Assembly: GCA_947589255.1 (NCBI GenBank) | Contig: CANQAL010000005.1 | Coordinates: 1 to 41,302, forward strand | Length of the DNA stretch: 41,302 nt | Reading direction: 5' to 3' | Origin: Candidatus Gastranaerophilales bacterium | Lineage (GTDB): Bacteria; Cyanobacteriota; Vampirovibrionia; Gastranaerophilales; Gastranaerophilaceae | Shown here: positions 1 to 41,302 of the stretch, one piece after another | Layout: the number at the start of each line of letters is the position of its first letter | Numbering within the stretch: the stretch's first letter is position 1 | Notes under the pieces: model-generated | What the model was told of the DNA's origin: nothing | Database searches by the model: none | The model's input: only the letters and a program-made list of their open reading frames with translations | Position numbers and translations under genes: made by a program

Positions 1-681
1 CTTGTTGAAGTTAAAGGAGTGAGGGGATTTGTTCCTTCAAGTCAATTAAGATTAAAATCAGGCGACAGCGCTGTAGGGGATAAGCTTGAATTGAAAATCT
101 TAACTATGGATATTCAGCAGGGTAACTTCATTCTTTCTAACAGAAAAGTTTATTCGGAAGATAAAGATGAAAATAAAAAAGATATATTTTCGACCGTTGA
201 AGTGGGGCAGATTGTTAAAGGTGAAGTCGTCAGAATTACCGATTTTGGCGCCTTTATTGATATTGGCGGTGTAGATGCACTTCTTCCCCTCTCTCAAATC
301 TCTTGGAGATGGGTTGATCATCCTTCCGATATCCTTAAAGTAGGTGATATTGTAAATGTAGAAATTATTGTTATTGATAACGAAAAACAAAGAATAAGTT
401 TAAGTCTTAAAAATCTTGAAAAAGATCCTTGGCTTGAAGCTAAAGATAAAATTAATGACGGTGATAAACTTGAAGGTACCATTACAAGAATTAAACATTT
501 TGGCGCTTTTGTAGAAGTATTCCCGGGGGTTGAAGCTTTATTACCCAATAACGAACTAACAGAATATCAAAATCAGCACAATACTGTTCTAAAAGTCGGA
601 GATAAAATTAATACAACTATTATTAAATTTAACCCTGATGACAGAAGAATCAGCTTAAGCATTCAAGATGAAGGAAAATAA
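1..681 (+). CDS. rpsA: 30S ribosomal protein S1, 3' part (5' end outside window)
   Basis: The reading frame is open from base 1, so this is the C-terminal 226 residues of a gene that starts left of the window. It begins inside one S1 (OB-fold) RNA-binding domain ('VRGFVPSSQL'), followed by two complete S1 domains. Each complete domain has the typical 'G.V..I..FGAF' strand and ends in 'RISLSLK' or 'RISLSIQ'. S1 binds mRNA and helps load it on the 30S subunit. The protein stops right after the last domain, as in the short cyanobacterial-type S1. Its 3' end overlaps the next gene by 14 bases, suggesting co-translation. A GTG at base 19 is internal and not the start. Identification is secure; the number of S1 domains in the full protein cannot be seen. 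Confidence 0.93.
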   Translation, partial: LVEVKGVRGFVPSSQLRLKSGDSAVGDKLELKILTMDIQQGNFILSNRKVYSEDKDENKKDIFSTVEVGQIVKGEVVRITDFGAFIDIGGVDALLPLSQISWRWVDHPSDILKVGDIVNVEIIVIDNEKQRISLSLKNLEKDPWLEAKDKINDGDKLEGTITRIKHFGAFVEVFPGVEALLPNNELTEYQNQHNTVLKVGDKINTTIIKFNPDDRRISLSIQDEGK

Positions 682-1204
682 AAAAATAATTGTATTTTCC
701 GGTAAGCAATTTTCCGGAAAAGACACTATTGCAAAAATTTTGTTAAACGAATTTAAATCTTTTAAACGTATAGGAATTGCTGATGCAATTAAACTTGAAT
801 ATTCTAAAAAAACAGGGTTAAGTGTTGAAGAAATTGAAAAAAATAAGTCACAATACAGGCAGGATTTAATAAATCTGGGTGATTGGGGCAGAGCACAAAA
901 TCCTGATTATTGGTTAAATTCAATTATCAAATATGACGGGAATGTTATTGTAACGGATATTAGAGTAAAACATGAACTTGATTTATTCCGCTCTTTCGGT
1001 GCTTTTTGCATAAGAGTTGAAGCATCGGAAGAAGTAAGAAGTAAAAGAGGCAGGATTGTTTCTTCAAATGACTCAACAGAAACGGACTTGGATAATATAA
1101 CTGATTGGGATTATATTATAAAAAATGAAGGAACTTATGAAGATTTAGTAAATAACACTAAAAAACTTATAACAGCAATAAAAGTCAAAATGTCGTTAAC
1201 ATAA
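668..1204 (+). CDS. P-loop nucleotide or phosphomevalonate kinase-like protein
   Basis: This 178-residue protein has an N-terminal P-loop 'GKQFSGKDT' (residues 12-20) and a second motif 'VIVTDIRVKHELDLF' followed by 'IRVEASEEVRSKRGR', which resembles the LID or base-binding part of small kinases. The pattern fits the deoxynucleoside-monophosphate kinase / phosphomevalonate kinase-like fold; dephospho-CoA kinase-like proteins look similar. Substrate is not determined. The ATG overlaps the end of rpsA by 14 bases, so it is probably translationally coupled. Its TAA stop (1202-1204) lies inside the left terminal inverted repeat of the palindromic element that follows, so the insertion may have replaced the original C-terminus. 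Confidence 0.7.
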   Translation: MKENKKIIVFSGKQFSGKDTIAKILLNEFKSFKRIGIADAIKLEYSKKTGLSVEEIEKNKSQYRQDLINLGDWGRAQNPDYWLNSIIKYDGNVIVTDIRVKHELDLFRSFGAFCIRVEASEEVRSKRGRIVSSNDSTETDLDNITDWDYIIKNEGTYEDLVNNTKKLITAIKVKMSLT

Positions 1205-1623
1205 GAAATATTATTGTTATTTTATTGTTATTTTTATTAAATTAAATAAAAAATAAAGTTTTCGACCTGATACTTCGTTTCTGTTTCACTAACCTCAACC
1301 AAAGGCTTCGTAACTCGCCTAAAGGCTCAAACAGACGAAGCCTTGATGTTGTTTCGGTAAGTGAACCTACGAAACTCCGTATATGGTTTTCAAACTTTAT
1401 TTTTTTATTTAAAATTTTGCAAATAATATAAAAATTAAAGTTCCTTGCGTAGTATAGTACAACTTCTTTGCGAAGCAGCGACAAAGCCCCGTCTGTTTGA
1501 AGCCGTTAGGCAAGTTACGGGGCTTCATGCTGAGCTTAGAAGTTATCTATACGAAGCATCAGAACGCAATTTTTATATTATTTGCATTAAAATAACAATA
1601 AAATAACAATAATATTTCTTATG
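1200..1623. mobile_element. MITE-like nested palindromic element, no coding capacity
   Basis: The ends are a perfect 35-bp inverted repeat (1200-1234 and 1589-1623), rich in TTATTGTTATT repeats. Inside are two further hairpin arms: arm 1 is closed by 1242-1261 with 1392-1412, and arm 2 by 1419-1436 with 1568-1585 (perfect 18 bp). The arm tips are diverged inverted copies of each other: 1302-1344 read in reverse matches 1484-1525. Their stems differ but stay paired (aaggcttcg/cgaagcctt against aagccccgt/acggggctt). The predicted shape is a three-way junction. No believable ORF and no obvious target-site duplication were seen. A non-autonomous transposable element is the best guess; a structured RNA is possible. 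Confidence 0.75.
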
Positions 1624-1640
1624 GAAAAATTAATCCCCTG

Positions 1641-1680
1641 TTGACAATAGATTATGTGCAGGTTAAACTTTTTCTATAAT
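1641..1680 (+). promoter_or_regulatory. Promoter region of rplU-rpmA
   Basis: TTGACA at 1641-1646 is followed 17 bases later by TAAACT (1664-1669). A stronger -10, TATAAT, lies at 1675-1680 with TTATGT 17 bases upstream (1652-1657). Either pair could serve a sigma-70 type polymerase. The region begins 18 bases after the right end of the palindromic element. Confidence 0.6.
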
Positions 1681-1766
1681 GCATATTATTATGCATGTGT
1701 TTAGATAGGTACACCGCCCTTAAATGCTTTTATAGCTGCGGCTGCCTCAAATGAAAGGAATTTAAA
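1679..1766 (+). promoter_or_regulatory. 5' leader of rplU with hairpin
   Basis: Between the promoter and the rplU start lies a leader of about 80 bases. It opens with a perfect hairpin (atgcata / tatgcat, 1679-1685 with 1690-1696) and contains a C/G-rich patch (accgccc ... gctgcggctgcc) unusual for this AT-rich DNA. L21 leaders that regulate rplU are known in some bacteria; that this one is such an element is only inferred. The ribosome-binding site aaaggaa is at 1754-1760. Confidence 0.35.
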
Positions 1767-2120
1767 ATGTTTGCAATTATTGAAACAGGCGGAAAACAAT
1801 ATCAAGTTACCGAAGGAAGATATGTTGATATTGAATTGCTTGAAAATGACGTTGACTCAAAAGTAGTTTTTGAAAATGTTATTATGCTCGTTAACGGTAA
1901 AAAATCTAAAGTCGGTCAGCCTTATGTTAAAAACGCAAGTGTTGAAGGCTCTATCGTTAAACACGACAAAGCTAAAAAAGTTTTAGTCTACAAACAAAGA
2001 GCTAAAAAAGGCTACAGAAGAAAACAAGGTCACAGACAAAACTTTACAAGAGTTATGATTAATAAAATCAGAACTACTGCTAAAAAAGCGGAAACAGCAC
2101 AGGAAACTACCGAAGAATAA
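1767..2120 (+). CDS. rplU: 50S ribosomal protein L21
   Basis: A 117-residue protein opening with 'MFAIIETGGKQYQV', the diagnostic L21 start, and carrying the basic 'KRRAKKGYRRKQGHRQ'-like C-terminal 23S-binding segment (here 'KQRAKKGYRRKQGHRQ'). The last residues are a short acidic tail beyond the core. L21 binds 23S rRNA in the 50S subunit and interacts with L20. It is first of the conserved rplU-rpmA pair, 18 bases before rpmA, and has a clear ribosome-binding site (aaaggaa). Confidence 0.97.
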   Translation: MFAIIETGGKQYQVTEGRYVDIELLENDVDSKVVFENVIMLVNGKKSKVGQPYVKNASVEGSIVKHDKAKKVLVYKQRAKKGYRRKQGHRQNFTRVMINKIRTTAKKAETAQETTEE

Positions 2121-2138
2121 TTTAAGGAGAATATAACA

Positions 2139-2393
2139 ATGGCTCATAAGAAGGGTGTCGGTTCTACAAAAAACGGACGCGACAGTGAAAGTAAACGATT
2201 AGGTGTTAAAAAATTCGGCGGTGAACAAGTTACTACAGGTAACATTATTGTTCGCCAAAAAGGTACTAAATTTCATCCCGGTAATAATGTAGGTATGGGT
2301 AAGGATTATACACTATTTGCATTAACAGACGGCATAGTTAAATTTGAACCTTTTAGAAGAGACAGAAAACAAGTTAGTGTTTATGCCGAATAA
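2139..2393 (+). CDS. rpmA: 50S ribosomal protein L27
   Basis: This 84-residue protein starts '[20 protein letters not shown]', the L27 signature, whose N-terminal tail reaches the peptidyl-transferase centre. There is no N-terminal extension of the kind that Firmicutes cleave off, which argues against a Firmicutes origin. '[15 protein letters not shown]' follows. It sits directly after rplU with the ribosome-binding site aaggaga, and is followed by a strong terminator. Confidence 0.97.
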
Positions 2394-2410
2394 TTAAATT
2401 TAATTTAAAA

Positions 2411-2440
2411 AGAGACTGACCGGTGTCGGTCTCTTTTTAA
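2411..2440 (+). terminator. Rho-independent terminator after rpmA
   Basis: A 10-bp stem (agagactgac 2411-2420 with gtcggtctct 2425-2434, one G-T pair) around a cggt loop is followed by a T run. It closes the rplU-rpmA operon and separates it from the radical SAM gene. Confidence 0.85.
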
Positions 2441-2462
2441 TATGAAATAAAAAGGATTTTTT

Positions 2463-3491
2463 GTGAATAGTGTTGGATGTATTTTTTTAGAAAAAGGTAT
2501 TGCCTTTGAGGAAAATAAAGTTTGTGATTGCTGTATCAGTCATAATGACGGTCGCGGTTTACCTGTTTTATTAGATAATTATAACGGTGACGTGATTGAT
2601 TGGGAAAATTTATTTGATATCAAAGCTAAAAGGATTGAGTCTCAAAAAGAAAAAACAATTTATGATTGCGAACAGTGTTATCATTTATCGGAGTACACTT
2701 TTACAAATGAAAGAAAAATTTCCGAATTCCATTTTTCTCAATGTCATATATGTAATTGTAAATGTATATATTGCTCGCAATTTCAAAATAGTGGTGTTAT
2801 TGGATATGATGCTTATCCTGTTATTCGCGATTTGATCGATAAAGGTTACTATAAATCAGGTGGTGAGGCTACTTTACAAGGAGGCGAACCTACCTTAATG
2901 ATTAATTTTGATAATTTGGTTCAATTATTAACCGAAAATGGTACTTCCATTCGTATTCATACCAGTGCGGTTAAATATAGTCCTAAGATAGAATCAGCAT
3001 TGAGAGAAAATATGGCAGTTGTAGTTGTTTCTCTTGATAGCGGTTGTTCTGATACATATCATAAAATAAAACAAATTGATGCTTTTAATTTAGTTTATGA
3101 AAATTTAAGTTCTTATATTAACTCGGCAAAAAATAAAAATAATGTAGTAATTAAATATATTATAGTACCGGGTTTTAATGATAATATTCAAGAAATTGAT
3201 AAATTTTTCCGACAGATGAAAAAACTCGGTGTCACTAATACGGCTTTGGATATAGAAGTTCAATATGCAAGAAAATACAATAATAAAGATATTTCTAAAC
3301 ACATTTTTCTTCTTGTCGATTACTTTAAAAAAGAAGCTTATAAATCAAATATTAATGTTCAAATTTATAGTTTTTTGCTTTACGTCCTTAGAAACAGAAA
3401 TTTTTCTTATCCAAAATGGATTTCCAATAAATTTCTTTATAATTGTTACAGCAATTTACTAAATGATAAAAGTAAAAATTTAAAATATTGA
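2463..3491 (+). CDS. Radical SAM protein, paralog 1 (N-terminal Cys-rich family)
   Basis: A 342-residue enzyme starting at GTG, 6 bases after the ribosome-binding site aaagga. The radical SAM motif CxxxCxxC is at C97, C101 and C104, with the SAM-binding 'QGGEPTL' further on. Upstream of it are C6, C23-C24 and the pair C69/C72, a pattern shared with the genes at 18450 and 40098, as is the short 'IDWE' block. These cysteines could hold an auxiliary Fe-S cluster; no C-terminal SPASM cysteines are obvious. It is much closer to the 40098 paralog. The substrate is unknown and no small precursor peptide lies beside it. It probably has its own transcript after the rpmA terminator. Confidence 0.82.
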   Translation: MNSVGCIFLEKGIAFEENKVCDCCISHNDGRGLPVLLDNYNGDVIDWENLFDIKAKRIESQKEKTIYDCEQCYHLSEYTFTNERKISEFHFSQCHICNCKCIYCSQFQNSGVIGYDAYPVIRDLIDKGYYKSGGEATLQGGEPTLMINFDNLVQLLTENGTSIRIHTSAVKYSPKIESALRENMAVVVVSLDSGCSDTYHKIKQIDAFNLVYENLSSYINSAKNKNNVVIKYIIVPGFNDNIQEIDKFFRQMKKLGVTNTALDIEVQYARKYNNKDISKHIFLLVDYFKKEAYKSNINVQIYSFLLYVLRNRNFSYPKWISNKFLYNCYSNLLNDKSKNLKY

Positions 3492-3528
3492 AAATATATA
3501 GTTAATACTTTTTAATATATTTAGTCAC

Positions 3529-3557
3529 TTGACAAGTTTTGTTTTAAAATATAAAAT
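3529..3557 (+). promoter_or_regulatory. Promoter upstream of the 3575 gene
   Basis: TTGACA (3529-3534), 17-base spacer, TAAAAT (3552-3557). Transcription would start near 3564, only about ten bases before the GTG at 3575 but 70 bases before the ATG at 3635. Confidence 0.55.
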
Positions 3558-3574
3558 GTATAAAATTATATGGT

Positions 3575-4198
3575 GTGAGCAATGGGGATTGCTTTTTAGC
3601 CGATATATCAGAGAAGTACAAAAAAGATAATTTTATGATTAATACATTAATAAAACATAATAATAAAGTTAATAATGATTTAAAGAATATTTTAGAAAAT
3701 ATTTACCTGCTTCCTAATTGGGAAAAAATAGCTTCTTTTATGTTATTTGAAAAAAAATTCTTTATTTCTAAATCTCAAAAATTTAATTTGTTCAGAAAAT
3801 TTTCTTCTAAAAATATGCTTGAAAAGTTTGAATTTAGAACTTTAGATGATAATGTTTGTGCAAAAATTGATTTAAAAGTTTATAAAGATAGTGTTTATAT
3901 TATTAATATTGATGTTCAAACTTTGAATTTTGCAGATAATATAATTAAAAAATTAGTTCAAATTTCGGCTGAAAAAGCTTTATATAATACTTCTGATAAA
4001 CAGGTAAAAATTAATCTTTCTCTTCCTTTATTTAAGATGAATAAAGTTAAACAAATCTTATTAAACCTTGGTTTCGTTTCTGAAGAACAAAGCAAATATG
4101 AGAAAAAAATGTTTGGTGAAACATTAACTTTAAATGTCGAAAAATCAGTATTACTTCAAAAGCAAATTAAGCAAAATCCGATTTTAATTAATAAATAA
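3575..4198 (+). CDS. Hypothetical protein, possibly GNAT-like
   Basis: This is a 207-residue lysine- and asparagine-rich protein. The second half has an alternating strand/helix layout ending in 'ILLNLGF...YEKKMFG', reminiscent of the last part of GNAT acetyltransferases, but no acetyl-CoA loop is clear, so the assignment is weak. The start is uncertain. GTG 3575 gives the longest frame, but it lies about ten bases from the likely transcription start and has no ribosome-binding site. ATG 3635 ('MINTLIKHNNK') is a reasonable alternative. The bases just after the GTG form a small terminator-like hairpin (agcaat-gggg-attgct-tttt, 3578-3597). It stands alone between the radical SAM and sigma-factor genes. 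Confidence 0.55.
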   Translation: MSNGDCFLADISEKYKKDNFMINTLIKHNNKVNNDLKNILENIYLLPNWEKIASFMLFEKKFFISKSQKFNLFRKFSSKNMLEKFEFRTLDDNVCAKIDLKVYKDSVYIINIDVQTLNFADNIIKKLVQISAEKALYNTSDKQVKINLSLPLFKMNKVKQILLNLGFVSEEQSKYEKKMFGETLTLNVEKSVLLQKQIKQNPILINK

Positions 4199-4291
4199 TT
4201 TATAAAACTTCATATATATATATGATTTGATATTTCTTTTAAATTTATACAATTAAGATAAGTATAGTTATATCTTATATCAGGTTGTATA

Positions 4292-5119
4292 ATGAGCAAT
4301 AATACAGAACACAATAATGCTTATAAAAATATAAAACGGCTTTCTGATGAAGAACTTATTAAACTGTGGAATCTTTATCTTGAGGATAAATCAAATAAAA
4401 AGTATAGAGATATGCTTATTTTGCAATATATCTATCTTACAAAATATGTTATCGGCCGTATAAAATTAAATCTTCCGGCTAATTTTGCGCTTGATGATAT
4501 TACAAGTTTCGGTGTTGAAGGTTTGATTGATGCAATAGAAAAATTTTCTCCCGAAAAAGGCGCTCATTTTGAAACTTATGCCGTTATGAGAATAAGAGGC
4601 GCTATAATTGATAAAATAAGATCGCAAGATTGGCTCCCGAGAAGTACAAGAAAAAAAATTAAAGATATTAAACAGGCTGCAGAAGAACTAAAACAGCAGT
4701 TTGGAAGAACTCCTACTAATGATGAACTTGCTGATTATTTAGGTGTCGAAAAAGAAAAAATTACCTCTATTCTCTCTGAAGATACTTCTGTAACTTCTTT
4801 ATATGAGAAAAAATACTCGGGCGATGAAGGGGTAGAATTAATTGATACTTTAGTTGATACAAATTCCGTAAGCCCGCTGCAAAAACTTGAAGAACGCGAC
4901 GTTAAAAATGAACTTCAAGCGGCTTTGATGAAATTGCCCGAAAGAGAACGTATGGTTATGGTTCTTTACTATCATGAAAATATGACTTTAAAGGAAATCG
5001 GTGAAAGTATTGATGTATCTGAATCAAGAGTTTGTCAAATCCACGCACAGGCTATTATGAAATTAAGAAATATATTTAATGCAAACAGGTTGACCGAACA
5101 AAATTTATTTTCTCTATAA
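4292..5119 (+). CDS. FliA/WhiG-family alternative sigma factor
   Basis: This 275-residue protein has the group 3 sigma layout. Region 2 ('DDITSFGVEGLIDAIEKF', about 68-85, then 'YAVMRIRGAIIDKIR') is followed by region 3 ('GRTPTNDELADYLGV') and region 4 ('LPERERMVMVLYY' and the helix-turn-helix 'TLKEIGESIDVSESRVCQI'). Such factors direct polymerase to flagellar (FliA), sporulation (WhiG) or related regulons. No flagellar gene or anti-sigma factor is near, so it probably controls another regulon. The ribosome-binding site is weak. The 3' end overlaps the convergent csaB-like gene by six bases. Confidence 0.9.
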   Translation: MSNNTEHNNAYKNIKRLSDEELIKLWNLYLEDKSNKKYRDMLILQYIYLTKYVIGRIKLNLPANFALDDITSFGVEGLIDAIEKFSPEKGAHFETYAVMRIRGAIIDKIRSQDWLPRSTRKKIKDIKQAAEELKQQFGRTPTNDELADYLGVEKEKITSILSEDTSVTSLYEKKYSGDEGVELIDTLVDTNSVSPLQKLEERDVKNELQAALMKLPERERMVMVLYYHENMTLKEIGESIDVSESRVCQIHAQAIMKLRNIFNANRLTEQNLFSL

Positions 5120-6136
5120 AACATTTTTTATCAGTTCAAAATTAAATGATAAATTTTTTATCTTTTCTTGATTATATTTGATTTCTTTATCTCTAAAATT
5201 TTCTATTTGTTCATTTATGTTTACATAATTATTTAGGTCTATATATTCTAAATTAAATTCTTCAGCTATGTTTTTTACTTTTATATCATAATTAACGGGA
5301 AGTAGTTTTATACCGCTTTTTATTGCGATTAAACAGGCATGGTAGCGCATTGCAATTAGTTCTTCCATTTGAGTTATATCATTTATTACTTTTTCATTTG
5401 ATGTGTTTTCAACTGTTTGTATATTTATATTTGGATTTAATTTAAGTAATTTATCTTTTAATTTGTTTGAAATTTCTAAATCCAATTTATTTTGAAGTGA
5501 ATAAATATATATATCTTTAGTGCCGTAATTTTTATTTATTGCCTCGGCAAAGGCTGTTATGAAATTTTCGGTTAAGTTTTTGGAATCTCTTAATTGAATA
5601 CCAAGTGTGTTTGGTTTTGATTTTTTTTGCGGGGCAGGCAAATTCCATACGGGGTCAGATGTCTTTATTGCGTTTATTTTATTTTCTTGCAGAAGTTTAT
5701 GGCTTTCTTCATCCCGAACCGTTATGAGGTTTGCCCTTTTAAGAAGAAAAAATGTTATTTTTTTTAGTATTTTATTGCTTATTGGCCCTATTCCTTGAGA
5801 AAATATTATAATTTTTTTCCCGAATAATTTTGCCGTCAAAATTACTCCAAGGTAATAAATAAGGCTTTTTATGCTTGTAACATCCTGAAGCAGACTGCCC
5901 CCGCCTGATATTAAAGTATCTGTATTATAAATTTCTTTTATAATTTGGGGTATTTTAAAAGTATATGTACTTTTTACATTCAGTTCTTCTGCTGTTTTTT
6001 CGGGCGATGATGAAAATACGGTTATCTCAATATCGGGGATTATTAATTTAAGGGTTTCCGTTAAAATTTTTAAAATAGTTTCATCGCCGAAATTATCAAA
6101 TCCGTAATAACCTGAAATACATACTTTTTTAGTCAT
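5114..6136 (-). CDS. csaB: Polysaccharide pyruvyl transferase, CsaB-like
   Basis: A 340-residue protein starting 'VCISGYYGFDNFGDE', the N-terminal motif of CsaB-type pyruvyl transferases, followed by 'LISGGGSLLQD' and 'IIIFSQGIGPI'. These enzymes move pyruvate from PEP onto a cell-wall or surface glycan; in other bacteria the product anchors SLH-domain surface proteins. It overlaps the upstream sugar-kinase gene by eight bases, so the two are co-transcribed. The acceptor glycan is unknown. An SLH-anchoring role is inference, as no SLH protein is in the window. Confidence 0.85.
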   Translation of the reverse strand: MTKKVCISGYYGFDNFGDETILKILTETLKLIIPDIEITVFSSSPEKTAEELNVKSTYTFKIPQIIKEIYNTDTLISGGGSLLQDVTSIKSLIYYLGVILTAKLFGKKIIIFSQGIGPISNKILKKITFFLLKRANLITVRDEESHKLLQENKINAIKTSDPVWNLPAPQKKSKPNTLGIQLRDSKNLTENFITAFAEAINKNYGTKDIYIYSLQNKLDLEISNKLKDKLLKLNPNINIQTVENTSNEKVINDITQMEELIAMRYHACLIAIKSGIKLLPVNYDIKVKNIAEEFNLEYIDLNNYVNINEQIENFRDKEIKYNQEKIKNLSFNFELIKNVL

Positions 6137-7076
6137 TTGTACCTTTAAAAATTTTATAAACTTCTTCTTTATTAGGAATTGATTTTATTGCGCCTATTCC
6201 TTTTACTTGAAGTCCTGCTGTTATTGAACCGAGATATGCGGCTCTAAAAGAGGGCATGCCTGATGAAATCCCGTGAAGTACGGCTCCGTTAAATGTATCA
6301 CCGGCACCTGTACTATCCACACTATTTTCATTATAAAATTTAATAAATTCTATCTTGCCGTTATTACCTACATAATAACCTTTTTCTATGGAAGATTTTA
6401 CTATAACAGTTGAAATACCTCTATCCCATATATGTTTCATTGTGTTATCAACCGAGGAGGAATCTATTATTACTTTTGAATCTTGATTTACGTTTAAAAA
6501 TAATATATCAAGGTATTCTGATATTTCTTCAAAAGCTTCTTTTGCTTCATCTTCCGACCAAATTTGCGATTTATAATTAGGGTCGTATGCGGTTATTACA
6601 TTATTTTCTTTTGCTATAGCAAATGCTTTTTTAACCGCTTCTCTCGCTGATATTGATAAAGACTGCGTTATTCCCGTTGAATATAAAATAGAGGCACTTT
6701 GAATATAATCAGCAGAAATATCATCAATCGAGAGGTTTGTAGCTGCGGATTTTCTTCTGTATAAATACAGCTCTTTATTTTCGCATTCAAGCCCCATAGC
6801 AAGCATATATAGTCCGTTTATCCCCTGAACGGGTTTTACATGGGATATATCAAGCCCTGCTTCCTGCCAGCTTTCAAGCAGGTAATTTTTAAAGCAGTCC
6901 ATTCCTATTCTTGATATATAGCCTGCTTTTGAACCTAATTTTAATGCCGTTATTGCAGTAGTTAATGTATCGCCTCCATAGTATTTGTCCAGTGTCGTTG
7001 CATCGGTCAGACTTTTCGGAGTCGATAATTCAATTAAGCTTTCCCCTATTGTTATTATGTCTAATTTTTCGTTCAT
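6129..7076 (-). CDS. PfkB-family sugar kinase, KDG kinase-like
   Basis: A 315-residue ribokinase/PfkB fold protein. Visible are the N-terminal 'ITIGESLIEL', the substrate-side 'YYGGDTLTTAITALKLG', 'YLYRRKSAATNLS' as in 2-keto-3-deoxygluconate kinases, and the ATP-site motif 'DSTGAGDTF' (254-262) with D260 as the likely catalytic base. It probably phosphorylates a keto-deoxy sugar acid or a related sugar; the exact substrate cannot be read from sequence. The stop overlaps the start of the pyruvyl transferase gene, making a two-gene unit. Confidence 0.85.
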   Translation of the reverse strand: MNEKLDIITIGESLIELSTPKSLTDATTLDKYYGGDTLTTAITALKLGSKAGYISRIGMDCFKNYLLESWQEAGLDISHVKPVQGINGLYMLAMGLECENKELYLYRRKSAATNLSIDDISADYIQSASILYSTGITQSLSISAREAVKKAFAIAKENNVITAYDPNYKSQIWSEDEAKEAFEEISEYLDILFLNVNQDSKVIIDSSSVDNTMKHIWDRGISTVIVKSSIEKGYYVGNNGKIEFIKFYNENSVDSTGAGDTFNGAVLHGISSGMPSFRAAYLGSITAGLQVKGIGAIKSIPNKEEVYKIFKGTND

Positions 7077-7128
7077 AATTCTAACTTATTCTTTTTGTAC
7101 TTTATCAAAAAGATTTTTAATAATCAAA

Positions 7129-7875
7129 TTAATATACTAATTTTAATTTTATCTTATTTGTGTTTCTTAACTTTCCAAACTCTTTTATTCTGGATTCTAT
7201 TTCTTTATAATTTTCGGATAATCTGTTTTGTGTCAGATATTTTTTATAATATCTTTTTGCTCCTGAAATATTCCCCATTTTTTCGTAGCAAATTCCGATT
7301 GCAAGATATCCCCTGTAATATGTTTTATCTTTCTTTAATACTTCTTTAAAAGCTTTTGCACAATTAAGATAATCTTCTATATGCATATATAATGTTGCTT
7401 TTTGTATGTATGCTCTTATATAGTCAGGGTTATATTCTATTATCCTTTGATAAATCATTAAAGCCATTTCTTCTTCTTCAATCATTTCATGAACTAAGGC
7501 TAATTGCATTTGTATATCGGGATTATTCGGCTCTAATTTTATTGAACTTCTTAAATATTGTATGCCTGTTTCAAAATCACCTTTTATTATGTTGCACATT
7601 GCAAGTTCTTTTTGGACTTTTACATCCCACGGGTTAAGCTTTTCGGCTTTTTTTAAATTTTCTATTGCTTTTGTATATATTTTAAGATTTTTATATGCTA
7701 TTGCCAGCCCTAAATATGATGAGGGGTTATTTCTGTTTATAAAAATTGATTTTAAATAATTTTCTATTGATTCTTTATTCTTGTTTTCAGTTCTTAATTT
7801 TTCCGCCTGATTATAATAATTTTCGGCAGAAAATTTTTCATATTTATTACTTTTCTTTGTTGAACTCTTCCCCAA
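7129..7875 (-). CDS. TPR-repeat protein
   Basis: A 248-residue soluble protein of tandem tetratricopeptide repeats; clear units begin near 'SAENYYNQAEKLRTENKN', 'SSYLGLAIAYKNLKIYTKA', 'VQKELAMCNIIKGDFETG', 'IQMQLALVHEMIEEEEMAL' and 'GYLAIGICYEKMGNISGA'. No signal peptide and no catalytic domain; the N-terminus is basic and polar (GKSSTKKSNKYEK). TPRs are protein-binding scaffolds and the partner is unknown. It lies between the kinase gene and a thioesterase gene on the same strand. Confidence 0.85.
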   Translation of the reverse strand: MGKSSTKKSNKYEKFSAENYYNQAEKLRTENKNKESIENYLKSIFINRNNPSSYLGLAIAYKNLKIYTKAIENLKKAEKLNPWDVKVQKELAMCNIIKGDFETGIQYLRSSIKLEPNNPDIQMQLALVHEMIEEEEMALMIYQRIIEYNPDYIRAYIQKATLYMHIEDYLNCAKAFKEVLKKDKTYYRGYLAIGICYEKMGNISGAKRYYKKYLTQNRLSENYKEIESRIKEFGKLRNTNKIKLKLVY

Positions 7876-7982
7876 ATCCGTATACCCCTTTTATTATATT
7901 TTTAATTTTAGGGAACAATACAAAAAGGGGATATAGTCTTAAGATTAAACTTTATTGACCTTTAGATTAATATACTTATATC

Positions 7983-8393
7983 TTATTTATTTGCATTAAG
8001 GAATTTTGTTAAAATATCCTCGGGCATTTTGCGGTATATTTTGCCTGTATTAATATCTGTCGCAACTATTGTTGTGTGTGCGATTACTCTTAATTGATTT
8101 GTATTTCTTTCAAAAACTTTATGTTCAAAAGTAACACTTACGGGTTTTACTTCCGAAATATGTGTTTTTATTATTATTCGTTCATTCATTTTGGCAGAGG
8201 ACTTATATCTAATATTCATTTCAACTACGGGAAATAATATTTTATTTTTTTCAAGAGTTTCTAAATCTAACCCAAGCATTTCAACAAGTTCTACACGGGC
8301 AGCTTCAAACCATTTAGTATATGCCCCGTGCCAGACAACTCCATATGAGTCCGTATCTGAATATAAAACTCGGATTTCTTGTATATATTCCAA
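7983..8393 (-). CDS. YbgC/4-HBA-CoA-type acyl-CoA thioesterase
   Basis: A 136-residue single hotdog-fold protein of normal family length. The active-site loop 'YSDTDSYGVVWHGAY' (11-25) contains the expected Asp (D15 by comparison with YbgC) and the His of the 'VVWH' motif. Later strands 'FPVVEMNIRYKSSAKMNE' and 'VSVTFEHKVFER' are typical. It hydrolyses acyl-CoA thioesters. In proteobacteria YbgC sits with tol-pal; here it sits with TPR genes, only 13 bases downstream of the large TPR gene, so they are likely co-transcribed. Confidence 0.88.
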   Translation of the reverse strand: MEYIQEIRVLYSDTDSYGVVWHGAYTKWFEAARVELVEMLGLDLETLEKNKILFPVVEMNIRYKSSAKMNERIIIKTHISEVKPVSVTFEHKVFERNTNQLRVIAHTTIVATDINTGKIYRKMPEDILTKFLNANK

Positions 8394-8406
8394 TTAATGC
8401 CTCTTT

Positions 8407-9993
8407 CTATGTAAATAAATCTTGAATTTTTTCCTGAATATCCGCAGGATCAAGCTCCATTGTATATTTATTGATATCTAATGCAATTTGATATAATTTA
8501 GCAGCTTCTATTTTATCGCCTGTTATAGCAATAGAGCGGGCAAGATTATAATTTGCAAGCGCATAATTGGGGTTATATTTTCTTGCTGCTTCAAATAGAC
8601 CTATTGCTTTTTGAACCATTCCCAAATCGTCAAGATAAATAACTCCAAGGTTATTATATGCTATATCATATGTGTTATCATACTTTATAGCCTTTTCATA
8701 TTCTTTAATCGCTTCTTCTACATTGCCTTTACCCCAGTACAAATATCCAAGATTGCAATGTAATCTGGCATTATACGGGGATGCTTCCAGTGCCTTTTTA
8801 TATATTACAAGTGCATTATCGTATGAACCTTTTTCAAAAAATACATTTCCTAAATTTAAATATATGTCCATATCGTTTGGATTTAAACTGAATGCGTTTT
8901 GATATGAGGATATTGCAGCATCCAGATTTTTTATATTCTCTTGAAAAATAAAACCTAATGTCTGCGCTACAACACTTGTCCATTGTGAGTTCGGGTTTAA
9001 TGTTACGGCAGTTTGATAATGTTCTACCGCCTCATCAATTTTACCCGTTAAATACAAATATTGTCCTATTCTGCAATGAAAATCCGCAACGTGTGGCTGA
9101 AGTTCTATTAATTTTGTGCAGGTTTCTATTGCGTTATCAAAATCTTTTAATTCTTCATATAATTGGCAAAGATAAAAATATGCCCGTATATTTAAGCAAT
9201 CGAGCCATATAGCCATTTTATACTCGCATATTGCATCTTCATATCTGCCCAGTTCATGATATACCCTGCCCAAGTTTATATATAATTCTACAAACCCCGG
9301 AGCTTTATCTATTGTATCTCTATATGTTTGAAGAACTTCTTCCGTAAATCCTTTTGTAAATATCATAAAGGATGTTCTTAATAATGTCGGCAAAAATTTT
9401 AAATATGTAAGCTGTCTGTAAACTGATTTTATTGCGTATTTATCAAATGGCAGTGTTAAAAATGATTGTGCTAATTTTAAAAATTTTTGATAGCCTTTAT
9501 ATTTATTTGATAAAGACATTAAATTATATATTAAATAATATGCCCTTGATGCTTTAAACGGTGATACTTCTACAGATTTTTGCGCATATTCCGTTGCTTC
9601 AAGATAATCGCCTTTTCTCATAAATATTTCCGCTATCATAAAATATGCTTCCGCAAATTTCGGATTGCTTTCTAATGACAGTTTAAGGTAATTTACAGCC
9701 TTATCTAATTCTCTTTTATAATAAAATGCCGTTCCTATTTTAAAATAAATTTCGGATGAATTAACACAGCTTTCTAATGCCCTTTGGTATTCTGTTATTG
9801 CTTCATCGGCAAACTGCTGGGCTTGGTATATATCAAGATGCTGCTCCATATATAAATCTCCGAGTTTAATGTGGAGATTTGTATTGTTTTCATCTTGAGC
9901 AATAGCTGCCCGGCATGTTTCTATTGCTTGTTTAAAATTACCTTTTTTTTGTAATTTATCTATATCTTTATTTATTTTATCCGTTTTATTCAT
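8407..9993 (-). CDS. Large TPR-repeat protein
   Basis: A 528-residue protein built almost entirely of TPRs. Roughly ten to eleven units can be counted, such as 'AEAYFMIAEIFMRKGDYLEA', 'VELYINLGRVYHELGRYEDA', 'ADFHCRIGQYLYLTGKIDEA' and 'YNARLHCNLGYLYWGKGNVEEA'. A non-TPR linker (about residues 165-220, 'KFLKLAQSFLTLPFDKYAIK...') divides it into N- and C-terminal arrays. No signal peptide or enzymatic domain is seen. It resembles the TPR arrays of O-GlcNAc-transferase-type proteins but lacks any transferase domain. Role: scaffold, partner unknown. Confidence 0.87.
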   Translation of the reverse strand: MNKTDKINKDIDKLQKKGNFKQAIETCRAAIAQDENNTNLHIKLGDLYMEQHLDIYQAQQFADEAITEYQRALESCVNSSEIYFKIGTAFYYKRELDKAVNYLKLSLESNPKFAEAYFMIAEIFMRKGDYLEATEYAQKSVEVSPFKASRAYYLIYNLMSLSNKYKGYQKFLKLAQSFLTLPFDKYAIKSVYRQLTYLKFLPTLLRTSFMIFTKGFTEEVLQTYRDTIDKAPGFVELYINLGRVYHELGRYEDAICEYKMAIWLDCLNIRAYFYLCQLYEELKDFDNAIETCTKLIELQPHVADFHCRIGQYLYLTGKIDEAVEHYQTAVTLNPNSQWTSVVAQTLGFIFQENIKNLDAAISSYQNAFSLNPNDMDIYLNLGNVFFEKGSYDNALVIYKKALEASPYNARLHCNLGYLYWGKGNVEEAIKEYEKAIKYDNTYDIAYNNLGVIYLDDLGMVQKAIGLFEAARKYNPNYALANYNLARSIAITGDKIEAAKLYQIALDINKYTMELDPADIQEKIQDLFT

Positions 9994-10029
9994 AATTTCT
10001 ATGTTGATTTTACCATAATATTGTGTCTT

Positions 10030-11271
10030 TTAACAATTTAACTCTGCCTGCTCAATAAATTTTTTAGGAGCAAGAATTGATAATGAATATGGGGTATCAA
10101 AACATTTTTTCGCTGTATTTATTATCATTTCTTTTGTTACGGTCTTAATATTTTCTATCAGTTTATCTTCAAATTCAAATCCTAAACCTAAAAATTCATA
10201 ATATCCTTTTAATGTAGCTTCAAGTAAATTTGTTTCCTGATAAAATTGTCTTTTACCTATTGCGTTATTTTTAGCATTTTCTAACTCTTCATCAGTTATA
10301 ATTTCCGTCATTATCTTTTTTATTTCTTTTTCAAAACCGTCAAGCGAGGTTCTTATATTTTTAGGCTCCGTTCCTATATATACAAAAAAGTTCCCGCATA
10401 AATCCAAAGGTTCATAGGCACTTCTTACCGTGTATGCAAGTCCTTGTTTTTCTCTTAATTCCAAAAATAATCTTGAAGATAATCCTGATGAGCCTAAAAT
10501 CGTATTTAAAAGTATTATTGCAGGATATTCTTCAGAAAAAATATTTCCGACCTGCCAGCCCTGAAATATTTGTGCTTGGTTTGCATCTTCCTTTGCCGTT
10601 GTTGAAATTCTGTTTTTTTTAATGGGAATTATTTTTTCTCTTTCATCTTTTAAGTTTTCGCATTTTAAGTTTTTAAGATGTTTATTTAATAATTCTGTTA
10701 TTTCTGTGCCTTCAATATCGCCTGCAACAGCTATATTTTTTTGAGATTTGTATATTATTTCATTATGAAATTGTATTAAATCGTCTTTACTTATACTGTC
10801 TAAGGCTTCTATTATTTCTTTTCTGCCTATGCCGTAAGGGTGATTTTGGAATATTGTTCTATAGTAATCATCTTGCGCTTGGATTTTAGCGGAATCTAAA
10901 TCTGATATAAATTCGCCTTTTATTTTTGTAATTTCCTTTTGATAGTCGTCAAAGGTTGAATTTTCAATCATATCTTCAAAAATATTCAAAGCTGTATTGA
11001 TGTCTTCATTTAAACATTGAATTTTAAATCTTATATAATCGGCTTTCTTTTCTATACAAATGTCTATGGCATTTTCATCAAGCAAAGTTGCAAGTTCTTC
11101 TGCCGTTTTTGTTTTAGTTCCCTGAAAAAAAAGCTGAGTCATTAAATAATATAATCCCGCTTTCGGTTCATCTTTATTTAATTTTGCATACATTACAACT
11201 GCTGTTCTCGGGGTATTTTTATTTATTTTTACTATTGTTTTTATTCCGTTATTAAGCATGTATTTTTCCAT
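10030..11271 (-). CDS. M16-family peptidase-like protein, inactive subunit
   Basis: A 413-residue protein with M16 (insulinase/processing peptidase) architecture, but the zinc motif HxxEH is replaced: the matching segment reads 'YYLMTQLFFQGT' (41-52), so both histidines and the glutamate are lost. The C-terminal half has the R/Y motif region ('LGSSGLSSRLFLELREKQGLAYTVRSAYE') that non-catalytic subunits use to hold substrate. It follows the active M16 gene by four bases. The pair is expected to form a heterodimer, as in the Sphingomonas M16 pair and mitochondrial processing peptidase. Confidence 0.88.
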   Translation of the reverse strand: MEKYMLNNGIKTIVKINKNTPRTAVVMYAKLNKDEPKAGLYYLMTQLFFQGTKTKTAEELATLLDENAIDICIEKKADYIRFKIQCLNEDINTALNIFEDMIENSTFDDYQKEITKIKGEFISDLDSAKIQAQDDYYRTIFQNHPYGIGRKEIIEALDSISKDDLIQFHNEIIYKSQKNIAVAGDIEGTEITELLNKHLKNLKCENLKDEREKIIPIKKNRISTTAKEDANQAQIFQGWQVGNIFSEEYPAIILLNTILGSSGLSSRLFLELREKQGLAYTVRSAYEPLDLCGNFFVYIGTEPKNIRTSLDGFEKEIKKIMTEIITDEELENAKNNAIGKRQFYQETNLLEATLKGYYEFLGLGFEFEDKLIENIKTVTKEMIINTAKKCFDTPYSLSILAPKKFIEQAELNC

Positions 11272-11275
11272 ATTT

Positions 11276-12619
11276 TTATCCTTTATTCTCGGGCATTAAT
11301 ACTGCAATTACCGCATGTTTTAAGTCTAAATATCGCTGAGCCGCAATTTTTACATCTTCTTTGGTTATTTCTTCTATTGATTTAATATATTCTTCTATGC
11401 ATTTTAAATTGTTGCAGACTGTTGTATAAAAACCTATATTTTCCCCTATGTCGGAGACAGTTTCAGAATTTTCGGCAAATCCTGCCTTTAATTTTTTCTT
11501 GGCTTTCTTTAATTCCTGCTCTGTTATTCCGTCATTACATATTTTATTTATTTCTTGTTTTATTGCTTTTATTGCTTCATCTTTTAATTCAGGTTTAAAG
11601 TTTGCATCAATAAATATATTTCCGCCGTCCCTAAAGTGATAATATTCGCTAGATATAACATTAAATATGGGAGATTTAGCTTTTTCTATTAATTCCTGAT
11701 AAAGTCTGGAGCTTTGTCCCTGCCCGAGAATAAGACTTATCATTTCCATTATTGTTGAAGTCTTTACATCGCAGGCTTTCGTCCCTAAATATCCGAACAT
11801 TAAAAATCCCGTATTGATTTTTGAATATTCTTCAACTATTTTTGTTTCATTAACGGGCTGGTCAATTTGATATTCCGTCATCGGAGCATTTTGTCTATCC
11901 TTAAAATCAAATTCTTCGCATATTTGAGGCAGAACATCTTTCGGGTTTAAATCCCCTACTATTATTGTTGTTATGTTATTCGGGGTGTAGTGTGTTTTAT
12001 AATAATCTAAAACAGTTTCCCGCTCTATTGTGGAAATTATTTGTTCATTTCCTATAACATCTCTTTTATAAGGATGAGAGGTGTACATATTTTTATTTAA
12101 TAAGTTATATACCTTTGTCCAAGGCTGATCTTTGCGCATTCTGATTTCTTCTATTACAACGTGCCGTTCCCTTTTTGTTTTTATTTGAGGATTTTCTAAA
12201 TCAAAAGGCTCGCCTATTTCCTCGGGTGGTATAATGGGATCCAGTATCATATCTGCATGTAGCGAGAGTGTATCTTTAAAATTCTTATCTCCGCTCCCTT
12301 TTGGGATAGTTACATAATAAAATGTATAGTCTTTCCAAGTCGCAGCATTTACGATTGCACCTCTTGATTCAAGAGTTCTGTCAAATTCGCCCGCCTTATG
12401 TTTATGTGTTCCTTTAAACATAAGATGTTCAAGAAAATGCGAAATTCCGTTATTTATATCATTTTCATTTATTGAACCTGTTTTCACCCAGCTGCTTATA
12501 TTTATTAATCCGCCCTTTTTATATGCAAATACTATTTTATGTCCGTTTTCCCGTTCATATATTTCTAAAGGTTTTTCCAAATACGGATATATAACTTCTG
12601 ATTTTTTTAAACTTTCCAT
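11276..12619 (-). CDS. M16-family zinc peptidase, active subunit
   Basis: A 447-residue peptidase with the inverted zinc motif HFLEH at 61-65 ('GISHFLEHLMFKGT') and the downstream acidic stretch 'VVIEEIRMRKD' supplying the third zinc ligand. The C-terminal domain has 'LGQGQSSRLYQELIEKAKSP'. No signal peptide, so probably cytoplasmic or periplasm-facing by another route. It degrades or processes short peptides. First gene of a two-gene operon with the inactive partner, four bases apart. Confidence 0.9.
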   Translation of the reverse strand: MESLKKSEVIYPYLEKPLEIYERENGHKIVFAYKKGGLINISSWVKTGSINENDINNGISHFLEHLMFKGTHKHKAGEFDRTLESRGAIVNAATWKDYTFYYVTIPKGSGDKNFKDTLSLHADMILDPIIPPEEIGEPFDLENPQIKTKRERHVVIEEIRMRKDQPWTKVYNLLNKNMYTSHPYKRDVIGNEQIISTIERETVLDYYKTHYTPNNITTIIVGDLNPKDVLPQICEEFDFKDRQNAPMTEYQIDQPVNETKIVEEYSKINTGFLMFGYLGTKACDVKTSTIMEMISLILGQGQSSRLYQELIEKAKSPIFNVISSEYYHFRDGGNIFIDANFKPELKDEAIKAIKQEINKICNDGITEQELKKAKKKLKAGFAENSETVSDIGENIGFYTTVCNNLKCIEEYIKSIEEITKEDVKIAAQRYLDLKHAVIAVLMPENKG

Positions 12620-12744
12620 AAATAACCTCTTATGTGTATTCTTTATCTATTGTATCAGATTTTAAATTAATTTCATAATTGATTGGCAAGTTTTTTTTTT
12701 AGGGTTTTTAAAAATAACATAGTGCATGCACAAGAGGAAAAATT

Positions 12745-13176
12745 ATGAATATATCACCCGTATCTTTTAAATCTTTAATGTGTTTTACAATAAAAGACGG
12801 AAAGGCAAAGGCCCCTGTTCCTGATTTGGTTAAACTGGCTTTTAATCATAATAAGTATCTTTCATCAAGGTACAGATTGGATAAACAAATAACAAAATAT
12901 ACGGGCGAAGCGGAAGACGGCACAGTATTTAATGCCTTTGGCGACTTTTGTAAAAAACTTGATAAACTATACAAAAATCAATTACCGAAAGGCTCAAACA
13001 GAGTTATTTTAACGGAAGCTCCTTTTTATGTAAGCCCGAGAGAAATTGAACAAAGATATTTTATTACGGCAGCTACCTACGATGATGAAGAAAAAATCCT
13101 TAAAACATTAAGTAAAAATAATAATTTTTATACCGTAAAGCTCAACGGCGGAAAACCGTCTAATAATAGTTTATAA
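12745..13176 (+). CDS. Hypothetical protein with N-terminal SFKS segment
   Basis: A 143-residue protein of no recognised family. It begins 'MNISPVSFKSLMCF': a polar lead followed by V-S-F-K-S at residues 6-10, a short segment also seen in modified form at the start of the 33051 and 39064 proteins. The rest is basic and mixed helix/strand with no transmembrane segment or catalytic motif ('TGEAEDGTVFNAFGDFCKKLDKLY'). The ribosome-binding site is agagga. Its 3' end overlaps the convergent lipoate-ligase-family gene by 17 bases. Confidence 0.7.
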   Translation: MNISPVSFKSLMCFTIKDGKAKAPVPDLVKLAFNHNKYLSSRYRLDKQITKYTGEAEDGTVFNAFGDFCKKLDKLYKNQLPKGSNRVILTEAPFYVSPREIEQRYFITAATYDDEEKILKTLSKNNNFYTVKLNGGKPSNNSL

Positions 13177-13828
13177 AGCCTGTTTTTAAAGCTTGTTCGA
13201 TATCTTTTCTTGTTATTGAACCGTTGATTTCTTGTATACAGGTTATTTGTTCCGTATTTATTTCTTCATTAAAAATATTTTTTAATAATTTCGGATTATA
13301 AGTAAAAAGTATTGAACCGTGTTGAAGAATGTACCCTTGAGAGCGAAATTGCGCAGAGCCTATAATTTTTTTGTTTTGATAATTTATATCTGCTCCCGTT
13401 GAAAGTGACATACAGTAATTATATTTTGTGTTCACCTTATTTTCAGAACCGAAATCAAGGTTTATTCCTAAACTTTTGAAACCGAGAATTATTGCCGATG
13501 AAATTTCTTTGTATGATGACTTTATAAAGTTTCCGTCTTTTAAAATGGCAGCAGGGCATATAAAAGAATATGTGAGTTCATCATCATGCAATAAACCTCT
13601 TCCGCCCGTTATCCTTCTGACTATATCTATTTTATTTTCGCTGCAGAATGCCTCATTTACCGTTTTTATATTTTGGTTTCTGCCTAATGAAACGCATTTT
13701 GGGCTCCAGCCGTATAATCTTAATATCGGAGTTTTGTCTCCTGTTTTTATACTGCTTTCCAATAATTCATAGTCAATGCGCATATTTTCTGCGCCGTTAT
13801 ATTCTTTGTATTCAATTATTTTTATCAT
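13160..13828 (-). CDS. LipM-like octanoyltransferase / lipoate-ligase family
   Basis: A 222-residue member of the BPL/LplA/LipB family. The lipoyl-binding motif 'RRITGGRGLLHDDELTYS' (71-88) and 'KKIIGSAQFRSQGYILQHGS' (153-172) are present. A cysteine, C139, sits 15 residues before K154 in the place of the catalytic Cys of LipM octanoyltransferases, so transfer of octanoyl groups from ACP to a lipoyl domain is more likely than ATP-dependent ligation. Its ATG overlaps the stop of the upstream aminotransferase gene as ATGA. It may be shorter than usual at the C-terminus (LipM is about 275 residues). Confidence 0.78.
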   Translation of the reverse strand: MIKIIEYKEYNGAENMRIDYELLESSIKTGDKTPILRLYGWSPKCVSLGRNQNIKTVNEAFCSENKIDIVRRITGGRGLLHDDELTYSFICPAAILKDGNFIKSSYKEISSAIILGFKSLGINLDFGSENKVNTKYNYCMSLSTGADINYQNKKIIGSAQFRSQGYILQHGSILFTYNPKLLKNIFNEEINTEQITCIQEINGSITRKDIEQALKTGFINYY

Positions 13829-14931
13829 TTATTTAAAAGATTTTTTATTCTTTTAACTATTGTTTCTAAATCGCCTTCTTTTAAATCATAATAAAGAGGG
13901 AGCGAAATGCAGTGTTTGTAATATTCTTCCGCAATCGGATAATCGCCTTTTTTATACCCTAAATTTTGATAGTATGGCTGAAGATGAACGGGAATATAAT
14001 GTACCTGAAGATTTAACCCGCATTCCCTTGCTTTATTATAAAAATCTAATCTGTCCTTAACAAGAATGGGATAAAGGTGAAAACAAGCATTTGAAAAATC
14101 TTTTTCGATTAAATGTTCAATATTTAGGTTTTTATTGTAGTAATCCACAATTTCCCGCCTTCTTGCTTTGAATTTATCAAGTTTCTTTAATTGAGAAATT
14201 CCAAGTGCAGCTTGTATATCCGTCATTCTGTAATTATATCCGAGTTCTCGCATTTCATATTCCCAAGTATGAAGCATTTCTCCTTCTTTATGAACTCCAT
14301 GTGAACGGTATGCAAGAAGCTTTTTATATAATTCTTCGTTATTTGTAGTAACTGCTCCGCCTTCGCAGGTTGTTATTGTTTTAACGGGGTGGAATGAAAA
14401 TACCGTCATATCGGAATATTTGCAAGCACCGACTTTTGTTCCTTTATACTCAGAGCCTATTGCGTGTGCCGCATCTTCAATAACATACATATTATGTTCT
14501 TTTGCAATCTTTTGAATTTCTTCCATATTACAGCTTTGACCTGCAAAATGAACAGGGATTACGGCTTTTGTTTTTTCCGTTATATGTTTTTTTATTTCTT
14601 CAGGATTAATATTTGCGGTTTCTTTTTCAATATCCGCAAAAACAACTTTAGCACCGCAATATCTTGCACAATTTGCACTCGCTAAAAATGTTATTGGGGT
14701 TGTTATTACTTCATCTCCCGGTTGTATCCCTGCCGAGAGCATTGCTATATGAAGCCCTGATGTTGCACTGTTTACTGCTACGCAATATTTTGCACCCGTA
14801 TAATCGCATATTGCTTTTTCAAACTCTTTTACCTTCGGCCCGCATGTTAAAAACGGAGATTTTAACGTTTTTATTACCGCAATAACATCATCTAAATCAA
14901 TATGCTGTTTTCCATACCCGTATGTCTTCAT
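13825..14931 (-). CDS. DegT/DnrJ/EryC1 sugar aminotransferase, PseC-like
   Basis: A 368-residue PLP-dependent aminotransferase. The start ('YGKQHIDLDDVIAVIKTLKS' then 'LTCGPKVKEFEKAI') is typical of PseC, which makes UDP-4-amino-4,6-dideoxy-N-acetyl-altrosamine for pseudaminic acid. 'VIEDAAHAIGSEYKG' provides the PLP aspartate and 'FSFHPVKTITTCEGG' the Schiff-base lysine. No pseB or other pse gene is in the window, so the product could be another 4-amino sugar of the surface glycan. It shares a transcript with the lipoyl-transferase gene through an ATGA overlap. Confidence 0.85.
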   Translation of the reverse strand: MKTYGYGKQHIDLDDVIAVIKTLKSPFLTCGPKVKEFEKAICDYTGAKYCVAVNSATSGLHIAMLSAGIQPGDEVITTPITFLASANCARYCGAKVVFADIEKETANINPEEIKKHITEKTKAVIPVHFAGQSCNMEEIQKIAKEHNMYVIEDAAHAIGSEYKGTKVGACKYSDMTVFSFHPVKTITTCEGGAVTTNNEELYKKLLAYRSHGVHKEGEMLHTWEYEMRELGYNYRMTDIQAALGISQLKKLDKFKARRREIVDYYNKNLNIEHLIEKDFSNACFHLYPILVKDRLDFYNKARECGLNLQVHYIPVHLQPYYQNLGYKKGDYPIAEEYYKHCISLPLYYDLKEGDLETIVKRIKNLLNK

Positions 14932-15032
14932 GATATTTATATTCCTTACTAAACTTTTTTAATTTATTCTATCTTAAAATATTTGTTTGTGCTATCTTAA
15001 TATTATAAAAATTTAAAAGGAGGAACATTAGC

Positions 15033-16631
15033 ATGGAAACATTCGGAATTGAAAAATGGGGAATTATTAACCCTAAAGCCGTTTACAGAAACCTTACTCC
15101 CGCTGAATTGACTGAAAAAGCATTAGCAAGAGGCGAAGGTAAGTTAAGTAATACCGGCGCTTTAGTTGTTACAACAGGTAAATATACCGGTCGTTCACCT
15201 AAAGATAAATTTATTGTTGATACAGATACAATACATAACGAAATAGCATGGGGAAAGGTTAACCGTCCTATTTCAAGAGAAAAATTTAACTCAATAAAAG
15301 GCAAAATCGCTGCATACTTAGAAAACAGAGATGTATTTATATTTGACGGTTTTGCAGGTGCTGATAAAAAATATACTAAAAAATTCAGAGTTATTAATGA
15401 ACTTGCAAGCCAAAACTTATTTATTCATCAATTATTAATCAGACCTACGGCTGAAGAACTTGCAAGCTACGGCGAAGCTGATTATACAATACTTTGCGCT
15501 CCCGGTTTCAAATGCGATCCCGAAGTTGACGGAGTTAACTCTGAAGCTTGCATAGCTATTGATTACGAAGCTCATACAATTATCATTTGCGGTTCTCAAT
15601 ATTCAGGCGAAATTAAAAAATCTGTATTCGCTACTATGAACTATGTAATGACAAAAGAAAATGTACTTCCGATGCACTGCAGTGCAAATATGGATCCTGT
15701 AACAGGTGAAACTGCAGTATTCTTTGGTTTATCAGGAACAGGTAAAACAACATTATCAGCTGACCCTGCTCGTAAGTTAATCGGTGACGATGAACACGGT
15801 TGGTCCCCTGACGGTGTATTTAACTTTGAAGGCGGATGCTACGCAAAATGTATTAACCTTTCAGCTGAACATGAACCTGATATTTACAATGCAATTAAAT
15901 TCGGTTCGCTTGTTGAAAATGTAATTATGGATGATAAAACAAGAGAATTTGATTTTAATGACGGAAGCTTAACCGAAAATACCCGTGTCGGTTACCCTAT
16001 TGATTATATTAACAATGCTCAGGTACCTTCAAAAGGCGGAATACCTAAAGTTGTAGTATTCTTAACCGCTGATGCCTTCGGTGTATTGCCTCCTATTTCA
16101 AGATTAAACAAAAATGCAGCAATGTATCACTTTGTAACAGGCTTTACATCTAAATTAGCAGGAACGGAACGTGGTGTAACGGAACCTCAGCCTACATTCT
16201 CAACATTATTCGGTGAACCCTTTATGCCGATGGATGCTTCAGTTTATGCAAAAATGTTAGGCGACAAACTTGATAAATACGGAACTAAAGTTTACCTCGT
16301 TAATACAGGCTGGGCAGGCGGTTCTGCTGCATCAGGCGCTAAACGTATGAAGTTAAGCTACACAAGAGCTATGGTAACTGCAGCATTAAACGGCTCATTT
16401 GATAACATAGAATTTAAACATCACGATGTATTTAATGTTGACTACCCCGCATCTTGCCCCAATGTTCCTGATGAAATGCTTGATGCCAGAGGTATGTGGG
16501 CTGATAAAAATGCTTATGACGAATCAGCTAACAAACTTGCTCAAATGTTTGAAGATAACTTTAAGGCTAAATATCCTAATATGCCTGCTGAAATCGTTAA
16601 TGCTGGTCCTAAACCTAAATGCAGAGTTTAG
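15033..16631 (+). CDS. pckA: Phosphoenolpyruvate carboxykinase (ATP)
   Basis: A 532-residue enzyme of standard length. It has the ATP-PEPCK P-loop 'GLSGTGKTTLSAD' (about 231-243), 'RSPKDKFIVD' near the N-terminus, 'CSANMDPVTGE' and the metal-site block 'LIGDDEHGWSPDGVFNFEGG'. It interconverts oxaloacetate + ATP and PEP + CO2 + ADP, in gluconeogenesis or, in fermenters, in CO2 fixation toward succinate. The ribosome-binding site aaaggagga is the strongest in the window and codons are more GC-rich, suggesting high expression. It ends in TAG, showing TAG is a true stop in this genome. Confidence 0.97.
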   Translation: METFGIEKWGIINPKAVYRNLTPAELTEKALARGEGKLSNTGALVVTTGKYTGRSPKDKFIVDTDTIHNEIAWGKVNRPISREKFNSIKGKIAAYLENRDVFIFDGFAGADKKYTKKFRVINELASQNLFIHQLLIRPTAEELASYGEADYTILCAPGFKCDPEVDGVNSEACIAIDYEAHTIIICGSQYSGEIKKSVFATMNYVMTKENVLPMHCSANMDPVTGETAVFFGLSGTGKTTLSADPARKLIGDDEHGWSPDGVFNFEGGCYAKCINLSAEHEPDIYNAIKFGSLVENVIMDDKTREFDFNDGSLTENTRVGYPIDYINNAQVPSKGGIPKVVVFLTADAFGVLPPISRLNKNAAMYHFVTGFTSKLAGTERGVTEPQPTFSTLFGEPFMPMDASVYAKMLGDKLDKYGTKVYLVNTGWAGGSAASGAKRMKLSYTRAMVTAALNGSFDNIEFKHHDVFNVDYPASCPNVPDEMLDARGMWADKNAYDESANKLAQMFEDNFKAKYPNMPAEIVNAGPKPKCRV

Positions 16632-16647
16632 AACTTTAAACAAAATA

Positions 16648-16680
16648 AAAAAAGACCTCAATTATGAGGTCTTTTTTATT
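16648..16680. terminator. Bidirectional terminator between pckA and a TPR gene
   Basis: A 13-bp perfect stem (16648-16660 with 16665-16677) with a 4-base loop, flanked by an A run on the left and a T run on the right, so it can stop transcription from both convergent genes. The TAA stop of the minus-strand TPR gene (16662-16664) lies in the loop. Confidence 0.85.
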
Positions 16681-17240
16681 ATATTTATATTCTTAAAACC
16701 AAGTTTTTTAATTATTCTTTCAATGCCTTTATTGCATTTTTCATATAATTTTTTATCTTTTGATGCTTGTATGTATTCATAGCCGGCAGCTGCATATTCT
16801 CCTGCGGATTCTAAAAGATATCCGTAATAATAACTTTCTTGAGGCGATTTTTTATATGACAAGTGTTTTAAACTATTTTCCAGTTGATTTTCAACATATT
16901 CAAGTTTTGTTTTCGTTATTTCTTTCGTATTTTCGGGAATAAAAAATTCAATATAAAATAATGCACTTCTATAATCATTTGCGGATTTTCCGTATTCCTT
17001 ATCTTTATTTTTATCTCCTCTTAAAATATAGGCATTTATTAAATCTTCTTTTACATCGGAATTTTTACTTGCTAAATTTAAAGCTTTTGTTAATTCAATT
17101 ATTGCTTTTGTGTATTCTTGTTCAGCTAAAGCCTTTTCTCCTCTTTTAAAATGAGTGCTGTAAGAGTCTTTCGCCGAGGATGTTAATTGAGTGCAAATAA
17201 ATGTTATTATTAAAACTGATATAATAAAAAATTTTTTCAT
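16662..17240 (-). CDS. Secreted TPR protein
   Basis: A 192-residue protein with a Sec signal peptide ('MKKFFIISVLIITFICTQL', likely cut after 'TSSA') followed by TPR-like helices ('YSTHFKRGEKALAEQEYTKA', 'YYYGYLLESAGEYAAAGYEY'). There is no lipobox at the cleavage site. It lies two bases after the stop of the preceding frame, and the ribosome-binding site gggaaa overlaps that stop, so it belongs to the protease operon. Likely a periplasmic or membrane-associated scaffold; partner unknown. Confidence 0.75.
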   Translation of the reverse strand: MKKFFIISVLIITFICTQLTSSAKDSYSTHFKRGEKALAEQEYTKAIIELTKALNLASKNSDVKEDLINAYILRGDKNKDKEYGKSANDYRSALFYIEFFIPENTKEITKTKLEYVENQLENSLKHLSYKKSPQESYYYGYLLESAGEYAAAGYEYIQASKDKKLYEKCNKGIERIIKKLGFKNINIIKKTS

Positions 17241-17242
17241 AT

Positions 17243-17704
17243 TTATTTCCCGTCCTTGAAATAAGTATTTTGGGTAAGTTCTGTTAAATAGTTAAATATA
17301 TTATTCCTTACTTTTTCAATGCATTTTAAATCATCATGTTTACACATATCGACTTGCTTAAGACTTTTATTAAAATGTTTATAGCTTTTGGGATATTTTT
17401 TTAAATGTTTCATATATTCATCTGTAAGTTCTAAATCTCGCTTTATCATAGAAGCATTTATAATCCCGTATAAAGCAATTTCTGAATTTTTATTTGAATT
17501 TATTGCCAGTGCATACCATTTTATTGCTTCATCAATAAGATTGATATTTTCTCCGTAATTTTCCATATAACAGCTGAGTGCCATTGTCCCGTATAGTGCA
17601 TAATCATCAGAAGGAACATCTATAGGGTTAATATAGTGTTTTAAATATTTAAACAACATGTTTGTATTATCTTCAGCAATGGCATAAGCTATGAATGTTT
17701 TAAG
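17243..17704 (-). pseudogene. C-terminal TPR-like part of the protease gene, cut off by an in-frame TAG
   Basis: This frame continues directly, without shift, from the TAG stop of the protease gene (17705-17707). Fifteen good codons ('LKTFIAYAIAEDNTN') precede the first ATG at 17659, and the sequence reads like one helical domain across that point. The downstream part ('DDYALYGTMALSCYMENYGE', 'EIALYGIINASMIKRDLEL') is Sel1/TPR-like. If the TAG arose from CAG (Gln), the parent would be a secreted protease with a C-terminal helical-repeat domain. If translated on its own from 17659 it would give 138 residues, with only a weak ribosome-binding site. Nonsense mutation, readthrough, or a real separate gene are all open. 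Confidence 0.6.
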
Positions 17705-18388
17705 CTATTTTTCCGTTGAATTTTCTGCAATAAAATCAGTCCAGATTATATTTTTTGAATTAACTTTTTTCTTCTTATTTATATAAGGTAAAAAATATGA
17801 AATTTTACTTGCAAAGTTTATGTTTTGCGTATTTGAAGGATTGTATTGGGCGGTTATAATTCCGATTAAATACCCTTCATTATCCAATAAAGCTCCTCCG
17901 CTTGAGCCTGATGATGATGGGGCGGAAAATTGAATTAATTCTTTTGTTATTTGATTTATCATTCCCGATGAAAATACAAATTGCAATCCTTGCGGATTTG
18001 AAATTGTGTATACATTATCTCCGACTTTTATATTATTTTCTTTTTTGTATTTTATCGGAATAAACTTCTTATTGCTTCTTATTGTTAATAATGCTATATC
18101 ATCAACAGGGTTTACGTATTTATATCCCGTTACTTTATATTCTTTGCCTTCATGTGTTTTTACTTTAATATAATCAGCATTCGCTATTATATGAAAACAG
18201 GTTGCAAATGTTCCTTCTTCATCAAGTATTATCCCGCCGCCCGTGGTATCTTGGGTTTCTACGTATAAGACTGAAGAAACATTATCCTCATATATTTTAT
18301 TAGCAGAAATCTCTTGCTTCACTTCCGCTTTGATACTGTTAAAGCAAGTTATAATCAATAAAAACAGTATTATTATAATCTTCTTCAT
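17705..18388 (-). CDS. Secreted trypsin-like serine protease (HtrA-like fold)
   Basis: A 227-residue protein with a signal peptide (residues 1-21, 'SIKA|E') and a complete S1 protease domain: H66 in 'TCFHIIA', D97 in 'VDDIALL', S163 in 'SGSSGGALL'. 'TGGGIILDEEG' and 'VYTISNPQGLQFVFSSGMI' match HtrA-type proteases. There is no PDZ domain. It is predicted to act outside the cytoplasm. The frame ends at TAG but continues open for 153 more residues, so the intact protein may have carried a C-terminal TPR-like domain. Downstream in the operon is the secreted TPR protein. Confidence 0.85.
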   Translation of the reverse strand: MKKIIIILFLLIITCFNSIKAEVKQEISANKIYEDNVSSVLYVETQDTTGGGIILDEEGTFATCFHIIANADYIKVKTHEGKEYKVTGYKYVNPVDDIALLTIRSNKKFIPIKYKKENNIKVGDNVYTISNPQGLQFVFSSGMINQITKELIQFSAPSSSGSSGGALLDNEGYLIGIITAQYNPSNTQNINFASKISYFLPYINKKKKVNSKNIIWTDFIAENSTEK

Positions 18389-18449
18389 ACTAATTTTAAT
18401 TTATAATATAATATCATATATCGTTGTCATGTTGAAATAAGAAATTTAT

Positions 18450-19469
18450 ATGAGTAATTACAGAAGTTGTCATTCCATAGAAGGCGAGTTATTTTTTAAT
18501 CATTTGAATAAAGTGGGTTATTGCTGTATGTTAACCCCATCAGGCGGACAGCCTGTTTTGTATGAAAATTACCAAGGCGAGTTAATTGATTGGGAACAAT
18601 TCTTTAAAACCAGGGATGAGCATATTTGTCTTATGAAAAACGGCTCTGAACTTGAAGCATGCAAAGGGTGTTTATGGATTAAAAATGCCGATTGGCCCGA
18701 AAGAAAAAATGAACTTCGCTACATTCTTTTAAATATTTGGGTTAAATGTAATTTGTTATGTTCATATTGTTCTAATCATAAAGATGATAATGTATTAAAT
18801 AATACAAAAGAATATGACATAATTCCCGTACTAACCGATATGATTAATAAAGGAATAATTACTGAAAATACTAAATTTGATATTGCGGGCGGTGAATCTA
18901 CTCTTGATCCTAATTTCAATAACTTATTGAACCTTTTGATTGATAACGGAATTAAAAATATTAATATTAATACCAATGCGACTATATTCTCAGAAAGTAT
19001 TAAAAGAGGTTTAGATAAAGGAGTTGTTTCCATTATTACAAGTATTGATTGTGCAGATCCCAAAAAATTTGAATTTATTAAAAAGAAAAATCTTTATAAA
19101 CAAGTCTGGAATAATTTGAAAAAATACTCCTCAAATTCTAAACATTCTTCTGTTCGGGCTAAATATATTATTTTGCCTGATGTTAATGATTCTAAAAAAG
19201 AAATAAGAAATTTTATCCTTAAAGCTAAATTTTCGGGAGTCTCTGGAGTAATTTTAAATATTGACTTACATTGGTTAAGAAATAATTCTGAAGATAGTAA
19301 AAAAATGCTTCATATTATTGAACTTACAAGGTATTTTATCCGAGTTTCAAAATTTTTAAGAATTAATTATAATGTTTGGGCGCATATTGAAGATTTAATT
19401 AAACGATATAATATTCTTAATCCTGATAATCAAGTTGATATTAATTTTATTTTTCAAGATGTAAAATAA
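18450..19469 (+). CDS. Radical SAM protein, paralog 2
   Basis: A 339-residue enzyme with the radical SAM motif at C100, C104 and C107 ('CNLLCSYC') and 'IAGGESTLDPNF' as the SAM-contact motif. The N-terminal domain repeats the family pattern: C7, C25-C26, C71/C74, and 'ELIDWEQFF'. It is clearly homologous to the 2463 and 40098 enzymes but more diverged from both. There is no SPASM-like cysteine cluster at the C-terminus. It is divergent from the protease operon and convergent with the ATPase. Substrate unknown; no peptide precursor is adjacent. Confidence 0.82.
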   Translation: MSNYRSCHSIEGELFFNHLNKVGYCCMLTPSGGQPVLYENYQGELIDWEQFFKTRDEHICLMKNGSELEACKGCLWIKNADWPERKNELRYILLNIWVKCNLLCSYCSNHKDDNVLNNTKEYDIIPVLTDMINKGIITENTKFDIAGGESTLDPNFNNLLNLLIDNGIKNININTNATIFSESIKRGLDKGVVSIITSIDCADPKKFEFIKKKNLYKQVWNNLKKYSSNSKHSSVRAKYIILPDVNDSKKEIRNFILKAKFSGVSGVILNIDLHWLRNNSEDSKKMLHIIELTRYFIRVSKFLRINYNVWAHIEDLIKRYNILNPDNQVDINFIFQDVK

Positions 19470-19490
19470 CCTGATTTTATTTCGGATATT

Positions 19491-21386
19491 TTAACAGGAT
19501 TTAATCGGTTTATACAAAACTCTTAAAGCATTTAAAATGCATATTATCATAACTCCGACATCCGCAAAAACGGCAGCCCACATGTTTGCAATACCTAAAG
19601 CTCCCAAAATTAAACAGAGGAATTTTACTCCAAGTGCAAAACATATATTTTGTTTTACTATTCTTAAACACTTTTTTGAAATTTCTATTGCGGTTGCAAT
19701 TTTTATGGGATTATCATCCATAAGAACAACATCTGCCGCTTCTATTGCCGCATCTGAACCTATTGCACCCATTGCAATCCCTATATCTGCTCTTGTCAGC
19801 ACGGGCGCATCATTTATTCCGTCACCTACAAATGCTACGGCATTTTTTTCGTCTATAATTTCTTCAACTTTGTTTAATTTATCATTCGGCAGAAGCTCTG
19901 CATAAAATTTGTCTATTTTAAGCTTTTCGGCAACTTCTTGAGCAACATTTTTTATATCTCCGGTTAGCATTATTTGATTTTTTATACCTGATTTTTTTAG
20001 CCTTGAAATTGCATACTCGGCTTCGGGCTTTATTACATCTGATATTACAATATGTCCCATATACCTTTTGTTTATTGCAACATGAATGATTGTTCCCGTA
20101 GAATGACATTTTATCGGTTCTATACCATATTTTTCCATTATTTTTTCATTTCCGGCAATTACTTCTAAATTATCTACTCTCGCAATTATTCCGTTTCCGC
20201 TGATTTCTTGTATATCATTAACTCTTGATAAATCAAGATGCTTATTATAAGCTTTTTTTAAACTTACTGCTATGGGATGTGAACTTGCGCTTTCAGCCAG
20301 TGCTGCATATTCAATTAATTTTTCTTCGTCAATCAAATTGTGATGTATTGCATTAACTTCAAATATCCCCTTTGTAAGAGTTCCTGTTTTATCATATATC
20401 ACTGTTTTAACTTTTGATAAGCTCTCTATATAATTTGACCCTTTTATCAATATCCCGGCTCTTGATGCTCCACCTATCCCCGCAAAAAATGTTAACGGTA
20501 TGCTTATTACCAATGCACAAGGACAGCTTATTACCAAAAATGTTAATGCTCTATATACCCATATATTCCATGAAACGGGCATGCTTAAAAATAAACCTCC
20601 GATAATAGGCGGTAAGATAGCTAATGCGATTGCACTATAAACTACAATCGGGGTATAAACCCTTGCAAATTTGGTTATAAAATTTTCGGATTTTGATTTG
20701 TTGGAACTTGCATTTTCAACCAGTTCCAGAATCTTCGATACTGTTGATTCTCCATAATTTTTGGTTACTCGTACTTTTAAAACTCCGCTTAAATTAATAG
20801 ACCCTGAAATAATTTCATCATTTACTTTAACACTTCTCGGTATACTTTCTCCCGTAAGTGCAGATGTGTTTAAAGATGAACTTCCTTCAATAACAATTCC
20901 GTCTAAAGGTACTTTCTCTCCGGGGTTTACAATTATTGTATCTCCGATTTTAACTTCGTCAGGGCTGATTTTTTCAATTTCTCCGTTCTTTTCTATATTG
21001 GCATAGTCAGGTCGTATGTCCATTAACTCCGCAATATTTTTACGGCTTTTTGCTACCGCAACACTTTGGAAAAATTCCCCAACCTGATAAAAAAGCATAA
21101 CCGCTACAGCTTCCACATAATCTCCTGTTTGTCCGTGTGCTTCATTATATAATCCCAGTAAAATCGCCCCAAGTGTTGCAATCGCCATTAACAGTGATTC
21201 GTCAAAAGGCTTAAAATTTATAATGCCTTTAATTGCTTTTTTTATAATGTCATAACCTATTATTAAATAGGGAATCATATACAGACAAAATCTTATACCG
21301 CCTTTTATCGGAATAAAATGAAGTACGATTAAAAGTGTAAATGCAATAATTATTCTTATTAAAGTTTTCTTTTGTTTTTTATTCAT
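19491..21386 (-). CDS. Zn/Cd/Pb-type P1B-ATPase
   Basis: A 631-residue heavy-metal P-type ATPase. It has the membrane metal motif CPC (288-290), the phosphorylation site 'DKTGTLT' (D332), the actuator 'TGES' and the hinge 'VGDGINDAPVL'. The last helices contain 'ALGVKFLCLILG' (Lys) and 'DVGVMIICILNALRVL' (Asp), the signature of the Zn/Cd/Pb subgroup (ZntA/CadA), which exports divalent metals. The N-terminal metal-binding domain is missing from this protein and is encoded by the separate small gene upstream. It is the last gene of the marR-like/HMA/ATPase operon. Confidence 0.93.
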   Translation of the reverse strand: MNKKQKKTLIRIIIAFTLLIVLHFIPIKGGIRFCLYMIPYLIIGYDIIKKAIKGIINFKPFDESLLMAIATLGAILLGLYNEAHGQTGDYVEAVAVMLFYQVGEFFQSVAVAKSRKNIAELMDIRPDYANIEKNGEIEKISPDEVKIGDTIIVNPGEKVPLDGIVIEGSSSLNTSALTGESIPRSVKVNDEIISGSINLSGVLKVRVTKNYGESTVSKILELVENASSNKSKSENFITKFARVYTPIVVYSAIALAILPPIIGGLFLSMPVSWNIWVYRALTFLVISCPCALVISIPLTFFAGIGGASRAGILIKGSNYIESLSKVKTVIYDKTGTLTKGIFEVNAIHHNLIDEEKLIEYAALAESASSHPIAVSLKKAYNKHLDLSRVNDIQEISGNGIIARVDNLEVIAGNEKIMEKYGIEPIKCHSTGTIIHVAINKRYMGHIVISDVIKPEAEYAISRLKKSGIKNQIMLTGDIKNVAQEVAEKLKIDKFYAELLPNDKLNKVEEIIDEKNAVAFVGDGINDAPVLTRADIGIAMGAIGSDAAIEAADVVLMDDNPIKIATAIEISKKCLRIVKQNICFALGVKFLCLILGALGIANMWAAVFADVGVMIICILNALRVLYKPIKSC

Positions 21387-21400
21387 AATTTTTCGGCTTA

Positions 21401-21619
21401 TTATATGTAAATCTCGCAGTCTTCTTCAACTTTTTTGCAGTTTTTTAAAACTTCTTTCATAACACTTTTTGTATCTGTGTCATCAGAAAATTCAACATCC
21501 ATTTTTTGCATCATAAAATTGACAACGGCATTTTTAACCCCCTTTGTCTTTTTTGCGGCTTCTTCCATTAAATTTGCACAATTTGCACAATCTACTTCTA
21601 TTCTGTATGTCTTTTTCAT
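21401..21619 (-). CDS. Stand-alone HMA heavy-metal-binding protein
   Basis: A 72-residue HMA-fold protein. The metal loop is 'VDCANCANL' (C11xxC14), followed by 'GVKNAVVNFMMQKMDVEF' as in ATPase N-terminal domains. Acidic residues near the C-terminus ('KKVEEDCEIYI') add possible ligands. It is the detached counterpart of the N-terminal domain missing from the ATPase 15 bases downstream, and probably hands metal to it or senses it. Its ATG overlaps the regulator's stop (ATGA). Confidence 0.9.
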   Translation of the reverse strand: MKKTYRIEVDCANCANLMEEAAKKTKGVKNAVVNFMMQKMDVEFSDDTDTKSVMKEVLKNCKKVEEDCEIYI

Positions 21620-22086
21620 TTTAAATTTTCCTTTATACTTTCTAATCTGCTCTGCAATGATTTAGTATATTTATTTAAAACTTCATAAGTAGTTTCTAAT
21701 TCTTTTGTATTAAATTGATTGAATAATTCTTTATCTTTTTCGCACCAGTTCTCATGCATTTTTAAATGCTTTTTAAATACTTCTTTACCAATTTCAGTTA
21801 GTCTGAAATAAGTCTCTTTCTTATTGTCGGGGCTTTTATAATCTTCTATTGCTTTTTTATCGTTTAATTTTTTAATAATTTTACTTATTGCCGCTTTTGA
21901 TAAATTTAAACTCTGTGCAATTTTTGTTACATTCGGATTTTCTATTTTCCCTATTGCATCTATGGTATGCATTTCCGTATAAGTATAACTTATTAAGATA
22001 TCCCCGAATTCTTTCTTATATAAGATATCCAGCCGATTTGTAATATCAAACAAATTAAATAACATATTCTGTATTTTATTATGCAT
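21616..22086 (-). CDS. AdcR/ZitR-like MarR-family zinc regulator
   Basis: A 156-residue MarR-type winged-helix protein. DNA-binding core: 'VTKIAQSLNLSKAAISKIIKKL' and the wing 'SPDNKKETYFRLTEIG'. Residues matching the zinc site of Streptococcus AdcR can be lined up: E38/H40 in 'TEMHTI' (AdcR 'QEHI') and H107/H111 in 'HLKMHE' (AdcR H108/H112, same spacing). The promoter carries a palindrome identical to the AdcR consensus. It is first of three genes and probably represses its own operon. Control of an exporter by this family is unexpected. Confidence 0.85.
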   Translation of the reverse strand: MHNKIQNMLFNLFDITNRLDILYKKEFGDILISYTYTEMHTIDAIGKIENPNVTKIAQSLNLSKAAISKIIKKLNDKKAIEDYKSPDNKKETYFRLTEIGKEVFKKHLKMHENWCEKDKELFNQFNTKELETTYEVLNKYTKSLQSRLESIKENLK

Positions 22087-22095
22087 TTTAATTCC

Positions 22096-22121
22096 AATAT
22101 TGTTAACTAGTTAACAATATT
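22096..22121. promoter_or_regulatory. Operator 1, perfect 26-bp palindrome (AdcR-type box)
   Basis: Two 13-base halves are exact reverse complements (aatattgttaact / agttaacaatatt). The centre TTAACTAGTTAA matches the published AdcR/ZitR box TTAACYRGTTAA at every base. It lies just upstream of the regulator start and touches the likely -10 box of the operon, as expected for repression. Confidence 0.85.
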
Positions 22122-22147
22122 ATTTATCTTTTTTATAATCTTGTCAA
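22119..22147 (-). promoter_or_regulatory. Promoter of the regulator/HMA/ATPase operon
   Basis: On the minus strand, TTGACA (22142-22147) is followed after 17 bases by AATAAT (22119-22124). The -10 overlaps the edge of operator 1, and operator 2 lies upstream of the -35. Confidence 0.6.
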
Positions 22148-22160
22148 TCCTTATTTGAAT

Positions 22161-22182
22161 TTTTGTTAACAAGTTTACAAAA
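22161..22182. promoter_or_regulatory. Operator 2, imperfect copy of the AdcR-type box
   Basis: ttttgttaac-aa-gtttacaaaa is a near-palindrome with the same gttaac-NN-gtttac layout as operator 1 and one mismatch between arms. Its centre is 63 bases from that of operator 1, six helical turns, so regulators could bind on the same DNA face. Confidence 0.6.
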
Positions 22183-22440
22183 AATTAAAATTATATATTT
22201 AGATTGTTTGATTATCACAAATATTTCATAGATACTTGTTGTAGTAATCTAACAGTTAATAAAATATTTATTTTGTTTTTTAAAGATTATTGACCTATTG
22301 TTGTTGAGTTAAAAAATAGTTAGCTGATTTTTCATATATTATCTGTAAACATATAAAGTCTAAGCCGGACATCTTTATAATTGTAATTGTAAATTATTTT
22401 TATTATATTAATTATGTAATCTTAATAGAGGAGAATTGGC
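22183..22440. other. Intergenic remainder between the metal operon and fkbM-like gene
   Basis: Together with the operators, this is a gene-free stretch of about 350 bases. The rest is AT-rich with several TTG- and TATA-like words but no promoter I would single out. A TTGACC at 22290 has no good partner. A short inverted repeat (tagatt / aatcta) spans about 22199-22250. The ribosome-binding site gaggaga at the right end belongs to the fkbM-like gene. Confidence 0.4.
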
Positions 22441-23634
22441 ATGAATAAAACTAATTACAAACTTAATGTAAATTGTTCGGGGGGGGTATTTGAAAAAAGA
22501 AAGAATTCATTTAAATTAAAAAATCTTTTTTCCCTAAAAAATATATATAAAATGGATGGTAATTCAATAAGAATTTCAATATATAAAGAAATTGTTATTT
22601 TTGGCATTAAGCTAACATTAAAAACTAAAAAAACACAATACGAAAGATTTATTTTAAATTCATCAGAAGATTTGTTATTGTTAAAAGACAATATTTTGGA
22701 GAGTTTGGATTATATATCGGGTAATATTGAAGTTCAAGAGGTTTTAGAAAGTGATAATCCTGAAGATAAGTTAACTGTATCAAATTTATATAAAAATTTG
22801 GATGTTGAATCAGAAAATAATTTAAATCAAATTTTAGAAAGAAATAAACGAGTTGTAAATTATACTAAATATTTGGAACATAAGCCTAAATCATACGAAG
22901 TTTATACAAAAGAAGAGTTAAAAGCCTATGAAAAAATAATTAATTTTAAAAAAGAAATAAAAGTATACAATGACTTTTTTGAATGGCAAAATTACAAATT
23001 GCCTGTAAACTTCTTTGAGCCTTTAATATTCTTGAATAATTACGGCGCAAATATTTTAAAAAATAAAAATGCAGTAACGGAAGCAATTATTGACGTAGGT
23101 GCTAATATTGGAGATTCTGCAATAGTATTAAGAAATAATTTCCCCAATAGTAAAATAATATGCTTTGAACCGGAGCAAAAAAATTTTAATCTTTGTAAAA
23201 AAACAGCGGAGTTAAATAATATTGAAAATATTATTATTGAAAAAATCGGACTGGGTGATACAACGCAATCTTCTAATCTTAGCAGAATAGGAACTTTAGG
23301 CATAGGTTCAAGAATTTCAGAAGGAATCGGAGAAAAAATTAATATTACAACTTTAGATGATTATGTAAAAAAGAATAATATTAAAGTCGGTTTAATAAAA
23401 GTAGATATAGAAGGATATGAACCAAACTTTATAAGAGGTGCTCAGGAAACAATTAGAACTCAAGCTCCGGTTATATTGTTAAGTATATATCATACTTGTT
23501 CGGATTTTTATATGCTAAAACCCATGATTGAAGAAATAATGAAAAATTCTGAGTTTAAGTACAGATATAATTTCTTTCAACCTGTAGGGAATGATACGAT
23601 TCTTGATACCTTGCTTATTTGTGAAAGGGTTTAA
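22441..23634 (+). CDS. FkbM-family methyltransferase
   Basis: A 397-residue protein. The C-terminal 215 residues form an FkbM SAM-dependent methyltransferase: 'DVGANIGDSAIVLRNNFPNS' is the SAM loop, 'IICFEPEQKNFNLC' binds the ribose, 'LDDYV' and 'LIKVDIEGYEPNFIRGA' follow. The N-terminal 190 residues are a basic extension including 'EIVIFGIKLTLKTKK', a lead common in surface-glycan enzymes. Likely O-methylation of a surface sugar. The strong ribosome-binding site gaggaga is nine bases from the ATG. It is monocistronic, closed by a terminator. Confidence 0.85.
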   Translation: MNKTNYKLNVNCSGGVFEKRKNSFKLKNLFSLKNIYKMDGNSIRISIYKEIVIFGIKLTLKTKKTQYERFILNSSEDLLLLKDNILESLDYISGNIEVQEVLESDNPEDKLTVSNLYKNLDVESENNLNQILERNKRVVNYTKYLEHKPKSYEVYTKEELKAYEKIINFKKEIKVYNDFFEWQNYKLPVNFFEPLIFLNNYGANILKNKNAVTEAIIDVGANIGDSAIVLRNNFPNSKIICFEPEQKNFNLCKKTAELNNIENIIIEKIGLGDTTQSSNLSRIGTLGIGSRISEGIGEKINITTLDDYVKKNNIKVGLIKVDIEGYEPNFIRGAQETIRTQAPVILLSIYHTCSDFYMLKPMIEEIMKNSEFKYRYNFFQPVGNDTILDTLLICERV

Positions 23635-23646
23635 GTATTTAATTGG

Positions 23647-23685
23647 TAAAAAACAGACTGTTTATTAAGACAGTCTGTTTTTTTA
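23647..23685. terminator. Bidirectional terminator after the FkbM gene
   Basis: Stem aaacagactg (23651-23660) with cagtctgttt (23671-23680), loop of 10 bases, flanked by A and T runs, so it can act on both strands. It lies just left of the tRNA-end repeat array. Confidence 0.8.
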
Positions 23686-23765
23686 CTTGGTTGCGGGAAG
23701 TGGATTTTACAAAGCGAAACGCAAAGCTTTTGCGATGCGATTGAGCCTGTATAAGTAACGACTAA

Positions 23766-23792
23766 ATAAAAAATCCTTCCAGACCGGAAGGA
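23766..23792 (-). terminator. Terminator in tandem unit 1
   Basis: A copy of the tRNA terminator: a tccttcc / ggaagga stem with a T run on the minus strand. The loop is agacc instead of aaacc. Confidence 0.65.
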
Positions 23793-23873
23793 AAATGGTT
23801 GCGGGAAGTGGATTTTACAAAGCGAAACGCAGAGCTTTTGCGATGCAATTGAGCCTGTATAAGTAACGACTAA

Positions 23874-23900
23874 ATAAAAAATCCTTCCAAACCGGAAGGA
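23874..23900 (-). terminator. Terminator after tRNA-fMet
   Basis: Read on the minus strand, a 7-bp stem (tccttcc / ggaagga, 23882-23888 with 23894-23900) is followed by a run of T, three bases after the encoded CCA. Confidence 0.8.
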
Positions 23901-23903
23901 AAA

Positions 23904-23980
<77 letters not shown>

Positions 23981-24064
23981 ATATTATTCAATTTTCATAT
24001 AAAGCAAACTCGCTTCACATTTAAATTATTATATGCTAAAAACTAAAAATCAACCCTGTATTTA

Positions 24065-24289
24065 TTATTTTTCAAAATCAAAAAAAACTTTTTCGGGTAC
24101 ATTCAGTGTCTCACTTAGCTTAAATAATAAATTTATACTGATTCCTCTTTTTGCAGTTTCTATTTTCGCAAGATGTTCTCTTGTAATATCAAGCTGTTCT
24201 GCCAGTTGATTTTGTGTCAGCTTCTTTTGTTTTCTGTATTTTGCTATATTCTTTCCGAAATTTTGAAGTTTCTTATTTGTACTTTCCAT
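24065..24289 (-). CDS. XRE-family HTH regulator
   Basis: A 74-residue Cro/CI-type regulator consisting almost only of the helix-turn-helix domain ('IAKYRKQKKLTQNQLAEQLDITREHLAKIE'), ending 'NVPEKVFFDFEK'. I chose ATG 24289 ('MESTNKKLQNFG'). A longer start at 24331 would add 14 non-conserved residues; neither start has a good ribosome-binding site. It is divergent from the small membrane peptide gene at 24387, which it could control. Such small solo regulators are often found near mobile DNA. Confidence 0.75.
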   Translation of the reverse strand: MESTNKKLQNFGKNIAKYRKQKKLTQNQLAEQLDITREHLAKIETAKRGISINLLFKLSETLNVPEKVFFDFEK

Positions 24290-24304
24290 AATATTATTTT
24301 TAAA

Positions 24305-24322
24305 TACAAATAAATACTTGTA
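24305..24322. promoter_or_regulatory. Possible operator for the XRE regulator
   Basis: tacaaataaatacttgta is a short inverted repeat (tacaa ... ttgta arms) in the divergent gap. Its position suits autoregulation; support is only positional. Confidence 0.3.
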
Positions 24323-24386
24323 TGTAGTCATAAAGAATACAAAAATTTATGTTTACTTATTATTTTTATTAATATATTATAAAAAT

Positions 24387-24491
24387 ATGGCAGAAAAACT
24401 GAAAAAAATAATTTGGTATACTTTTGTTATAATATTGCTGATTATAGCCATTGTCGGTGATATTCAAACAGCTAATGCAATAATGTTATAA
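24387..24491 (+). CDS. Small membrane or exported peptide (34 residues)
   Basis: ATG at 24387 opens a 34-codon frame: a basic start 'MAEKLKKIIWYT', a hydrophobic core 'FVIILLIIAIVG', then 'DIQTANAIML'. The layout is that of a single membrane helix or a signal peptide with a possible A-x-A type cut after 'TANA', which would leave almost nothing mature. No ribosome-binding site is visible. The frame ends three bases before a good terminator, which supports a real short transcript. Function is unknown. It is divergent from the XRE gene. Confidence 0.45.
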   Translation: MAEKLKKIIWYTFVIILLIIAIVGDIQTANAIML

Positions 24492-24493
24492 AA

Positions 24494-24522
24494 AAAGAGG
24501 ATATTATAATCCTCTCTTTTTT
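24494..24522 (+). terminator. Terminator after the small peptide gene
   Basis: Stem agaggat (24496-24502) with atcctct (24509-24515), then a T run. The A-rich left flank could also serve minE from the other side. Confidence 0.75.
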
Positions 24523-24539
24523 ATTTGAATATTAATATA

Positions 24540-25070
24540 CTATTCCTTTTCGGAATTATTATCCGTTTTTTCTTCTTCCGTAATTGTTTCGGGTTCTTCT
24601 TCTGATGCTTCTTCTTCGACAATTACTTCTTCTATTATTTCATCTTCTTGAACTTCTTCTGTTTCTGATTCTTCCTCTGATGTAGTTTCTTCAAGCTCTT
24701 CATCTTCTTCATCTTCTTTATCTTCGGAATCATTAACTTTTTCTTCTTCTTCCTGAAGTTTCTTTCTGATTTCGTTAAGTTCTTCTTCCGTTTTTGCTCT
24801 TACAACGGGAATATTTAACATAAGTGCAACCGCATCACCTTCATTTTTCAGTCCGATTTCTAACTGCTCTTTATCAATAACAACATATTTAGAAAAAATA
24901 TCAATTAATTCTTCTCTCATTTTGTTCATGATGAGCGGATCAAGTTTTGTTCTATCGTGCATTAAAATGACTTGAAGTCTGTTTGTCGCTGTTTCGCTTG
25001 TATTTTCGGATTTTTCAAGCTGAAATAATTCTCTTATTTTATTATATATATCTGCAAAAAGTGTTTTCAT
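24540..25070 (-). CDS. minE: MinE cell-division topological factor with acidic tail
   Basis: Residues 1-92 are MinE: an N-terminal amphipathic membrane segment, the MinD-contact strand 'RLQVILMHDR' (31-40), 'LIMNKMREELIDIFSKYVVID' and the dimer strand. MinE displaces MinC and releases MinD from the membrane, setting the mid-cell site. From residue 93 there is an 84-residue tail in which more than half of the residues are Glu or Asp, absent from ordinary MinE of about 90 residues. Directly after minD (TAA-based junction, no gap); ribosome-binding site ggagca. Confidence 0.92.
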   Translation of the reverse strand: MKTLFADIYNKIRELFQLEKSENTSETATNRLQVILMHDRTKLDPLIMNKMREELIDIFSKYVVIDKEQLEIGLKNEGDAVALMLNIPVVRAKTEEELNEIRKKLQEEEEKVNDSEDKEDEEDEELEETTSEEESETEEVQEDEIIEEVIVEEEASEEEPETITEEEKTDNNSEKE

Positions 25071-25892
25071 TTATTGCTCCTTTCCGTGTTTACCTAAGCC
25101 TGAAAGGAATTTCTTTAATTTCCCGACTAAGTCTTTAGGCTCATCAATGTCTAAGAAAGGAACTTCTTCCCCGTTAATTCTTCTTGCTACATTTATATAT
25201 GCTTTGCCTGCAAGTGATTTTTCATTATTAACAATAGGTTCACCCCTGTTTGTTGAAGTTATAATGCCTGTATCTTCAGGTATAACACCAATTTTTTGGC
25301 AAGACAGAATATTTTCTACATCTTCAACACTCATCATGTCATTTGATTTAATCATATTAGGTCTTACACGGTTTATTAAAAGTTTATAACTTTCAATGCC
25401 TTCCGCTGCTTCTAACAGACCAATTATTCTATCCGCATCACGAACGGCTGACATTTCGGGAGTTGTTACAACAATTGCTTCCGATGCCCCGGCTATTGCG
25501 GTTTGAAATCCTTGCTCTATTCCTGCGGGACAGTCTACCAATATAAAATCATAATCTTTCTTAAGTTTATCAGTTATTTTCTTTAACTGCTCTGCACTTA
25601 CTGATGATTTATCCCTTGTCTGAGCTGCTGCCAGTAAGCATAAATTAGGATTTTTCTTATCTTTTACAAGTGCCTGTTTTAATTTGCATCTTTCTTCCAC
25701 TACATCTACAAGTGTGTATACAATTCTATTTTCTAATCCTAAAAGTAAATCAAGATTTCTTAATCCGATATCCGTATCTACAAGTACTACACTATGTCCG
25801 TTTTTAGCTAATGCAGTCCCTATATTGGCACTGGTCGTGGTTTTTCCTACCCCGCCTTTTCCGGATGTGATTACTATTACTCTCCCTGCCAT
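25071..25892 (-). CDS. minD: Septum-site ATPase MinD
   Basis: A 273-residue deviant-Walker ATPase: 'GKGGVGKTT' (11-19), 'VLVDTDIGLRNLDLLLG', 'ILVDCPAGIEQGF'. The C-terminus has the amphipathic membrane-targeting helix ('LVGKLKKFLSGL'). ATP-bound MinD binds the membrane, recruits MinC, and is released by MinE. It is the middle gene of minC-minD-minE, the order also used in cyanobacteria; the ribosome-binding site is aaggagcgg. Confidence 0.96.
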   Translation of the reverse strand: MAGRVIVITSGKGGVGKTTTSANIGTALAKNGHSVVLVDTDIGLRNLDLLLGLENRIVYTLVDVVEERCKLKQALVKDKKNPNLCLLAAAQTRDKSSVSAEQLKKITDKLKKDYDFILVDCPAGIEQGFQTAIAGASEAIVVTTPEMSAVRDADRIIGLLEAAEGIESYKLLINRVRPNMIKSNDMMSVEDVENILSCQKIGVIPEDTGIITSTNRGEPIVNNEKSLAGKAYINVARRINGEEVPFLDIDEPKDLVGKLKKFLSGLGKHGKEQ

Positions 25893-25904
25893 CTAATCCG
25901 CTCC

Positions 25905-26930
25905 TTAATCGTTTATTTTAAATACTACTATTTCACCGTTTATTATTCTCGCTTCTTCCGGTGTGAAAGAATTCGTTTTCTCTATATATATTGTGTTTAA
26001 AGAATCAGGCCTTCTCGAATAACAATTTGCTATCCTTAATTGTATTGCATTCATTTTTAATGCCCGAACTCTCGCTTTTTGATTGCCCGCTGAGCCGGCA
26101 TGCGCTATTCCGCTTAATACTCCCCATACAGTTATATCCCCAAATGCACTTATTTCGCATCCCGGGTGGCAGTCGCCTATTATTACTATATTCCCTTCAT
26201 AATTTATTACCTGCCCTGACCTTATGGTTTGTTTTATATATTTTGTCGGGAATGATTCAAGTTCTATATCTTCTTTGGTGTATTCCTGTTCGGGTACTAT
26301 AATGTCTGTTATACCCTCTTTTTCTTCATATAAATCTTCAGGCATTTCCATATTAAATATACTCGTTTTTGCAGGGTCTGAACCAAATATTACTTCCAGT
26401 TCATCTTGTACTTGATTTTTCTCTTCCGTTAAAACTTGTTCTTGTTCTGTGGAATTTTGTATTTCTTCTTCTCTTATTTCATCAGTATTTACGGGATTAC
26501 CCGTTAATGTTTCTTTATTTTCATTGTATTCTGTCGTTTCTGTTTCTTTTATCTCTTCAGAAATTTCTGATTGTGTTTCATTTTTAAACTCCTCTGCCGT
26601 TTTATAAGGAACTTCAGGATTGACTTCCGTTATATTTTCGGGAGATACATTTGAAACTATAATCCCCAATGATAATGCGACCTTTTCCGTTTCGGCTGAT
26701 TTCGTATCAATGCTTGATAATATTGAATTTATACCGCCGATTAATGATTTTATGCTTAATAATTGCGCCTGATTTAAATCTACATTTCCGAGCTTTAAGG
26801 TTATTTTTTTATTTCTTGCCTCACTGTTATCAAGCATTGAACTGAGATTAAAAATTATATCAGATGCCGAATTTATCTCCCCTAAATCCACAACATATGT
26901 ATTTTCTTCGGTATATTGTTCCATAATCAT
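25905..26930 (-). CDS. minC: Septum-site inhibitor MinC with acidic linker
   Basis: A 341-residue protein. The C-terminal domain (from about residue 228: 'VINYEGNIVIIGDCHPGCEI', 'GDITVWGVLSGIAHAG') is the beta-helix that dimerises and binds MinD. The N-terminal 100 residues are a weakly conserved FtsZ-binding domain. Between them is a linker of over 100 residues rich in Glu, Asn and Thr, much longer than the usual few tens of residues. It is first gene of the min operon, 12 bases before minD. Either of the closely spaced ATG codons (26930, 26924) could be used; the ribosome-binding site gaggcggg fits the first. Confidence 0.92.
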   Translation of the reverse strand: MIMEQYTEENTYVVDLGEINSASDIIFNLSSMLDNSEARNKKITLKLGNVDLNQAQLLSIKSLIGGINSILSSIDTKSAETEKVALSLGIIVSNVSPENITEVNPEVPYKTAEEFKNETQSEISEEIKETETTEYNENKETLTGNPVNTDEIREEEIQNSTEQEQVLTEEKNQVQDELEVIFGSDPAKTSIFNMEMPEDLYEEKEGITDIIVPEQEYTKEDIELESFPTKYIKQTIRSGQVINYEGNIVIIGDCHPGCEISAFGDITVWGVLSGIAHAGSAGNQKARVRALKMNAIQLRIANCYSRRPDSLNTIYIEKTNSFTPEEARIINGEIVVFKIND

Positions 26931-27172
26931 TTCCCGCCTCTACACTCTTTTAAAAGGTCTTTGTACATGAAAAGGATATATTAAATCGGGCATGATTTCA
27001 AATATATTTAAGTTTTTGTATAGTTTTATTTCTTAATTTAAGTTTACAATCCCTTATTCATCATTAAATTAAACATAAATTAAAAAATTTAGGGAACTTG
27101 ATATAAAAAAATTTGTCCTTAATTACTAAATAGGTAATAATAGTATTATGAGTTAAGACGGGTTAGGATTTT

Positions 27173-27886
27173 ATGAAGAAAAAGATACTGATTTTATTTT
27201 TAAGTTTAGCAATTTTACCTCTGGGGATTGCTTCTGCCAAGGATAAACAAATGCCGGGGCTTGATGAAACGAAAATGAATGTTTCTAAAGATTCAAGCGG
27301 AATGAGTGTTAATAAGCCCGACTTTGATACGGATGCATTTTCAAAAAAATACAAAAAAGTTACTAAAGATGGCGCTGTCATGCAGGCGATGGAGCTTATG
27401 AACACTGTTAACATTGCTAAATATTCTTATAATGCGCTTATGGGCAATAATTTAACTCAAAAACCTTTTAAAATAGAATTTAAAAATATTGCCGAAATTA
27501 GGCAGGAATATGCTTCTTTTGATGCTTTAGGCTGGAAGAAAAAAGATACTTTATATATTTATATTAATGAGAAACACAGAAATGCACCACCTGAAGCAAT
27601 TGCAGCATTGCTTTCCCATGAAGCAATTCATCAGGATGAATTTGCCTCACTTAATGAAGAAACTTATGCTTGGACACTGGAGGCTGCCGTTTGGATGAAA
27701 TTAACAGAAAAAAATCCTTCCGCCCAAAATAGTCCTTCTTCTCTTGTTACAAGAGAAAATATGCTTAAAAAACTTTTTGAAAAAGGTGACTATACAAATA
27801 AATATATTAAAAAGGCCGTTTATACGAACCCCGGATATAAAAATCTGCCTACACGTTCTCCCGGGTTTGAAGATGAAAATTTATAA
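27173..27886 (+). CDS. Secreted HExxH metallopeptidase-like protein
   Basis: A 237-residue protein with a clear signal peptide ('LILFLSLAILPLGIASA|KD'). The zinc motif HEAIH is at 149-153, in a helix after 'NAPPEAIAALLS'. Glutamates E162/E163 in 'LNEETYAWTLEAA' are candidates for the third ligand, as in gluzincins. I do not recognise the exact family. Expected location: periplasm or outside. It is monocistronic with a terminator 23 bases after the stop. A role in trimming surface or cell-wall peptides would be guesswork. Confidence 0.7.
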   Translation: MKKKILILFLSLAILPLGIASAKDKQMPGLDETKMNVSKDSSGMSVNKPDFDTDAFSKKYKKVTKDGAVMQAMELMNTVNIAKYSYNALMGNNLTQKPFKIEFKNIAEIRQEYASFDALGWKKKDTLYIYINEKHRNAPPEAIAALLSHEAIHQDEFASLNEETYAWTLEAAVWMKLTEKNPSAQNSPSSLVTRENMLKKLFEKGDYTNKYIKKAVYTNPGYKNLPTRSPGFEDENL

Positions 27887-27908
27887 TTGTTAAGAAATGT
27901 AAAGCACT

Positions 27909-27935
27909 AAAACCCTTGAACTTCAAGGGTTTTTA
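27909..27935 (+). terminator. Terminator after the HExxH gene
   Basis: An 11-bp perfect stem (aaaacccttga 27909-27919 with tcaagggtttt 27923-27933), 3-base loop, then T bases. Confidence 0.85.
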
Positions 27936-28035
27936 AATCTGTATATATCTTTTATGCAATTTTTATTTCTTAATTGTTTTTATATAAGTACGAGAGATAA
28001 ATAAAACATTAAAAATTTTATAGAGAGGATTGATA

Positions 28036-28224
28036 ATGGCAAGAGTTTTAATTTCAATGCCCGAAGAATTTTTATCAAGAATTGATGAAGTAGCAGAAGG
28101 GGAAAATCGTACAAGAAGCGAACTAATTCGTGAAGCATTAAGAACTTACATCCATAAACAAAGAGTTAAAGAAAATGCTTTGGCTATCAAAAATGCAAGT
28201 ATATTAGAAACATTACTTGATTAA
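28036..28224 (+). CDS. Ribbon-helix-helix (CopG-like) protein
   Basis: A 62-residue RHH protein: strand 'ARVLISMPEEFLSRIDEVA', turn 'ENRTRSELIREALRTYIHK'. ATG 28036 is chosen because the ribosome-binding site gagagga lies seven bases before it; the in-frame TTG at 28030 is too close. RHH proteins are DNA-binding regulators or antitoxins. No toxin gene follows: the next element is a terminator and then alaS. A stand-alone regulator is the simplest reading. Confidence 0.8.
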   Translation: MARVLISMPEEFLSRIDEVAEGENRTRSELIREALRTYIHKQRVKENALAIKNASILETLLD

Positions 28225-28278
28225 AAAAAGTTTATAAGAGCGAACTACAGACTAGGGAAAAGATTTGGGGAAATAGAA

Positions 28279-28310
28279 AAAATGCTTACATATTTGTAAG
28301 CATTTTTTTT
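28279..28310 (+). terminator. Terminator after the RHH gene
   Basis: A 12-bp stem (aaaatgcttaca 28279-28290 with tgtaagcatttt 28295-28306), tatt loop, then a T run. Confidence 0.85.
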
Positions 28311-28353
28311 GTTGTAAAATTTAAGTAAAGATAGTAAATAAAAGGGAAGTAAA

Positions 28354-30969
28354 ATGACAAAGCCTTTAACGGGAAATGAGATAAGAAAAGCTTTTATAGA
28401 ATTTTTTAGAGATAAACATCAATCAACGGAAGTGGCAAGTTCAAGCTTGGTGCCTGATAATCCTACGGTATTGTTAACTACGGCAGGTATGCTTCAGTTT
28501 TTGCCGTATTATTTAGGGTTGGAAAAACCTCCGTTTACTCCCGCAAGAGCTGTATCATGCCAGAAATGCGCAAGAGCCGGCGGAAAAGATTCCGATATTG
28601 AAAATGTCGGAAGAACTCCAAGACACCATACGTTCTTTGAAATGCTCGGAAACTTTGCTTTCGGTGATTACTATAAAAAAGAGGTTATTCCTTGGGCATG
28701 GGATTTTGTTACTAATTACTTAAAACTTGACCCCAATAGGCTTTGGATAACAATATATGAATCTGATGATGAAGCTTATGATATCTGGACTAAAGATGTC
28801 GGTATTGCACCTGAAAGAGTTATAAGAAAAGGCAAAAAAGACAATTTCTGGGGTCCTCCGGGGGCTACGGGGTCTTGCGGGCCTTGCACAGAAATCCATT
28901 ACGATTTGGGCGAACACTTAAAATGTTCAGATAACTGCTCTATTGCAACATGTGAATGCGACAGATGGGTGGAAATCTGGAACCTGGTATTTACCGAACT
29001 TTTCCAAGATGAAGAGGGTAATTATTCACCGCTTGATAAGAAAAATGTTGATACGGGGATGGGCTTAGAACGTATTGCTATGGTCGTTCAAGGCAAAGAA
29101 TCAACTTTTGAAACGGATTTATTATATCCGATATTGCAAAAAGTATCTGATATGGCAAAAGTTCCTTATAAACAGGATAAAAAGACAGATATTTCTTTAA
29201 GGATAATAACAGACCACGCAAGATGCGTAACCTTTATGATTAATGACGGTGTTACCCCCGGGAATGAAGGTCGAAGCTATGTTTTAAGAATGATTTTAAG
29301 AAGGGCATTAAGGCATGGTAAAATTTTAGGTCTGGAACTTCCTTTCTTAAATGAAATAGTTGATACCGTTATAAATCAGTATAAAGAAACATATCCTGAT
29401 TTAGAAAAAAATGCGGATAAGATTAAATCAATCATTAAGCAGGAAGAAGAAAGGTTTAAAATTACTCTTGATAGAGGCTATAAACTTTTAGAAGATTTAA
29501 TGCAGAATAATAAAGTTATAGACGGCGAAAATGCGTTTAAACTTTATGATACATTCGGTTTCCCGCTTGAGCTGACGGTTGAAATAGCAGCTGAAAAAGG
29601 GGTAACCGTTGATACGGAAGGCTATAAAGCCGAAATGCAAAAGCAAAAAGAAAAAGCAAAAGCTGCCGCTCATAAAATAAGCCTTACGGATGACCTTGTA
29701 TATGTTGATGTGGAAAATAAATTCGGATCAACAGAGTTTTTAGGCTACGAAAAAGACACTGCTGAAGCTAAAATTGTTGCTATAATTGAAGCAGGCGACT
29801 TTATTGATATTATGCTTGATAAAACACCGTTTTATGCAGAATCGGGCGGTCAGGTTGGTGATACGGGGTTTATTGAAGGAAAAGACTTTAAAGCAGAAGT
29901 TTTAAATACATTTAAGGTTAATAAACTCTTTGTACACCGTGTACAGATGATTAACGGTGAAGCTAAAATCGGTGATACGGTTAGTGCTTCTATTGATAAA
30001 GCCAGAAGAAAAGAAATAACCATACACCATTCCAATGCTCACTTAATTCAAGCGGCTTTAAGAAAAGTGCTTGGTGAGGAAGTTCATCAGGCAGGGTCTT
30101 TTGTTGAAGAAAACAGAACCCGTTTTGACTTTACCTTCCCTCGTGCTATGACAAAAGAAGAAGTACAAGAGGTAGAAGATATTGTTAATAAATGGATATC
30201 AGAAGATTTAGCTCAAACAACCACCATAATGAATATTGAAATGGCTAAAAAATCGGGTGCTATGGCATTATTTGGCGAAAAATACGATGAAGATGTAAGA
30301 GTTGTTAAAATGGGCGAAATTTCATCGGAACTCTGCGGTGGTACACACGTAAAATCAACGGGGCAAATTCGTTTAACTAAGATTTTATCAGAATCAGCCG
30401 TAGCTGCGGGGACAAGAAGAATAGAAGCCGTATGCGGTGATACTGCTTTAAAAATTCTTTCAAGAAAATCAGAAATAGTTGATAAAATGTCGCAATCATT
30501 TAAAGTTCATTATGATGACCTCGGTGAAAAAATTATGAAACTTGCCGTTGATAATAAAAACTTGCAAACGGAAATAGAACACTTAAAAGCAGAACAGGCA
30601 AAGACAAAATTTCAATCGTTTATATCAAAAGCTCAGGATATTAATGGCGGAAAACTCTTTATATCTGAAATTGAAGCATTCCCGCCGAACCTTGTTAAAC
30701 TCGGATGTGAAATGTTATCCGCTAAACTCGGGGAAAGTGTTGTAGTGCTTGCTTCTGTTGATGAAGATAAAATAACATTCATTGTTAAAGTGTCAGACAG
30801 CTTCATTAAAAAAGGCATAAATGCAGGTCAGATTGTAAATACTTTAGCTCAAGCAACGGGCGGAAAAGGCGGAGGCCGCCCTAACTTTGCTCAAGGTGCA
30901 GGTAAAGACAAGACAAACCTTAGAACCGCCTTAGCAGACCTTGAAAAACAAATAAAACAATCCGTGTAA
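28354..30969 (+). CDS. alaS: Alanyl-tRNA synthetase
   Basis: An 871-residue class II synthetase of full length. Motifs in order: 'SSSLVPDNPTVLLTTAGM', 'GRTPRHHTFFEMLGNF' (motif 2 region) and 'DTGMGLERIAMVVQG' (motif 3). The editing domain carries the HxxxH 'HHSNAHLIQAAL' and the 'CGGTH' zinc ligands. The glycine-rich 'GGKGGGRPNFAQGAG' is in the C-Ala domain. It charges tRNA-Ala and clears mischarged Ser/Gly. Ribosome-binding site gggaag. Convergent with the 31023 gene through a shared terminator. Confidence 0.98.
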   Translation: MTKPLTGNEIRKAFIEFFRDKHQSTEVASSSLVPDNPTVLLTTAGMLQFLPYYLGLEKPPFTPARAVSCQKCARAGGKDSDIENVGRTPRHHTFFEMLGNFAFGDYYKKEVIPWAWDFVTNYLKLDPNRLWITIYESDDEAYDIWTKDVGIAPERVIRKGKKDNFWGPPGATGSCGPCTEIHYDLGEHLKCSDNCSIATCECDRWVEIWNLVFTELFQDEEGNYSPLDKKNVDTGMGLERIAMVVQGKESTFETDLLYPILQKVSDMAKVPYKQDKKTDISLRIITDHARCVTFMINDGVTPGNEGRSYVLRMILRRALRHGKILGLELPFLNEIVDTVINQYKETYPDLEKNADKIKSIIKQEEERFKITLDRGYKLLEDLMQNNKVIDGENAFKLYDTFGFPLELTVEIAAEKGVTVDTEGYKAEMQKQKEKAKAAAHKISLTDDLVYVDVENKFGSTEFLGYEKDTAEAKIVAIIEAGDFIDIMLDKTPFYAESGGQVGDTGFIEGKDFKAEVLNTFKVNKLFVHRVQMINGEAKIGDTVSASIDKARRKEITIHHSNAHLIQAALRKVLGEEVHQAGSFVEENRTRFDFTFPRAMTKEEVQEVEDIVNKWISEDLAQTTTIMNIEMAKKSGAMALFGEKYDEDVRVVKMGEISSELCGGTHVKSTGQIRLTKILSESAVAAGTRRIEAVCGDTALKILSRKSEIVDKMSQSFKVHYDDLGEKIMKLAVDNKNLQTEIEHLKAEQAKTKFQSFISKAQDINGGKLFISEIEAFPPNLVKLGCEMLSAKLGESVVVLASVDEDKITFIVKVSDSFIKKGINAGQIVNTLAQATGGKGGGRPNFAQGAGKDKTNLRTALADLEKQIKQSV

Positions 30970-30987
30970 AATGAAAATATAAAATTG

Positions 30988-31025
30988 AAAATTCAGGTCT
31001 AACATTGTCAGACCTGAATTTTTTA
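30988..31025. terminator. Terminator between alaS and the 31023 gene
   Basis: A 13-bp perfect stem (30988-31000 with 31010-31022), 9-base loop, T run on the plus side and A-rich on the other, so probably bidirectional. It touches the minus-strand stop codon. Confidence 0.85.
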
Positions 31026-31412
31026 GATATTGGAAAATAAATCATCTAAATTTATCGGCTTGCTTGCGTTAATTTGTATATAGTCTCTGAATTCTTTATT
31101 AATATAATCGTTAAATTTTGTTATAGTATCAATTTGCCACTGGCTTGATGCATAATAAGTTGTTCCTTTTGCAATAAAAGACTTATATCTTACTTCATCA
31201 TTCGGGTTATTTATCAATAAATCTCCATAATTAGCCTTCCAGGTTCTTCCAAACGTATTTTTTGAAAATATTTTCATATGAGTATTATTTAATAAATCAT
31301 TTTCAATTAAGTATTTAAATACCTTCATAGGAAGATTTGTTTTTGATAGACATTTTATTGTCCTGTTTTCTTTGATAAAAATTAAATCATACTTAGTTAA
31401 ATCTTTTGCCAT
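31023..31412 (-). CDS. Hypothetical protein
   Basis: A 129-residue protein starting at ATG 31412, eight bases after a strong ribosome-binding site (ggaggt); an in-frame extension to 31541 reads as non-coding. No domain is recognised. The centre has a short aromatic stretch ('FGRTWKANYGDLLINNP') and 'YASSQWQIDTITKFNDYI'; there is no signal peptide or membrane helix. Its strong ribosome-binding site and shared terminator support a real gene. Neighbours (alaS, rarA) give no hint of function. Confidence 0.65.
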   Translation of the reverse strand: MAKDLTKYDLIFIKENRTIKCLSKTNLPMKVFKYLIENDLLNNTHMKIFSKNTFGRTWKANYGDLLINNPNDEVRYKSFIAKGTTYYASSQWQIDTITKFNDYINKEFRDYIQINASKPINLDDLFSNI

Positions 31413-31595
31413 AATTTTTAACCTCCGATACTTGTTCTTAAATACTTCATTTATTGACAATTTATTATTACATATGTAAATATGTAACAGAATATATTTA
31501 AGTACATATTTATGAAAAAATAAAGCGGACTGTACAAACAAAAGAACAAAAAGCTATATTTGAAAGTGATTGGTATGAAAGTTAAATCAATTCTT

Positions 31596-32927
31596 TTATT
31601 GTTTGTCTGATTTATGAGCTTTTTTCCACGCTTTAATTTGAGCGAGTTTTGTTTTATATTTTGATTCAAAACCTTGTTCTGTCGGTTTATAGTATTCTCT
31701 ATCTGCTAAAGAATCAGGCAGACACTGCATATTGGTTAATTTGTCTTTGCTGTCATGCGCATACTGGTACCCTTTTCCGTAATCAAGTTCTTTCATAAGT
31801 TTTGTCGGGGCATTCCTTATTACTAAAGGAACAGGTTCCGCCAGATGTTTTAATGCGTCTGATTTTGCATACATATAGGCAACATCCATTGAATTTGATT
31901 TTGGCGCCATTGCCATATATATTACTGCTTCAGTCAGGTGTACACTGCATTCGGGCATTCCTATAAAGTGGCATGCCTGATAAGCTGCTACTGCTATTTC
32001 AAGTGCATGCGGGTCGGCTAATCCTACGTCTTCACTTGCAAATCTTGTTACTCTTCTTGCTATATATAATGGGTCTTCTCCTGCTTCAAGCATTCTTGCA
32101 AGCCAATATACCGATGCATCGGGGTCGGAATTGCGCATTGATTTATGTAATGCCGAAATTATATTATAGTGTTCTTCGCCATTCTTATCATAAATTAAAG
32201 ATTTTTTAGATATGCACTGCTCTATAATTTCTGTAGTTACGGTTATTTCTTCTTTTTCATTTATATCACCGTTTAAAATTACCATTTCTAATGTTGAAAG
32301 TGCCGTTCTTGCATCACCGTTTGAAAATTCCGCTATTAATTTAAGCATGTCATCAGTTATATTAATTGTCTGATTTCCAAATCCTCTTTCATCATTTATT
32401 GCTCTTTTTAATAATGTTATAAGCTCTTCAGTCTTTAATGGCTGGAGTACAAATACTTTTGATCGGGATAATAAAGCTGAATTAACTTCAAACGAAGGAT
32501 TTTCGGTAGTCGCTCCTATTAAAATTATGCTTCCCTTTTCAACAAACGGCAAAAATGCATCCTGCTGAGCTTTATTAAATCTGTGGATTTCATCCACAAA
32601 AATTATTGTTTTTTTCCCGAGTGTCCTGTTATCTTCAGCCTGCTGCATAACCGTTCTTATTTCTTTTATTCCGCTTGTAACAGCTGAAAAATCAATGAAC
32701 TCGGAATGAGTTTTATTTGCAATTATTCTTGCAAGAGTAGTTTTGCCAACCCCCGGGGGCCCCCAGAATATTAATGAAGTTATATTATCACTTTCAATTA
32801 ACCGCCTTAATACTTTGCCTTCGCCTAAAAGGTGAGTTTGCCCCGCAAATTCATCAAGAGTTTTAGGTCTGAGCCTTGAGGCTAACGGTTGATTTTGCGT
32901 ATTCTCAAATAATGTTTTTTGTTCCAT
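31596..32927 (-). CDS. rarA: Replication-associated recombination ATPase RarA/MgsA
   Basis: A 443-residue AAA+ protein. It has Walker A 'GPPGVGKTT' (56-64), Walker B 'IIFVDEIHRFNKAQQDA', 'LIGATTENPSFEVNSALLSR' (sensor 1 and arginine finger) and the C-terminal tetramerisation part ('DPHALEIAVAAYQACHFIGMPE'). RarA acts at stalled replication forks with SSB and RecA. No operon partner; it is divergent from the orphan gene at 33051. Confidence 0.95.
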   Translation of the reverse strand: MEQKTLFENTQNQPLASRLRPKTLDEFAGQTHLLGEGKVLRRLIESDNITSLIFWGPPGVGKTTLARIIANKTHSEFIDFSAVTSGIKEIRTVMQQAEDNRTLGKKTIIFVDEIHRFNKAQQDAFLPFVEKGSIILIGATTENPSFEVNSALLSRSKVFVLQPLKTEELITLLKRAINDERGFGNQTINITDDMLKLIAEFSNGDARTALSTLEMVILNGDINEKEEITVTTEIIEQCISKKSLIYDKNGEEHYNIISALHKSMRNSDPDASVYWLARMLEAGEDPLYIARRVTRFASEDVGLADPHALEIAVAAYQACHFIGMPECSVHLTEAVIYMAMAPKSNSMDVAYMYAKSDALKHLAEPVPLVIRNAPTKLMKELDYGKGYQYAHDSKDKLTNMQCLPDSLADREYYKPTEQGFESKYKTKLAQIKAWKKAHKSDKQ

Positions 32928-33050
32928 TTTATCCCGTTATATTCCATTTATTATTATATCTTACTTTAAGTAATGTAAAAAGGGGAGAATTTTTTAACAA
33001 AAAATTTTATTTGTAAACTTAAAATTATTGTCAAACAGAGGATAATAATA

Positions 33051-34106
33051 TTGAAAATTAATAACTTTAGCAGTATCAATTTATATAATAATCAAATTTC
33101 TTTTAACGGTAAAAAAAGAAATAATAATTGGTTTAAGTCACCGTTAGTTGACATAAATACCGATTTTCTTGATTTAAACAGCGAAAAAACCAGAAAATCT
33201 TCTGAATTGAATGAGAAATCTAAAAAGTATTTTCTTGAAAGTCTAAAAATACAAGAAGAAGGTAATAAATTAATATCAGAAGCAAGGTTAAAACATAAAG
33301 ATGCAGAAAAACTTATAAAGGAGAGTATATCACAAATTAAATCTTCGCTTAAAAATTCCGATGAATTTAGGGAAGGAACTGTTATTTTTACCGCAAAAAA
33401 CGGGAAAAGAACCGCTGTAGATTATGCTAACTTTGAAGAAGGTATTGCCATCTTAAAAATAAATATTGATAATCAAGACGGCACTAAAGATGTTATATCT
33501 TTTTATCCTGCGGATGATTTACCTGACGGGCTTATGTTCAGGTATAATAATAAAAAAAATAATCCCAATTTTATATCTGACAATGAAACTGCATATGATG
33601 ATGAACTATTTATTAAAGCTATATTAAAAAACAGAATTGATAAAATTCAATTATCTAAGTTCTCATCTGATAATTATGAATCTTTTGACAGAGAATATTC
33701 TTATAACTATAATTCCGGGAATATCTCTGAAATCTCACTTGGTTTTGAATGGCAATTTTATAAGGCAAAACGAGATAAAATATTTGTTTATAAGGATTTT
33801 AGTAATAAAACAAATTTAATTGAAGCTACTCTTGCTGAAAAAACTGACGGGTATAATTATTGGGATAAAAAAATATTTCAATTTATGGAAGATTTTATAA
33901 AAATAAAATCAGATAGTACTTATAATATTAAAGATGAAACTGAAACAGTTAATAACGAATTTGTACTGGATAAAAACGGTAATCTTTTAAGACTGGAAAA
34001 ACAATATGATTATACAGGCTTTAATGATGGAGATGAATTTATTGTTTCGGCTGTTGTTTATCGTTTCAATAAAAATGGTATAATTTCTTCAGTTCAAAAA
34101 TTTTAA
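33051..34106 (+). CDS. Hypothetical protein with N-terminal SFNG segment
   Basis: A 351-residue protein of unknown function. TTG start, seven bases after the ribosome-binding site agagga. The N-terminus has 'NNQISFNGKKR' (S17-F18-N19-G20), comparable to V-S-F-K-S at 12745 and A-F-K-S at 39064. Residues about 45-100 form a likely helix/coiled coil ('NEKSKKYFLESLKIQEEGNK'), then a mostly beta part with repeated aromatic residues and 'LDKNGNLLRLEKQYDYTG', reminiscent of RHS/MORN-like text strands. No signal peptide or membrane helix. The 3' end overlaps the convergent GT8 gene by four bases. Confidence 0.72.
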   Translation: MKINNFSSINLYNNQISFNGKKRNNNWFKSPLVDINTDFLDLNSEKTRKSSELNEKSKKYFLESLKIQEEGNKLISEARLKHKDAEKLIKESISQIKSSLKNSDEFREGTVIFTAKNGKRTAVDYANFEEGIAILKINIDNQDGTKDVISFYPADDLPDGLMFRYNNKKNNPNFISDNETAYDDELFIKAILKNRIDKIQLSKFSSDNYESFDREYSYNYNSGNISEISLGFEWQFYKAKRDKIFVYKDFSNKTNLIEATLAEKTDGYNYWDKKIFQFMEDFIKIKSDSTYNIKDETETVNNEFVLDKNGNLLRLEKQYDYTGFNDGDEFIVSAVVYRFNKNGIISSVQKF

Positions 34107-35068
34107 AATGATGCTTTTGAAATATATTTCCACCATAGTTTTTGGGCTTTATCATAATTATTTATCTTGTATCTCCATGGTTTTGTTGCTCCCCATCCGC
34201 AATAGTGGATAATAACGACATCTTTTCTGTATTCTTTTGTTGATTTATAAGGATACATTTTTTTGTCAAAATTTTTTCCTAAAACATATCTTATTCGTGG
34301 TAAAATATTATTTCGATTATATTCAACACCAAAGGTATCATATTTTAACGATATCGGTTTTACTTTGCCCTGCATTGTTATATTAAATGCATCCTCTGTT
34401 ATAAAACGATTGATTTTATCATTTTTTTTATTTTCCAATAGTTTTGATTCAATATTATCTTCTCTCATTTTTTTTAAATTCATTAACATTACACCGTTAT
34501 TAAAAAATCTGGCATCCCGATTATCATACCAGGTGCTTTGCCAATCATCCGCGGCACCAATGTAGTTATCTTCCAAATCAATATTGTACAATGCCGTTAA
34601 ATCTTTTAAGACTATTGTATCCGAATCTAAATATATTACTTTGTCTAATTTATCTAAAATTGATGGCAGATAAAATTTTATATAGTCTGCTCGGGATATT
34701 ATCGGATTATATATTGTATTTTTTGGTAAACCATTTCCTCCTGATTTTTTTAGAATAACTTCTATATTGGTATTATTCCTTGATTGTTTTTCTATATGGT
34801 TTTTTAAAATTTCGGTTAAATTTACTCCTATTACATATATATTTATTTTTGTTGTTTTGCTTTTGTTTTTTATTATTGAATTTATTGAAGCATTTGTCGG
34901 AATTATATATGCTAAATCTGTTATGAAAACAATGTTTATGGGTGTTGTACCATTGCTTTCAGAAAAATTTGCTTTAAAGTCCCTATTCTTAAATAATAAT
35001 GTCAAACTTGATATTATAAACAATATTATTATTATATATATAAATTTTTTCATATCTTTATTTCCCAT
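34103..35068 (-). CDS. Glycosyltransferase family 8 protein
   Basis: A 321-residue protein with an N-terminal membrane anchor (about residues 8-27) and a GT8 domain: 'INIVFITDLAYIIPTNASIN', the metal-binding DxD in 'VIYLDSDTIVL', 'FFNNGVMLMNLKKM' and 'VVIIHYCGWGATKPW'. GT8 enzymes transfer glucose or galactose from UDP-sugars, e.g. in LPS core synthesis. The start may be ATG 35068 or 35053. It is next to an MFS transporter and upstream of a GT-C enzyme, consistent with a surface-glycan region. Confidence 0.87.
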   Translation of the reverse strand: MGNKDMKKFIYIIIILFIISSLTLLFKNRDFKANFSESNGTTPINIVFITDLAYIIPTNASINSIIKNKSKTTKINIYVIGVNLTEILKNHIEKQSRNNTNIEVILKKSGGNGLPKNTIYNPIISRADYIKFYLPSILDKLDKVIYLDSDTIVLKDLTALYNIDLEDNYIGAADDWQSTWYDNRDARFFNNGVMLMNLKKMREDNIESKLLENKKNDKINRFITEDAFNITMQGKVKPISLKYDTFGVEYNRNNILPRIRYVLGKNFDKKMYPYKSTKEYRKDVVIIHYCGWGATKPWRYKINNYDKAQKLWWKYISKASF

Positions 35069-35096
35069 AATATTTGTTTAATTATAACATGTGTAT

Positions 35097-36308
35097 TTAC
35101 CCTTTTGCATTTATAATTTTTTTTACGGGAATATAAGCAAACATAAATATAATTATAAAAAATATGATCGCTGCTTTTTGTGAATATAAATCTGTAAATA
35201 TTTTAAACATCATTAAAAATAAACCGGATAATAATCCTGCTAACATACTGTTGACGGAAGATATTGTTGCCCTTGATATTGAGGGAATTAATCCGTGAAT
35301 TCTTGATAAACTCCCCACATTAAATATCATTTGAAATCCTATTGAAATACAAATAAATATGATTGTTGATATACAGATGATTATATTGTTATATTTTATT
35401 GAATTTAAAATTATTAAAAAACTTATTAAATATAATATGTAACTTATAATTCCCGCGCTTTTCAGTGTATATTTTTCCGTAAACTTTTTTGCAGATATTG
35501 AGCCTGCCGCTCTTAACATGTGATTAATAAAATAAATATATCCGAATAATATTACGGGAACTCCCGCTGATTTCATAAAAGGCTGAAAATTCCATACAAA
35601 TATACTTGTTATACCTGTTAAAATTCCGCTATATAACATAAATATATTTATTTTAGAATTTTTTAACGTTTTTTTGCATATATGTATTATCCTCATTAAA
35701 TGTAATTTAAATTTTATTTTCTTTTTATATTGAGGCAGTTTGGGCAGGGTAAATAACATTAATACGGCTATTGTATTAAATATTAATTCTATTGTTAACA
35801 GCACGGTAAATCCAAAATATTTATATAAATATGCACCGATTAAGCAACTTATTGCCGAACCCGTTGACATGTAAAAATTAAATTTACCATATTGCGGAAG
35901 CATTTGTTTGGTTGTATTGTTTGTTTTTAAATAATCATATATATATCCGTCAGATACTCCTCTATAAAAAGCTTTTGATAAACCGTATAATATTTCGCCT
36001 GATAAAATTGTCAAATAATTCGGACAAGTTAGCCATAATATTATTCTTACTATAAATAAACTGTACGAGAATATTAGTACATGTTTTCTGGGGAATATAT
36101 CTCCTATATATCCTGCAGGTATTTCAGCTATTAATCCCGTAAAGTAAAAAATGCTCTGAAATAATATGAAATCGGATAATGTTAATCCGTTTTCTACATA
36201 AAACAAATATAATACGGGAATTATGTATCTTTGTTGTTGAAATAGTACAGTTATATTTAATATATCTAATTGTTTATTATTAAAGATTTTAGAAATTTGT
36301 CCGTACAT
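35097..36308 (-). CDS. MFS transporter
   Basis: A 403-residue membrane protein with eleven to twelve predicted helices. The major-facilitator loop 2-3 motif is visible ('EIPAGYIGDIFPRKHVLI'). No substrate-specific motif is recognised. Aromatic residues and Ile are abundant, as is common in AT-rich genomes. It is followed by the GT8 gene on the same strand, 28 bases downstream, so they may form an operon; a sugar, drug or small-molecule export role is possible. Confidence 0.82.
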   Translation of the reverse strand: MYGQISKIFNNKQLDILNITVLFQQQRYIIPVLYLFYVENGLTLSDFILFQSIFYFTGLIAEIPAGYIGDIFPRKHVLIFSYSLFIVRIILWLTCPNYLTILSGEILYGLSKAFYRGVSDGYIYDYLKTNNTTKQMLPQYGKFNFYMSTGSAISCLIGAYLYKYFGFTVLLTIELIFNTIAVLMLFTLPKLPQYKKKIKFKLHLMRIIHICKKTLKNSKINIFMLYSGILTGITSIFVWNFQPFMKSAGVPVILFGYIYFINHMLRAAGSISAKKFTEKYTLKSAGIISYILYLISFLIILNSIKYNNIIICISTIIFICISIGFQMIFNVGSLSRIHGLIPSISRATISSVNSMLAGLLSGLFLMMFKIFTDLYSQKAAIIFFIIIFMFAYIPVKKIINAKG

Positions 36309-36430
36309 TATTATTCCATATTTTTGTTTATAAACATTACCGTTTTAGCTAATACTATTATATTAAATTATTTATTTGTGCAAAATTTATTAATATTTGC
36401 TAAATCTGCCGATTTTTATATAATTAACTT

Positions 36431-37969
36431 ATGTTTAATAATTATGTTAAGAAGAAAGTAAATATAATTTTTTATTTTACGTTAATTCTTTTCTTACTGT
36501 TTGGAATTTATATAAGAACAAGATTATATTTATTTAAAGCTCCATTATGGCTTGATGAAGTTATGCTTGCCCAATCTTTTATTGATAGAAACTTCTTTGA
36601 AATGTTTTTACCTTTAGATGCTTATCAAAAAGCTCCTCCTCTGTTTTGTTTTTTTGTTCTCATTATCAGAAAAATATTTGGGTTAAACGAATTATCGCTC
36701 AGATTTATTCCTTGCGTTTTTGGGGTTATTTCTTTAATTGCATTTTTGTTTTTATTAAAAGATAACATTCAAAGCAAATTGGGAATTTTAACAGGTTTTG
36801 TTTTATTTACGGTATCTCTGCCCTTGGTTTATTTTTGTTCGGAGTTTAAACCATACGGGTGTGATGTTCTGATTTGCATTCTTTTACTTATGACGTTTAA
36901 ATATCTTGATTTTAATAATATAAAAATTAAAAATTATATTTTATTATCTTTTATATCTTTATTTTTAGTGTTATTTTCATTCCCTGCTATTTTTATAATT
37001 CCTGCAATTATATTTGCTAAATTTATAAAAGATAGAAAAATATATTTAAATTGTATTTATATTTTTTCCGGTATTGCATTGGCAGGTTTATTTGTCTTTC
37101 TATCTGATTTAAATAATTATTTATTCTTAAAACACTATTGGAATAATGTTGAAAATGGTTTTTATATTATTCCCTCTTTTGGTTTTATTTGGAATTTTAT
37201 TGTTAGTTCTTGTAAGTTTTATATATATGATTTAAATACAATCTGTCCTGTTATTATTACTATTTTTATAATTATGGGTTTATTCCTTTTTATAAAAGAA
37301 AAAAAGGAAATTTCTTATATTATTATATTTATATTCTTTTTTGCCATTATTGCTTCCATTACTTCAATTTATCCGCTTAAACCAAAATTGGATCTTTTTA
37401 TGGCGCCTATTTTCATTTTGCTGATTGCAAAATCTTTTGATATTCCTTTTATTTTAAACAAATACAATAATAGTAAAATTTTAATTAATATAATTTTAAT
37501 AACTTGTCTTTTGTTTACTTTAAATTTAGATGTCCCTTATCTTAATATTAATGAAAGTGATTTGATTTATTATAATAAGTCAAGCATGGGCCGAGATAAA
37601 TCTTTGTCAGATAGAAATAAGGTAAAAGAGTATTCATTATTTCTGTTGAATAATTATAATAACAATGATAAAATTCTGGCTTCGGATGAATTTTTATTTA
37701 ATATTAAGTGGTATAAATCTTATTATAATTATCCTATAGAATTAAATATCACCACAATTCCAAGAATTGATTACAGTTTGGTTGATAGTCAAACACAACA
37801 ATTTATTGTGGAAAATAAACAAAATCATAAATTATGGTTCTTTGGCAGAAATTTTGAATATTATTTCAGATGTTCTAATTCTGATATTATTGAAAAACTT
37901 CTTAAAGAAAATAATATTAATTATGTTAAATTTCAAAATAAAAATTTATATTTAATTCATGCCGAATAA
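36431..37969 (+). CDS. GT-C (GT39/PMT_2-type) membrane glycosyltransferase
   Basis: A 512-residue multi-pass protein. The first outside loop carries 'APLWLDEVMLAQSFIDRNFF' with the W-x-D-E signature (W40, D42, E43) of ArnT/PMT_2 glycosyltransferases. 'LSLRFIPCVFGVISLIAF' and a hydrophilic C-terminal domain follow. These enzymes move a sugar from a polyprenyl-phosphate donor onto lipid A, glycan or protein. Start at ATG 36431, with no strong ribosome-binding site. Four bases before the next reading frame, so probably co-transcribed with the acyltransferase. Confidence 0.82.
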   Translation: MFNNYVKKKVNIIFYFTLILFLLFGIYIRTRLYLFKAPLWLDEVMLAQSFIDRNFFEMFLPLDAYQKAPPLFCFFVLIIRKIFGLNELSLRFIPCVFGVISLIAFLFLLKDNIQSKLGILTGFVLFTVSLPLVYFCSEFKPYGCDVLICILLLMTFKYLDFNNIKIKNYILLSFISLFLVLFSFPAIFIIPAIIFAKFIKDRKIYLNCIYIFSGIALAGLFVFLSDLNNYLFLKHYWNNVENGFYIIPSFGFIWNFIVSSCKFYIYDLNTICPVIITIFIIMGLFLFIKEKKEISYIIIFIFFFAIIASITSIYPLKPKLDLFMAPIFILLIAKSFDIPFILNKYNNSKILINIILITCLLFTLNLDVPYLNINESDLIYYNKSSMGRDKSLSDRNKVKEYSLFLLNNYNNNDKILASDEFLFNIKWYKSYYNYPIELNITTIPRIDYSLVDSQTQQFIVENKQNHKLWFFGRNFEYYFRCSNSDIIEKLLKENNINYVKFQNKNLYLIHAE

Positions 37970-37984
37970 AAAATGGGAGATAAA

Positions 37985-39046
37985 ATGGAAGGAAAACTGA
38001 AAAATATTGAATTTATAAGAATTATCGGATGTATTGCTATAATACTATTTCATTTGTTATACAATTCTGATTTAGAAATTACCAAAAACGGAAATAAAGC
38101 CGTAGATTTATTTTTTATAATTTCAGGTTTCTTTTTTATATATAAAATTAACTTAAATATATCTTTATTCCAATTTGTAAAACACAAACTAATAAGATTA
38201 TATCCTGTTATACTTTTTGCTTTTTTAATCGTTTTTATTTTATCTTTATTTGGAATATTTCATATAAATTTTTATAATGAAATATTCCTGCTGCTTGGAC
38301 TAACCGGTACTGCTTTAAGCACTAATATCTATGAAATGCCACTTGGGCAATGTTGGTATTGCTCATCATTGGTTTGGATTCTTGTGCTATTTTTTTATCT
38401 GCTTAAAAATTATAAAATTAAAAATGTTAATCTTGTTATAGCATTAGGGGTATTCTTTTGTTATTCTTTCATCCTTGATGCCCGAAACGGAATTATAAAC
38501 GGTATGACGGATAATTATTATCATATTTTTAACTTGGGTTTAATGAGAGCTTTTGGTGGAATAGGTATCGGTTATTTTATAGGGAATTGGTATAAGGATA
38601 ATTGTCAAAAATTTTTCAATTTAAAACTTGGATTTTTCCCCAAAATATATATATCTGTTTTAGAATTTATATGCTTATATTTTGTAATCAGCAATTTAAC
38701 ATTTCATAATTCGTTTTGTCCAAATCATTTTATTTTTATTATTGCTTTCATTATTTTGATAATGCTTTTCTTATTTAAAAAAGGTTATCTTTCCCAATTT
38801 TTTGATAAACAAATTTTTTGTCAGTTAGGAAAATATTCTTATTCTATTTTTGTAACACATTTAATTGTTATCTATCCGTTAAGACAATTTTACTTTGATA
38901 AAAATTGGATGGTTTTAAATCCCGGCTTGTGCTATATTTCCATTATGGCTGCTTGTATATTATTGGGAATAATAACTTATCATTTAATAGAAAAACCATT
39001 TTCGCATTATTTAAATAGAAAATTCCCTTTAATAGAAGACAAATAA
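37985..39046 (+). CDS. Acyltransferase family 3 membrane protein (OafA-like)
   Basis: A 353-residue protein with about ten membrane helices. N-terminus 'LKNIEFIRIIGCIAIILFHL' contains the family-typical R and the H used in acyl transfer, then 'AVDLFFIISGFFF'. Such proteins O-acetylate surface sugars. The start at 37985 is preferred because gggag lies five bases before it; ATG 37973 in frame lacks a site. C-terminal 'YSIFVTHLIVIYPLRQFYF' and 'YHLIEKPFSHYL' are normal family endings. In operon with the GT-C gene upstream. Confidence 0.86.
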   Translation: MEGKLKNIEFIRIIGCIAIILFHLLYNSDLEITKNGNKAVDLFFIISGFFFIYKINLNISLFQFVKHKLIRLYPVILFAFLIVFILSLFGIFHINFYNEIFLLLGLTGTALSTNIYEMPLGQCWYCSSLVWILVLFFYLLKNYKIKNVNLVIALGVFFCYSFILDARNGIINGMTDNYYHIFNLGLMRAFGGIGIGYFIGNWYKDNCQKFFNLKLGFFPKIYISVLEFICLYFVISNLTFHNSFCPNHFIFIIAFIILIMLFLFKKGYLSQFFDKQIFCQLGKYSYSIFVTHLIVIYPLRQFYFDKNWMVLNPGLCYISIMAACILLGIITYHLIEKPFSHYLNRKFPLIEDK

Positions 39047-39063
39047 AATAGAAAATTTAAAAA

Positions 39064-40101
39064 ATGAAATTAGGGAAAATTGATAATTCAACGGCTTTTA
39101 AAAGCAATTTAAATAATAAATATTTTCTTAAAAGTTTAGAAATTATTGCTGATCATCCTGCTTCTTTTATTGCGGGAACAACTCTTTTTATGTCCTCTAT
39201 CGTCAGACCTGCAGCTATTATGTTAACCCCTAAAACAGATAAAGAAAATAAAAAATATGCTGCAGTTGATTCTTTTTCATCAGGGCTTGTTAAATTCGCT
39301 ATTACCGAAATGGTGGCATTACCTATTGAAAATGCTATTAAAAATATAGATAAAGCTCCTGAAAAATTTTTAAAACCCGAGACTATTAAAAAAATGACAG
39401 AGACGGGAAAATCTTTAATTGATTCTAAGAATTATAAATTTGCTTCTCAATTAATTAAACTTTCAACAGGACTTTTAACAGCTGTTCCAAAATCATTAAT
39501 TGCCGTTGCTTTAATGCCTTTTATTATGAATATTTTTTTTCCAAAAACTCATAAGCAAAATGAAAACAAAATTAAAGATTATTCATACCCCAAAACGTAT
39601 AGTCCTGTGTTCAAACAATTTTATGATGATTCTGTCAGCTTTAAAGGATTAGAAAATTTTACTGCTAAAAATGTCAGTAAAATTTTTAATTCAAATATAT
39701 TTCAGAACTTTGTGCAAAAACATAATATAAATGATACAAATATTGCTCGAAATCTTTCTATAGCAACTGATATGCTGCTTACAGGCTCTTTTATATTGCA
39801 GACTAAAAATTCTAAAAAAATTGATGAAAAAAGAAAAAATCCGCTTATTTATAATAAAACAATTTCAACAATTTTAAGTGTTTTACTTGGCTATAAGATT
39901 GATAACTTTATTCAAAAAAATTCTGTTAAATTTATGGAAAAATTTAAAGATGCAAATATTTCTAACCCAAATCTTTCAAAATATATTCAAGGTATTAATA
40001 TTTTAAGACCCACATTAATATTTGCATTGCTTTATTATGGGATTTTACCTGTATTATCAGTATTTACAGCTGATAAAATTGATAAATATCAACAAAATTA
40101 A
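39064..40101 (+). CDS. Orphan membrane-associated protein with apparent internal duplication
   Basis: A 345-residue protein of no recognised family. It starts 'MKLGKIDNSTAFKSNLNN' (F12-K13-S14). A second such segment, 'DDSVSFKGLENF', lies mid-protein (S192-F193-K194-G195). Hydrophobic stretches ('IAGTTLFMSSIVRPAAIML', 'LIAVALMPFIMNIFF', 'PTLIFALLYYGILPVLSVF') suggest membrane association. Residues after each segment look alike: 'KTDKENKK...PIENAIKN' against 'KIDEKRKN...KIDNFIQK'. It begins 17 bases after the acyltransferase stop. It overlaps the convergent radical SAM gene by four bases. Confidence 0.7.
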   Translation: MKLGKIDNSTAFKSNLNNKYFLKSLEIIADHPASFIAGTTLFMSSIVRPAAIMLTPKTDKENKKYAAVDSFSSGLVKFAITEMVALPIENAIKNIDKAPEKFLKPETIKKMTETGKSLIDSKNYKFASQLIKLSTGLLTAVPKSLIAVALMPFIMNIFFPKTHKQNENKIKDYSYPKTYSPVFKQFYDDSVSFKGLENFTAKNVSKIFNSNIFQNFVQKHNINDTNIARNLSIATDMLLTGSFILQTKNSKKIDEKRKNPLIYNKTISTILSVLLGYKIDNFIQKNSVKFMEKFKDANISNPNLSKYIQGINILRPTLIFALLYYGILPVLSVFTADKIDKYQQN

Positions 40102-41135
40102 GTATATTTTATATTTTTTTTCTTATTATTTAATAATTTTGCATATAAATTATATAAAAATTTATATTTTATCAGTTTTGAAGGTTTACTTGTTCTTAAA
40201 TCTGCTAAATATTGTATATATGCATAATGAGTTACATCCGGCATATTATTTTTTTTGGCCAGATATATAAAATAATCATATAGTAAATAAATGTGTGGTG
40301 ATACATTCTTATAATTATATACCCGTGCATAATTGTCTTCTATATCAATGGCAACACATTTAACATTTAATTTTTTCATTAATTTAAAAAATAAATCTAT
40401 TTCATGTATGTTGTCATTAATTCCGGGTACAATTATATATTTAATCATTAAATTGTATGGATCTTTAACCGCTCTTGCATATTTTTCAATGTTATTACAA
40501 ACAACATCAAATTTATCAACTAATTTAACTTTTTTATATGTCTGTTTGCATCCTGAATCTATTGAAATGACAACAAGACAATTATCTTTTGCAATATATT
40601 CTTCTATCTTTGGACTGAATTTAATTGCACTGGTAAGAATTCTTAATCTGCTCCCGTTTGAAGCTAATAAATCAACGAGTTCTTCAAAATTTGTCATTAA
40701 GGTAGGTTCCCCGCCCTGAAATATTGCTTCTCCTCCGGGCTTATAATATCCTTTTTCAATTAAATCTTTTATTATCGGATAAACATTATATCCCGGGTCA
40801 AAAGTCCCTTTTGGGGCACAGTAAACACATCTTGAATTGCATAATTTGCATTGGGAAAATTGAAAATCCGATATTTTTTTCTCCATTTTGTATTCATAAT
40901 CGCTTAGAAACTCGCAGCCTTTGCATTCATTTATGATTGCTTCTTTTTGTTGTTTTATTCTGTCGTGTTTTATTTTAAAAAGCTTTTCCCAATCTATTGG
41001 TCCACCGTTAAAATCAGGTATTAACTTAGGCATTCCTGAACCAATACTTGGTCGTTTACAACAATCTGAAACAAACTTTCTTTCAAAATGAATTGCTGAA
41101 TCCAGCCATCTGCAACCGTTATATTCCATCTTCAT
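40098..41135 (-). CDS. Radical SAM protein, paralog 3
   Basis: A 345-residue enzyme closely resembling the 2463 protein along its whole length. Radical SAM motif at C99, C103 and C106 ('CNSRCVYC') and 'FQGGEPTLMTNFEEL'. N-terminal cysteines C8, C25-C26, C71/C74 and 'PIDWEKLF' match the other two. 'MIKYIIVPGINDNIHEIDLFF' is shared almost word for word with paralog 1. Start ATG 41135 with the ribosome-binding site aaggga. No auxiliary C-terminal cysteine cluster is seen. It sits just downstream of a tRNA-Pro-like fragment and could be the first gene after an integration site. Confidence 0.83.
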   Translation of the reverse strand: MKMEYNGCRWLDSAIHFERKFVSDCCKRPSIGSGMPKLIPDFNGGPIDWEKLFKIKHDRIKQQKEAIINECKGCEFLSDYEYKMEKKISDFQFSQCKLCNSRCVYCAPKGTFDPGYNVYPIIKDLIEKGYYKPGGEAIFQGGEPTLMTNFEELVDLLASNGSRLRILTSAIKFSPKIEEYIAKDNCLVVISIDSGCKQTYKKVKLVDKFDVVCNNIEKYARAVKDPYNLMIKYIIVPGINDNIHEIDLFFKLMKKLNVKCVAIDIEDNYARVYNYKNVSPHIYLLYDYFIYLAKKNNMPDVTHYAYIQYLADLRTSKPSKLIKYKFLYNLYAKLLNNKKKNIKYT

Positions 41136-41226
41136 ATTTCCCTTTGAAATTGGGATAAAATCATTATCCTGAAAAATTTTATAATAAGCTTTTGTCTTAT
41201 AATTCTGCCTACTGAATTTATAAGAA

Positions 41227-41268
41227 TCGGGATGACAAGATTCGAACTTGCGACCCCCGCGACCCGAA
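41227..41268 (-). other. tRNA-Pro(CGG)-like 3' half
   Basis: Minus strand: anticodon loop TTCGGGT (anticodon CGG), stem strand CGCGG, variable GGGTC, T arm GCAAG-TTCGAAT-CTTGT, acceptor CATCCCG and discriminator A. CCA is not encoded. Upstream of the loop the match stops: the opposite stem reads CCACT (3 of 5 pairs), and no D arm or 5' acceptor CGGGATG is found in the remaining bases. So it is a 3' half: an att-type remnant, the 3' exon of an intron-split tRNA, or an assembly edge. Confidence 0.6.
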
Positions 41269-41302
41269 AGTGGTCTTATCTGTTAATTCTAACGTATATA
41301 AT

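What the first reader, a model, noticed from the sequence alone, without database searches (positions are those of the whole stretch)
1200..1623. Nested three-way palindromic element with compensatory changes between its two arms
A 35-bp perfect terminal inverted repeat encloses two hairpin arms that are diverged inverted copies of each other. Their tip stems differ in sequence but stay paired (ggcttcg/cgaagcc in one, gccccg/cggggc in the other), while the loop (ctgtttga...ttaggc.agtt) is conserved. That pattern suggests selection on structure, as in single-stranded DNA transposition or a structured RNA. It supplies the stop codon of the upstream kinase gene and lies just before the rplU promoter.
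Basis: seen in the sequence. Interest (0 to 1): 0.72.

Follow-up and report, generated by a model that had tools for sequence, protein, structure and literature searches.

The report
Genus-wide family of flipping DNA hairpins
The 424-base structure is one copy of a repeated, non-coding, hairpin-shaped piece of DNA found throughout one genus of gut bacteria (Candidatus Gastranaerophilales); its copies sit between genes, come in mirror-image pairs and have flipped in place between species, and part of its tip also occurs in an unrelated bacterial family, but what moves it is unknown.

Summary
In detail: window 1200-1623 has 35-bp perfect ends around two ~165-nt hairpins that are 65-67% identical inverted copies, folding far better than shuffles (z -16). 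It is one copy of a repeat family present in 35 of 35 same-genus genomes (1-45 hairpins each; 15 here) and 0 of 23 others. Thirty-one of 33 stem pairs show compensatory changes, while internal loops (GNA/GNA, GA/GA, CTGTTTGA/GAGTT) stay fixed. Copies lie at gene 3' ends (convergent 26, divergent 2) in either orientation, in tandem arrays and inverted pairs, and at 4 of 9 orthologous sites the hairpin is inverted in place at 93-99% identity. It works like a giant REPIN/BIME. It fails GTAG-REP membership: no conserved GTAG foot, and no Y1 transposase in element-rich genomes. A fold acting at DNA level fits better than an RNA, because orientation is free. The 35-bp perfection is local; the family-wide terminal repeat is ~15 bp, and here one end was rewritten to match the other. 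The tip loop also recurs inside unrelated giant palindromes of Comamonadaceae. How it moves is not shown.

The parts
1200..1234 (+). left end of the outer palindromic shell (35 bp here; conserved terminal core CATAAGAAATATTAT 1200-1214)
   Evidence: perfect complement of 1589-1623; terminal 15 bp shared with copies in G025, G034, G011 and G028
1239..1405 (-). hairpin unit A (A-type arm), reading strand minus
   Evidence: covariance model R1 140.2 bits at 1261-1390 minus, E 8e-29 (this sequence was in the training set); alignment A1
1304..1342 (-). tip of unit A: stem GGCTTCG/CGAAGCC around the internal loop CTGTTTGA / GAGTT and a small inner hairpin GCC...GGC
   Evidence: sequence; motif match at 1312-1334
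1418..1586 (+). hairpin unit B (B-type arm); outer stem 1418-1436 / 1568-1586 is a 19-bp perfect palindrome
   Evidence: covariance model R1 119.4 bits at 1437-1568, E 3.6e-24 (in the training set); perfect arms
1486..1523 (+). tip of unit B: stem GCCCCG/CGGGGC around CTGTTTGA / AAGTT and a small inner hairpin
   Evidence: sequence; motif match
1589..1623 (-). right end of the outer shell
   Evidence: perfect complement of 1200-1234

Best explanation
It is a non-coding, non-autonomous extragenic palindromic element. Two ~165-nt hairpin units of one family sit in opposite orientation inside an AT-rich palindromic shell: a giant analogue of a REPIN/BIME. SHOWN: the family is dispersed through one genus in many loci, alone, in tandem arrays and as inverted pairs; its fold is conserved by compensatory change around fixed unpaired loops; copies are inverted in place between species and have apparently mediated a rearrangement; a near-identical second copy exists in the same genome. 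INFERRED: the fold matters at the DNA level, as a hairpin in single-stranded (replication-fork) DNA or a cruciform. Fixed loops rich in G.A motifs plus the CTGTTTGA/GAGTT internal loop would be the recognition marks for a host or mobile-element protein acting on folded single-stranded DNA. Flips, losses and end-matching would come from template switching or recombination across the stems. Accumulation at gene 3' ends is most likely because insertions in promoters and genes are selected out. NOT KNOWN: the enzyme, if any, that places new copies.
For: R1 hits in 35/35 same-genus genomes and 0/23 others. Compensatory changes far above shuffled and slid controls. Fixed unpaired motifs although stems vary: GNA/GNA 47/55, GA/GA 47/55, GA/GA 53/55. 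Composite copies with the same ends at different loci in G000, G011, G025, G028 and G034; second G000 copy 99% identical. Site X filled in G025/G034, not in G000, with a small palindrome instead in G063. In-place inversion at sites Z, W, V and near aroA (G026 vs G019): inverted identity 0.93-0.99 against 0.71-0.79 in the same orientation. G034 joins kinase-element(inverted)-aroA flank, as expected from recombination between two copies. Context: tandem 44, convergent 26, divergent 2; co 19 / anti 25. G.T at about 3-5% of pairs and near A.C at well-paired positions (43 vs 37).
Against: No enzyme found: no Y1 transposase or RT in G000, and none shared by element-rich genomes; the named genes between nearby copies are mostly housekeeping. 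No target-site duplication seen. No clean new insertion at nucleotide level: the G000 version of site X looks like a deletion at an AAATA microhomology, and the kinase-rplU sites without the element in G060/G062 are too diverged. Several loci (aroA, 6S RNA) hold copies in many species, so old vertical inheritance plus local recombination explains part of the distribution. DNA rather than RNA level is inference.
Confidence: 0.6

Rival explanations
1. Ordinary MITE: a double-stranded-DNA element mobilised in trans by a DDE transposase that recognises the ~15-bp CATAARAAATATTAT ends; the hairpins are cargo.
For: Composites with the same ends and similar length (424-452 bp) at several loci, about five in G028.
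Against: No common target-site duplication at the composites. The hairpins disperse mostly alone, without these ends. Most other ATAAGAAATATT matches looked like chance matches in coding sequence and none marked an IS.
Confidence: 0.15
2. Structured RNA: the hairpins are transcribed from the strand carrying CTGTTTGA and act as a 3'-UTR or small RNA.
For: Strong covariation; polar loop motif; location at gene 3' ends; one neighbour site is 6S RNA.
Against: No clear orientation bias to neighbouring genes (19 co, 25 anti); frequent in-place inversion between species; G.T pairs scarce; no Rfam family at gathering score.
Confidence: 0.12
3. Bidirectional terminator or mRNA stabiliser: the hairpins are kept because they end or protect transcripts of convergent and tandem genes; mobility is ancient.
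For: 26 convergent and 44 tandem against 2 divergent contexts; many copies 11-50 nt after a stop codon; T-rich flanks; orientation-independent, as flips would allow.
Against: Does not explain the conserved polar tip loop, the tandem arrays or the copy-number range 1-45. Avoiding promoters gives the same context.
Confidence: 0.15
4. Mutation bias only: template switching during replication keeps imperfect palindromes complementary, with no selection on structure.
For: One outer end in G000 matches the other where relatives differ, so end conversion seems to happen; unique but perfect outer stems at some loci; flips need the same kind of event.
Against: Repair towards perfection should erase the fixed mismatched loops (GNA/GNA, GA/GA, CTGTTTGA/GAGTT), yet these are the best conserved parts, and the tip loop recurs in another phylum.
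Confidence: 0.1

Closest known systems
REP / REPIN / BIME elements (GTAG REPs with RAYT/TnpA_REP)
   Same: Extragenic, dispersed, imperfect palindromes with conserved mismatches; inverted pairs and tandem arrays; predominantly downstream of genes and between convergent or tandem ORFs; REP dimers lying inside a longer palindrome have been reported (PMC3733652, read); strand-specific folded ssDNA is the substrate of TnpA_REP (PMC8266576).
   Different: Unit ~165 nt instead of 20-50 nt; no conserved GTAG foot; no Y1 transposase in element-rich genomes and none found beside the copies; frequent in-place inversion; different conserved loop.
CGTC-tagged REPs (including Rickettsia RPE-4/6 and Neisseria dRS3)
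   Same: Dispersed palindromes in several phyla, predominantly head-to-head dimers, without a dedicated transposase (PMC3733652).
   Different: Those have 8-9 bp stems starting with A-T, 4-5 nt loops and a terminal unpaired CGTC. Here CGTC is internal, its C and G are paired, and it is replaced in other tips.
Bacterial MITEs (Correia/NEMIS, RUP, ERIC, bcr1)
   Same: Non-coding, intergenic, terminal inverted repeats, hairpin-forming.
   Different: No target duplication and no parent IS found; hairpins also spread without the terminal repeats.
BRE, Beta-proteobacterial repeat element (PMC3110155)
   Same: ~90-bp intergenic repeat in Bordetella and Comamonadaceae, in variable tandem numbers; possibly related to the Comamonadaceae palindromes that share the tip loop found here.
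   Different: Its sequence is not printed in the passages read, so identity with those palindromes could not be tested; it is described from Betaproteobacteria there.
Hairpin flip-flop inversions of plastid genomes (PMC6824564)
   Same: A sequence bounded by a hairpin stem is inverted in place repeatedly between species.
   Different: The plastid example read is small (9-bp stem, 5-bp loop); here the inverted unit is a ~165-nt structured repeat that is itself dispersed.
Sheared G.A / GNA hairpins of Streptomyces telomeres (PMC7205883)
   Same: GNA motifs thought to stabilise folded single-stranded DNA.
   Different: There GNA caps hairpin loops at replicon ends; here GNA/GNA is an internal loop in dispersed chromosomal repeats.

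Membership tests
GTAG REP / REPIN | conserved GTAG (or variant) tetranucleotide at the foot of the palindrome | tested here: not met
   no fixed foot motif in A1; the only GTAG-like position is the GNA internal loop, where N is G, T, C or A
GTAG REP / REPIN | associated Y1 (HUH) transposase, RAYT, in the genome | tested here: not met
   PF01797 absent from G000, G025, G034, G011, G007, G028, G022, G024 and G016; present in 11 other genus members; no R1 hit beside the eight Y1 genes examined
GTAG REP / REPIN | two palindromes in inverted orientation forming one unit | tested here: met
   A(-)B(+) composite in window; pairs in G011, G013, G025, G028, G031 and G034
GTAG REP / REPIN | extragenic, mostly 3' of genes | tested here: met
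   tandem 44, convergent 26, divergent 2; four copies overlapped an ORF call, at least one of them (the window copy) a spurious ORF within the element
CGTC REP | terminal unpaired CGTC, stem of 8-9 bp beginning with A-T, short loop | tested here: not met
   CGTC is internal with C and G paired; stems are long
MITE | terminal inverted repeats of about 10-40 bp | tested here: met
   CATAARAAATATTAT ends in composites
MITE | target-site duplication | tested here: not met
   no common direct repeat at the flanks of the composites, read by eye
MITE | parent transposase with the same ends | tested here: inconclusive
   end-motif scan of six draft genomes; the 20 matches read gave composite copies or mainly apparent chance matches in coding sequence
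Known structured RNA (Rfam) | match at gathering score | tested here: not met
   no family at gathering score for the element
BRE (betaproteobacterial repeat) | sequence similarity to the ~90-bp BRE consensus | not testable with these tools
   consensus only in a figure and supplement; no Bordetella genome was within reach

The most novel reading that the evidence does not exclude
The 8-by-5-nt internal loop 5'-CTGTTTGA / GAGTT-3' marks a superfamily of giant extragenic palindromes, alongside GTAG and CGTC REPs, present in Gastranaerophilales (Cyanobacteriota) and Comamonadaceae (Pseudomonadota). It would be recognised as folded single-stranded DNA by a still unidentified enzyme, and the palindromes flip in place.
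Probability: 0.35. Interest if true: 0.8.

Novelty: new variant of a known kind. Interest (0 to 1): 0.6.

Why it matters
REP-type repeats are widespread, but only the GTAG kind has a known enzyme. A genus-wide family with strong covariation, fixed loop motifs, no RAYT and readable in-place inversions gives a natural record of what hairpins do during replication. If the shared tip loop in two phyla is real, it points to an unknown protein that reads folded DNA, and gives a defined oligonucleotide with which to look for it.

Tried and rejected
Structured-RNA family: no Rfam gathering hit; the sub-threshold miRNA and naRNA4 hits were treated as chance. REPIN with RAYT: Y1 search negative where the element is abundant. 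Reverse transcriptase as mover: PF00078 absent from G000, G028, G022, G024, G016, G033, G013 and G031. Gene bracketed by copies as the autonomous partner: GatB, a Crp-like regulator, Obg, pilins, a metallo-hydrolase and some unnamed ORFs, no transposase. Phage or plasmid carrier: exact right end absent from viral contigs; five viral-contig matches to the tip pattern are about what chance would give by my estimate. Two Comamonadaceae palindromes gave no match in plasmids, and one of them none in phages. A strand-asymmetry test (G.T vs A.C) as a decider between RNA and DNA was inconclusive: 81 vs 54 over all pairs, 43 vs 37 at well-paired positions. Solo outer shells as a separate abundant family: only one candidate, G011:C27:7448; most other ATAAGAAATATT matches look like chance matches in coding sequence. 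Literature searches for the tip sequence found nothing relevant.

Full report
WHAT IS THERE. Window 1200-1623 lies between a deoxynucleotide kinase-like gene (668-1204; Pfam DNMK and P-mevalo_kinase) and rplU (1767-2120). Its ends 1200-1234 and 1589-1623 are perfect complements. Inside are two hairpins, A (1239-1405) and B (1418-1586), each with its own AT-rich outer stem; they are inverted copies of each other at 65-67% identity. As single-stranded DNA the whole folds at -101.6 kcal/mol against -36.0 +/- 4.1 for dinucleotide shuffles.

IT IS A REPEAT FAMILY. BLAST finds further copies in the same draft genome, including a second composite split over two contig ends (C84, C107) at 99% identity. 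A covariance model of one hairpin (R1) hits 35 of 35 same-genus genomes, 1 to 45 times each (15 in this genome), and none of 23 genomes outside the genus. These are E <= 0.001 counts with the stricter filters, in draft assemblies. Named genomes with the tip motif are mostly rabbit-gut (isolate names 'Lapin') Candidatus Gastranaerophilales MAGs, plus one goat-caecum bacterium that carries full hairpins of the same type. Copies occur alone, in tandem arrays (for example beside 5S rRNA in G000:C35 and three near-identical units in G024:C3) and as inverted A/B pairs.

THE FOLD IS CONSERVED. In 55 distinct copies, 31 of 33 predicted pairs show changes on both sides. 92.6% of cells are paired (shuffled 73.0, slid 31-47); the covariation score is 0.579 (shuffled 0.236, slid at most 0.181). 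Much of this variation separates A-type from B-type arms, so the counts are not independent events. The unpaired loops are among the most constant parts: GNA/GNA with any N in 47/55, tandem GA/GA in 47/55 and 53/55, and CTGTTTGA/GAGTT at the tip.

THE ENDS. Composites in five genomes share only about 15 terminal bases, CATAARAAATATTAT. In this genome both ends carry TGTTATTTTATTGTTATTTT, which in relatives resembles the right end only. So the perfect 35 bp reflects a recent rewriting of one end from the other, not necessarily selection. No common target duplication was seen.

DYNAMICS. The kinase-rplU site is occupied in G000 and G025. In G034 the kinase is followed by the element in reverse and then by the aroA flank that in G000 and G025 borders the second copy, as expected from recombination between two copies. 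In G060 and G062 kinase and rplU are adjacent without the element. At orthologous sites Z, W and V, and between G026 and G019 near aroA, the hairpin is inverted in place: 93-99% identical when inverted against 71-79% in the same orientation. The low flank values for the G026/G019 pair come from misplaced windows; one search gives 95-97% over the flanks. That is 4 of 9 sites: the eight, of which site X is a case where the hairpin and its outer stem differ, plus the kinase/aroA composite locus, where orientation also differs but assembly and rearrangement make it less certain and it is not counted as a flip. At site X G000 has no hairpin, most simply a deletion at an AAATA microhomology, and G063 has a short palindrome instead. 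G011:C27:7448 after 6S RNA looks like a shell with no hairpins.

CONTEXT. Of 72 copies with genes called on both sides, 44 lie between tandem, 26 between convergent and 2 between divergent genes; orientation to tandem genes is 19 co and 25 anti (simple ORF calling). This fits both purging from promoters and a 3'-end role. With the flips, it argues against a strand-specific RNA.

THE TIP MOTIF ELSEWHERE. A scan of 84,980 genomes with the exact tip pattern gave 34 stretches: Gastranaerophilales and Paenacidovorax, Hydrogenophaga, Ramlibacter and Ottowia, plus one Clostridiales match that looks like chance. With the looser CTGTTTGA-N6-36-GAGTT, Ramlibacter has 33 matches against 2 for the reversed pattern and Hydrogenophaga 5 against 0; Paenacidovorax, 8 against 6, is not enriched by this count alone. 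The inner ends pair in 40 of 49 matches in these four genomes, against 0 of 17 in a same-order control, although the pattern does not require pairing. There the tip ends large GC-rich nested palindromes, sometimes as inverted pairs. The Gastranaerophilales model matches them only at tip positions, mostly 49-90 of 132, with E 0.003 to 0.6. Common descent, transfer and convergence are all open, and a relation to BRE (PMC3110155) could not be tested.

HOW IT PROBABLY WORKS. By anatomy it works like a REPIN/BIME: an inverted pair of imperfect palindromes with polar unpaired marks, which TnpA_REP reads as folded ssDNA in the known case (PMC8266576). It is not a member of that family: no GTAG foot, and no Y1 transposase in element-rich genomes. 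Nesting of REP dimers in longer palindromes is already reported (PMC3733652). I therefore call it a new variant of a known kind. The ssDNA/cruciform level is inferred from free orientation, scarce G.T pairs and G.A-type loops, and the moving enzyme is unknown.

LIMITS. The genomes are draft MAGs. Copies at contig ends are cut, and orientation at such loci (C84/C107) is less certain than at sites inside contigs. Counts of pairs and mismatches are over related sequences. The mobility of the hairpins is inferred from distribution, not from a clean insertion event.

Noticed in passing
L208, L215, L220, L210, L238, L271-L282, L290: The tip internal loop CTGTTTGA/GAGTT with freely varying flanking stems recurs in giant GC-rich intergenic palindromes of Comamonadaceae (33 vs 2 control in Ramlibacter), sometimes as inverted pairs about 300-350 bp apart.
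   Followed up: partly
L017 1590-1650; L018; L076: In G025 and G034 the A-arm tip is replaced by a longer unrelated loop with CCGGCTATGCCGG, in both copies of G025, so tips are exchanged as modules and copies within a genome evolve together.
   Followed up: partly
L118 1998-2530: G034 joins kinase-element(inverted)-aroA flank, a chromosomal rearrangement apparently caused by recombination between two copies.
   Followed up: partly
L010 1-370 (G000:C35): A complete 5S rRNA gene is followed by a second partial 5S fragment interrupted by a small hairpin, next to two tandem elements.
   Followed up: no
L115 403-575; L172: One conserved element site is directly downstream of 6S RNA (Rfam RF00013, 48.8 bits); in G011 that position holds an apparent empty outer shell.
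   Followed up: partly
L027 1282-1500; L080 200-570: Between tandem A-type units lie other, longer hairpins with CTGTTTGA...GAGTT tips, suggesting more subfamilies.
   Followed up: no
window 36001-40000: Markedly low G+C (0.228-0.249) compared with 0.26-0.36 in the rest of the window.
   Followed up: no
window 1641-1766: The rplU upstream region (promoter TTGACA and an AGATAGGTA...GCGGCTGCCTCAA leader) is conserved across the genus and is not part of the element.
   Followed up: no
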